From a virus, in the IMG/VR virus record IMGVR_UViG_3300043410_001190, positions 1-41,219 of that record: a stretch of 41,219 bases of DNA. One strand, 5' to 3'. The notes under the pieces were generated by a model, which saw only the letters and a list, made by a program, of their open reading frames with translations, had not been told where the DNA came from and searched no databases. How positions within the stretch are numbered: position 1 is the first letter of the stretch; each line of letters opens with the position of its first letter. The position numbers and the translations under genes are program-made. Of the stretch, positions 1 to 41,219 are shown one piece after another.

Positions 1-1498
1 ATACGAAAGTAGCGTTAGCGCCAGCAATAGTAAAGCCACCGCCATCTGCTTGAACGGAGTTAGCAGCCGCATTAGCAAGTGTAATATTTTTGTCATTGAT
101 GTTTACTGTATTGGATTCTATGTATGTGACATTGCCTTGAATATCTAAATTACCAGTGACAACTAAGTCAGTGTTGAAGGTAGTTACCGCATTAGAGAAT
201 ACAGCAGTGTTTGTAGTACCACCTACACTAAATGCAACATTGCCGTTAGCACTAGGAATAGTAACATTAGAGGTACCATTTACGATAGCATTTTGTGCCG
301 CCGTTGCTACCCATGATAACACGCCATTACCATCAGTAGAGAGAACTTGCCCGTTTGCTCCGCCAGGAATAATGATGTTTGCTACATCAACAACTTCTAG
401 GCTCTCTGGATAAACACGAGAGGTTGTTTCTAAGTAACCATCTAGTGCTAAGCCGCCTTCATGTATTTGTACGATGTTAGGGGTGCCGTTAACGCCAACA
501 GTAACATTACCGTCGGCGACATCAATAGCAACATTAGAGGTGCCATTATCTATTTTTGTATGATCAACCGTAATTGTAGTCCATGCGCCAGTACCATCTA
601 AGTATTGAGTATTACTGCCGTTTAGATTGATAGCCGCAATGTTACCAGCACCACTTACATTAGCAAGTGCTACAGCGAGTGCTGTATTTGCCACATTAGC
701 AGTATTGGCAATATTTGCTTCACCAGCAAAGTTAGCGTAGTTAGCGTCACCAGTGGCGACTGCTGCCCATACTAAGGTACCAGTACCATCTGTTTGTAGA
801 TACTGACCAGCATTACCACCATAGATGTGTAGATTAGCAATATTACCTAAGGATACCTCACTGCCGTTTGCTATGAAGTTAGAGACATAAGCATTTACAT
901 TTACTTGTAAGGTGCCATCTACGGATACTCTGTCACCATCAATCACCATTGTATTAGCAACACCATTGCTACTCATTGTTACTAGGTCAGCGTATAGGGT
1001 TACATTACTTTCGCCATTAGAGATACTGTCACTAGCAACTGTCGCCCATGCCAAATTACCAGTGCCATCTGTTCGTAAGTATTGGCCACTGTTGCCACCA
1101 GGTATGATTAAGTTAGCAATGTTAGCAAACTCTAGGCTCTCTGGATAAACACGTGAAGTTGTCTCTAAGTATCCGTCTAAGTATAGACCACCATTGTTGA
1201 ATACAGCAACATTACTATCCATAACAGTCATGGTAATGTTAGCATTAGGTGCCACAGTAATACTACTGTTACCTGCTTCAATATGGTCAAGAACTACGTT
1301 TGCCCAGGTAACATTACCTGTGCCGTCTGTTTGTAGGAACTGACCGCTGTTGCCACCACTAATGTTAATATTAGATACACTACCAAGAACAGTAGTGCCG
1401 TTACTAACGTCTAATTTAGGTGGTACAACAACAGTGATATCGCCATTTTCGGCAATAACGATATCGTTCAGTTTACTTATAATTTCATTGTATAGCAT
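1..1498 (-). CDS. Tail fibre protein, N-terminal part (runs off window)
   Basis: Open reading frame starting at 1498 with AAGGA five bases ahead of the ATG and open for 499 codons to the window edge, so the C-terminus is missing. It has two copies of a module about 245 residues apart, each containing GYLETTSRVYPESLE followed by an IIPGG-type segment ending in a TDGxGxLxW motif. A NINLNGSNTQYLDGTGAW segment matches the repeat unit of the neighbouring fibre genes. The last visible residues, GGGFTIAGANATF, resemble a C-terminal motif common in phage fibre and structural proteins. It lies eight bases downstream of the 1507-3210 fibre gene and is probably co-transcribed with it. No enzymatic motif is visible. 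Likely part of the adsorption apparatus; the exact position in the virion is unknown. Confidence 0.8.
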   Translation of the reverse strand, partial: MLYNEIISKLNDIVIAENGDITVVVPPKLDVSNGTTVLGSVSNINISGGNSGQFLQTDGTGNVTWANVVLDHIEAGNSSITVAPNANITMTVMDSNVAVFNNGGLYLDGYLETTSRVYPESLEFANIANLIIPGGNSGQYLRTDGTGNLAWATVASDSISNGESNVTLYADLVTMSSNGVANTMVIDGDRVSVDGTLQVNVNAYVSNFIANGSEVSLGNIANLHIYGGNAGQYLQTDGTGTLVWAAVATGDANYANFAGEANIANTANVANTALAVALANVSGAGNIAAINLNGSNTQYLDGTGAWTTITVDHTKIDNGTSNVAIDVADGNVTVGVNGTPNIVQIHEGGLALDGYLETTSRVYPESLEVVDVANIIIPGGANGQVLSTDGNGVLSWVATAAQNAIVNGTSNVTIPSANGNVAFSVGGTTNTAVFSNAVTTFNTDLVVTGNLDIQGNVTYIESNTVNINDKNITLANAAANSVQADGGGFTIAGANATFV

Positions 1499-1506
1499 TG
1501 GAATCC

Positions 1507-3210
1507 TTATATTTGTTGTACGATTAGACGAGTACCAGTTACAGAAGCATCACCATTTTCAGCAATCATAACAGTTACACCAGTTGTTGTTAGTGGTACA
1601 AAGAATGTATCAAATGATAGTTCTGTTGTGGTGCCACCTACGTGTTGATATTGTGTATTGCCACTAGCGTTAGCGACTACAGGTACAGTATTAGAATATG
1701 CTAGGTACATATTACCAGAACTACCACCTGCTGTAGTCATACGAGCATGACCAGTAATGCGATATGTTTTACCACCAACTAAGTTTAAGGTATTAGTTGA
1801 TTGTACGAATGAGATGTTACCGTTGTTGTAGTTGTAATCACCGTATGGAATTACTTCACCAGCACCAGTAGGGTTGATTGATACTTGCGCATTGCCATAG
1901 ATTACTAAACTATCACGACCAAAATCGCCACCAGCACCACCAGGAATAGGACCAACTGTGATTGTTGAACCACTGTTGATTTTATTCAACATAGTTAAAT
2001 CGGTACCAGAAATAGTGTAACTATCAGCCGATTGTAGAACGCCGTTTACGAATACTTGCGCATAGGTATTGGCTTCAAAGCCAGTCATATATGAGTTAGA
2101 GAATACCTGGTTATTAGCAGTAGAAGGAGCAGTAAATTCAATACGTGGTTGAGATGTACTACCTGTTGGTCCAGTTTGACCAGTGGTGCTCCAGTATAAC
2201 AATGATTTGCCATTTACTGGTAATGTAGCAGTTAGTACACTACCACTAGCTAGAGGTAGTGCGTCAGGCAAGTCATATTTTTGTTCTGTAACGGCAGTAT
2301 TAGATGCTTGGAAGTGAATACCAACCGCTTGTGAAGCATCCTGAATTTTAAGGTCATTGACCTGTACTGTTTCAAGGATAGTAAGTGGTTTTGTGCTATC
2401 AACAAGGAATGATATGTTACTGCCGGTATTTTGTACTGTAACTGCGTTGTTACCAGTGCTGTTAGCAAACTTTAAATTGCCGCCTGTGTAAGAGGTAAGA
2501 TTACCATTTACATATAGGTTAGGGTTGTTTTCACCAGGTGGCAGTGTCCATTGACCTACACCGTTTAAGTATTGTGATGAATTGCTGTTAGTTGATAAGT
2601 TAGCAACCGTACCAATACCTAAGGTACTGCGTAAGCCGCTAGCATCGGGTGTAGTAAGTGTTAGGTTGCCCTGACTTGTGATATTACCACTAAGAGTAAA
2701 GCCAAGACCATTACCTGTACCGACAACACCAGTGACGGTACCCTGATAGGATGTACTAGTCCAAGATAAATTCCCACTGCCATCAGTAGTAATAAACTGA
2801 CCGCTAGTGCCACCTGTAATTTTAAGTTTAGGCAAAGTAGTAATAACATTGCCAGTTGTAGTAAGAGTGCCGTTAATTTGTACATCTTGAGCAGTTAGTT
2901 TGTCGGTTGTTTTGTTGTAGATTACACCACCTGCTCCAGCTAGGACACCGCTATCGTTGAACTGAATCTGTGCGTTACTACCAGATGGCTGAGATACTGC
3001 TGGAGGTATTGTGCTCCATGATAGTACTCCATTACCGTTGGTAGTAAGGATTTCGCCTGAGTTACCACCAGTGATGTGAACGTTAGATACTGGACCTAAA
3101 TTTGCCGTAGTGGCAGTAATTGAGGTAATAGTAAGTGTGGTTGTGTTGCCCAGGGTATCAGTGACCAACACCCCTGGCAAACTTGAAATTTTTTGATTAT
3201 TTGTGGTCAT
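1507..3210 (-). CDS. Tail fibre protein with C-terminal jelly-roll-like domain
   Basis: 567 aa. The N-terminal half carries two segments ending in a TxGxGxLSW motif (VHITGGNSGEIL and LKITGGTSGQFI) and one NSSQYLNGVGQW unit shared with neighbouring fibres. Residues around 350-425 form a module beginning RIEFTAP, with an NGV turn and GSTITVG, that also occurs twice in the 1074-aa fibre. The last 135 residues (GDYNYNNGNISF through TGVTVMIAENGD) look like a C1q/TNF-type beta jelly roll, a usual receptor-binding tip. It is separated from the upstream gene by 31 bases that hold a CTAAATA motif. Role inferred as host-receptor recognition; no direct family match can be claimed without a search. Confidence 0.8.
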   Translation of the reverse strand: MTTNNQKISSLPGVLVTDTLGNTTTLTITSITATTANLGPVSNVHITGGNSGEILTTNGNGVLSWSTIPPAVSQPSGSNAQIQFNDSGVLAGAGGVIYNKTTDKLTAQDVQINGTLTTTGNVITTLPKLKITGGTSGQFITTDGSGNLSWTSTSYQGTVTGVVGTGNGLGFTLSGNITSQGNLTLTTPDASGLRSTLGIGTVANLSTNSNSSQYLNGVGQWTLPPGENNPNLYVNGNLTSYTGGNLKFANSTGNNAVTVQNTGSNISFLVDSTKPLTILETVQVNDLKIQDASQAVGIHFQASNTAVTEQKYDLPDALPLASGSVLTATLPVNGKSLLYWSTTGQTGPTGSTSQPRIEFTAPSTANNQVFSNSYMTGFEANTYAQVFVNGVLQSADSYTISGTDLTMLNKINSGSTITVGPIPGGAGGDFGRDSLVIYGNAQVSINPTGAGEVIPYGDYNYNNGNISFVQSTNTLNLVGGKTYRITGHARMTTAGGSSGNMYLAYSNTVPVVANASGNTQYQHVGGTTTELSFDTFFVPLTTTGVTVMIAENGDASVTGTRLIVQQI

Positions 3211-3226
3211 TGTTTTGCTTTCTTGT

Positions 3227-3233
3227 TATTTAG
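3227..3233 (-). promoter_or_regulatory. CTAAATA motif, possible late promoter
   Basis: CTAAATA lies 16 bases ahead of the 3210 start in a 31-base gap. It resembles the ATAAATA motif found upstream of other virion genes here, but the CTAAATA form also occurs inside genes, so support is weak. Confidence 0.3.
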
Positions 3234-3241
3234 TTGCTGGA

Positions 3242-4582
3242 TTATACCAATGATGTTGTTATGAATGTGCCCTCTACAGTGCCGTCGCCATAAGTCACCG
3301 TTACGCCAGTATTTTGTTTATAAGTCATTCTAATATAAATGTTACCATCTTTATTAACAGATACTGTTGCTTGGTGAGAAGTATCATTTATTTTGTAGCT
3401 TGATATAATACTTACTCCAACGTCATTAGAAATCGCATTACAAATAGCTGACCCAGGTCCAAATGGACCAGGTCCGCCATAATAATATGTTATACTATCT
3501 CCTGCCTTCATTGATACTTTATATGATCTTGTTGTAGATGTGCCAGAAATTAAAGAAAATCCATTAACCGTAGGTGACATTGATTTTGTAGTTGAAGTAC
3601 CTGACCCACTTGGCATGGTATCACTAGCAACAGTGCCTGCACCGACATCCCATGTAAATGGCGTAGAACTAGTAGCAGTTATCACCACGGTTCTAGCTGT
3701 AAGTGGTGCCGAGAATTGTGGATACCAGTCAGAGGTATATTGAACATCTTGGTAAGTATTGTAAGCCGATGTAGAAGTTGGGCTTATTAGATAGCTTAAT
3801 GAAATTCTATTAATCTTGGTAGTATCACCCTTATTAGTAAAGACTAAATGTGCGGTTGAGGTATTCGCTGGCAACGACAAATAAATCGTGTATGAAGTCT
3901 TAACATTAGGCTGTAGCAGTTGTAACTGTACATTAGTACTAGCTGTTTTGCCGGTGCTATCTTTAACTGTAATAGTGTATACTGTTGCCGACAACGCTGG
4001 TTGAGTAGAAGAATAGGTCTTATGCTCCCATGAACCAGTTGAGGCTGAGAATGTGAAATCCGTTGCTACGGTAAATGATGGATTACTAGCTAGTGATGGA
4101 GCGATACTGTAAGTGTATGGCGCTGTGCCTCCTGTGACTAATACAGGATATGTAACAGGCACAACTTCTCCAGCTGTGTAGACCCAGTTTGCTTGTACTG
4201 CGGTAACTGTTAATGGAGGTGGTGCTGGTTCAACAAGAACAGTAACAGATAACCGATTAGTAAAAAAACCACCAGCACTATCACGTATAGTATAATCATA
4301 TGGAGTAGCAGATAATACGTCCGTTGGTGTACCACTGATAATATAATAAACAGCTCCGCCAATAGTATTAGTAGTAACATTAATTGTTGCTGGTAATGCT
4401 GGATTAAAAGTAATTGTATATGGCTGAGTTCCTAGGGCGGCACTAGCGAATGTAACGGTTGAGAACGAATTTTGTGTGAATACCGCAGAAGCGGCATTAA
4501 CATTTACAATAAGATTACTTCCGCCGCCACCAGTTGGTGCCTCACCCGTACTCATAGCGCCTAAACTTGTTAGAATAGGCAT
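3242..4582 (-). CDS. Virion protein with Ig-like/cadherin-like repeats
   Basis: 446 aa. After a Gly-rich start (residues 14-21) it shows two or three beta-sandwich repeats of the putative Ig (He_PIG) type: a GTQPYTITFNP segment, SGTPTDVLSATPYDYTIRD, and a second unit with GGTAPYTYSIAP and ATVYTITVKDSTGKTAS. Such domains decorate phage tails and capsids and can bind carbohydrate weakly. The C-terminal half (YTIYLSLPANTSTAHLVF onward) is all beta and ends in a MTYKQNTGVTVTYGDGTVEG segment. Its start codon overlaps the stop of the preceding fibre gene (TAATG), showing translational coupling. Unlike its neighbours it lacks the NGN-type fibre repeats. Function in adhesion is inferred. Confidence 0.75.
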   Translation of the reverse strand: MPILTSLGAMSTGEAPTGGGGSNLIVNVNAASAVFTQNSFSTVTFASAALGTQPYTITFNPALPATINVTTNTIGGAVYYIISGTPTDVLSATPYDYTIRDSAGGFFTNRLSVTVLVEPAPPPLTVTAVQANWVYTAGEVVPVTYPVLVTGGTAPYTYSIAPSLASNPSFTVATDFTFSASTGSWEHKTYSSTQPALSATVYTITVKDSTGKTASTNVQLQLLQPNVKTSYTIYLSLPANTSTAHLVFTNKGDTTKINRISLSYLISPTSTSAYNTYQDVQYTSDWYPQFSAPLTARTVVITATSSTPFTWDVGAGTVASDTMPSGSGTSTTKSMSPTVNGFSLISGTSTTRSYKVSMKAGDSITYYYGGPGPFGPGSAICNAISNDVGVSIISSYKINDTSHQATVSVNKDGNIYIRMTYKQNTGVTVTYGDGTVEGTFITTSLV

Positions 4583-6108
4583 TATGCGTACCTCGCCATA
4601 CTACCAGTTACCAAATAATTTAATGGTAGTTTCATAATAGAGAATGTGTAAAATTGAGTACTATTAGCAAATGTGGTGGGAGCAGAACCACCTAACCATT
4701 TAATTGTTTGAGCGGCACCATCAATGTTTAGTTGAGTAATACCAGCGGCAGTTGAACCAGTAGTCATAGCATATACTAGGGTAACAACATTACCAGTAGT
4801 AACAATACTGCTCAACGGCACTGTACTATTACCACGCACATTCAATATTAGAGTTGTACTTGCTGGTAGTGGCGCGGTATCACAATGAACAACTGTACCA
4901 TTTAAAATATCGTATGAGTATGTGCCAGTTGGAGCTGCGCCACTTTGTCTATTAACAGTTTCAATGGCATAATTCAATGATAACATACCTGGTGTAGTGA
5001 TTGTAGGAGCTTTGAATGTACTACCATCATAACGTAGATTACTCCAGTCGCTACTAAATCCACCGCTTCCGGTACTTGTTTGAATAGCGCCATTGCCTCC
5101 ACTTGCTGTACCATTACCACTTCCGCCAGCTGTCTTCCAGCTACCATCGCCGCATAAGAATTGTGTTGATGAGCCATTGAAACTGAAGGCAGCTACGTTA
5201 CCATAACCTACCCAACCACCAGCACCAGTTAATACTTGTGAACCATTGCCGTTGAAGTTAGCAGCTCCAAGATTACCACTAGCAGTAGCTGGAATCCAAC
5301 CACCATTACCTGCTAATACTTGACCACCATTGCCGTTTAGATTTAGTGTAGCAATATTACCAACTGACGGTACCGCAATGTTACTCCATGAGCCTGCACC
5401 ATTTAACCAAGTAAGAGCATTACCGTTTAAGTTAGGTACGTTACTTGTTGATGGAAGAGCAGCCCACTGAGCATCACCGCGTAAGTATGTACTGCTATTA
5501 CCATTGAAGTTAGCAGTGCCTACATTACCGCCACCCGCGCCTGGTACAGCCGTGAATGTGCCATCACCGCGCAAGAATGTGGATGTGTTACCACTTAGGT
5601 TGACTGTGCCGATGTTACCACCACCAGAACCAGGTACAGTAATAAACTGACCAGCACCGTTTAGGAATACTGAACTATTGCCAGTGTAGTTTGTGTTAGC
5701 AACGTTACCAGTAGGAATTGGGATATTAGCCCAGTTACCATCACCACGTAGGTATGTAGTGCTGTTGCCGTTGAAGTTTGCTTGTCCTACATTACCAGCA
5801 GTAACAGGTGTTATCCATGCGCCATTACCGGCTAATACTTGCGCACCATTGCCAGTTAAGTTAAGTGATGCGATATTACCAGTAGCGGCATTGATAGTTG
5901 TCCAGCGCACATTGCCACCGGTGCCATTTGCTGCCAGTAATTGTCCGTCAACGGTAGCACCGGTAATCTTTACCGCAGATATAGGCGCAGTAAATCCATT
6001 TGCTACAGTAACATTAGGTATTACTAAACCATCAATGTTACCAACAGCATCACCGGTAAATACTGCGTTTAATTCGGAAATAATATCCGCATTTGTTAAA
6101 GTTGTCAT
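4582..6108 (-). CDS. Repeat-rich tail fibre protein
   Basis: 508 aa. Nine tandem units of about 31-35 residues occupy roughly residues 75-345. Each has the pattern GN(I/V), three residues, N(F/L/Y)NGN, four residues, L(R/N/A)G(D/N)G, then an aromatic residue. Examples are NSTTYLRGDGNW, NTSTFLRGDGTF and GGQVLAGNGGW. One unit has Cys in the loop (FLCGDGSW). The C-terminal 150 residues differ and include a beta-rich tip (YDILNGTVVHCDTAPLPAS, then STTLILNVRGNS). The units probably form a trimeric beta fibre shaft. Ribosome site AAGGA lies eight bases ahead of the ATG. The DNA of the repeats is divergent, so the duplication is not recent. Receptor-binding function is inferred. Confidence 0.8.
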   Translation of the reverse strand: MTTLTNADIISELNAVFTGDAVGNIDGLVIPNVTVANGFTAPISAVKITGATVDGQLLAANGTGGNVRWTTINAATGNIASLNLTGNGAQVLAGNGAWITPVTAGNVGQANFNGNSTTYLRGDGNWANIPIPTGNVANTNYTGNSSVFLNGAGQFITVPGSGGGNIGTVNLSGNTSTFLRGDGTFTAVPGAGGGNVGTANFNGNSSTYLRGDAQWAALPSTSNVPNLNGNALTWLNGAGSWSNIAVPSVGNIATLNLNGNGGQVLAGNGGWIPATASGNLGAANFNGNGSQVLTGAGGWVGYGNVAAFSFNGSSTQFLCGDGSWKTAGGSGNGTASGGNGAIQTSTGSGGFSSDWSNLRYDGSTFKAPTITTPGMLSLNYAIETVNRQSGAAPTGTYSYDILNGTVVHCDTAPLPASTTLILNVRGNSTVPLSSIVTTGNVVTLVYAMTTGSTAAGITQLNIDGAAQTIKWLGGSAPTTFANSTQFYTFSIMKLPLNYLVTGSMARYA

Positions 6109-6117
6109 TTATATTCC

Positions 6118-9100
6118 TTATGCTGTTCTTGTCCATAGATATGAACGTGATATACCTTCATTTGATCCTGATTTACCTAGACAACGATATGTGCCTGTTG
6201 GTGCTTTTGTGACAAATGAGTCAGTGTAGATTGAGTCAGTAACAAATCCAGCCTGAGTTACCCCACTGACGGTACAAATAAAAATTCTACCTTTATACAT
6301 GACACTACCGGATATGTTAGTACCATTGCTAGCAACAGGATGATATGTCCAACTTGTGCCATTAGTAGATGTTATCATTGAGCCCGCATCACCGACTATA
6401 ACAAAATAACTACCAGTCCACATAACATGTTCTAAAAGTTGAGTAGTATATTGAGTATTTGTTCTATCAGTCCAAGTAACACCATCCGGGCTACTAACAA
6501 TATTGCCACTAGCGCCTACTGCTACCCACATTGAATTACCCCATGTAACCCAGTAAAATAAGACAGACACTGGTGAAGTTCTAGAGGTCCATGTAGTGCC
6601 GTTTGTTGATGATAGGATTACGCCAGTTGAGCCTACTGCTATTGCCATACTGCCGTTCCAATAAACACCATTTAAGTTACTACTTGTGCCGCTTGTTCTA
6701 GAGGTCCAAGTAGTACCATCTGGACTAGTAATAATAGTACCAGTATTACCAACAGCAATGAATAGTGTGCCAGTCCAGGTAACTGCTTTTAATCCCTGTA
6801 CGGTACCACTGGTTTGTGTAGTCCAGTTAGTACCATCGGTTGATGTAATGATTTTACCACTTTCACCAACTGATACCCATAGATTATTAGCAAAAGTAAT
6901 ATCACGTAAAATAACAGTAGATCCACTTAACTGTTGGGTCCATATTACTCCATCAGTTGATTTGTACATGTTAGCTTGTGATGATGATGGGAATAAACTA
7001 CCAACACCAATTATTGTGTTACCATCAGTAGCAAATTTATTAATACTACTTTGTCCACGAACATCCGCGTATTTAAAATATGAACCAGTATCAGTTGGAG
7101 TATAGGTAGAACCTGGTGTTATATCTGCCGCTACGTATCCAGTGAATAGATCACCAACAGCAATATTAGCAGTAGAAGTCCAAGCAACGCCTGGTCCGCC
7201 ACTACCGCCGCCGGTTTGTGCTACCCAACTGCCATTACCAGCTAGTACTTGACTGCTATTACCATTTAAGTTAATATTAGCAATGTTACCTAAGCCACTG
7301 ATGTTAGCAAGGGAAACTGTTCCCACTGTTGCCGCATATTGAGCATTAGCAACTATTCCAGTAACATTAGCACCACTAACAGTATTAGCACTTGCTGCTA
7401 CTGTAGCACTATTTGCGGTGTTAGCACTACTTGCGTATAAAACACCAGTGATATTAGCACCATTACCGCTAATAGTATTAGCAACGATGTTACCGATTGT
7501 AATTGTATTATTAGGAGCAGTTACAGCTGGATCACCGCCTAAAGATAAGCCACCGCCGCTGTTTTCACTAATAGCAACGCCGCCAACAGTTAAGGAGTTA
7601 GGACCAACGTATATGTGGCGGAAACGACGAGATGGGCTACCTAAATCATATAGGTTATCGTTAATTGGAGTAATACTACCCTCTAGGGTAACGTTGTCTA
7701 ATAACTCAGTAGTTCCCTGTACAGAGAAACGATTATTAGCAATATCGTATGTAAGGTTAGCAGTTGCTCCTAGTACACCAGCATTATTAAATTGTAATTC
7801 GGAATTACTACCAGCAACAATACTAGGTACGCCAAATGTACCATTGCCGCGCAAGAATTGTGAACCGTTACCATTGAAGTTAGCATTAGCTACGTTACCA
7901 ATAGTTAGGGATGTACGTAGGGATGCCGCATTAGGTGTGTTAAGTGTAATAGTACCAGTACTTGTGATTGGACCACCAGTAACTGAGAAGCCAAGACCAC
8001 TGCCTGCTGTTGAGACACTTGTAACTGTACCTGTACCTACGTTGCCACTAGCTGTACTACCAATAGCACTTGCCGCAATGTCAATGTGATCGCCCACACG
8101 TAGATATGATGTCCATGTAAGTGTATTACCACTCAGGGAGAAGTTTGTTGGGTCTAAGTAAACACCGTTCTTATACACGTTCATATAATCGGTGCTTGGG
8201 TAATACGCTAGGTTAGCATTAACAAATGATTGACCACTACCAGCAGTAATAGCAGTAAACTCAATACGTGGAATAGCACGATAGTTTGTTAGGTTACCCC
8301 AACTAAGTCCGCCACTAGTATCACTTAATAAGACACTGCTGTTTGATGCGGCGCCAGTGATTGTTAGTTTTGTTACATCACCTAGGCTTAGTTTACTGCC
8401 GTCATATACTACGTTAGGTATGCCAGCAAATACACCGTTATTGTTGTATTGTAGTTGTGTTGTGATACCACCAGGGATACCACCACTGATAACTTCTGCC
8501 CATGCGCCCTGACCGTTTAGGTAGGTACCAGCATTGCCGTTGTAGTTTGTATTAGCAATATTACCAGTAGGAACAGGAATATTACTCCAGTTACCATCAC
8601 CACGTAAGTATTGAATAGTATTGCCATTTAGGTTAACGTTAGCAATGTTGCCGCCAGGGATCTGTAGTTCGCTAAATGTACCATCACCACGTAACCAGTG
8701 TGAGGTATTACCGTCTAAGTTTAAACCACCAACAGTACCAATGTTTGGTTGTGCTACTTGCGTGAATTGACCAACACCATTTAAGTAAGTAGTGCTATCA
8801 CCATTTAGGTTAAGTGTACCAACCGAACCAACAGGTTTAGCACCGGTACTAGTAGCACCAACAGTAATGGTATCGCCAGCAAATAACTGAATGAATAAGG
8901 ATAGGACGTTATTTTGAATTTGATAGTCGCCGCTATCAACAAGGACACCGTTACGGAATACTTGTGCGTATGTACCATCAGCAAATAGGTCTAAATCGTT
9001 ATTAGCAAAAGATTGACCAGCGCCTGTAGTTGTGACAGCAAATTTAATTTGTGGTTGTGCTCGTTGTGTGGTCTCTTTGAATGTTAGTTGACCAACTTCA

Positions 9101-9342
9101 TTGATACCAAGAAACTGACCAGGAATGCCGCCGCTAATAGCAAGATTAGCAACATTACCTAACGCAAGAACACCGTTAGCATAGGAGGTGCCAGTAACAC
9201 CATCTAAGTTACCACCGTTGTTGTATTGTAATTCGCCGACATTACCTTCGGCTGTGTTTGTTGTTTGTGTGGCAGTATTGTTAGTATTGCCCTGAGAACC
9301 CCATAGGGTTGGTGAAAGATTGTTATTATAGATTTGAGGCAT
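6118..9342 (-). CDS. Large tail fibre with C-terminal YCF48/BNR-like propeller repeats
   Basis: 1074 aa. Six NGN-type shaft units are seen (e.g. NTIQYLRGDGNW, NGSQFLRGNGTF). Two copies of a module beginning (Q/R)IxF, with GQSF.N and GD.I.(V/I), match the 1507-3210 protein. Around residues 570-590 YDLGSPSRRFRHIYVGP is a motif known in T4-like cyanophage fibre proteins. From about residue 770 to 1030 there are six repeats of about 41 residues with the pattern (V/I)AVG..G.I..S.DG..W....SG, typical of YCF48/BNR-like beta-propeller proteins. Such propellers often bind glycans, but the Asp-box consensus is only partly kept and no sialidase active site is apparent. Likely a receptor-binding fibre with a propeller tip. 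Confidence 0.8.
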   Translation of the reverse strand: MPQIYNNNLSPTLWGSQGNTNNTATQTTNTAEGNVGELQYNNGGNLDGVTGTSYANGVLALGNVANLAISGGIPGQFLGINEVGQLTFKETTQRAQPQIKFAVTTTGAGQSFANNDLDLFADGTYAQVFRNGVLVDSGDYQIQNNVLSLFIQLFAGDTITVGATSTGAKPVGSVGTLNLNGDSTTYLNGVGQFTQVAQPNIGTVGGLNLDGNTSHWLRGDGTFSELQIPGGNIANVNLNGNTIQYLRGDGNWSNIPVPTGNIANTNYNGNAGTYLNGQGAWAEVISGGIPGGITTQLQYNNNGVFAGIPNVVYDGSKLSLGDVTKLTITGAASNSSVLLSDTSGGLSWGNLTNYRAIPRIEFTAITAGSGQSFVNANLAYYPSTDYMNVYKNGVYLDPTNFSLSGNTLTWTSYLRVGDHIDIAASAIGSTASGNVGTGTVTSVSTAGSGLGFSVTGGPITSTGTITLNTPNAASLRTSLTIGNVANANFNGNGSQFLRGNGTFGVPSIVAGSNSELQFNNAGVLGATANLTYDIANNRFSVQGTTELLDNVTLEGSITPINDNLYDLGSPSRRFRHIYVGPNSLTVGGVAISENSGGGLSLGGDPAVTAPNNTITIGNIVANTISGNGANITGVLYASSANTANSATVAASANTVSGANVTGIVANAQYAATVGTVSLANISGLGNIANINLNGNSSQVLAGNGSWVAQTGGGSGGPGVAWTSTANIAVGDLFTGYVAADITPGSTYTPTDTGSYFKYADVRGQSSINKFATDGNTIIGVGSLFPSSSQANMYKSTDGVIWTQQLSGSTVILRDITFANNLWVSVGESGKIITSTDGTNWTTQTSGTVQGLKAVTWTGTLFIAVGNTGTIITSPDGTTWTSRTSGTSSNLNGVYWNGSMAIAVGSTGVILSSTNGTTWTSRTSPVSVLFYWVTWGNSMWVAVGASGNIVSSPDGVTWTDRTNTQYTTQLLEHVMWTGSYFVIVGDAGSMITSTNGTSWTYHPVASNGTNISGSVMYKGRIFICTVSGVTQAGFVTDSIYTDSFVTKAPTGTYRCLGKSGSNEGISRSYLWTRTA

Positions 9343-9345
9343 AGG

Positions 9346-10401
9346 TTACCATATTACGTTTTGTGCGTAGTTAAAACTACTGCTTACACCGCCCCACTCG
9401 GCACGGTCGTTGAAGGATTGAAATACCTGACAAGCCTTCATAAATTCTTTATCTACTATTTGATAGCGCTCAGTATCATCTAGGCCATTATACGCATGAC
9501 GTAGAGCGGCATAATAATACATATATGGGAATTGCCATAGGAACCAGTTAGTTTGTACTGTTTGAACAAAGCATGATTGTACGGCTGTTTGTGTAATGGT
9601 AATGCCAGTAGGAACACCAGTAACAGTTAATGTGCTGTCGCTACTAATATAATCTCCACCTGTTAGTAGGATACTACCTGATTCTTGTTCTGTAAACCAT
9701 TGAGTTGTATTATTACCAGCAGTTGATTGAAATGGAACACCAGCAGCGATGATATTTCCCATAATTGTTTCTGCTGAATCGCCTGCTGCTACTGCTACTG
9801 TTGTGATTTGAGTATCAACTGTACCAACAGTTCCTTTTAATGAGATTGTTCCAGATACAGTAGCAGTACCGGTAACATTTAACCTGATTTGTTGTAGTTT
9901 ACTGCCACTAGTTAAATCACCTAACTTTGGCCAATCCGAATAATATTCAATACCTAGTTTAGCACTGGTACTTGCTGGACGAACACATAGTAATTGATTA
10001 TTTGTGCCGTCAGTGGATGTTTTAATTGTATAGAGAGGAACTGCTTGAACTGAACCGTATGCTTTGCCGTATGTTTCTGGATCTACATAATCTAACCATT
10101 CATCCTGAACAAATTGATTATCATAACGATAGAATAAGCCAATAACTTCTGTTACTGGATAAGTTAAGTTCTCTATGTTGAATTGGCCGTCACTATTTGG
10201 AGTAATAAACTCGGATTTCTTCATTGAAATTACTTTTAGCGGTGTAAGATCCACATCCTCACAAGCGTTTATGTAACCTAAAGCACTGTCATCAGTAATA
10301 ACAGTATTACTAGAAACGTTTAAGTGGTATTTGATGGCTTGTATCAATCCACTCAATGTTTGTAATTGGCGTCTATTTGGTAACGGTACTCTTACTGCCA
10401 T
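9346..10401 (-). CDS. Putative head-to-tail adaptor with inserted beta domain
   Basis: 351 aa. The N-terminal 165 residues (LSGLIQAIKYHLN, ALGYINACEDVD, YYSDWPKLGDL) and the C-terminal 75 residues (WFLWQFPYMYYYAALRHAYN, then a helical segment to DRAEWGG) fit the pattern of podovirus adaptor proteins that bind beneath the portal. Between them, at about residues 170-275, sits a Gly/Thr/Val-rich stretch (VSGTISLKGTVGTVDTQ, AVAAGDSAETIMGNIIAAG) that looks like an inserted beta domain, resembling decorations in tail-sheath-like proteins. Position after the capsid gene and before the fibres supports a connector role. The start has a good AAAGGA site and overlaps the endonuclease stop as TAATG. Family assignment is by pattern only. 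Confidence 0.6.
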   Translation of the reverse strand: MAVRVPLPNRRQLQTLSGLIQAIKYHLNVSSNTVITDDSALGYINACEDVDLTPLKVISMKKSEFITPNSDGQFNIENLTYPVTEVIGLFYRYDNQFVQDEWLDYVDPETYGKAYGSVQAVPLYTIKTSTDGTNNQLLCVRPASTSAKLGIEYYSDWPKLGDLTSGSKLQQIRLNVTGTATVSGTISLKGTVGTVDTQITTVAVAAGDSAETIMGNIIAAGVPFQSTAGNNTTQWFTEQESGSILLTGGDYISSDSTLTVTGVPTGITITQTAVQSCFVQTVQTNWFLWQFPYMYYYAALRHAYNGLDDTERYQIVDKEFMKACQVFQSFNDRAEWGGVSSSFNYAQNVIW

Positions 10402-10955
10402 TATTTCTTTCCTTTATAATTTGGATTATTTTCTCCGGCATAACTTCTTCTATTTTTTAAAGAGAATGGCAGTCTGCCTTTATTAAAACCTTCGGGTATT
10501 TCATCAGTTGGTAACAGATAAGTATTTACTAATCCATTATTATACCATGTTCTGCCTTTAACTGCTGATTTACCATACATGCCATTATCTTTACCATAAC
10601 GAACACATTTTTCATTTCTACCAGTATTTTTACCTAAACTGAATTTATTTCCTAACATGAATTTTTGTTGAGATGGTCTTTTTGAGCCAGATTGTCCACC
10701 TTTACCACCATCATTCATATTACATAATTTATAACCCATATCTTTAAAACATAGAATTATAAATTTTTCATGTTCGTAAGCGTCACTTTCATTTTCAAAT
10801 GTAGATAAAACTTCACTTACAAAACCATGTTTTGCTACAATAGATTTCCACCATTTACTTCTTTGAGTAGTTTGTCCCTTGCGTCTGCCCTTACCTTTTC
10901 CAATATAAAATGGTGTTTTAGTATCGGCGGTGTAATGAATATACGTGTAAAACAT
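10401..10955 (-). CDS. GIY-YIG homing endonuclease
   Basis: 184 aa from the start at 10955; an in-frame upstream ATG at 10997 is possible but less likely because a GATAAATA motif lies between the two. The N-terminus has YTYIHY and, after a short loop, FYIGKGKGRR, the two halves of the GIY-YIG nuclease core. ESDAYEHEKFII supplies the expected catalytic Glu region and LCNMNDGGKGG is the usual end of the domain. The C-terminal part has NUMOD3-like DNA-binding motifs (GKDNGMYGKS, GENNPNYKG) and a WYNNG...PEGFNKGRL segment typical of phage homing enzymes. It is free-standing between two virion genes, like the seg genes of T4, and would cut phage genomes lacking it to spread itself. Confidence 0.9.
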   Translation of the reverse strand: MFYTYIHYTADTKTPFYIGKGKGRRKGQTTQRSKWWKSIVAKHGFVSEVLSTFENESDAYEHEKFIILCFKDMGYKLCNMNDGGKGGQSGSKRPSQQKFMLGNKFSLGKNTGRNEKCVRYGKDNGMYGKSAVKGRTWYNNGLVNTYLLPTDEIPEGFNKGRLPFSLKNRRSYAGENNPNYKGKK

Positions 10956-10969
10956 TGGTAACTTTCTAG

Positions 10970-10977
10970 TATTTATC
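10970..10977 (-). promoter_or_regulatory. GATAAATA late-promoter-like motif ahead of homing endonuclease
   Basis: GATAAATA on the minus strand, 14 bases ahead of the 10955 ATG in a 44-base gap. It equals the T4 late promoter TATAAATA with one change. It gives the inserted endonuclease its own promoter and supports the 10955 start. Confidence 0.6.
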
Positions 10978-10999
10978 GCACCAGCAAAATAAACCATTC

Positions 11000-11632
11000 T
11001 TAGACGCCGATAATAATGCCACCTTCGGTTACGGTAGGCTTTGTTGGCTCGGATTTTAAGAATCCTAAATCAACACCACTCATATCCACTTTAATGTCAT
11101 TGAATGGATTAGCAATACCGCGACTTTCCGAATAGGTAGTCAATTTATAGCGCTGAGCAAACTCATCATTGTCAATAATCCAGTTTACTTTCTTAAAATC
11201 TGAATTTGACGGATCGGCCCATTCACTGGAACGTAGGTCAATGTTATATTTCATGAGGATATACGTTTCTAGGAGCCAACTACTCAAAAAATACTCGCGG
11301 AACATGTGTTGTGTTCCCTCAGTAGCGGCATGACGACGATATTCATCAAATTCCTTGCGTTTTTTCTCGCAATATGCCCAAATATTTCGGTCATCCATCC
11401 AGTAAGTAGTGCGTAGAATGCCATCTTCTACTCGCATAATCACTCGGAGCTGTTTTCCTTTGATATTTGGGTCATTAAAAACAGATACTGCTTGTTTAAT
11501 TTTACCGGAACGTAGGTCATCTAGCTTTTTACGCATGGCACCGCAAGTATCCAAGATATTTGCGTATAGAGCAGTTTTATTACCTTGTTGTAATGTGGCT
11601 TCCGCGCCACGAACGTTGTATGTTTCATTCAT
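11000..11632 (-). CDS. Unknown virion-region protein (head completion candidate)
   Basis: 210 aa, not recognised. Mixed alpha/beta, mostly charged and soluble: LDDLRSGKIKQAVSVFND, a beta segment (QLRVIMRVEDGILRTTYWMD), then a long helical part (EKKRKEFDEYRRHAATEG through WLLETYILMKYNID). The tail end (PTKPTVTEGGIIIGV) looks flexible. It sits between the capsid gene's terminator and the homing endonuclease or adaptor, where head-completion proteins are often encoded. A CATAAATA motif lies only five bases before the ATG, so any transcript from it would be nearly leaderless; no Shine-Dalgarno site is apparent. Role is inference from position only. Confidence 0.6.
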   Translation of the reverse strand: MNETYNVRGAEATLQQGNKTALYANILDTCGAMRKKLDDLRSGKIKQAVSVFNDPNIKGKQLRVIMRVEDGILRTTYWMDDRNIWAYCEKKRKEFDEYRRHAATEGTQHMFREYFLSSWLLETYILMKYNIDLRSSEWADPSNSDFKKVNWIIDNDEFAQRYKLTTYSESRGIANPFNDIKVDMSGVDLGFLKSEPTKPTVTEGGIIIGV

Positions 11633-11637
11633 AGTAA

Positions 11638-11645
11638 TATTTATG
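11638..11645 (-). promoter_or_regulatory. CATAAATA motif close to start codon
   Basis: CATAAATA on the minus strand ends five bases before the ATG at 11632. As a T4-like late promoter this would yield an almost leaderless mRNA, so its use is uncertain. Confidence 0.3.
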
Positions 11646-11648
11646 ATA

Positions 11649-11679
11649 GAAAAAAACCCGCACTTTTTAGGGTACGGGT
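11649..11679 (-). terminator. Rho-independent terminator after major capsid gene
   Basis: Minus strand: ACCCGTAC pairs with GTGCGGGT (8 bp with one G-U) around an 8-base loop, followed by seven T. It lies 46 bases after the capsid stop codon and would limit transcription into the downstream genes, helping high capsid expression. Confidence 0.85.
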
Positions 11680-11714
11680 CAGGGGTTGTTAACCTATTAT
11701 AGTAGCTACACTAC

Positions 11715-11722
11715 TATTTATA
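11715..11722 (-). promoter_or_regulatory. TATAAATA, exact T4-type late promoter motif
   Basis: TATAAATA on the minus strand just after the capsid stop. It is followed by a 6-bp hairpin (TAGTAG/CTACTA) and then the terminator at 11649-11679. It could make a short RNA or feed read-through into the downstream genes. Confidence 0.45.
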
Positions 11723-11724
11723 GA

Positions 11725-12852
11725 TTAGGCGTATGCCGCATCGGTAACGTCATTGATGAGGTTACGCATGATGAGGATGTCAGCTGGGTTATAGAACACT
11801 GCTGTACCTTCAGCAACTAGGGCACTAGCAGCACCATAGATAGGCTGAGGGATATCGTCGTTACGTGTAACTGGTGTGATGTAACCCATCTTAACGTTCT
11901 TAGGATTGAACGCAATGAGGGCATTGCCGTCACTACCATAAGAACTCTTCAACATCTGTTCAGTATCAATACGTAGACGGAAACCGAAGTCAGTGATGTA
12001 AACAGTAGTTGTGTTTACGATCTCTTCTGGTGTGCTCATGTTGATACGATAGATGTCGTTACTACCTTGACGGCCGATCTCTTCAGAGAGAACAGAACGT
12101 AGGCCAGGACCAACTAGAACGTTGGTAGGAGCGCCACCACCATCAAATACTGATGCTAGTGTCTTGTCAAACACTTTACGTGTCCAAGCATAGTTTGTAC
12201 CACCAGCGAATACGGTTGTACCGTCGTTTACTGGAGTTAGTGAACCTGTACTTGTTAGTGTAGGTGTTACTGTACCACCGTTAGCACTTTGTGCGTAAGC
12301 AACTGTGTTTTGTGTAACACTGCCACTTGCGCTGTGAACGATGTTTTGTTGGCCGTATGAGAAGAAGCCGCCCATAACGCGGTTAGATACGCCACCAGTG
12401 GTCATACCTTTTGCGCCGTTAACACTTAGTAGAGACAAGTTAATGTCACGACCTAGTGCGACTGCTTCTTTTTCTTCTACCTGGTACTCGTGTTCGTCAC
12501 CAGTGTTGGTTTCTTCACGACGTAGTGTACCTTCTGTTTCAACTGGGCCAATAAAAACTTGACTGTAGTTGTTACGAACTGTACGCTGTGTAGGTGACTG
12601 ACCACCGTTTTGCGTGAAGTATTGGAAGCCACTGTTTACGTTCAACTTAGGTGTACGTAGAGAGTCGGTTTCCCATTCATGGATACGACCGTGAATTTGG
12701 ATTGGATCAATCATAGAGAGCGTAGTTGCTTCTAGGCGACTGATGAGTGTTAGTGTTGTGTCAAATGAACGTTGTTCACTAGAACCACGACCACCAACTT
12801 GTGTGTCACTGGTAATACCACTGTTTAAATTGAGAGCTGATGTTGCTGCCAT
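11725..12852 (-). CDS. Major capsid protein (SU10/DUF5309-like)
   Basis: 375 aa. The start (RSFDTTLTLISRLEATTLSMID) followed by GRIHEWETDSLRTPKLN, NNYSQVFIGPVETEGT and a charged YQVEEKEAVALGRDINLSLL helix matches the layout of the SU10-type major head proteins: a short N-arm, then the E-loop with HEW-TDSL, then the spine helix of the HK97 fold. The middle has a Gly/Ser/Thr-rich insertion (residues about 175-235). The C-terminal part includes DIYRINMSTPEEIVNTTTVYITDFGFRLRI. It directly follows the scaffold gene, has AAGAAAG ahead of the ATG, and is followed by a strong terminator, as expected for the most abundant virion protein. Family level is by recognition, not search. Confidence 0.85.
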   Translation of the reverse strand: MAATSALNLNSGITSDTQVGGRGSSEQRSFDTTLTLISRLEATTLSMIDPIQIHGRIHEWETDSLRTPKLNVNSGFQYFTQNGGQSPTQRTVRNNYSQVFIGPVETEGTLRREETNTGDEHEYQVEEKEAVALGRDINLSLLSVNGAKGMTTGGVSNRVMGGFFSYGQQNIVHSASGSVTQNTVAYAQSANGGTVTPTLTSTGSLTPVNDGTTVFAGGTNYAWTRKVFDKTLASVFDGGGAPTNVLVGPGLRSVLSEEIGRQGSNDIYRINMSTPEEIVNTTTVYITDFGFRLRIDTEQMLKSSYGSDGNALIAFNPKNVKMGYITPVTRNDDIPQPIYGAASALVAEGTAVFYNPADILIMRNLINDVTDAAYA

Positions 12853-12864
12853 TTTATTTCTTTC

Positions 12865-13953
12865 TTATCTATTTTGTAATTGTAATCTACGCAGTTCACG
12901 GAGTTCATCTGGCTTGGCTTTACTGCCTAGTGCCTGTAACTCTGAGATTCTACTAGATGCTGGACTATTTACAGGAGTACCGCGGCCAGCTAATCTGCTT
13001 GACTGCTTGATAACTTTTGTATTAGTCGCTACCTTTTTTTCTTTTACTTGACCACGTTGTGCGTTGTCGTACTTCATGGCTTTGTCAATTAACATTAGTA
13101 ACTCAGCTTTTGAGTGTGCTAATGCGTTTGACTCTTCTGATGTGAATCCTCCTTGACGCTCTAAATATTTTGCGATATCAGCACGAGCTTTTTTAATGCC
13201 AGGTGCTCTCTGCTCTAGGATAGCATCTTGCGCACGGATAAAATCCTGTTGTGCGGCATCAATCATACCTTGAGCACGTTGCTTTTGCGTTTGTATGTTG
13301 CTGTATTGTGTTTCTAAGGCAGTTTTCTCGGCGATCAACTGAGTTACTTTCTTAGAAGTTCCATCTTGGAACTTTACAATATCAACACCATGTTGGTGTG
13401 CATAAGCAAGTGAGTTTTGAACCCACTGATATCTTTCAGCCATAGCTTGTTCTTGGCTGGTTGTTGATTGTAGAACACGTTGTTGTTCAGCAATCAGGTT
13501 TGTTTTTAGAGCTTCTACTTCTCGTTCACGTTCAGCAAGTTCCCTTAATTTTTTGTTTTGTTTGCTGTAAGTTCCAACTGTTTTGTTAAACTCGTCATAA
13601 GATAGGTACGTGATGTTGCCATCTTCATCATACACAGGAATTTCGTATTCTTGTAGGTCTTCTTTTGAAAGACGAATACGGCGTTCTGCGGCTGTTTCTG
13701 TTGGCTCATCTGGTGTAGCGTCAGTGGCGACTTCTTCATCATCAGTGATAACTTCAGTGTCTGGTAGCTCAGCTTCAGCTTGAGGAGCTGGTTCTGCTGG
13801 GGATGCTACCTCTTCTGGAGGTTTGCGTAGTGCTCGGATCTTTTGTAAATATTCGGCTCTAGCGGTTTCATCGTTCATGTTGGGAACTGCCAATAATGTA
13901 GCGTCTGTTACGATAGGTACATCGTTTCTTGGTTGTTCAATTACTGTAGACAT
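12865..13953 (-). CDS. Capsid scaffolding protein
   Basis: 362 aa, highly charged. An acidic, Pro/Glu-rich N-terminal region (PAEPAPQAEAELPDTEVITDD) precedes a long predicted coiled coil from about residue 130 to 260 (KKLRELAEREREVEALKTNL and a Gln-rich continuation). The C-terminus is basic (ELRRLQLQNR), as in scaffolds that contact the capsid shell. It lies between the portal cluster and the major capsid gene, the usual place. No protease motif is visible. Start has AAGGAG five bases ahead. A perfect 18-bp direct repeat spans its 5' end and its leader. Confidence 0.8.
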   Translation of the reverse strand: MSTVIEQPRNDVPIVTDATLLAVPNMNDETARAEYLQKIRALRKPPEEVASPAEPAPQAEAELPDTEVITDDEEVATDATPDEPTETAAERRIRLSKEDLQEYEIPVYDEDGNITYLSYDEFNKTVGTYSKQNKKLRELAEREREVEALKTNLIAEQQRVLQSTTSQEQAMAERYQWVQNSLAYAHQHGVDIVKFQDGTSKKVTQLIAEKTALETQYSNIQTQKQRAQGMIDAAQQDFIRAQDAILEQRAPGIKKARADIAKYLERQGGFTSEESNALAHSKAELLMLIDKAMKYDNAQRGQVKEKKVATNTKVIKQSSRLAGRGTPVNSPASSRISELQALGSKAKPDELRELRRLQLQNR

Positions 13954-13989
13954 TTTTTCTCCTTGGGTGTCAGCGTCTGTTACGATAGG
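13900..13989. repeat. 18-bp direct repeat flanking the scaffold start
   Basis: AGCGTCTGTTACGATAGG occurs at 13900-13917, inside the scaffold gene, and again at 13972-13989, in its leader, 72 bases apart. It looks like a small duplication that copied coding sequence into the leader or the reverse. Confidence 0.85.
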
Positions 13990-14031
13990 CGACTGTTATA
14001 CTTGCTATTCATCAATTAGAAGTATGGGGAA

Positions 14032-14316
14032 TCACTTTCCAGTGTAAATCTCGGTCTTTACCAAACCACCCTTGCGTGGGTTTGAACTACCTGGATTGCC
14101 ACTGCCACTTGGTTTGCCTTGAATGCCACCTGGTCCGTAGACGGATGGACTCACGACTTTACCCTTGCGTGGGTTTGATGCTCCTGGAGCGCCCTTACCT
14201 GCTGATGTTGCTGGATTAGTGCCTTGGAACAAGGCTACTTTCTTCTCAACACCATTGCGTGGGTTAGAACTACCTGGTGCACCTTTTTTTGGACTAGCCA
14301 TTGGATTAGCTTTCAT
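14032..14316 (-). CDS. Small repeat protein with PGSSNPRxG motifs
   Basis: 94 aa, basic and low complexity. Three copies of a GxPG(S/A)SNPR(K/N)G motif are spaced by 25-45 residues, with other Gly/Pro/Lys-rich text (VYGPGGIQGKPSGSG). No known domain. It overlaps the next upstream gene by 11 bases and precedes the scaffold in the capsid cluster. The regular basic motif could bind DNA, RNA or a virion surface, but that is conjecture. Confidence 0.65.
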   Translation of the reverse strand: MKANPMASPKKGAPGSSNPRNGVEKKVALFQGTNPATSAGKGAPGASNPRKGKVVSPSVYGPGGIQGKPSGSGNPGSSNPRKGGLVKTEIYTGK

Positions 14317-14662
14317 CCTGATTCTCCTTAAGTGCGTTATTCAACTGTTCCATTCCGGCAATCTTATTATCTAAGATTGCGCAGATTTGCCTGAGGCCAC
14401 GGCGTTGAACCCGTAGCCACCGGATTTGCTCGGCTGCTCCTGGATCTGTATCTTCTACAAAATCCAATTGAGCATCCAAGTTCAAATACATTTCTGCCAC
14501 TACCTGTTGGAAAATAGGTGATGACATTAAAAGTTGACTTTGAGCGCCGTCTTGTATAACTCGCTCATTTGCCATCTTTTCTTTAAAATCTGGGTCAAGT
14601 GACTTGATACCCAAATCACTATCAGTAAAAAATATACGTTTAACTTTATCAATAAATTTCAT
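14306..14662 (-). CDS. Small helical capsid-cluster protein
   Basis: 118 aa, not recognised. Basic start (MKFIDKVKRIFF), then mostly alpha-helical, with QLLMSSPIFQQVVAEMYLN, DPGAAEQIRWLRVQRRGLRQ and a helical C-terminus. An AAATAAATAT stretch directly precedes the ATG and no clear ribosome site is present; the upstream stop overlaps the ACTAAATA motif. The gene lies in the portal-scaffold interval and overlaps the following gene by 11 bases, which suggests coupled translation. Function unknown. Confidence 0.65.
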   Translation of the reverse strand: MKFIDKVKRIFFTDSDLGIKSLDPDFKEKMANERVIQDGAQSQLLMSSPIFQQVVAEMYLNLDAQLDFVEDTDPGAAEQIRWLRVQRRGLRQICAILDNKIAGMEQLNNALKENQDES

Positions 14663-14670
14663 ATATTTAT

Positions 14671-15252
14671 TTAGTATCGCATGTAACCATTGGTTTGAAA
14701 ACTTGGTTGACCAAAGGTTTGATTAAATGATTGTTGAACACCAACTGATGGTTTAACTGCTGGTTGTCCCATCTTTGGTTGTTGTGGCATTTGATATTGA
14801 CCAGTACCTGTTTTTGCTGCCATACCTGGTGTCATTGAGTTTCTATTGTAAGCACTATCATCATTCATTACATCACTTTGACCATACATCATTTCTTGTG
14901 GTGGTCGTTGTCCTGGTTGTTGATACAGGGATGGTACTCCTGGCATTAAACCACTACCGATAAACTGCTGTTGTGGCGCAAACATAGGATATTGTTGAGG
15001 AGCTGGCGCAGAACCCATAGCAGGGTTTTGTGCCATGTATTGTGCGAATCCTTGATTAGGATCAGCAATGCCTTGTTGAACGCCGCCAGGACCAGTGTAT
15101 GTGCCATATGGTTGTTGTGGTTGTTGACGTTGAGGTTGCTGAGTTCTAACACCTCCGCCCATTGGTGGACGATAAGGTTGTGCGGGTGCCTGTTGAGGTT
15201 GAGGTCTTTGTATTTGTTGCTGGAAGTTACCAGTTGGTCTTGGTTGGAACAT
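14671..15252 (-). CDS. Gln/Pro-rich low-complexity protein
   Basis: 193 aa, dominated by Gln, Pro, Gly, Met and Tyr (QRPQPQQAPAQPYRPP, QQPYGTYTGPGGVQQG, MFAPQQQFIGSGLMPG). No folded domain or signal peptide can be picked out and it is probably disordered. It lies between the portal and scaffold genes together with another Gln/Pro-rich protein at 15264-15917. Continuous open frame and tight packing with neighbours argue that it is real. Function unknown; disordered proteins in this position might assist assembly or be packaged. Confidence 0.65.
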   Translation of the reverse strand: MFQPRPTGNFQQQIQRPQPQQAPAQPYRPPMGGGVRTQQPQRQQPQQPYGTYTGPGGVQQGIADPNQGFAQYMAQNPAMGSAPAPQQYPMFAPQQQFIGSGLMPGVPSLYQQPGQRPPQEMMYGQSDVMNDDSAYNRNSMTPGMAAKTGTGQYQMPQQPKMGQPAVKPSVGVQQSFNQTFGQPSFQTNGYMRY

Positions 15253-15263
15253 ATTGTATTATT

Positions 15264-15917
15264 TTAAAATAACCATCTTTTGCTATTAAATGGGTCATAT
15301 GGATCAATTTCTTCACCTGGCATTAAACCTAATTGCTTACGTTCCCACTGTTCCTGTGCCGCAAGAAGTTCTTCTGGTGTTTCTTGACGCACTACTGGTT
15401 CTGGAATTGGAACACCAGCTGGCCATTTTCTAGCAATATCTGGCGCAACTCTCATAGCATCGGCTATTGTTTGAAGAACAGGATTAAATCCATGAAGTAT
15501 TCCACCAAATAGGCCACCGCCTCCAAAATTACCAGTTAATGGAGGTTGTGTAACTCCAATAGCGGGTTCAGTATATTGAGGTTGTTGAGGTTGAGTAGGT
15601 GGGAATAAGCCAGTTGGTGGTGGCATAAATCCACCATTCTGTACACCACTACCGCCCATGTTGTTCATACCACTCATGTCAATACTGCCTTCAATAGTAC
15701 CGTGGAAATTACCACCGCTACTACTGCCACCGCTACTGCCCATTTGTGGTTGACCATCAGTTGTCCATGTAGGCAACATTTTTGCCCAATCTTGTTCTGG
15801 CGGCGCCCATTGGTGTGTAGTTCCAATAGCTGGTTGAGTATATGGTTGTTGTTGCTGTTGTGGAGCACCATAACCAAATAAGTTATTGCCCACCGCTGGT
15901 TGAGTGAATACGGCCAT
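15264..15917 (-). CDS. Gly/Gln/Pro-rich protein with TQPAIG repeats
   Basis: 217 aa. Three copies of (F/Y)T(Q/E)PA(V/I)G occur (FTQPAVGNN, YTQPAIGTT, YTEPAIGVT), separated by Gln-rich, Gly/Ser-rich and Pro-rich linkers. The last 70 residues (GGILHGFNPVLQTIADAMRV, then RQETPEELLAAQEQWERKQL) look more ordered and helical. Its start overlaps the portal stop by one base, so it is translated together with the portal. The repeats suggest a linear motif that binds a partner several times. Not recognised; role unknown. Confidence 0.65.
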   Translation of the reverse strand: MAVFTQPAVGNNLFGYGAPQQQQQPYTQPAIGTTHQWAPPEQDWAKMLPTWTTDGQPQMGSSGGSSSGGNFHGTIEGSIDMSGMNNMGGSGVQNGGFMPPPTGLFPPTQPQQPQYTEPAIGVTQPPLTGNFGGGGLFGGILHGFNPVLQTIADAMRVAPDIARKWPAGVPIPEPVVRQETPEELLAAQEQWERKQLGLMPGEEIDPYDPFNSKRWLF

Positions 15918-18151
15918 TATACGATTACCTTTGCTGGATCCATTGCGCCAGGTGGCATCATTGCTTGTTTAGCGGCAATTTCTGCTTCTGCCATAGCTAG
16001 TTGAGCTTCTGCTTGTGCTTTTTGAGCCTTAGCTTTTTTCTCATCAATCTCTGCCTTCATGCCTTCAATCTGTAGTTGTTGCATCATCTGCTGCACGGGA
16101 TCAGGCGGTTGTTGCGCTGCTTGTTGTTGCTGTTGTATTAGTTGTTGATAGAATTCCTGGAATTCATCACGTGACATTAGCATTTGGTCAGCATCATAGC
16201 CAAGAGCTTCTACTTGATCACGGAAGCCTTGGAACATCTTAGGTAGTAGGTTAGGAAGTGTTTGACCACTCATAGCCTGATTGAATGCCGCAAATACTTG
16301 TAGTAGCATACTGGCTTTTTGTTGCTTGTAATCAGGCGAATCAATACCTAAGCCAACATTAATTTTAAATTCATCACGCTCATACCACTCACCTTCTTTT
16401 GAACGCTCATGGTCAATTGAAGGCTGACCAGTTACATTAATAAAACGTTGACGTACTGATGGGTGATCAGCATCATTCATTAAGAACCAGTAGAGAATAC
16501 GGAACAGTGGCTTGACTGCTGTCTCGCCATAACACATAATGTAATCTTCAATTTGAATATCTTGCTCACGCTGTTGTAACATAGCAGTGGTAGCAGGATT
16601 GCCATTGTTTAGACGACGACCAACTTGGTCATTCAGTGAGTTTTGTCCTACTTGTGACGCACGTTGAGCATCTAACATCTGGAAGATTGCTGCGGTTGCG
16701 CCGCTTGGATCAGGTTTAGGTATTGGGAATACACTATCGCTTAGGGGCCCACTAATAGATAGAGGCTGACCTTGTTCATTCTGACCATAAGGAATAATAC
16801 CAGGAGTACCTTCCATTAGTTTGCGCTGACCAGTAAGTGGGAATGCGCCTGATTTAGCAATGATTTGTAATGATGAACGATCTTGCTGTAACTTAACATC
16901 GGCTCGCATCATTGCTGTTTTTGCTAAGGTACTATCTTTAGCACGTTCAGCAATAGTAATTTCATCAGGACGATGTGGGTCACGGTTTAAGTTAGGTAGA
17001 ACGATAGGTAGTGGACCATCCCAGTAACTATTTTCTAGGATAGTATTATCTACAATAGCAAAGTGACGCCATTCAGCAATACCATCACGATCATAGTCAT
17101 AACGAATGTAGCCCTCAATTACCATTGAGACCTTCATGGTACTATCAAATGTAGCAGGACGAGAGGTAATGTTTAGGGTGTTGTGAACACGACGACGATA
17201 TTGTTTCTCGTTAGAGAAGTTAGTGTTGTATGATGTAGCAACTGAACCTAGATCCTCTGGGAAGTCGCGGGCATCTGGCCACATTTCATAGATATCAGTG
17301 CGTGGCATAAAACGGCGCTGGCAAACAAACTTAGCAGTATTAACTGATGTAGCTTCTTTGTCCATTAGGAATTCCTCTGGCGGAATTACTAGGATAGGGA
17401 ATGTAACTGTGTACTTTGTTATTTCAAACTCAGCCGTATACGTCTTACGGTAATTAGGAGAGGCTTCTTCCGCTTCTTCTTGGGCAACGGACTCTTCTTC
17501 ATTGTCATATGCTTCTTCACGAACCTTCATCAATTTCCACTCAACATAATCTGGTTGAGTATTTTCTTGTGCGATTACTTTGGCTGCTTCTGTGGCACCT
17601 TCAATAGTAGAGATGACTACGATACCGTCTTCAGTTACCGATGGAATTTCTTTTGTAATGGTGTATGTTTTCTCGCGGCAATCACGATACACACGTAGAG
17701 CACCACCAAATGGATACTTAGCGGCTGACTTAATACTATCACGTAAGATTAACTTACCATCATTCTGGTTGAATAGGATATTGCGTACCATCTTGGTAGC
17801 TTGTTCACTAGCTTCTACGTCATCTTCACCAATAGCACACGCTTCTACCGAATCATCAGTATAGAACGCAGTTGCTACCTGTGATACAACACGGTCAACT
17901 GCTGGCTGTACGTCATTCATAATGATACGTGGACCATTGGTGTTAGGACGTAATCTGTCTGCTGGAACACCGTCATAGAAGGTATCGTTCTCACGACGAA
18001 CAATAGAAACGGTATCAGCATAAACGTTAATAGCAACGCCGATCCATTGCTTGATTTGATTTAGGAATGTACTATCACGGTCATCTTTTGTAGTAAGAAT
18101 ATTACTAGTAGATGATCCCATTGGTTGCGGCGCTGTCTTTTTAATTGCCAT
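15917..18151 (-). CDS. Portal protein (P22/SU10-like)
   Basis: 744 aa, a size typical of P22-like portals. The start of the core reads RRENDTFYDGVP, then GPRIIMNDVQPAVDRVVSQV, the characteristic beginning of the clip/stem region. A central part includes EGYIRYDYDRDGIAEWRHF, a known portal-like segment, followed by helices (AKDSTLAKTAMMRADVKLQQ). Residues from about 655 onward form a long Gln/Ala-rich helix (LIQQQQQAAQQPPDPVQQMM and a Lys/Glu/Ala-rich coiled stretch), matching the C-terminal barrel that extends into P22-type capsids. It follows the large terminase, has AAAGG ahead of its ATG and a GATAAATA motif 23 bases upstream. It forms the dodecameric DNA gate and packaging-motor docking site. 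Confidence 0.88.
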   Translation of the reverse strand: MAIKKTAPQPMGSSTSNILTTKDDRDSTFLNQIKQWIGVAINVYADTVSIVRRENDTFYDGVPADRLRPNTNGPRIIMNDVQPAVDRVVSQVATAFYTDDSVEACAIGEDDVEASEQATKMVRNILFNQNDGKLILRDSIKSAAKYPFGGALRVYRDCREKTYTITKEIPSVTEDGIVVISTIEGATEAAKVIAQENTQPDYVEWKLMKVREEAYDNEEESVAQEEAEEASPNYRKTYTAEFEITKYTVTFPILVIPPEEFLMDKEATSVNTAKFVCQRRFMPRTDIYEMWPDARDFPEDLGSVATSYNTNFSNEKQYRRRVHNTLNITSRPATFDSTMKVSMVIEGYIRYDYDRDGIAEWRHFAIVDNTILENSYWDGPLPIVLPNLNRDPHRPDEITIAERAKDSTLAKTAMMRADVKLQQDRSSLQIIAKSGAFPLTGQRKLMEGTPGIIPYGQNEQGQPLSISGPLSDSVFPIPKPDPSGATAAIFQMLDAQRASQVGQNSLNDQVGRRLNNGNPATTAMLQQREQDIQIEDYIMCYGETAVKPLFRILYWFLMNDADHPSVRQRFINVTGQPSIDHERSKEGEWYERDEFKINVGLGIDSPDYKQQKASMLLQVFAAFNQAMSGQTLPNLLPKMFQGFRDQVEALGYDADQMLMSRDEFQEFYQQLIQQQQQAAQQPPDPVQQMMQQLQIEGMKAEIDEKKAKAQKAQAEAQLAMAEAEIAAKQAMMPPGAMDPAKVIV

Positions 18152-18173
18152 TGGATACCTTTGTTTTTATATC

Positions 18174-18356
18174 TTATTTATCACTATCGTCTATGGGCTT
18201 GATGGAAGCCACGGATAACTGATGGATTAAGAGATGTAGGATACCTATAATCTCTACATTACTACAATCACTATACATGTCAATCAACATTTTTAATTGA
18301 TTGAACATACTATTTAGGTCTTTGTTGTGCTCTTCTCGGGTGAATTTTATTCTCAT
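18174..18356 (-). CDS. Small unknown protein between terminase and portal
   Basis: 60 aa. Charged start (MRIKFTREEHNKDLNSMF) and a helical segment (QLKMLIDMYSDCSNVEIIGI), ending IKPIDDSDK. It starts one base after the terminase stop and its own stop codon overlaps the GATAAATA motif ahead of the portal. No domain recognised. The tight fit between two essential genes supports it being real. Confidence 0.55.
   Translation of the reverse strand: MRIKFTREEHNKDLNSMFNQLKMLIDMYSDCSNVEIIGILHLLIHQLSVASIKPIDDSDK
18175..18182 (-). promoter_or_regulatory. GATAAATA late-promoter-like motif ahead of portal
   Basis: GATAAATA on the minus strand, 23 bases ahead of the portal ATG, leaving room for an AAAGG ribosome site. 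Spacing is like T4 late promoters. Confidence 0.6.
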
Positions 18357-18357
18357 A

Positions 18358-19926
18358 TTAGTATGTATTTACACTCCAACTATTAATGTATCGTTGGGTC
18401 TTCATCAATTCTAACTCATCCTGGTATCCATCACGGAGTAAGGCATTGCTACCGTAGCGCTCAATACTTAAGGCAGCATAACGCAGGGCATCAATCAAGT
18501 GATCCGACCCACGGAATGTAACCTTACCATTACCAGTACGAGTAGTATGATACTGTTGGAGTTCTTCAATTAAAGCCGTACAGTGTGGTGATATCTTAAA
18601 CTCACCGAATCTCATCTTCTGGATAATCCACTGTAAGCCATAGTCAATACCACGACTTCCATCTGGGTTAGTAAAATGCTCACCTAGAGTATTAATACCA
18701 TACACATTAGTCAACTCATTGATTACCGATTCAGTTTCAGTATAACCTTTACGCTTACCGTCGGCTGGCCATGCTAGCGGTATATGACGACCACGATTCA
18801 GGATATGCGGTGTATACTCCAGTGGAGTTTGAGCACGGGCACAATACTCGTCATAGCAGTAGATAATCTTAGTGCGTGGGTCCTGTGCTAACCATATAAT
18901 AGCAGTAGGATCAGGCGAACGACCAAAGTCAATACCAGCAATCAGTTTGAAGTCAGCCGCAATAGCCGGCGCCGATTCAAGGATAATATCTCGCCAGTGT
19001 ACCTGAAACACGGCACCTTCACCCGCCATAGGAATACCCTTAGTACGACTATCAATCTCCCATGGTAGCCATGATGATATTAACAGATCACGTGTCTTTT
19101 GATCCAACAACTCTAACGGTACATCATCCCACGTATATCTGACCATACCATGGTTATCTTCGCCATTCCAGAAACGCTTAATCATATCAGTCCATCCAAC
19201 TAGTGGAGTAGCTGATAGATACAAGCGTCCTTCCTGCTGTGATGGGGTCTGAGCCAACGCACGAATCAATTCCGACACAATAGTATCGTCTTTAGGTTGC
19301 TCATCTAGCCAAATAACGTCGGCCTTACCACCCTGTAGTACGGCACGATCTTGCTCATAGGTAGCAATAGTTATAGTAGAGATCCGACCTGATTGATGAC
19401 GAATCTGGCAACCACCAATACCACGCTTATCACTACCAGTAACGATGCTATCAATAATAATGTTATCACGTGGTATTAATCCTGTTCCAATTGCGTCAAT
19501 ATCTGTTTTGTCAGCAGTACCAAATAAGGTATCCTGAATAGCTTCCCGGATCTGTGCCGATGACGCACCTGCCGCAATCAACTTAATACCGGTCTCGTAG
19601 CGAATGTCGGTCCACCACCATGGATAAATGCCAGTAAGATGACAAGCAATAGCATATCCCACACTATAAGATTTACCACTACGGTTACTAGCAATAACAG
19701 CTTGCGCCATAGTATGTAGGTGATACAGTGGACGCTGATATTCATACGGTTCAAACCACGTAAGACGATCATACTGAATTTCATCTTCAAACTTCTTAAC
19801 TAGTTTAGTAACCAAATCTACTTGACCACGATTATCATAGTCAATAGTAATATTGACTTCCTCTAGGTATTCCTTAGTACGTTGTAAGGCACGACCACGT
19901 AGGTCTGGTGCGGCTAATAAGCTCAT
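18358..19926 (-). CDS. terL: Terminase large subunit
   Basis: 522 aa. Walker A variant SNRSGKS at residues 80-86, Walker B VIWLDE at 204-209 with the catalytic Glu, and the coupling motif LSATP at 238-242 make up the packaging ATPase. The nuclease half starts with AGIDFGRSPDP (Asp at 333), followed by YDEY near 359 and the final acidic motif GSDHLIDALRY (Asp 474 and 479 region), which together bind the metals of the RNase H-like fold. Length and motifs suit the P22-like headful group, though the packaging type cannot be decided from this alone. It overlaps the upstream 74-aa gene by four bases (ATGA). Confidence 0.93.
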   Translation of the reverse strand: MSLLAAPDLRGRALQRTKEYLEEVNITIDYDNRGQVDLVTKLVKKFEDEIQYDRLTWFEPYEYQRPLYHLHTMAQAVIASNRSGKSYSVGYAIACHLTGIYPWWWTDIRYETGIKLIAAGASSAQIREAIQDTLFGTADKTDIDAIGTGLIPRDNIIIDSIVTGSDKRGIGGCQIRHQSGRISTITIATYEQDRAVLQGGKADVIWLDEQPKDDTIVSELIRALAQTPSQQEGRLYLSATPLVGWTDMIKRFWNGEDNHGMVRYTWDDVPLELLDQKTRDLLISSWLPWEIDSRTKGIPMAGEGAVFQVHWRDIILESAPAIAADFKLIAGIDFGRSPDPTAIIWLAQDPRTKIIYCYDEYCARAQTPLEYTPHILNRGRHIPLAWPADGKRKGYTETESVINELTNVYGINTLGEHFTNPDGSRGIDYGLQWIIQKMRFGEFKISPHCTALIEELQQYHTTRTGNGKVTFRGSDHLIDALRYAALSIERYGSNALLRDGYQDELELMKTQRYINSWSVNTY

Positions 19927-20147
19927 TTGAGTTCACTACCATCCCAAGATAAGATAGCATTCATAGTGTATAGTGGGCAACGATATTCAACCCGATACAC
20001 ACCAGGCTCCACACCAACAAAATGATCCCTATAATTCCCCCAGTCATCTAGGCCAATGCCACTAGTAATAACTACCACCTCGGGTTTACGGAGTGGTGTC
20101 TGTGGTGTCGTTGTCGTCTCTTCGGGTGTTGCTTTCGTCTTTGCCAT
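19923..20147 (-). CDS. Small protein coupled to the terminase genes
   Basis: 74 aa. Thr/Pro-rich start (ATPEETTTTPQTPLRKPEV), then a compact beta-rich part (YRDHFVGVEPGVYRVEYRCP, AILSWDGSELK). It overlaps the end of the small terminase gene by 62 bases in another frame and the start of the large terminase by four. Both overlaps are in the same direction and the beta part lies mostly outside them, so it is likely real. Not recognised. Confidence 0.6.
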   Translation of the reverse strand: MAKTKATPEETTTTPQTPLRKPEVVVITSGIGLDDWGNYRDHFVGVEPGVYRVEYRCPLYTMNAILSWDGSELK

Positions 20148-20709
20148 TGTTTTCTTTCAGTTGTAATTCCTGTAACTGTAGTGCGATTTCATCTACAGTA
20201 GTGTCCTGTTGGACGTTCATATCTACTTGAGTAGTAGGTTTGCCCACTACCCGATCCCATACAGCCATAAGTGCGTTTTGATCACGCTCCTCAATAGCTT
20301 TCTGTAGAATGACCTGTGCTGCTAGGTGTAATTCCCGCAGCCATTCATCCTTATTTTGATTTATCAGTTCCTCTGACGCCTTGCGAATTTGTTGTGATAA
20401 GGCACGGTGCATCATTTTACCTGCGATTTCTTCTGTTGGTACTTGTTTCATATATTCCCATTTAGGATTGCGGCCAGTTTCAGCCAACGCTTTAGTGCGT
20501 TCTACCAGTAGTTCGCTATTCTTACGACGATTAGCCCCAGCGTTAGCAATGTGTTCGGGCGACTGCTTGCGACCAAGACATACCTGTAGATCAGGTCTGG
20601 TAATAGGACGGGCAGGCACCTTGATGAGTTCACCTTTACTATTGGTGTAACTGTATGCTCGGCCCCATGGTACTGGTGTTTCTTGCATGCAATTATTTAG
20701 TGTTACCAT
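20086..20709 (-). CDS. Putative terminase small subunit
   Basis: 207 aa. Charged and helical after an N-terminal basic segment (KVPARPITRPDLQVCLGRKQ and SPEHIANAGANRRKNSELL). The central helices (EIAGKMMHRALSQQIRKASEE, AAQVILQKAIEERDQNALMA) followed by VWDRVVGKPTTQVDM resemble the end of many small terminases. The tail is acidic and disordered (ESNTRRDDNDTTDTTP). Position ahead of the large subunit supports recognition of the packaging start. An in-frame ATG at 20688 is an alternative start; neither has a clear ribosome site, and a leftward terminator lies just upstream, so expression may need read-through. Confidence 0.65.
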   Translation of the reverse strand: MVTLNNCMQETPVPWGRAYSYTNSKGELIKVPARPITRPDLQVCLGRKQSPEHIANAGANRRKNSELLVERTKALAETGRNPKWEYMKQVPTEEIAGKMMHRALSQQIRKASEELINQNKDEWLRELHLAAQVILQKAIEERDQNALMAVWDRVVGKPTTQVDMNVQQDTTVDEIALQLQELQLKENNGKDESNTRRDDNDTTDTTP

Positions 20710-20757
20710 AGGAAAACCGTATTTTTAGTGGTGGCGCCTGCAGGATTGAATATGGAA

Positions 20758-20784
20758 AGAAAAATGGCCCAATGCTAGGGGCCA
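20758..20784 (-). terminator. Rho-independent terminator upstream of terminase operon
   Basis: Minus strand: TGGCCC pairs with GGGCCA across an 8-base loop, followed by TTTTTC. The sequence CCATTTTTCTTTCC of its arm and tail is repeated exactly in the leftward terminator at 25809-25846. It ends leftward transcripts from the early genes or from the CATAAATA motif at 20848. Confidence 0.75.
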
Positions 20785-20847
20785 CTTTCTCCCGCAAGTA
20801 CCGAATTATACCGTTGGGCTGCTTCAAGCAGGAATCAATTTACTGTT

Positions 20848-20855
20848 TATTTATG
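20848..20855 (-). promoter_or_regulatory. CATAAATA late-promoter-like motif
   Basis: CATAAATA on the minus strand, about 65 bases before the terminator at 20758-20784 and 140 bases before the small terminase gene. It may drive the packaging genes by read-through or a short RNA. Confidence 0.4.
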
Positions 20856-21272
20856 AGGCCGAAAATGTAACCGCGTTTTTGTGGTGGACTAGGAACCATA
20901 CGGAAATTTTATATGGTGAAAAAACTTCAGACTGTCGGCTCGTGCGCACGGTGAGTCCTGCCAACTGTCGCTAACAGTAGCATGATAGAGCCTAGCAAGG
21001 ACCGTGCCCGACGCTACACACTCAAGCGTGTAGTACGGTAGTATTATAGTAGTTAAGTATTACATATGGTGGTTGCCGTCATCCTTTCTATATCGTGTCT
21101 CATTGTAGCATATTATTGTCCGCCTGTCAAGTACACTATAAGTATTACAATAACCATACAGTGGACAACAGTAGTACTATTGTAGTAGGCACGCTGTTAC
21201 ACGCTCAATGAAGCGTACTTTAGCGTGCCACTATGGTTGGCGGCTGAGCGTTTAGTATTCTTTATTAGTGTA

Positions 21273-21357
21273 ATTGTATACAATAGTTTACTGTTTGCTA
21301 CTGTCCTCCTAGAATCCGCCGCAAATTGTATACAAAATAGCTACAAATTGTATACAA
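21273..21357. repeat. Three TTGTATACAA palindromes (operator-like)
   Basis: Perfect 10-bp palindromes TTGTATACAA at 21274-21283, 21326-21335 and 21348-21357. The last two share CAAATTGTATACAAAA. Starts are 52 and 22 bases apart, close to five and two DNA turns, so a dimeric regulator could bind on one face. No regulator gene is visible in the window. Confidence 0.75.
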
Positions 21358-21376
21358 AACTGGGCTGCGCGGAAGA

Positions 21377-21391
21377 TGAGAATAATTCTCA
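21377..21391. promoter_or_regulatory. Fur-box-like 7-1-7 palindrome
   Basis: TGAGAATAATTCTCA is a perfect 7-1-7 inverted repeat and differs from the classical Fur core TGATAATNATTATCA by one base in each half; TGAGAAT half-sites are common in real Fur sites. It lies 11 bases after the stop of the 53-aa gene. It might instead be a weak hairpin at the end of that transcript. Confidence 0.4.
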
Positions 21392-21402
21392 TTTACATTA
21401 AT

Positions 21403-21564
21403 TCATAGGGTTTCGTCCGCTCTGTTGATGAAGATTAATGCGTCTTGTAGATGAGAACGAGCCTGTTGAACATCGTCGTTATCTATATCATATATTAAAG
21501 AACACAGTTCTTCTGCCAGATGGCGAATGTCAGTGATTGCGTGTGCGATTTCTGTTGTAGTCAT
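21403..21564 (-). CDS. Small helical early protein (53 aa)
   Basis: 53 codons plus stop starting MTTTEIAHAITDIRHLAEEL and ending IFINRADETL. It is alpha-helical and acidic, with no known domain. AGGGA precedes the ATG by eight to nine bases. It follows the 165-aa gene by 22 bases and is probably in the same transcript from the promoter at 22114-22142. Codon structure and the ribosome site support it. Confidence 0.65.
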   Translation of the reverse strand: MTTTEIAHAITDIRHLAEELCSLIYDIDNDDVQQARSHLQDALIFINRADETL

Positions 21565-21586
21565 GGTTATAGTCCCTGTATTGTGA

Positions 21587-22084
21587 TTAATAGTCGTAGC
21601 AATCTAAGAATTCACTGCGAGTAGGCTCATCCAGCATATCAGCAATGTTCATGTAGTGAGTATCAAAGTCAGTGCGCCACCATTTAGCTTCTAAGTATGC
21701 ATATGCGATGCCGTATCTGTCGCTGTCGCTTCTGCGTTGTGATAGTGAACGACGACGAAGAATACGGCGAGAGCGGGCATCACTGATAAATTGAGCATAT
21801 ACGCTAATTCTGTGTGTATTGCGTACATCATTAAGTTCACAGTTGAGCGCCTTAGCAATCTGCTTAGTTGCTACGAGTTCTGCGTCACTGTATGAGTATG
21901 CTTCTAGCGTGAAGTTATTATACCCTAGTTGAGCGATTGCTTGATTGTATGCTTGCTTCTGCTGAGCGAAGATAGCATCTCTCACGCCTGGCTCGTTCTG
22001 CTGTGCGTAAGTAAGACCAGTAGCGCCACTGTCGTTTGCAGTTGAGAGCTTGATTGTGTATGTGAATTTAGCGATTTTAGGCAT
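21587..22084 (-). CDS. Unknown early protein (165 aa)
   Basis: 165 aa, not recognised. Residues 1-60 include beta-like FTYTIKLSTAND and helical GVRDAIFAQQKQAYNQAIAQ. A basic patch RSRRILRRRSLSQRRSDSD lies at about residues 104-122 and could contact nucleic acid. The C-terminus is acidic with aromatics (MLDEPTRSEFLDCYDY). AAGGA is about eight bases ahead of the ATG and a near-consensus sigma70 promoter about 30 bases further. Short size, own host-type promoter and position suggest an early gene that acts on the host or on regulation. Confidence 0.7.
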   Translation of the reverse strand: MPKIAKFTYTIKLSTANDSGATGLTYAQQNEPGVRDAIFAQQKQAYNQAIAQLGYNNFTLEAYSYSDAELVATKQIAKALNCELNDVRNTHRISVYAQFISDARSRRILRRRSLSQRRSDSDRYGIAYAYLEAKWWRTDFDTHYMNIADMLDEPTRSEFLDCYDY

Positions 22085-22113
22085 TTTAGTGTCCTTGTTG
22101 AGTTGATGTGTTA

Positions 22114-22142
22114 ATTATAGCTGAGTTTAGAGATAAAGTCAA
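22114..22142 (-). promoter_or_regulatory. Strong sigma70 promoter of the 165-aa early gene
   Basis: Minus strand TTGACT (22137-22142), 17-bp spacer, TATAAT (22114-22119). It is followed by a leader CATCAACTCAACAAGGA which is also present behind the promoter at 22734-22762. Confidence 0.88.
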
Positions 22143-22168
22143 GTGTTTTTTTAATGTATTGGGCCATT

Positions 22169-22702
22169 TTAGGCGGCTCGTCTAAACAATTCTGTGTACT
22201 TTAGCATTAATACAGTGAGAACTGCGTCTGATGCAGAATTCTCTAGTAAATGTGCGAATTCACGATAAGGATCGTTGTTGCCGTAGCACTCAATGTAATC
22301 ATCTACAATACGAATGAACAAGTCAACATTGTTCTTCTCTTGCTCGTCATAACCGTCGTTGTTCATAGTATCTAGCTCTATTGATAAGCTAGTGAATGTC
22401 TGCCAAATGGGCATTGTGCCTAGATGTGTGTCTATGTAATCTTGTAGTGAGTGTTTAAAGTCGCTGTTCATGTCTGCTACCCAGCTATCTTCTTGTATGT
22501 CTAAGAACATCATATATCCGTCTGTGTCTGTGTCTTCATAGTGAAGCATATCTGTGATTGCCGCCGCATACAGCTGGTCTTCTGCTTTAGCGTTGCTGAC
22601 TTGTGCTATTTTGTATAGCTTGGCGTCAATAGCGTCAATAACTTCACGAGGAATGTCCCAGCAAGGCGCTGTATAGATTAATGCGAAGTCGTGTTTGTTC
22701 AT
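22169..22702 (-). CDS. Unknown acidic early protein (177 aa)
   Basis: 177 aa from the start MNKHDFALIYTAPCWDIP. An open frame continues 36 codons further upstream, but that stretch contains the promoter at 22734-22762, so the internal start is chosen. The protein is very acidic (EDTDTDGYMMFLDIQEDSW, DYIECYGNNDPYREF), with many Asp/Glu and Tyr and no known domain. Acidic small early phage proteins are often DNA mimics or host inhibitors, but nothing here proves that. It has the same promoter-leader arrangement as the 165-aa gene, so both should be expressed together early. Confidence 0.7.
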   Translation of the reverse strand: MNKHDFALIYTAPCWDIPREVIDAIDAKLYKIAQVSNAKAEDQLYAAAITDMLHYEDTDTDGYMMFLDIQEDSWVADMNSDFKHSLQDYIDTHLGTMPIWQTFTSLSIELDTMNNDGYDEQEKNNVDLFIRIVDDYIECYGNNDPYREFAHLLENSASDAVLTVLMLKYTELFRRAA

Positions 22703-22733
22703 ATAAATTTGCCTGTTGAGTTGATGAGTTATA

Positions 22734-22762
22734 AGTATAACTGATTTATGAGTTTGCGTCAA
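22734..22762 (-). promoter_or_regulatory. Strong sigma70 promoter of the 177-aa early gene
   Basis: Minus strand TTGACG (22757-22762), 17-bp spacer, TATACT (22734-22739), then CATCAACTCAACAGG as leader. It is divergent from the promoter at 22821-22849. Confidence 0.85.
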
Positions 22763-22820
22763 CACATTTGTAACTATTGGAACTGTAGGTTGATAGCAAA
22801 ATACAATCACAGAAAAAGTT

Positions 22821-22849
22821 TTGAGCGTAAACTTTTGACTAAATATTAT
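22821..22849 (+). promoter_or_regulatory. Probable sigma70 promoter of the glycosyltransferase pair
   Basis: TTGAGC (22821-22826), 17-bp spacer, TATTAT (22844-22849) on the plus strand. It would give a leader of about 175 bases ahead of the 23032 start, containing the terminator-like hairpin at 22964-22987. Confidence 0.55.
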
Positions 22850-22963
22850 TGTGAATGGCGCCCGATAGTACCATTTACTGAGTGAGTAGTACTTTTGCGC
22901 TAATTGAGTACCTTCTACTTACGGTGTAATACTTTTCACTTACTTTTTACAATATGAAATCTC

Positions 22964-22987
22964 GGGGCTCTGGTAGCCCTATTTTTG
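22964..22987 (+). terminator. Terminator or attenuator in the glycosyltransferase leader
   Basis: GGGCT (22965-22969) pairs with AGCCC (22975-22979) around a 5-base loop, followed by TATTTTTG. It sits between promoter and first gene, so it may attenuate transcription. It also argues against the ATG at 22954, whose first codons would lie over it. Confidence 0.55.
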
Positions 22988-23031
22988 TATCTTGTAACCT
23001 ACCTAACCTCCAAATAGGAAACCAATTCGCT

Positions 23032-23208
23032 ATGGACGATATAGATTATATACCTGGTAACATTGAATTTGCCGTAATGGATTTACAGCAGTTAATTGAG
23101 GATGAGATTGGGGCCAAACGCATGACTAGGCAAGATGTATTTGCCTTGATGGAATTCCAGGAGTTCTTGAATGAGTTGTATGTCCATGATATTATGGGGG
23201 ACGACTAA
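23032..23208 (+). CDS. Small acidic protein ahead of glycosyltransferase
   Basis: 58 aa from MDDIDYIPGNIEFAVMD to YVHDIMGDD. An in-frame ATG at 22954 would add 26 residues, but those overlap a terminator-like hairpin and look non-coding; TAGGAA lies ahead of the chosen start. Mostly helical and acidic (LQQLIEDEIGAKRMTRQD, MEFQEFLNELYV). Its stop overlaps the glycosyltransferase start (TAATG), so the two are co-translated. Function unknown; possibly a partner of the enzyme. Confidence 0.6.
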   Translation: MDDIDYIPGNIEFAVMDLQQLIEDEIGAKRMTRQDVFALMEFQEFLNELYVHDIMGDD

Positions 23209-24278
23209 TGCGTATCCTAATGCCAATTGTGGGAACTAATGATATCATCAAACGTGGTGTTATCAGCGGTGGTATTGAGCGATTCCAGTACTCGGTGTAT
23301 CACAACATAGATGGTGTTGTGCCTGTGTATATCAATAAAGCAGATAAGCTACATGGTTGTGAAACTACTATTGACAGGGCTGTTGAAGAGGTGAGACCGG
23401 ATATTATCTTTACTAATCATATGAATGCCAAGTTGAGTAAGAACTTAGACAGGTATGGTATCAAGCAGGTCCATGTCCATCACGAGCCAATTGAGCGCAA
23501 TAATCACATCTTGAAAACTTGTGAGAACTTGTTGAGAACCGCGGATAATGGCGCGGATATCTACTTTGTTAGTGAATTACAGTGGGAGTTCTATGACCAT
23601 CATTGTAAACGATTGTTGGGCCGTTCGCTTGGTAATATTTGTGGGTTTATCAACCCTGCTTATAGCGATAGTAGTAGTGGGCCTAGGGATATTCGGTGGA
23701 ATGTAGGTACTATTGGTAGATGTATTCCTAGTAAAGATCCATTCTGGGTCCACCGCAAGTTTAAGAATACTGACCTTACTACACTGGTTATGACTAGCCG
23801 TCAGGATACTTACAAGAGTACCGCTATCCCTGAGTATATTAGGCGTAATAGCGCGTGGAGTGATAGAGCAACTACCACGTGGGGTGGGGTTCACCAGGAT
23901 AATATGCGTATGTTATCGGAGTGTGGTAGTTTTGTTAGTACGTGGGCACTGGAAAGCTGGGGTATTACGGCACTTGAGGCACTCAGTAATGGTGTACCTA
24001 CGATATTGTTATGTGATGGCAGTGGCCGACATGCTAGTGAAAGTATTGCTGCCGATAGCAATCATATTATAAAGCTAAAGAAGAGCACACCAGTAACTGA
24101 ATTAGTGGGTGTTATTAGGGATTTAAATAGCATGAGTAGAAGTGATAGAGAGGCTATATCACTGGCTACGATGGCTAAGCATAGTCGTAAGGCATGGATT
24201 GATAGATTAAATGTGGTATTCCATAGTGCCATTGGCCGACATATGCCATTTAAAAACGAACTGTTCTCATTTGAATAA
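23208..24278 (+). CDS. GT-B fold glycosyltransferase (GT4-like)
   Basis: 356 aa. N-terminal domain with SGGIERF at residues 20-26, the Gly-rich turn typical of GT4-type enzymes, and VHVHHEPIERNNH. The linker and second domain begin at VGTIGRCIPSKDP. ESWGITALEALSNGVPTILL has the E-x7-E signature that binds the sugar-nucleotide donor. The donor sugar and acceptor cannot be read from sequence; options are phage DNA bases, the host surface glycan or a virion protein. GGGGGA seven bases ahead is a good ribosome site. The gene is in the accessory island, not in the virion operons, and converges with the 139-aa gene with a 12-base overlap. Confidence 0.85.
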   Translation: MRILMPIVGTNDIIKRGVISGGIERFQYSVYHNIDGVVPVYINKADKLHGCETTIDRAVEEVRPDIIFTNHMNAKLSKNLDRYGIKQVHVHHEPIERNNHILKTCENLLRTADNGADIYFVSELQWEFYDHHCKRLLGRSLGNICGFINPAYSDSSSGPRDIRWNVGTIGRCIPSKDPFWVHRKFKNTDLTTLVMTSRQDTYKSTAIPEYIRRNSAWSDRATTTWGGVHQDNMRMLSECGSFVSTWALESWGITALEALSNGVPTILLCDGSGRHASESIAADSNHIIKLKKSTPVTELVGVIRDLNSMSRSDREAISLATMAKHSRKAWIDRLNVVFHSAIGRHMPFKNELFSFE

Positions 24279-24686
24279 ATCCAACACCAATTTGGGTTGT
24301 TGAGGCCCAGACCGGTGTGATGAGTTATTGTACCAGTCGGGGAATTGTGGGAATTTGAGTGTTAGGTCTTTACGAAGCGGATTGGATGGGATCCTCCAAT
24401 CTACTGCGAATGTTGCTAATAGCTCCACAGGGCATTGGAGCATTAGTCCGTATTGCCGGCCTTTGATATTATATTGCTTGAACTTACCGAGTGGGTGAGT
24501 TCTGTCAAATAGGTATTGGAATTCACCTGGTGTGATAGTGCCGTGTTCCTGATAGTGTTCTAGCATTTTGATTAATCTATGTAGGCCGACGGTGTCTACG
24601 CCGTTCCGTTCCATTGTTGCGTAGCGTTCTAAGACAGAACAAAAATATTCTTCTATTGTGTTTAGTTGAGTTTGGTTTGGTAACAT
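24267..24686 (-). CDS. Unknown protein (139 aa)
   Basis: 139 aa, not recognised. The first half is helical (LNTIEEYFCSVLERYATMER, LHRLIKMLEHYQEHGTITPG); the second has PLGKFKQYNIKGRQYGLMLQ and a Pro/Trp-rich end (FPQFPDWYNNSSHRSGPQQP). A perfect AGGAGG lies six bases ahead of the ATG and a GATAAATA motif 28 bases ahead, so it is probably expressed late. Its last four codons overlap the end of the converging glycosyltransferase. Function unknown. Confidence 0.7.
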   Translation of the reverse strand: MLPNQTQLNTIEEYFCSVLERYATMERNGVDTVGLHRLIKMLEHYQEHGTITPGEFQYLFDRTHPLGKFKQYNIKGRQYGLMLQCPVELLATFAVDWRIPSNPLRKDLTLKFPQFPDWYNNSSHRSGPQQPKLVLDLFK

Positions 24687-24714
24687 GGAGTCCTCCTGCT
24701 GATTGTTGTAATAT

Positions 24715-24722
24715 TATTTATC
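24715..24722 (-). promoter_or_regulatory. GATAAATA late-promoter-like motif ahead of the 139-aa gene
   Basis: GATAAATA on the minus strand, 28 bases ahead of the ATG with AGGAGG in between. It is back to back with the rightward promoter of the large RNA. Confidence 0.6.
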
Positions 24723-24741
24723 CAAAACCTCAAAAAAACGC

Positions 24742-24778
24742 TTGACAAAAGGTGGATTCTGTTTATAATTGATAAATA
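24742..24778 (+). promoter_or_regulatory. Consensus sigma70 promoter overlapping a GATAAATA motif
   Basis: TTGACA (24742-24747), 16-bp spacer, TATAAT (24764-24769): both hexamers are perfect consensus. GATAAATA follows at 24771-24778, one base after the -10. The RNA downstream could thus be made by host polymerase early and by a T4-like late polymerase as well. This is the strongest promoter in the window. Confidence 0.9.
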
Positions 24779-25310
24779 CATTGTTGATAGCAATATTGAC
24801 GATGTTAGACAGTTAAATCAGTAAGACAGGAAAGGGTGATTGAAGACACCCTTTCCACCCCTCTTCAAAGGGCGTATTACTTAAAACTGTTGAACTACTG
24901 AATACTTTAACTGTTTAATGAGTTAGCATCGCTCCGAAGTATGCCGACATTCCGCTCTTGATATGCCCAGTACTGGGATTGTGGCGGTAGAAGACTAAGA
25001 ACAGAGTCCACTTCATAAGACTACCCATGGGAACATGGATGCCTCAAAGAGCGCTCCCGCTAAAGCAGAGAGAAAGCATCTTTCTTATGTCGTAATGGTA
25101 AGAGACAAACATTCTCATAAATCTAATAGGCACGGGCAATCCGTGACCATTCCGTTATAGATAACAAAACCCCTGACAGATTATCTTTAAAAATCGCTGA
25201 GCAATTGGTATGGAGCGAGCCCAACACGGAAACTATTAGTCATTAGCTTGGTATGCCGACGACGGTAAGAACAAAAGTTCCATATCCCCCTAGGAATAGG
25301 GGGTATGGTG
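24779..25310 (+). ncRNA. Candidate large structured non-coding RNA (about 530 nt)
   Basis: No gene fits here, but complementary segments do. Domain I: 24803-24823 pairs with 24896-24901 plus 24906-24920 (21 bp with G-U pairs and a 4-base bulge). Inside it, GGAAAGGGTG (24829) pairs with CACCCTTTCC (24847), a perfect 10-bp stem with 8-nt loop ATTGAAGA. The next hairpin, CCC/GGG, has loop TCTTCAAA, complementary to the first loop over 7 bases. Domain II: TCGCTCC (24929) with GGAGCGA (25212) closes a junction of CGACAT/ATGTCG (24945/25087), AATGGT/ACCATT (25094/25146) and AGATAA/TTATCT (25159/25181). Arms include CCATG-GGAA-CATGG (a GNRA loop), CCCA-GTAC-TGGG and CACGG/CCGTG. Domain III: GAAC/GTTC and CCATA-T-CCCCC/GGGGGTATGG (25280-25308). 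GTATGCCGAC occurs twice (24939, 25251). Size and phage context recall GOLLD and ROOL; no match claimed. The 3' end is uncertain. Confidence 0.7.
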
Positions 25311-25498
25311 TCTCTGGTAAGTGAGTAGATAAGTTAAGTGTTTTGACAGGAACAGATAAAAAATACGAGCGAACGGCAGTGAGTGAGTGTGTCTGTGAGC
25401 GAAGCGATAAGACACTGAATGGATGAATAAGTGGTAATAAAAAAGTTTAGGTGGCGCCAATGAATACTAAGTAGTTGTATCAATAGGAGATATAACAA
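25311..25498 (+). other. Leader between large RNA and DUF3820 gene
   Basis: No gene. Holds a GTGTCT/AGACAC hairpin (25389-25415) with a GAGCGAAGCG loop region, and a TTGACA at 25343 without a good -10 at normal spacing. No T-rich terminator separates the RNA from the gene, so the transcript may read through to 25796. Confidence 0.4.
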
Positions 25499-25768
25499 AT
25501 GGCAAAAATGAACTGGGACAATGTGCGTAGATACCGAGACGCAGAACACAGAGATGATACACGAATGGCTCGTATTCAGTGGAAAAAACACAAATATGAC
25601 GCAGTAGCAGATGAAGTAATGCCTTATGGCAAATACAAGGGATATTCAGTTAGAGCAGTACCTCAAGACTACTTAGATTGGGCAGTACAGAATATCAATC
25701 CCGACTTACCTCTCAGTAAGATGTTAGACAAAGAATGGCTCCGTCGCTATAATAAAAAGAACAAATAA
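25499..25768 (+). CDS. DUF3820-like small protein
   Basis: 89 aa. Basic N-terminal half (WDNVRRYRDAEHRDDTRMAR), then VMPYGKYKGYSVRAVPQDYLDW, which matches the DUF3820 pattern of (M/L)P(F/Y)GKYKG, followed by a P-x-x-YL-W motif. This motif is found in small phage and bacterial proteins and next to exonuclease domains; its role is not established. AGGAG lies nine bases ahead of the ATG. A strong terminator follows the stop codon. It sits directly downstream of the large structured RNA and might share its transcript. Confidence 0.8.
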   Translation: MAKMNWDNVRRYRDAEHRDDTRMARIQWKKHKYDAVADEVMPYGKYKGYSVRAVPQDYLDWAVQNINPDLPLSKMLDKEWLRRYNKKNK

Positions 25769-25770
25769 CA

Positions 25771-25796
25771 AAAGGCCCTAATATGGGCCTTTTTTG
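25771..25796 (+). terminator. Rho-independent terminator after DUF3820 gene
   Basis: AAAGGCCC (25771-25778), 6-base loop, GGGCCTTT (25785-25792) and more T. A clear rightward terminator, ending the transcript of the gene and possibly of the large RNA. Confidence 0.92.
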
Positions 25797-25808
25797 TGTT
25801 TATGTGTA

Positions 25809-25846
25809 GGAAAGAAAAATGGATCCTTTTTTAAGGGATCCATTTT
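25809..25846 (-). terminator. Leftward terminator with 11-bp stem
   Basis: AAAATGGATCC (25816-25826) and GGATCCATTTT (25836-25846) form a perfect 11-bp stem. On the minus strand it is followed by TTCTTTCC, and its CCATTTTTCTTTCC end is identical to the terminator at 20758-20784. Confidence 0.75.
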
Positions 25847-25969
25847 AATGGGGAATATCAGGCCCCGATAGGAGATATTAAAAGTACTGAGCGCTAGGAT
25901 CAGCATTGTATTTAGTCTCGCATGAACCTAACCGGAAATTTAGAAACTAATTCGCCATCGGCTGGGCAA

Positions 25970-26016
25970 AAAAATACCCCACTGGCTCAATCATCATAGG
26001 AAAAGTGGGGTATTTT
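25970..26016 (-). terminator. 13-bp inverted repeat, leftward terminator
   Basis: AAAATACCCCACT (25971-25983) and AGTGGGGTATTTT (26004-26016) form a perfect 13-bp stem with a 20-base loop. On the minus strand it is followed by more T (seven in all). It would stop leftward transcripts that run past 26955 or start at 26046. Confidence 0.7.
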
Positions 26017-26045
26017 CTAATCAGTTTTGTGTCATAATGGACCTA

Positions 26046-26053
26046 TATTTATC
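26046..26053 (-). promoter_or_regulatory. GATAAATA motif ahead of a leftward terminator
   Basis: GATAAATA on the minus strand, 30 bases before the terminator stem at 26016-25971. No gene follows, so the product would be a short RNA. Confidence 0.4.
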
Positions 26054-26203
26054 TACCGTATAGCAGAATAACTTTGGAAATGGATTAAATATAGTCAATC
26101 AACAAATACCAGTGGTATTTAAATCGGACAACAGTTTAATGAGGTGTCGCTCGGACAAACGATACAGAAATGCCTAAATGATACGCTTTTGTTTGTCTAC
26201 ATT

Positions 26204-26211
26204 TATTTATC
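26204..26211 (-). promoter_or_regulatory. GATAAATA motif in the hairpin-rich gap
   Basis: GATAAATA on the minus strand. Followed by GACAAAC/GTTTGTC and AAATACC/GGTATTT inverted repeats and, 190 bases on, the terminator at 26016-25970. Confidence 0.4.
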
Positions 26212-26224
26212 TCTTTTTGTGGAT

Positions 26225-26245
26225 ACTAAATAATAATACAAGGAG
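26225..26245 (+). promoter_or_regulatory. ACTAAATA motif and ribosome site for the 96-aa gene
   Basis: ACTAAATA (26225-26232) is 18 bases ahead of the ATG at 26251, with AAGGAG in between. It resembles the late motif, but this form also occurs inside genes. Confidence 0.35.
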
Positions 26246-26250
26246 ATAAC

Positions 26251-26541
26251 ATGACATACTCGTTTAGCAGCCATATGATACAACAATACTTGCTCTCACG
26301 GAGCGGTAAATCACAACAACAAATTATCCAAGAGATGAATGAGTTTTATGACCAGGCATGCTGGGATTTACAACTCACTAAATACAATAAGGTTAAGTCA
26401 GCAAAACTACGGGAGAACTTTCCTAAACCTGTTGTTAAACAACGTAAACCACGTGTGGTTAAACCGGTTAAACCCAAAGTTGTTATTAAAAAGCGCCGTA
26501 CCATTAGTCACATTCCACCTATTATGAAAGATGTAAAATGA
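26251..26541 (+). CDS. Small basic protein (96 aa)
   Basis: 96 aa. N-terminal helical part (FSSHMIQQYLLSRSGKSQQQ, EMNEFYDQACWDLQ), then a strongly basic tail of about 40 residues with VVKQRKPRVV, KPVKPKVV and KKRRTI, likely to bind nucleic acid. No known domain. AAGGAG lies six bases ahead of the ATG. The stop overlaps the next start (ATGA). Confidence 0.7.
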   Translation: MTYSFSSHMIQQYLLSRSGKSQQQIIQEMNEFYDQACWDLQLTKYNKVKSAKLRENFPKPVVKQRKPRVVKPVKPKVVIKKRRTISHIPPIMKDVK

Positions 26542-26954
26542 AATTAAAAACAGTCCTATCAGTAGCATTCTCTACTAACTTTAACCTATACTATATGGCA
26601 CATGCGGCGCATGTCAATGTGGTAGGTACCAACTTCTATCAGGATCATCTGTTATTTGAGCGTATCTACACGGATCTACAGGAACAGATTGATACCTATG
26701 CGGAGTTCTTACGTACTATTGATGGGTTTATGCCACCTAGTATCAAACAAGTGGTGAAAGAGTCAGTAGTGAGTGGCAGTATGGGTGATGAGATGATTAG
26801 TGAGTTGATTACAGCAAACAAGGCAATGATTGATTGCCTTGAAGTGTTGTATGAAACTGCTGAAGAGGAAGGTGAGTGTGGTTTATCTAACTACGCTCAA
26901 GATCGCTTAATTGCTCACAAAAAGCATCAATGGATGCTAAAATCTAGCCGATAA
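26538..26954 (+). CDS. Unknown protein (138 aa) coupled to the basic protein
   Basis: 138 aa, not recognised. Starts MKLKTVLSVAFSTNFNLYYM and is then mostly helical and acidic (YTDLQEQIDTYAEFLRTIDG, ELITANKAMIDCLEVLYETA). The beginning is mildly hydrophobic but a secretion signal is not convincing. Translationally coupled to the upstream gene. Its stop abuts, without a gap, the stop of the converging peptidase gene, and no terminator separates them. Confidence 0.65.
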   Translation: MKLKTVLSVAFSTNFNLYYMAHAAHVNVVGTNFYQDHLLFERIYTDLQEQIDTYAEFLRTIDGFMPPSIKQVVKESVVSGSMGDEMISELITANKAMIDCLEVLYETAEEEGECGLSNYAQDRLIAHKKHQWMLKSSR

Positions 26955-27947
26955 TTACTTACCAAAATATTCGCCTGCCATTGGGCCTAGTATACTGGCA
27001 GCGCCACCCACTACACGAGCTAGTGGATGTGGTGCCATAGCAGCAGCACTGCCTAATGCTCCAAGTCCATAACCAGCAGCGCGGGCATAATCATCATTCT
27101 TCCAAGCATTAATAGCTTCAGCTCCATTTAATCCACCCAATAAAACACCACCGGCTAAACCACCAAGACTATTGATTGCTGGTCTACCATTTTTTAATAT
27201 TGTAGGTGCGATTGCTTCACCAAATCTACCAGCTTTGCTTGGATTCACAGTAGTAGCACTTGGTCTACCTGATGGTGTTGTGGTTTGATAGAAATCTTTT
27301 GGCCCATTAGCAAATCCTTTAGCGGCATCAACTACAGCACTACCAACTTTACCAACAGCATGAGCGCCAGCAGCGCCAGCAGCAACTGTGCCTGCTTTTT
27401 CAAGTGGCGTCAATTGTTTAAATTCATTGCCTTGTTCTTTGGCAAATCCTAATGCTTTACCTATTGGTCCTTTAGCATCACCTTTTGGTTTCCATGATTG
27501 CGCGCCTTCACCATCACCTTTATTCCAACCTTCTGGGAATTGTTCTTTTAGGTATGCTTCGGCATCATCAATATCTTGCTGCGTTGGTGGTTCGGTACCT
27601 TCAAATGTAACTGATGGATAACCTTGAATATTGATTACATATTTTTGTGATTTTTTAGTATCGGACACTTGTTGATATCCTCCTTTAGGTTCCCAATGAA
27701 CAGGATCATTTTCATGAGGACGAGTCCATCCTTGTTTAGCCATCCATTGAGGATCTACCTGTGATGAATCAATAGCGTTAGCACTTTCATGTTTACTGGT
27801 ACCAGGCGCTGCCACAGGATACTTATTGTTAGCACGATTGGCATATAGTCGTGCTTGTTGTTCAGTAGTACGAGCGCCGCTGGTCATTGGTAGGTCAGTA
27901 CCAAAGTCACGACGATATGCTTGTTGAAGTTGTTCTATTGGTGTCAT
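26955..27947 (-). CDS. Virion-associated M15-type peptidoglycan peptidase
   Basis: 330 aa. Residues 1-90 show the LAS/VanY fold: SGARTTEQQARLY, then GTSKHESANAID giving zinc ligands His53 and Asp60, and DPVHWEP with His84 and Asp81 as probable base. The expected substrate is the peptide cross-link of the host cell wall. The remainder is not a classical endolysin: YPSVTFEGTEPPTQQDIDDA, then long Gly/Ala-rich, amphipathic segments (GTVAAGAAGAHAVGKVG, LGALGSAAAMAPHPLARV), like phage ejection proteins that insert into membranes. Being last in the ejection-protein operon, with a four-base overlap, it probably acts at entry. It could also serve in lysis, since no other lysin is visible. Confidence 0.8.
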   Translation of the reverse strand: MTPIEQLQQAYRRDFGTDLPMTSGARTTEQQARLYANRANNKYPVAAPGTSKHESANAIDSSQVDPQWMAKQGWTRPHENDPVHWEPKGGYQQVSDTKKSQKYVINIQGYPSVTFEGTEPPTQQDIDDAEAYLKEQFPEGWNKGDGEGAQSWKPKGDAKGPIGKALGFAKEQGNEFKQLTPLEKAGTVAAGAAGAHAVGKVGSAVVDAAKGFANGPKDFYQTTTPSGRPSATTVNPSKAGRFGEAIAPTILKNGRPAINSLGGLAGGVLLGGLNGAEAINAWKNDDYARAAGYGLGALGSAAAMAPHPLARVVGGAASILGPMAGEYFGK

Positions 27948-29809
27948 TGTACATTAATTGTAAAAGGTCTGCCACTTGATGTTTTACCACCAGATACTCC
28001 ACCGCCTTGAGTTTTACTACCAGGAGCACTAGGTGCTGCTGGCGGTTCTTTCTTCATGTTTGCTCGGTAAGCATCAAGTTGTTCTTTTGCTTGTTTGACA
28101 ATATCATTGCCAATATTGTCTTTATTTTTACGTGCCCAACTAGTGTAATCTGGTGTTCTACCAGCATCAAGCATAGCATCACGATACTTATCCCACTCTT
28201 GGGCAATTCGTTGATCTACTTTAGCGGCAGCATCGTCTAAAATCAACATCATATTGATAGTATCTGTTGTATTACCAGTAGTTGGCACACTTTGACGAAT
28301 TTGTTTTAGCTCAGCATCAGATTGAGCGCCTTTGAATCCAGCACTTTGAACAGCGCCGAATACTTTCTTGGCCATATATTTGTCTAGGAGTTCAGCATCA
28401 GCAATTGCTTGTTGTGACAATCCAGCACGCTTCAATTCGGCAATAGGTAAACGAATATCATAGTTACCAACTTTGACGCCTTCATTCATAGCAGTTAATG
28501 CTTGACGAACTAATGGATTACTTTCAGCTTGAATTAGGCCAGTTTTTAATTCACCACTTAGTATACTACGAATACCTTCGTTATCTGCTATTCTAGCAGT
28601 TGCTTTTTCTGCTAAGTCAGTAATTGCTACGTCTGCCTTTTCAGTTGTTTCAGCTACTTTCTTACCAAATGTACTAGCAGCTTCACGTTGTGTTGTAGCT
28701 GTAATACCTTTAGCGGCATCCTGATACATGCCATATTTGGTATTCATGTTTTGTATTTCATCAGGACTTAATGGTTGATTTGGACGATCATCTAAGGTAA
28801 TAACAGGTTGACCATTTAGGGTAGCACGTTGACCCATAGCCGCAACTTTACCATCTTTATCATACCAAGCAATTTGATTACCAGCAGTAATGTGGTTATT
28901 AGCTTGGCGACCTGTTAACTTAGTAAGTTCTTGCTCACGCTGTGCTATTTCCATCTGTGTCTTTAACAACAGTTGACGGAACCATGGTTTGTCTAGGCCA
29001 ACATCTGGTTGAGCGGCACGTTGTTGTACGCCAGTATAGTCCTCTGTTTCAATTGCCATTTGTAGGAGTTGTTGTGCTTTGTTGACTTCATCTGGTGTAA
29101 TGCCATACTTGTCAGCATACTTAGATAGGTTGCCACCCATGCGTTTCATGGTTTGTGTGCGAATATCACCATATAACTTATCATTAGTAGCAATTTGTTG
29201 TGCTTGCTCAATAGGCTTGAATGCTAGGTCAACTTGTTTGCTTTGTACTTTTTGTAGGCCTGTTTCATATGCTTTGACAAATGCTTTTGCGGCACCTTCA
29301 TAACCAGCACCGCTTGCTAAGGCAGCGGCCCATACTTTGTCTGCTTGTGCGGCAATACTATCTGGACTTGATCTGTAACCGCCAGTTAGCGCCTTTTTTA
29401 AAATTTGACCAAAACCTAAACCTTGTTCAGCATCATCATTCATCATTGTATTACCAGCTAAAGCCGCAGTCATTGCAGCACTACCAATGTTTTGTGGATC
29501 TTTAGGATATTCACCCTTTAACAATCTTTGTTCTTGTAAATTATATTTTTTAAGAATAACGTCTTTTGGTACATATTTTAAAATATCGCCACTAACCAAA
29601 GAACTAACATCACCATTAGCAACTTGTGTAGCAATTTCTTTTAGTTGATTTCTTGCTTCATCTACTTTGGATGAATCATTTAGATCAACTTTCATAGTGT
29701 CTGGTGTAGGAACTGGTGCTGGATTTACTGATGGCGCCAATGCTGGACCAGCCATGCCTGTAGCAGGGTTCCAACCACCACCAATATCAATGTTATCATT
29801 ATCTATCAT
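27944..29809 (-). CDS. Internal virion/ejection protein (621 aa)
   Basis: 621 aa, largely alpha-helical. It begins DNIDIGGGWNPATG, a motif found twice in the neighbouring upstream gene product. Long helical stretches (AKAFVKAYETGLQKVQSK, TQMEIAQREQELTKLTGRQ) and Ala/Gln-rich text resemble podovirus ejection proteins that form a channel into the cell. The C-terminus is Pro/Gly/Ser-rich. It overlaps both neighbours by four bases (ATGA), so it belongs to one translationally linked unit with the peptidase. No enzymatic motif seen. Function is inferred from place and composition. Confidence 0.65.
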   Translation of the reverse strand: MIDNDNIDIGGGWNPATGMAGPALAPSVNPAPVPTPDTMKVDLNDSSKVDEARNQLKEIATQVANGDVSSLVSGDILKYVPKDVILKKYNLQEQRLLKGEYPKDPQNIGSAAMTAALAGNTMMNDDAEQGLGFGQILKKALTGGYRSSPDSIAAQADKVWAAALASGAGYEGAAKAFVKAYETGLQKVQSKQVDLAFKPIEQAQQIATNDKLYGDIRTQTMKRMGGNLSKYADKYGITPDEVNKAQQLLQMAIETEDYTGVQQRAAQPDVGLDKPWFRQLLLKTQMEIAQREQELTKLTGRQANNHITAGNQIAWYDKDGKVAAMGQRATLNGQPVITLDDRPNQPLSPDEIQNMNTKYGMYQDAAKGITATTQREAASTFGKKVAETTEKADVAITDLAEKATARIADNEGIRSILSGELKTGLIQAESNPLVRQALTAMNEGVKVGNYDIRLPIAELKRAGLSQQAIADAELLDKYMAKKVFGAVQSAGFKGAQSDAELKQIRQSVPTTGNTTDTINMMLILDDAAAKVDQRIAQEWDKYRDAMLDAGRTPDYTSWARKNKDNIGNDIVKQAKEQLDAYRANMKKEPPAAPSAPGSKTQGGGVSGGKTSSGRPFTINVQ

Positions 29810-30747
29810 GCTTTACTTCCTTGTTTCATTCCTTGTGGTCCCATTAGTTGTGCGATAGTACTAATAGGTATAGTAATCATTTGATCACTACTAAATTTAG
29901 GCATTACATTAGCTGTAGCGCTTGGTGGTGTAACTTCTTTACCGCCGCTATTACCACCGCTACTACCACCTGCTCCAGCACCGCCTAGTAAGCCGCCAGC
30001 TGCGGCCCCGCCACCACCCAATAGAGCTTTAGCGATTTGACTTACGCCATTAGGTAATCCTAGGCCTGTAGCAACACCGGCTAAGTGTGGATCATACGCA
30101 CTACTTGTTACGCCTGTTGCCGCGGCTGCTTCTGCTGTTGCCGCATCGCCTGCTCCAGTAGCTGGGTTATAGCCACCACCCATATCAATATTGTCTGCTG
30201 CCATAGCATCAGCTCCTGCTTCAGGTAACGCACTACTGCCAGTAGCTGGGTTCCAACCACCGCCAGCATCAATAGCATCTGGCAAGTAAGCATCGCCACT
30301 GCCAGCACTAGCAGGTGACCATCCACCCAAATCTGTGCCACTTAAGGCAGCATCAGCAGTTGCTAGGCCACCAGCATCTAAGCCGAGACTAGCTAAGTAC
30401 GCTTCATCGGCGGCTGTCCAACCCATGCCTGCGTTTAGTGCGGCGATAGGGTCAGCAGTAGCTCCAGCGGCAGCTAACATATCAGCACCTACTGTTCCGG
30501 CTGCTTCGCCACCAAGAGCACCTGCTGCGGCTTCACCTGCTAAGGCTTCACCACCTAGCGTTTCTCCCAGTGCGGGAACACCGAAATATAATCCAGCACC
30601 AACTAAGGCAACTTTACCAAGATCACTATCTAATACGTCACCTACTAAATTGCCAATACCTTCTACAGTATCACCAATAGCATCACCAACGCCCTCAACT
30701 AGGTCGCCTACTCCGTCTATTAAATCACCTACAAATCCACCGCACAT
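29806..30747 (-). CDS. Gly/Ala-rich virion protein, probable membrane-active ejection protein
   Basis: 313 aa. The N-terminus (after MCGGF) has a run of about five 7-residue units such as VGDLIDG, VGDLVEG and VGDAIGD, likely an amphipathic or glycine-packed helix. A hydrophobic segment follows (VALVGAGLYFGVPALG). The middle is Gly/Ala/Asp-rich with two copies of D(A/M)GGG(W/Y)NPATG. It ends with a more ordered TIPISTIAQLMGPQGM segment. Composition fits small ejected proteins that make a pore. Overlaps the next gene by four bases. Confidence 0.65.
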   Translation of the reverse strand: MCGGFVGDLIDGVGDLVEGVGDAIGDTVEGIGNLVGDVLDSDLGKVALVGAGLYFGVPALGETLGGEALAGEAAAGALGGEAAGTVGADMLAAAGATADPIAALNAGMGWTAADEAYLASLGLDAGGLATADAALSGTDLGGWSPASAGSGDAYLPDAIDAGGGWNPATGSSALPEAGADAMAADNIDMGGGYNPATGAGDAATAEAAAATGVTSSAYDPHLAGVATGLGLPNGVSQIAKALLGGGGAAAGGLLGGAGAGGSSGGNSGGKEVTPPSATANVMPKFSSDQMITIPISTIAQLMGPQGMKQGSKA

Positions 30748-30748
30748 A

Positions 30749-31180
30749 TTATAATTCCTTTATACAGTTAACACCTACTACGGTGTATCCACGACGTTCA
30801 TATAAACGGCGTGTTATATCAATTCTATTGCCAGTTGTTTGGCCTAAACATATTTGATCCACATTGCGATTTTTTGCCCATGATTCAAATCTATCCATTA
30901 ATACACGACCTACTTCACTACCGCGATGACTTGGAGTAACATACAATCCAATATCAGTAGCACGAACTACATGGTTGAATATTGCCTCATGAACCACACC
31001 TAACATAAATCCAACAAGAACATCATCGTCAAATGCTAAATCAAAATTAGTATTACTATTATTTACTAATTGTAAAATTTTATCGCTAGTAGCTAAACCT
31101 AACTTAGTGTCCGCCAACATCTCATCTGTTAAACGTTTGATTGCTGGTAAATCACGGTCAATGGCTGTTCTATATTTCAT
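30749..31180 (-). CDS. GNAT-family N-acetyltransferase
   Basis: 143 aa, the usual GNAT size. Motif D/A region: DVLVGFMLGVVHE then DIGLYVTPSHRGSEVGRVLM, in which RGSEVG is a variant of the (Q/R)xxGx(G/A) acetyl-CoA pyrophosphate loop, and LYERRGYTVVG is motif B. It transfers acetyl from acetyl-CoA to an amine; the substrate is unknown. Such genes are often found within virion operons of podoviruses, where they may modify a virion protein or be carried with it. Start overlaps the upstream stop (ATGA). One missing Gly in the loop might lower activity. Confidence 0.85.
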   Translation of the reverse strand: MKYRTAIDRDLPAIKRLTDEMLADTKLGLATSDKILQLVNNSNTNFDLAFDDDVLVGFMLGVVHEAIFNHVVRATDIGLYVTPSHRGSEVGRVLMDRFESWAKNRNVDQICLGQTTGNRIDITRRLYERRGYTVVGVNCIKEL

Positions 31181-32286
31181 TTCTTTTTACTTTGATAGTA
31201 TTTAATAAGAGCTTGTAATTGCTGAGCATTCTTTGGTTGTGGAATTTTATTTGATTTAACAAATTGCTGGAATCCAGTATCTTTTAACATTGACATTACA
31301 TTTTGTTTTTGCTGAGTTGTATTTACTGGAGCAGGATTTACGGTTGTTTTTGGCGCTACTGGTTGTGGATTAACAACAGGTTGTGCTACTGGTTTAGGAG
31401 CGGCTACAGGGGCGGCAATTGGTGATACTGGTGGAGTAAATGTAGGCTGTGCTGGTATATTACCATTGTATGCTTGATTTAGTTGATCTTCTGCTTGTTT
31501 ATTAAGATATGACCAATCAGCGCCGTTTTTAATAATGTTATTTAATGTCTCAGTTCGTCCTTGATATTCCTTTTCAATACCACTTAAATCTAAATTTTTG
31601 CTGCTGTCAGCCTTCCATTGATTAATCTTATCAAGTTGAGTTTGATATTGATTTTTTATATCGTCATTAGCACCAAACTTCTTAGTAGCGGCTGTATTCC
31701 AAGCTTCTAGCTTTTTCATAGCCTCATCATAGGTACTATTTACTTTTGCTAGTCCAGTTTCACTTTGTGCCTTGATGTTATTAAAGTTAGTATTGAGTGT
31801 GCCTAATTGTTGTTGGGCTTGTTCTCTTTGTTTACTATCATTATCTTGCTGCCATTGAACCTGCTTTTTTTGAGCATCGGATAACGCAGTAGCAAAATCA
31901 TTAATATTGTTTTGTTTTGATAATAAATCGTCGCTTAATGTTTTATATTGACCAGTAAGACCACTATAGTCCATAGTAAATGGATTGTAGTTAGCATTGG
32001 CAGCATACTTTGAAGCTAAATCATCCTCATTCTTCATTAATTGAGCACGAATATTATTTGGATCTTGTGCCGCATTATAATATTGAGTTCTTAGGGCAAC
32101 AGAATCATTATAAATCTTATCTTGGTTAACACCAGCCGCACCATTCATAGCGGTGGGAAATTTTAACGCCGCTTGACTAATACGGTTAGTTAGATCACTA
32201 ATACCTCGTTGATATTGAGTATATGGATCTATGGCTGCCGCATACTGCTTGTTTAATAAATCAAACTGTTCACCGCTTAATGGCAT
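31177..32286 (-). CDS. Coiled-coil virion protein (369 aa)
   Basis: 369 aa. Residues 1-280 are helical with long coiled-coil stretches rich in Gln, Asn, Asp and Lys (FATALSDAQKKQVQWQQDND, QLDKINQWKADSSKNLDL). A Pro/Val/Ala-rich linker (PVAAPKPVAQPVVNPQP) joins a small basic C-terminal segment (FQQFVKSNKIPQPKNAQQ). Layout suits an internal virion or tail-tube protein. It lies in the ejection-protein operon. Not matched to a named family. Confidence 0.6.
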   Translation of the reverse strand: MPLSGEQFDLLNKQYAAAIDPYTQYQRGISDLTNRISQAALKFPTAMNGAAGVNQDKIYNDSVALRTQYYNAAQDPNNIRAQLMKNEDDLASKYAANANYNPFTMDYSGLTGQYKTLSDDLLSKQNNINDFATALSDAQKKQVQWQQDNDSKQREQAQQQLGTLNTNFNNIKAQSETGLAKVNSTYDEAMKKLEAWNTAATKKFGANDDIKNQYQTQLDKINQWKADSSKNLDLSGIEKEYQGRTETLNNIIKNGADWSYLNKQAEDQLNQAYNGNIPAQPTFTPPVSPIAAPVAAPKPVAQPVVNPQPVAPKTTVNPAPVNTTQQKQNVMSMLKDTGFQQFVKSNKIPQPKNAQQLQALIKYYQSKKK

Positions 32287-32287
32287 T

Positions 32288-33469
32288 TTACCACATCCAA
32301 TCCGCTGGGTTAGTACTATTGGCCATCTCGTTTAGGTAATCATTCCAGATTTGATCTGCTTGTGCTTGTGATACAGGAGCATAGTTACCTACACCATTCC
32401 ACCAATTACTAATTTCATTACCAGCACTATTAAATAGATTACCAGCGGCATTGCCTATTGCGCCCGCTCCAGCACCTAAAATATTACCAATAGCATTACC
32501 AGCACCACCCAATAATCTTTGTGCTGCCGTAGCACCACCACTTGGACCGCCATTCATGGCATTTAGCATACTCATAATATCACTAGGTAGAGTTACATTA
32601 GGCGCTTGTGTGCCTGTACCAGTTGTGCCAAGAATTTGATTAACTGTTGCTAGGTCTTTCAATGGCTGGTCACGTCTCATCAATTGATTTTGATATGCGG
32701 CATTCAATTCATTTTGACGTTGTTGTTGATATGCTACACCACCAGCTTCGGTTGTTTGACCTGGTAGTAATTGAGCATTTTGTAGTGCGCCAGTTAGTTG
32801 GGCGCCTTGTAATGCTTGATTGCCTAATTGACTGCCTGCTTGTAATTGGCCTTGATATTGTGTCATGCCAGCTTGTTGACCGGCTGCGGCTGCTAATTGT
32901 GCGGCTTGTAGGGCTAGAGCTTGTTGATTGCTACCTAATGTAGTGGCCGCATTTTCTTGTGCTTGTCCTAGCGCCGCATTACGACCGCTACTCATAAAGC
33001 CTCCAGCACCACCACCCACACCCGCAGCGCCCTTGTTCCATGCCATATTAGCTTGATTTTCTAAGGCTTGTTTTGCGCCTAAGAGAGCAGGGTTCATAAA
33101 TTCCTGGTAGTTATTAGCGACACCAGTATTGAACTGAGGACCAATCATGCCGCCAGCAATACCCTGTAGTGCCTTCTGCCCGGCATAAGCGCCACTTTGA
33201 GTAGTACCTAAAGTACCAGCACCGGTGCCAGCTAAATCAGCACCAACACCACCTGCTGCGGCTATTTGTTGTGCTATGCCTTGTTTGCGTAGAGCATCCA
33301 TTTCAGCAACTTGCTGTTCTGGTGTTCCTGTTGATGGCATTCTTGCCCAGGCTTCATTACTTACACGTTGCTGATTTGGCAACGTGGTATTCATGCCTAT
33401 TTGATAATATGGATTTTTACCCTGTAATGCTTCAGCTATTGCCGTGCTGGTAAATGGATTATATGCCAT
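32288..33469 (-). CDS. Ala/Gln-rich virion protein (393 aa)
   Basis: 393 aa. N-terminal part (FTSTAIAEALQGKNPYYQIG), then an extended Ala/Gln/Gly-rich helical region (GSNQQALALQAAQLAAAAGQ, TQYQGQLQAGSQLGNQALQG), a Gly/Ala segment (GAIGNAAGNLFNSAGNEI) and a Trp-containing C-terminus ending NPADWMW. Likely an internal or ejection protein, by composition and position. GAGGA precedes the ATG, and a GATAAATA motif lies 18 bases ahead, marking the start of a late unit that would also cover the downstream genes to 26955. Confidence 0.6.
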   Translation of the reverse strand: MAYNPFTSTAIAEALQGKNPYYQIGMNTTLPNQQRVSNEAWARMPSTGTPEQQVAEMDALRKQGIAQQIAAAGGVGADLAGTGAGTLGTTQSGAYAGQKALQGIAGGMIGPQFNTGVANNYQEFMNPALLGAKQALENQANMAWNKGAAGVGGGAGGFMSSGRNAALGQAQENAATTLGSNQQALALQAAQLAAAAGQQAGMTQYQGQLQAGSQLGNQALQGAQLTGALQNAQLLPGQTTEAGGVAYQQQRQNELNAAYQNQLMRRDQPLKDLATVNQILGTTGTGTQAPNVTLPSDIMSMLNAMNGGPSGGATAAQRLLGGAGNAIGNILGAGAGAIGNAAGNLFNSAGNEISNWWNGVGNYAPVSQAQADQIWNDYLNEMANSTNPADWMW

Positions 33470-33487
33470 TATTTGTTCCTCTTCTTA

Positions 33488-33495
33488 TATTTATC
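33488..33495 (-). promoter_or_regulatory. GATAAATA late-promoter-like motif of the ejection operon
   Basis: GATAAATA on the minus strand, 18 bases before the ATG at 33469 with GAGGA in between. Best placed example of the motif; likely promoter for the ejection proteins and peptidase. Confidence 0.65.
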
Positions 33496-33497
33496 GT

Positions 33498-33707
33498 TTA
33501 TAGCCATATGGGCTTTATTGGCCATACCACCGTCGCGGGATAGCCTGGTTGATGTGTGATGTCTAAGAGTGCTTGACGATAATCTCGCACTTCCTGACGT
33601 TGTTCTTCGGTGAGTACTTCCCAACGGGCAGGACTAATACGATCTACTGCTAGAAAGTATTTGTCTCGCTGCCATTGTATGCGGGCTATTTGATCTAGGT
33701 CTCTCAT
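33498..33707 (-). CDS. Tail assembly chaperone-like protein
   Basis: 69 aa. The sequence RDLDQIARIQWQRDKYF, then LTEEQRQEVRDYRQALLDI and PGYPATVVWPIKP matches the pattern of the phage tail-assembly-chaperone-like (XkdW/APC) family: an Arg-rich helix, YRQAL-DI and a terminal FP/YP...WP-P. In other phages it lies beside fibre genes and may help fold them. It overlaps the 250-aa gene by four bases. Confidence 0.7.
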   Translation of the reverse strand: MRDLDQIARIQWQRDKYFLAVDRISPARWEVLTEEQRQEVRDYRQALLDITHQPGYPATVVWPIKPIWL

Positions 33708-34456
33708 CGTCTTGTTCTCTGTACTTTAATACTGTTACCGTAAATAGTTACGTCACGTGGATAACTAACAATCGTTTGGTCTAACTGTTCATTATAAAAA
33801 TCAACGCCCATTACAAACTCATAGGTAGCATCTAATGGTACTTCAAATGTAAGTCCACTTAGGTTAGCCGGTACAGCAAAGAATGTTGGTGTTGGTATGC
33901 TTAGTGAACCAATAGCGGCGTTTTCATAATACACTTGAAATAGGATATACCATGGACCACTCTCATTCTTGCGATAGAATAACGAGAAATCATAACCAAC
34001 TAAAGTGCCAACTGGGTTAGTACTCCACCAGTGTGCTACACCAGTAAATGTAGTATCAATATTAAGTACGTCACCAGCACGACACTTGATTGGATCAGTC
34101 ATTGTGCTCATAAAAATATTATGTGGACCAAAACCACTTTGATCATCAGTTATTATAGGGCGATAGCCAGTGACTGTTTGACTGTTGTATGTGTATGAAT
34201 ATGGAATACTTTGTTCACTAAGATCATATTGCCAACCATTCCAGCCTTCTGTAGCCGTAGTATTTCTGCCAGTAGCAACCCATACTTTTGTCACGCCAGA
34301 TGCCGGTACTACTTCTTGCGTAGTAATAGTAGTATTGACGTTATCACTAACAGCACCGGGCGCAATATCGGTAAAGTCAACCATGTTCTTGTTCCGAACA
34401 AGTTGCTCTAGTACTAAGTTAAGTGCCTGGTCGCCAGTGTCTGGTGTAAAAATCAT
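33704..34456 (-). CDS. Beta-rich tail protein (250 aa)
   Basis: 250 aa, mostly beta: SGVTKVWVATGRNTTATEG, CRAGDVLNIDTTFTGVAHWW, GPWYILFQVYYENAAIG, and a last strand set ending NSIKVQRTRR. This jelly-roll-like text with Trp/Tyr pairs is typical of tail tip or fibre-attachment proteins. The N-terminal 40 residues (QALNLVLEQLVRNKNMVDF) are helical and may anchor it to the tail. Translation is coupled on both sides by four-base overlaps. Not matched to a named family. Confidence 0.6.
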   Translation of the reverse strand: MIFTPDTGDQALNLVLEQLVRNKNMVDFTDIAPGAVSDNVNTTITTQEVVPASGVTKVWVATGRNTTATEGWNGWQYDLSEQSIPYSYTYNSQTVTGYRPIITDDQSGFGPHNIFMSTMTDPIKCRAGDVLNIDTTFTGVAHWWSTNPVGTLVGYDFSLFYRKNESGPWYILFQVYYENAAIGSLSIPTPTFFAVPANLSGLTFEVPLDATYEFVMGVDFYNEQLDQTIVSYPRDVTIYGNSIKVQRTRR

Positions 34457-36126
34457 CCGCGGCGTCCTAACTGCTCAACATCAAAGTCAAACGAAGTAAT
34501 ATTATGCTCATTGCTATCATTAGTAAGAATACGTAGGGCGATATAACGGCCATTGCGATTAGGGTCAATCTTGTAATCTTGTAGGGTATTAAACTCACCT
34601 TCATAATCATTAGTGCTCCAGTCAACACCGGCAGCAAATGGGATATTACTGAACTTCAATTGAACAGTTGCTACTGTAGTGCCTTGAATGAATGGATAGA
34701 TAGAGGTAAGTGATTTAATTTTATCAGCACCGCTCATATCTTCTAAGTCATATACTTTCTCAAATATAGTTTGATAAGAAGTCGTACTGCCCCATTGACG
34801 AGCGTAACCAACATCTTGTACTACCAACTTAGTAGTAATCTGGAAGTGTAAGCGTTGATAGCTGTAGTTGAATCCAGTCCATGGACGATTACCAGTTGAA
34901 GTACCATTACCAATAACTGGCGCATACACCATACTATAGATACCTGGCAGTTCTACCATGCTCCAGCCATTACTCTCTACGTCCCAGATGAGTGCTCGGT
35001 CGCAACTGCCGTCTGTACTTAGAGTACTTGGAAAGCAGATCCATACTTCATTATGGAATCGTTCATAACGAACAAACACGTTCTTTTGCCATGAGGTATT
35101 GTGTGTTAAGTATTCGTTGAAGAATGTATCTTTGATACGCTGGTTTGCTAGGCTTTGAAAGTCAATTGAACTGCCACTGGTCAAGATAATATCATCAGTA
35201 GTAACAAATAGGACTTTACCATCAAATGATGTGGCGCAGTCATTACTTAGTAAGCCACGAACTTCACTAAAGCGTTGTGGTTGTAGGACCTGTTGGTATG
35301 TTTGTAGTTTAGGTACAATATAGGTTTGATTGAGTGTGAATACAAGTAAGCTATCACGCAGTGGCAGCATATCAATAATCTCATCACTGGTATCAACAGT
35401 AGCATAACCGGCCCAGTTAGATGAGCGAGTTTGAGTACCGCTGCTTGGTTCCCACACATCTGGTATGTAACCATCTTTGGTGTTACTTACATTAGTTGCT
35501 TTGTCGCTATATAAAATAAGGTTAGGATAGTACTCCATAGTACCATCTTGACGTTGCTTAGTGATGTTGGCAGCCCATAGTTGATTATCAAATGAGCGTA
35601 TTGTTTTACATGTTTGCGCTACATATGGATTAGTATCATCACTAGCATTCCATATCCAACCAGGTAGGTCTTGTAGTTCACCACTAGGAGAAATTGTATC
35701 GTTATTAGTTACATACTGTGGTGTAATGAATTCGTTGTTGGTGATCCATGTAAGACCGCCATACATAGATGAACTAGTCCACACTGTATTAGGTTGTAGA
35801 GCACCACCGGTGTATACGTTTGTGTAACCACCGCCTTGTGAAATATTAGTATCTACGCCATCTGGACCAGTACGACATACTGTGCCTGCTTTAGCGGTCA
35901 TAAAATAACCGTTAGTAGCAGCCATTTGTTGATTCCAGAAATCAATTAAGTTTGGCGTGCTTAATGGCATTCCTTGTAGTTCTACTTCTTGACCGCCTAC
36001 TTTAGAAGCGGCAGCCTTCCAGTTCCGATAGTTAAACAACATCGTATGCTGGTTATTCTCCATTTTGTGTGGAGAAACATCCGGGGTCATGCCGCCGTTT
36101 TGATCACGAAACTTTGCTAATGGCAT
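34453..36126 (-). CDS. Probable tail hub or DNA-stabilisation protein
   Basis: 557 aa. Beta-rich with a DGVDTN/GGLTWITNNEFI segment, SDEIIDMLPLRDSLLVFTLN, NEVWICFPSTLSTDGSCDRA and VESNGWSMVELPGIYSM. The repeating order of DSLLVFT, KVLFVTTDDI, EVWICFP and SNGWSMVELP resembles blades of a beta-propeller, as in P22 gp10-like hub proteins and similar podovirus tail proteins. Placed between the small genes and the tail protein at 33704, in the tail/ejection operon. Equivalence with P22 gp10 is a guess from fold pattern and position; no family search could be run. Confidence 0.55.
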   Translation of the reverse strand: MPLAKFRDQNGGMTPDVSPHKMENNQHTMLFNYRNWKAAASKVGGQEVELQGMPLSTPNLIDFWNQQMAATNGYFMTAKAGTVCRTGPDGVDTNISQGGGYTNVYTGGALQPNTVWTSSSMYGGLTWITNNEFITPQYVTNNDTISPSGELQDLPGWIWNASDDTNPYVAQTCKTIRSFDNQLWAANITKQRQDGTMEYYPNLILYSDKATNVSNTKDGYIPDVWEPSSGTQTRSSNWAGYATVDTSDEIIDMLPLRDSLLVFTLNQTYIVPKLQTYQQVLQPQRFSEVRGLLSNDCATSFDGKVLFVTTDDIILTSGSSIDFQSLANQRIKDTFFNEYLTHNTSWQKNVFVRYERFHNEVWICFPSTLSTDGSCDRALIWDVESNGWSMVELPGIYSMVYAPVIGNGTSTGNRPWTGFNYSYQRLHFQITTKLVVQDVGYARQWGSTTSYQTIFEKVYDLEDMSGADKIKSLTSIYPFIQGTTVATVQLKFSNIPFAAGVDWSTNDYEGEFNTLQDYKIDPNRNGRYIALRILTNDSNEHNITSFDFDVEQLGRRG

Positions 36127-36287
36127 TATTTTGCCTTCTTATCTTCACCACGGTGATGTTTGCCAACAGCACGTTCTTGCTGCGAATAAGCAATAGCTAC
36201 GGCTTGCTTTTGTGGCTTGCCAGCGGCCATCTCAGTTTTGATATTTTTTTTGAATGCTTCTGGTGATTTACCTGTGCTTAGTGGCAT
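36126..36287 (-). CDS. Small basic phage protein (53 aa)
   Basis: 53 codons plus stop: MPLSTGKSPEAFKKNIKTEM, then AAGKPQKQAVAIAYSQQERA and a His/Lys-rich end. This is a familiar type of short phage protein (PLSTGKS-EAF--NI-TEM-AGKPQKQAVAIAY), of unknown role. The stop overlaps the next start as TAATG. Encoded between small genes and the hub-like protein. Confidence 0.8.
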   Translation of the reverse strand: MPLSTGKSPEAFKKNIKTEMAAGKPQKQAVAIAYSQQERAVGKHHRGEDKKAK

Positions 36288-36288
36288 A

Positions 36289-36489
36289 TTATTTCTCTTT
36301 CTTTTTTAATATATTTGGTGTATAACGAACAAACTTACCATTCTTGCGTATAAACAATGTAGGTTTACTAGTATTTAGAGCCTGAATTCCTTCTTGTATT
36401 TTTGCCTGAATATGTGTCGCCAGTGGACGAGTGGAAGGACCGTAGCCGATACCTTCCCTTATTACCTTACGTCCAGCTGGCATTATCAT
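36289..36489 (-). CDS. Small basic protein (66 aa)
   Basis: 66 aa. Starts MIMPAGRKVIREGIGYGPST, ends with a basic tail (RYTPNILKKKEK). No domain recognised. Coupled to the upstream gene by a four-base overlap and followed one base later by the 53-aa gene. Confidence 0.55.
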   Translation of the reverse strand: MIMPAGRKVIREGIGYGPSTRPLATHIQAKIQEGIQALNTSKPTLFIRKNGKFVRYTPNILKKKEK

Positions 36490-36719
36490 TTGTCTTCCTT
36501 ATTCCATAACTCCTGGGCACCACCCATAGCAAGTTTATACGCTGTCTCACTATCTACTTTCATGCTACTGATTTTAGCGTGTAGAGCAAGTTCTTCTTCA
36601 CTAGGCACTATTCTACTCTCCACACCAAACCATAGAGGCTTTTCGGTGAGTGTTCCGTTTGCCAACGCTTGTAAGTCCTTAAGAACTTGTTTCATAGTTA
36701 CCGGAATAGGTTCTGTCAT
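36486..36719 (-). CDS. Small helical protein (77 aa)
   Basis: 77 aa, charged and helical: VTMKQVLKDLQALANGTL, then SRIVPSEEELALHAKISSMK and a Trp near the end. Not recognised. Four-base overlaps on both sides join it to a run of small late genes. Confidence 0.55.
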   Translation of the reverse strand: MTEPIPVTMKQVLKDLQALANGTLTEKPLWFGVESRIVPSEEELALHAKISSMKVDSETAYKLAMGGAQELWNKEDK

Positions 36720-36934
36720 TGCTCATCTTCCTCATAGTATTCTATTGACGGTATTGGAAAAAAGGTGATTTTCTTTATGTGGGGTGCCCGACTACCGATC
36801 ATCCTGATGCCGATATACAAACCAAACAGAAACAACACCGCCGCAGAGAATAACACTGCTACCACAAGGACTTCCACCACGGTGAACAACCATGATGGAA
36901 ATCCTTTTACAAAAGTTAGGAATGCTTCTAACAT
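36716..36934 (-). CDS. Small membrane protein, possible holin or spanin-like
   Basis: 72 aa. One long hydrophobic helix at about residues 15-45 (WLFTVVEVLVVAVLFSAAVL and onward to GLYIGIRMI) followed by a charged tail (RAPHIKKITFFPIPSIEYYEED). AAAGG lies ahead of the ATG. A single transmembrane segment with a soluble tail would fit a lysis protein or a host-membrane factor, but nothing in the sequence decides it. It is the only clear membrane protein in the window. Confidence 0.6.
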   Translation of the reverse strand: MLEAFLTFVKGFPSWLFTVVEVLVVAVLFSAAVLFLFGLYIGIRMIGSRAPHIKKITFFPIPSIEYYEEDEQ

Positions 36935-36942
36935 TTTAACCT

Positions 36943-39900
36943 TTAGAATGTTTCTGTAACTACCATTAGGCAGCGGTCATTACTATCAACGCTCAATCCA
37001 GTACCAATACGAACAGCATAGGTATGTGTGCCTGTCTCACTAGTAGCATTCCAGTAGAGTGGTGTAACACCAGTATGTACACCACTATTATTAAAGAAAT
37101 AGTTTACAGTATCAACAACAACACCATCACGCAGTAAATAATACACACGAGCGCCTGTAGTATTAGCATACATTTGTGGATCAACACGGATTTCAAATGC
37201 GCCACCAGTAGATGTATATGTGGCAGACCATTCATTAACTGTGGTATCTCCACCTCTGGCAGTAGCGGCTACACGGTCTAAAATACGACTTCTTGTAACA
37301 CGACCGGTCACAGGCACAAAACCACTGATCTTCTTCCACGATAAACGAGTAATACCGTTAGTGTCCGAAAACACGTTAGCATTACCGCCACCAGCAACTG
37401 CCCGTAGTTTATAGGTAGTAGAGCCGGTAGTAGTTATACGGACTACCATATCGCCAGTTGATTGACCACCGACAGGTGATGCTAGAACACGACTATTAGC
37501 AACCTCTGTATTGCTGTTATCAGTTATAAGAGCAACCACATATGAGCCACCAGTGCCAACACCGCGAACCGAGTAATCTACCTCCCATACACCAGCCGAC
37601 GGTAGAGTAAATGAGACAACATCTGCGGTAACCCCACTTGTAAGAGCCATTGTTGCTGAGAGAATACTCTCACCATACTCAGCCTGTGCCGCACCAATAG
37701 GCGACCATGTAGCACCACTAGTGCCTAACGTCCATGCTGTGCCAGCCAGAATAAGTGAGTTTGCTTGGAACAACATACCACCGTTAGCAACAATACTACC
37801 ACTTGGATAGGTATTGTTGATATTCCACGCATTTGAGATTACACCAGTAAATGCTGATGTGTTAGTAGTACCGATCTGAGTAATCGTAATAGCACCCTTG
37901 TATGTATAGGTTGCCTCAGCATACAAGCAGCGTAGTTTTACTGTTTGGTTGCTACTAGGTGTATAGATGAATGATGTTGAACCATTACGACCAAGTGGTC
38001 TACTAGCATAGTTAGTAGCAATAGTGGTCATCTCTGTACCGAATGTAGCATTAGTAGTAGCATCAACAAAGAAGAATGAAGCATCGCCAGTGCCTGTGCT
38101 ACCATCAACAGTTACGAAAGCATCAAACTTATAGGTAATACCACCAGTTAGGGTATAAACACCAGTGCTAGTATTGTAAGCGATACCTTGACCTGATACA
38201 ACAGTTCCTTTAATATCATTGTTTTGTGGTGTTGATTGGTTGAACGACACAGACGAGTATTGTGCCATAGCACCAGTCGCTGGTAAGAAACCGCTAATCT
38301 TCTTCCATGTTACCTTAGTGCGACCAGCTGTATCACTAACGATAACTGGTCCGCCTTGTGAGCCATCACGCCATGCTTTTAGTGTATATGTACCGGCACC
38401 AGTTGTTGTAATACGTGATACTTGTGTGCCACTAGCAGTAAATGTTGAACCACTACTATTCCAGTATATAACTTTACCTTCGCTATTTGCCACGAGAGTG
38501 TTAGAGGCATCAAAGATACCAAAGTTGATACCGTTGTTAGTAACTGCTTGGTCTTGATAACCACGAACAATTGACTGAACTTCCCATACACCAGCCGATG
38601 GTAGGGTGAATGATACAACGGTATTAGCAGTTGCTTGCGATGTAGTAATAGATGTAATAGCGGCATTATTACCGCCACCTAATACCACTTCACCATACTC
38701 AGCAGTCAAACTACCACGGCTCAAGGTTTTCCATGTAGCACCAGTAGTACCAACAGTAAATGCCGTGTTAGCAGTTACTGGACCGTTTGCTTGGTATAAG
38801 TCATTACCGTTGATGACTACGCTACCACTAGTATAAGCGGCACTCAACTGCCAGTTACTAACTGAAATCGGTGTAGTAACTGTCTTCAAGACCCAGGTAG
38901 TAGTAGCGCTATCATACACATAAACACTACCAGCATTAGTGCCACCAGTGACTGTTGTGCTATCATTGTTATTAGGTGAGTAGAATACCCAAGCACTACC
39001 AGACCAAGTAGCAATCTTGTTCTCTTGACCTAGCCAAGCGCCAGTAGCAGTTGCCGCTACAATGTAACTATCATCCTGAACTGGTGTTCCAGGTGGTGTA
39101 GCAAGTGTATTATCTAGGACTGGTTGTAGTGCTGCCACGATAGGCTCACGGCTAACAACGCCCTGATTATCAACTACTAGTGAGTAGTAAGCATTTGCTA
39201 AGTTTGCTGTTGGTACGTTAGCAACGTTAGCAAATGCTAGACGAGTATTTGCTGCTAGTGTTAGTGATGCTGTAGTTGTTGTAGTATTAGAGTTACTGTT
39301 AGCAACTGTATTACTGAGGAATGTAGCAATACCAGGAATGTTGACGTTAGCAACAGTTGTCGTGGTGTTAGCGTTTGCGTTTGCGGTATTACTACCACGA
39401 ACTACCATGATGTTTGCTACGTTGCCAGTAGATAGTGCGATGTTAGAGGCGGTAAACTGAATGTTAGAAGTAGTTGTTGCGCCGTAGGTTGCGGAGTATC
39501 CAATACCACCGCCTGTGCCCAAATATAAGGAGATGTTACCAGTATGGTCATGACGCATTGTGCGAGATGTACCATCAGAATTAGTAGCAGTGAATTGAAT
39601 ACCTGCGTTTGGTAGATCATTAGCAGTTGGTGGTAATCCTAATAGAATACCATTGACCGTAGGCGCAAATGAACTATTAGCCCAACCGGTAATGCCGTCT
39701 GATGTAACAGGGCCCATGACATTACCAATTGAGTTACCAATATATGTTTGAAATGTGAAACCACCAATAAAGTCATTGACTTGTAATGGTAACGGGGCAG
39801 CCTTAGTGCCACGGGCTCCGCCGGTATTATACATAGAACGTTGAGGTGAGTTAGCATAGCGGAATGCCGAGAACGGCACACCAACATCACTATTAGCAAT

Positions 39901-41124
39901 CATAGTACCACTTACACGCACGTTAGCATTACTAACCGTTACTACGTTGGCTACGTTAGCAACCGACATAGTGATGTTACCGTTAGCAGTATCAATAGAG
40001 ACATTACTGTTACCGTTAACAATAGCGGTACCAGTACCACCACTACCGCCGTTAGCCCATACTAAGTTACCGTTACCGTTAGTTTGTAAGAACTGACCAT
40101 TACTACCACCAGAAATCTTTACGTTTGCTACGTTACCTAGTGTAACCAGGCCAGTAGCAGTAAGTGCGCCTACTTGTATGGCATCTGATTGACTAACAGT
40201 GCCTAAGTTAGTGCCAGTTAGAGTACTATTAGCACGATCAATAACAGTATTGTTGACGGAGTAGAAAGCACCTGTTGGGAATGATACACGACCAGTTACG
40301 CCAGCAGAAGAGATAACTCTACTGTTGTATAGATATGTAGCCGAACCAGCGGCAGCCGATATAGCATTACTGTTAGCAGTTACTGAGTAGATGTTAGTAT
40401 CAATAACAACCATTGTACCAAGAGTGTTAGTTGGTACGATACATGATGAACTGCCTTGGATAGAAACAACAGCCGAAGCATTATTAGCAACAATAGCGCC
40501 CTGTAAGCCGCCCATGAAAGATACGGTGCCACTGCCAGTAGCGTTGATTAGGTTAGCACCTTGTGTATCTACACCTTCTAAGTAAACATAGCCACTGCCT
40601 GTTTTGTTGATACCACCAGTTGCTAAACCACCACGAATGTAGACGCTACCACTAGTAGAGATAGTCATCAAGCCAGTGAATGAGATGCCACTAAAACGAG
40701 CACTGCCACTAGCGTGATTGATAGTCCATGTGCCCGAGCAGTTGACGATACCACCACCACCAGTTCTAGCGATAACATCTACGTTGAGGTTAGTGAAGGT
40801 AACATCTTCAGTATAGGTGCCTGGATGTAGGATAACAGAACTACCGATATTACCAGCCGCAGTTAGAGCAGCCGCGATAGTTAAGAATGGTTTGAATTCA
40901 CCGCCGTTGTTGGTATCGCTACCGTTGACTGGATCTACGTGAAACTCTCGTGTATATTTGAAGAACGGCTCACTAAGCGTAATGATAGCATTGCTACCGT
41001 CTTTGGTGAATAGTTTCTTGTCTGTCATATTCAAGGCAATTTCGCCTGTTTGAATATCTGCGGCTAGAGGTACTTTACCAGCTACTGAACTGCGCTTGTG
41101 CTGATAGGGAAGTTTTTGTGACAT
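36943..41124 (-). CDS. Very large receptor-binding tail fibre (1393 aa)
   Basis: N-terminus: AGKVPLAADIQTGEIALNMT, then KLFTKDGSNAII, the attachment-type start of many phage fibres. Residues about 58-300: right-handed beta-helix starting VDPVNGSDTNNGGEFKPFLTI, a pectate-lyase/DUF1565-like start, then many short Gly/Ser/Asn strands. A VKISGGSNGQFLQTNGNGNL unit follows. The C-terminal 620 residues contain a duplicated block: a carbohydrate-binding-like segment (WQLSAAYTSGSVVINGNDLY; AWNINNTYPSGSIVANGGML) followed by a C1q-like jelly roll (EYGE start near 808 and 1146, VVSFTLPSAGVWEV, SWKKISGF end). A further jelly-roll-type unit lies between the copies, and another at the C-terminus. It probably binds, and might cut, a host surface glycan; catalytic residues cannot be assigned. 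Confidence 0.82.
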   Translation of the reverse strand: MSQKLPYQHKRSSVAGKVPLAADIQTGEIALNMTDKKLFTKDGSNAIITLSEPFFKYTREFHVDPVNGSDTNNGGEFKPFLTIAAALTAAGNIGSSVILHPGTYTEDVTFTNLNVDVIARTGGGGIVNCSGTWTINHASGSARFSGISFTGLMTISTSGSVYIRGGLATGGINKTGSGYVYLEGVDTQGANLINATGSGTVSFMGGLQGAIVANNASAVVSIQGSSSCIVPTNTLGTMVVIDTNIYSVTANSNAISAAAGSATYLYNSRVISSAGVTGRVSFPTGAFYSVNNTVIDRANSTLTGTNLGTVSQSDAIQVGALTATGLVTLGNVANVKISGGSNGQFLQTNGNGNLVWANGGSGGTGTAIVNGNSNVSIDTANGNITMSVANVANVVTVSNANVRVSGTMIANSDVGVPFSAFRYANSPQRSMYNTGGARGTKAAPLPLQVNDFIGGFTFQTYIGNSIGNVMGPVTSDGITGWANSSFAPTVNGILLGLPPTANDLPNAGIQFTATNSDGTSRTMRHDHTGNISLYLGTGGGIGYSATYGATTTSNIQFTASNIALSTGNVANIMVVRGSNTANANANTTTTVANVNIPGIATFLSNTVANSNSNTTTTTASLTLAANTRLAFANVANVPTANLANAYYSLVVDNQGVVSREPIVAALQPVLDNTLATPPGTPVQDDSYIVAATATGAWLGQENKIATWSGSAWVFYSPNNNDSTTVTGGTNAGSVYVYDSATTTWVLKTVTTPISVSNWQLSAAYTSGSVVINGNDLYQANGPVTANTAFTVGTTGATWKTLSRGSLTAEYGEVVLGGGNNAAITSITTSQATANTVVSFTLPSAGVWEVQSIVRGYQDQAVTNNGINFGIFDASNTLVANSEGKVIYWNSSGSTFTASGTQVSRITTTGAGTYTLKAWRDGSQGGPVIVSDTAGRTKVTWKKISGFLPATGAMAQYSSVSFNQSTPQNNDIKGTVVSGQGIAYNTSTGVYTLTGGITYKFDAFVTVDGSTGTGDASFFFVDATTNATFGTEMTTIATNYASRPLGRNGSTSFIYTPSSNQTVKLRCLYAEATYTYKGAITITQIGTTNTSAFTGVISNAWNINNTYPSGSIVANGGMLFQANSLILAGTAWTLGTSGATWSPIGAAQAEYGESILSATMALTSGVTADVVSFTLPSAGVWEVDYSVRGVGTGGSYVVALITDNSNTEVANSRVLASPVGGQSTGDMVVRITTTGSTTYKLRAVAGGGNANVFSDTNGITRLSWKKISGFVPVTGRVTRSRILDRVAATARGGDTTVNEWSATYTSTGGAFEIRVDPQMYANTTGARVYYLLRDGVVVDTVNYFFNNSGVHTGVTPLYWNATSETGTHTYAVRIGTGLSVDSNDRCLMVVTETF

Positions 41125-41147
41125 ATGTTTCTTTCTTTATATAAAGG

Positions 41148-41219
41148 TTAATACGTACCCATATCTAGGGTACCATCAATCCATAAGCTATTTGCGGAAT
41201 CAAAACTAAGGATTGCTCT
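41148..41219 (-). CDS. C-terminal end of a fibre-like gene (cut by window edge)
   Basis: The last 23 codons before a TAA read AILSFDSANSLWIDGTLDMG plus two residues. The FDSANSLW pattern resembles the C-terminal motif of phage fibre proteins (compare the GANATF end visible at the other window edge). 23 bases separate its stop from the next ATG. It shows that the virion operon continues beyond the window. Confidence 0.6.
   Translation of the reverse strand, partial: RAILSFDSANSLWIDGTLDMGTY

Follow-up and report, generated by a model that had tools for sequence, protein, structure and literature searches.

The DNA analysed here (referred to as the window) is the whole 41,219-base virus record IMGVR_UViG_3300043410_001190, which has a G+C content of 41.8% and carries genes for a portal protein, a large terminase and a major capsid protein. 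An ORF-poor stretch lies between a reverse-strand gene (24267-24686) and a forward gene (25499-25768); the ORF list contains no frame of at least 50 amino acids between 24687 and 25289, in agreement with an earlier note that had described about 530 gene-free bases here as a possible new large and ornate RNA. Its placement of these bases directly behind the best promoter was also borne out, as TTGACA-16-TATAAT represents the only 12/12 match to the sigma-70 hexamers in the scanned interval (20600-27000). This promoter is preceded by ATCCAAAA, which, in an alignment, is also located upstream of the corresponding promoter of a sister phage (G002, described below). None of the small frames of the stretch showed a PHROG match; a coding role was thus rejected.

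The first gene downstream encodes an 89-aa protein that resembles the C-terminal part of DnaQ-like exonucleases, and it is probably the gene served by the leader RNA described here. A scan found no intrinsic terminator between either the leader or positions 24921-25310 and this gene; the features of the locus are collected in Table 1. Other parts of the window were also noted, including a strong intergenic inverted repeat, ATACCCCACT...AGTGGGGTAT, at 25965-26020 (probably a terminator, judged by eye), a Dps/ferritin-like gene at 26538-26954 (Pfam Ferritin, 2e-16), which is located elsewhere in the genomes of the sister phages, and another ORF-poor stretch of about 690 nt (20710-21400; z -3.1 and -3.7 on the two strands), in which TGTATACAA palindromes near 21270-21360 mark a possible origin or operator region.

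Table 1. Features of the promoter, the leader and the adjoining region in the window
Feature	Position	Strand	Basis
Promoter, TTGACA-16-TATAAT	24742-24769	+	12/12 in scan; alignment with G002
AAATAC motif, after -10 box and ahead of first hairpin, common to G002	24773-24778	+	placed by eye, within 1 base
P1, 11-bp hairpin with GCAA cap, CATTGTTGATA-GCAA-TATTGACGATG	24779-24804	+	fold; G002 comparison
P2 closing stem, 5' strand	24805-24823	+	fold; complement count
P3, 10-bp hairpin, 8-nt loop ATTGAAGA at 24839-24846	24829-24856	+	complement count; loop test
Kissing strand 1, TTGAAGA, in P3 loop	24840-24846	+	7-bp perfect complement to 24862-24868
P4, short hairpin, CCC-(CTCTTCAAA)-GGG	24858-24872	+	fold; loop test
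Kissing strand 2, TCTTCAA, in P4 loop	24862-24868	+	perfect complement to 24840-24846
P2 closing stem, 3' strand: TACTGA, ATAC bulge, TTTAACTGTTTAA	24896-24918	+	fold; complement count
Remainder of the proposed large RNA; non-coding, chance-level fold, homologue-free	24921-25310	+	shuffles; homologue searches
First downstream gene, 89 aa, RBS AGGAG	25499-25768	+	Pfam QSregVF_b
Intrinsic terminator, likely transcript end	25770-25793	+	scan; nearest one downstream

Architecture and folding of the probable leader

The first ~140 nt behind the promoter (24779-24918) fold into a capped hairpin (P1) followed by a closing stem (P2) around two hairpins, P3 and P4, which are separated by a single A. 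The long closing stem, proposed earlier as a helix of 21 bp, was found, but its true length is 13 bp (24805-24817 with 24906-24918; 12 of 13 positions complementary or G-U) plus 6 bp (24818-24823 with 24896-24901), the two parts being separated by a 4-nt bulge. A second, weaker copy of the P2 partner, AACTGTTGAA, is located at 24885. The 10-bp hairpin of the earlier proposal corresponds to P3 and is a perfect complement (24829/24856), while P4 has only 2-3 bp. The P3 and P4 loops are complementary to each other over 7 nt; this pairing, absent from the helix list of the earlier note, is the third-longest perfect complement of the 5' domain, and a loop-loop complement of this length was reached by 0.05% of random trials with loops of 8 and 9 nt.

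To assess folding, z-scores were set against dinucleotide shuffles. The 5' domain (24779-24920) showed a z of -6.4, with none of 200 shuffles folding equally well (z -6.8 in a repeat run), and its reverse strand also folds well (z -5.0). It contains one 10-bp and one 9-bp perfect helix, as compared to a shuffle mean of 0.15 helices with at least 8 bp. The region as a whole (542 nt) reached a z of -4.2, which is carried by the 5' domain. On the other hand, the long-range junction proposed earlier was at chance level (24921-25230, z -1.1, 23 of 200 shuffles folding equally well; 24927-25219, z -1.7). Among 200-nt segments, the signal was located at 24700-25000, with a weak one at 25200-25400.

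All helices named earlier do exist as perfect complements, i.e., 24809/24914 (9-bp core), 24818/24901 (6 bp), 24929/25218 (7 bp) and the three inner helices 24945/25092, 25094/25151 and 25159/25186 (6 bp each), and the GNRA-capped arm was also found (CCATG-GGAA-CATGG). The junction holds 3 perfect helices with at least 7 bp, as compared to 1.96 +/- 1.35 in shuffled sequences, and 61 of 200 shuffles reach 3. Taken with its z-scores, these counts indicate that the listed long-range pairs are real, yet expected for a sequence of such length and composition. The claim that so many consistent pairings are unlikely by chance thus holds for the first ~140 nt and fails for the junction. Nested perfect helices picked out by eye over 300 nt may be due to chance; the true signal here was the loop-loop pairing.

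A counterpart in a sister phage

Relatives sought by TerL, portal, capsid, the downstream gene and helicase amounted to five sister contigs in all, the number also obtained by portal homology. Only one of the five, G002 (IMGVR_UViG_3300046779_001206; portal 76% and capsid 94% identical to those of the window), carries the leader. At 24424-24560, G002 presents a TATAAT box, AAATAC and the 12-mer TGATAGCAATAT, which is identical to the P1 core of the window and folds as the same GCAA hairpin, followed by a closing stem (13 bp, as compared to 19 bp in the window). This stem encloses two hairpins separated by one A, the first of 11 bp with TTTGGTCG as its loop and the second short, its loop containing GACCAA, so that the two loops are complementary over 6 nt (TTGGTC/GACCAA), as compared to 7 nt in the window. 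As this loop pair was noticed first in G002 and that of the window was found afterwards, the match in the window represents a confirmed prediction. Between the two phages, 8 of the 10 pairs of P3 and 3 of the 6 kissing pairs have changed on both sides, and none is broken. The G002 leader (24430-24560) also folds well on the transcribed strand (z -4.9; other strand, -1.6).

A descriptor of two adjacent hairpins with 6-nt loop complementarity gave 27 matches in 3.01 Mb of strand (72 with a looser version), with exactly one match each in the window and in G002, both within the leader. The pattern AAATAC..TGATAGCAATAT retrieved 48 stretches, among which, by eye, only that of G002 combined a TATAAT box with the plan of the leader downstream of it. 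In a genome-wide comparison, the 12-mer alone did not reach significance; what makes its sharing significant is its position after the -10 box. With filters off, a single-sequence covariance model of the window leader ranked G002 third (13.9 bits, E 0.22) and aligned P1, P3 and P4 to their counterparts, and the reciprocal G002 model scored 11.6 bits on the window (E 1.2); with default filters, covariance searches retrieved no other leader or further member. With two examples, the covariation represents a pairwise comparison rather than a family test, and the leader may be regarded, from these two sequences, as a provisional candidate family.

Behind the counterpart promoter of G003 lies only one long hairpin. 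In IMGVR_UViG_3300031758_000285 (complement of 6940-7019), TTGACA-17-TACAAT precedes TAAATACA, and the transcript would open with a single long hairpin, a simpler form of the way in which the leader begins. The G002 leader forms the 5' UTR of a VapE-like replicative helicase gene, which is followed by a primase-like gene. Upstream of it, at 24080-24343, are all eight CATACTGAT copies of the G002 record, likely an iteron-type replication origin or operator array.

Possible roles and comparison with known RNAs

Computed here were the statistical structure, the loop-loop complementarity and the retention of the plan, with compensating changes, in G002. We consider it fairly likely that positions 24779-24918 represent a structured 5' leader of ~140 nt at the start of a phage sigma-70 promoter transcript, with P1 followed by P2 enclosing the kissing P3 and P4, which acts in cis; most likely it serves in cis as the leader of an early phage operon (the promoter being early by inference), an mRNA leader being the most parsimonious reading. 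The leader would start at the transcription start, with the GNRA-capped P1 at the very 5' end, and P2 would close around the adjacent P3 and P4, whose loops would pair with each other. It would head an mRNA of ~1 kb encoding the 89-aa protein and presumably ending at 25793, and would act in cis, probably as the RNA emerges. It might modify elongation, by analogy with the HK022 put RNA, or govern the message of the first early gene through its stability or its translation; we place a cis effect on elongation, stability or translation ahead of the other readings and prefer none of the three.

Alternatively, the leader could act in replication control or attenuation, the 5' strand of P2 choosing between two downstream partners and thereby turning expression of the downstream gene on or off. 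In the window, both AACTGTTGAA (24885) and AACTGTTTAA (24909) can pair with 24809-24814, and TGAACTA of G002 has two possible partners as well, AGTTCGCA and, immediately ahead of the ribosome-binding site, TAGTTCA (7 bp); the CATACTGAT copies and the helicase gene on either side of the G002 leader also recall an iteron origin. We nonetheless regard such a switch as rather unlikely, as the alternative pairing in the window is short (6 bp, as compared to 9+6), no iterons were seen upstream of the window promoter, and no terminator follows the alternative fold of either leader. It is also quite unlikely that the locus holds no functional RNA element beyond a 5'-stabilizing hairpin, with the P3/P4 kissing match a coincidence in two phage leaders. 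A 5'-end hairpin alone is a common stabilizer of bacterial and phage mRNA, the sample is small, and the single-sequence covariance searches were not significant; against this, the kissing descriptor has a background of about one match per 110 kb of strand and both matches fall in the same ~150-nt slot, the P3 helix survives eight double changes, and both leaders fold well beyond their shuffles (z -6.4 and -4.9).

The earlier note had proposed a large RNA and homologue searches for it, which we ran on phages, plasmids, viral contigs and bacterial genomes. By blastn, phages and plasmids showed no homologues beyond chance, and the exact patterns TATGCCGAC..GGTAAGAACA retrieved no RNA homologue. 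The TATGCCGAC repeat pair at its native spacing found no stretch resembling the RNA in viral contigs and genomes; two of its matches proved on close reading to be coding DNA of a repetitive, tail-fibre-like kind. Overall, the motifs tested revealed no homologue of the junction in any of these four sources, and the 390 nt between leader and gene showed no relatives among the sister contigs; these 390 nt probably represent ordinary leader sequence that changes fast, or debris. A new class of non-coding phage RNA of large size (500-1000 nt), with the kissing leader as 5' domain and 24921-25310 as a second, tertiary-structured domain, would fit the whole-region z of -4.2, the length of ORF-free sequence that follows a strong promoter, the TCGCTCC/GGAGCGA closing pair (pairing probability near 1 in an isolated fold) and the occurrence of GTATGCCGAC twice, 312 nt apart, but is improbable given the second domain's z of -1.1 to -1.7 and chance-level helix count, the sister phage G002, which has the leader without the second domain and its gene ~30 nt past the closing stem, the lack of homologues of the motifs tested in the sources searched, and the lack of a terminator ahead of the 89-aa gene. 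The proposal of a new phage RNA thus stands in that a structured, non-coding and apparently undescribed RNA starts behind the promoter; it does not stand as to large size, which is unsupported past the leader. It also appears doubtful that 24779-25310 as a whole represents a single new class of large phage RNA, conserved at its kissing head, or that the leader is the founder of a new class of RNAs with which environmental phages achieve antitermination or replication control independently of protein.

The window gave no Rfam match at gathering score, and GOLLD, ROOL, OLE and HEARO, the families singled out earlier, gave none at E <= 10 in 24200-26260 and 24770-25330 either; at E up to 10, the latter interval yielded only two sub-threshold chance matches, neither credible. 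An identity as GOLLD, ROOL or another giant RNA is therefore unsupported. GOLLD and ROOL are large phage-encoded non-coding RNAs with kissing loops that form RNA nanocages (PMC12286853). They resemble the leader in being phage-encoded and non-coding and in having kissing loops, but they are much larger, are often located near tRNA islands and have many covarying helices (PMC12286853). They were rejected here, as no model matched, the 41-kb record contains no tRNA or tmRNA genes and thus no tRNA island, and 24921-25230 is at chance and without homologue. OLE was rejected by model, place and structure.

A group I intron was also rejected, as RF00028 did not match, while the same search finds one in the capsid gene of a relative. 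In two sister phages, IMGVR_UViG_3300017785_006982 (6959-7140) and IMGVR_UViG_3300031758_000285 (29567-29801), an insert of 235 nt splits the major capsid gene after ETNTGDEH; in the former it gives a match to the group I intron model (E 7e-6; 30.6 bits, below gathering). The capsid gene of the window has no such insert. Riboswitches of the purine type, with a three-way junction, share with the leader a closing stem around two hairpins with kissing loops, but their stem lengths differ, and the leader has a near-absent P3/P4 linker and a preceding hairpin; no Rfam match to this type and no ligand core were recognized.

An entire lytic programme can be controlled, without a protein, by structured leaders at the early promoters of a phage; to our knowledge, few such protein-independent phage leaders have been described, the textbook case being HK022 put. 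The nascent putL RNA suppresses pausing and termination, and put RNA, which is ~70 nt long and V-shaped with a triplex in stem I, binds the zinc-binding domain of the RNA polymerase beta' subunit (PMC9378689). In the window, two hairpins are likewise located directly downstream of a phage promoter that we infer to be early, and as a working analogy the leader may resemble put as a cis-acting nascent RNA with two hairpins with which an early phage transcript opens; blastn of the leader against phage records gave no relevant match. The two differ in that the hairpins of the window are enclosed by a closing stem, appear to pair through their loops and are preceded by a GCAA hairpin; the features seen for put include neither kissing loops nor a closing stem (PMC9378689). 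The particular plan is absent from Rfam and found no match in a limited literature search; a structured phage leader as such is a known kind of element, and a short one with a kissing pair, kept by compensatory changes in sister phages in front of different genes, offers a concrete and cheap test object.
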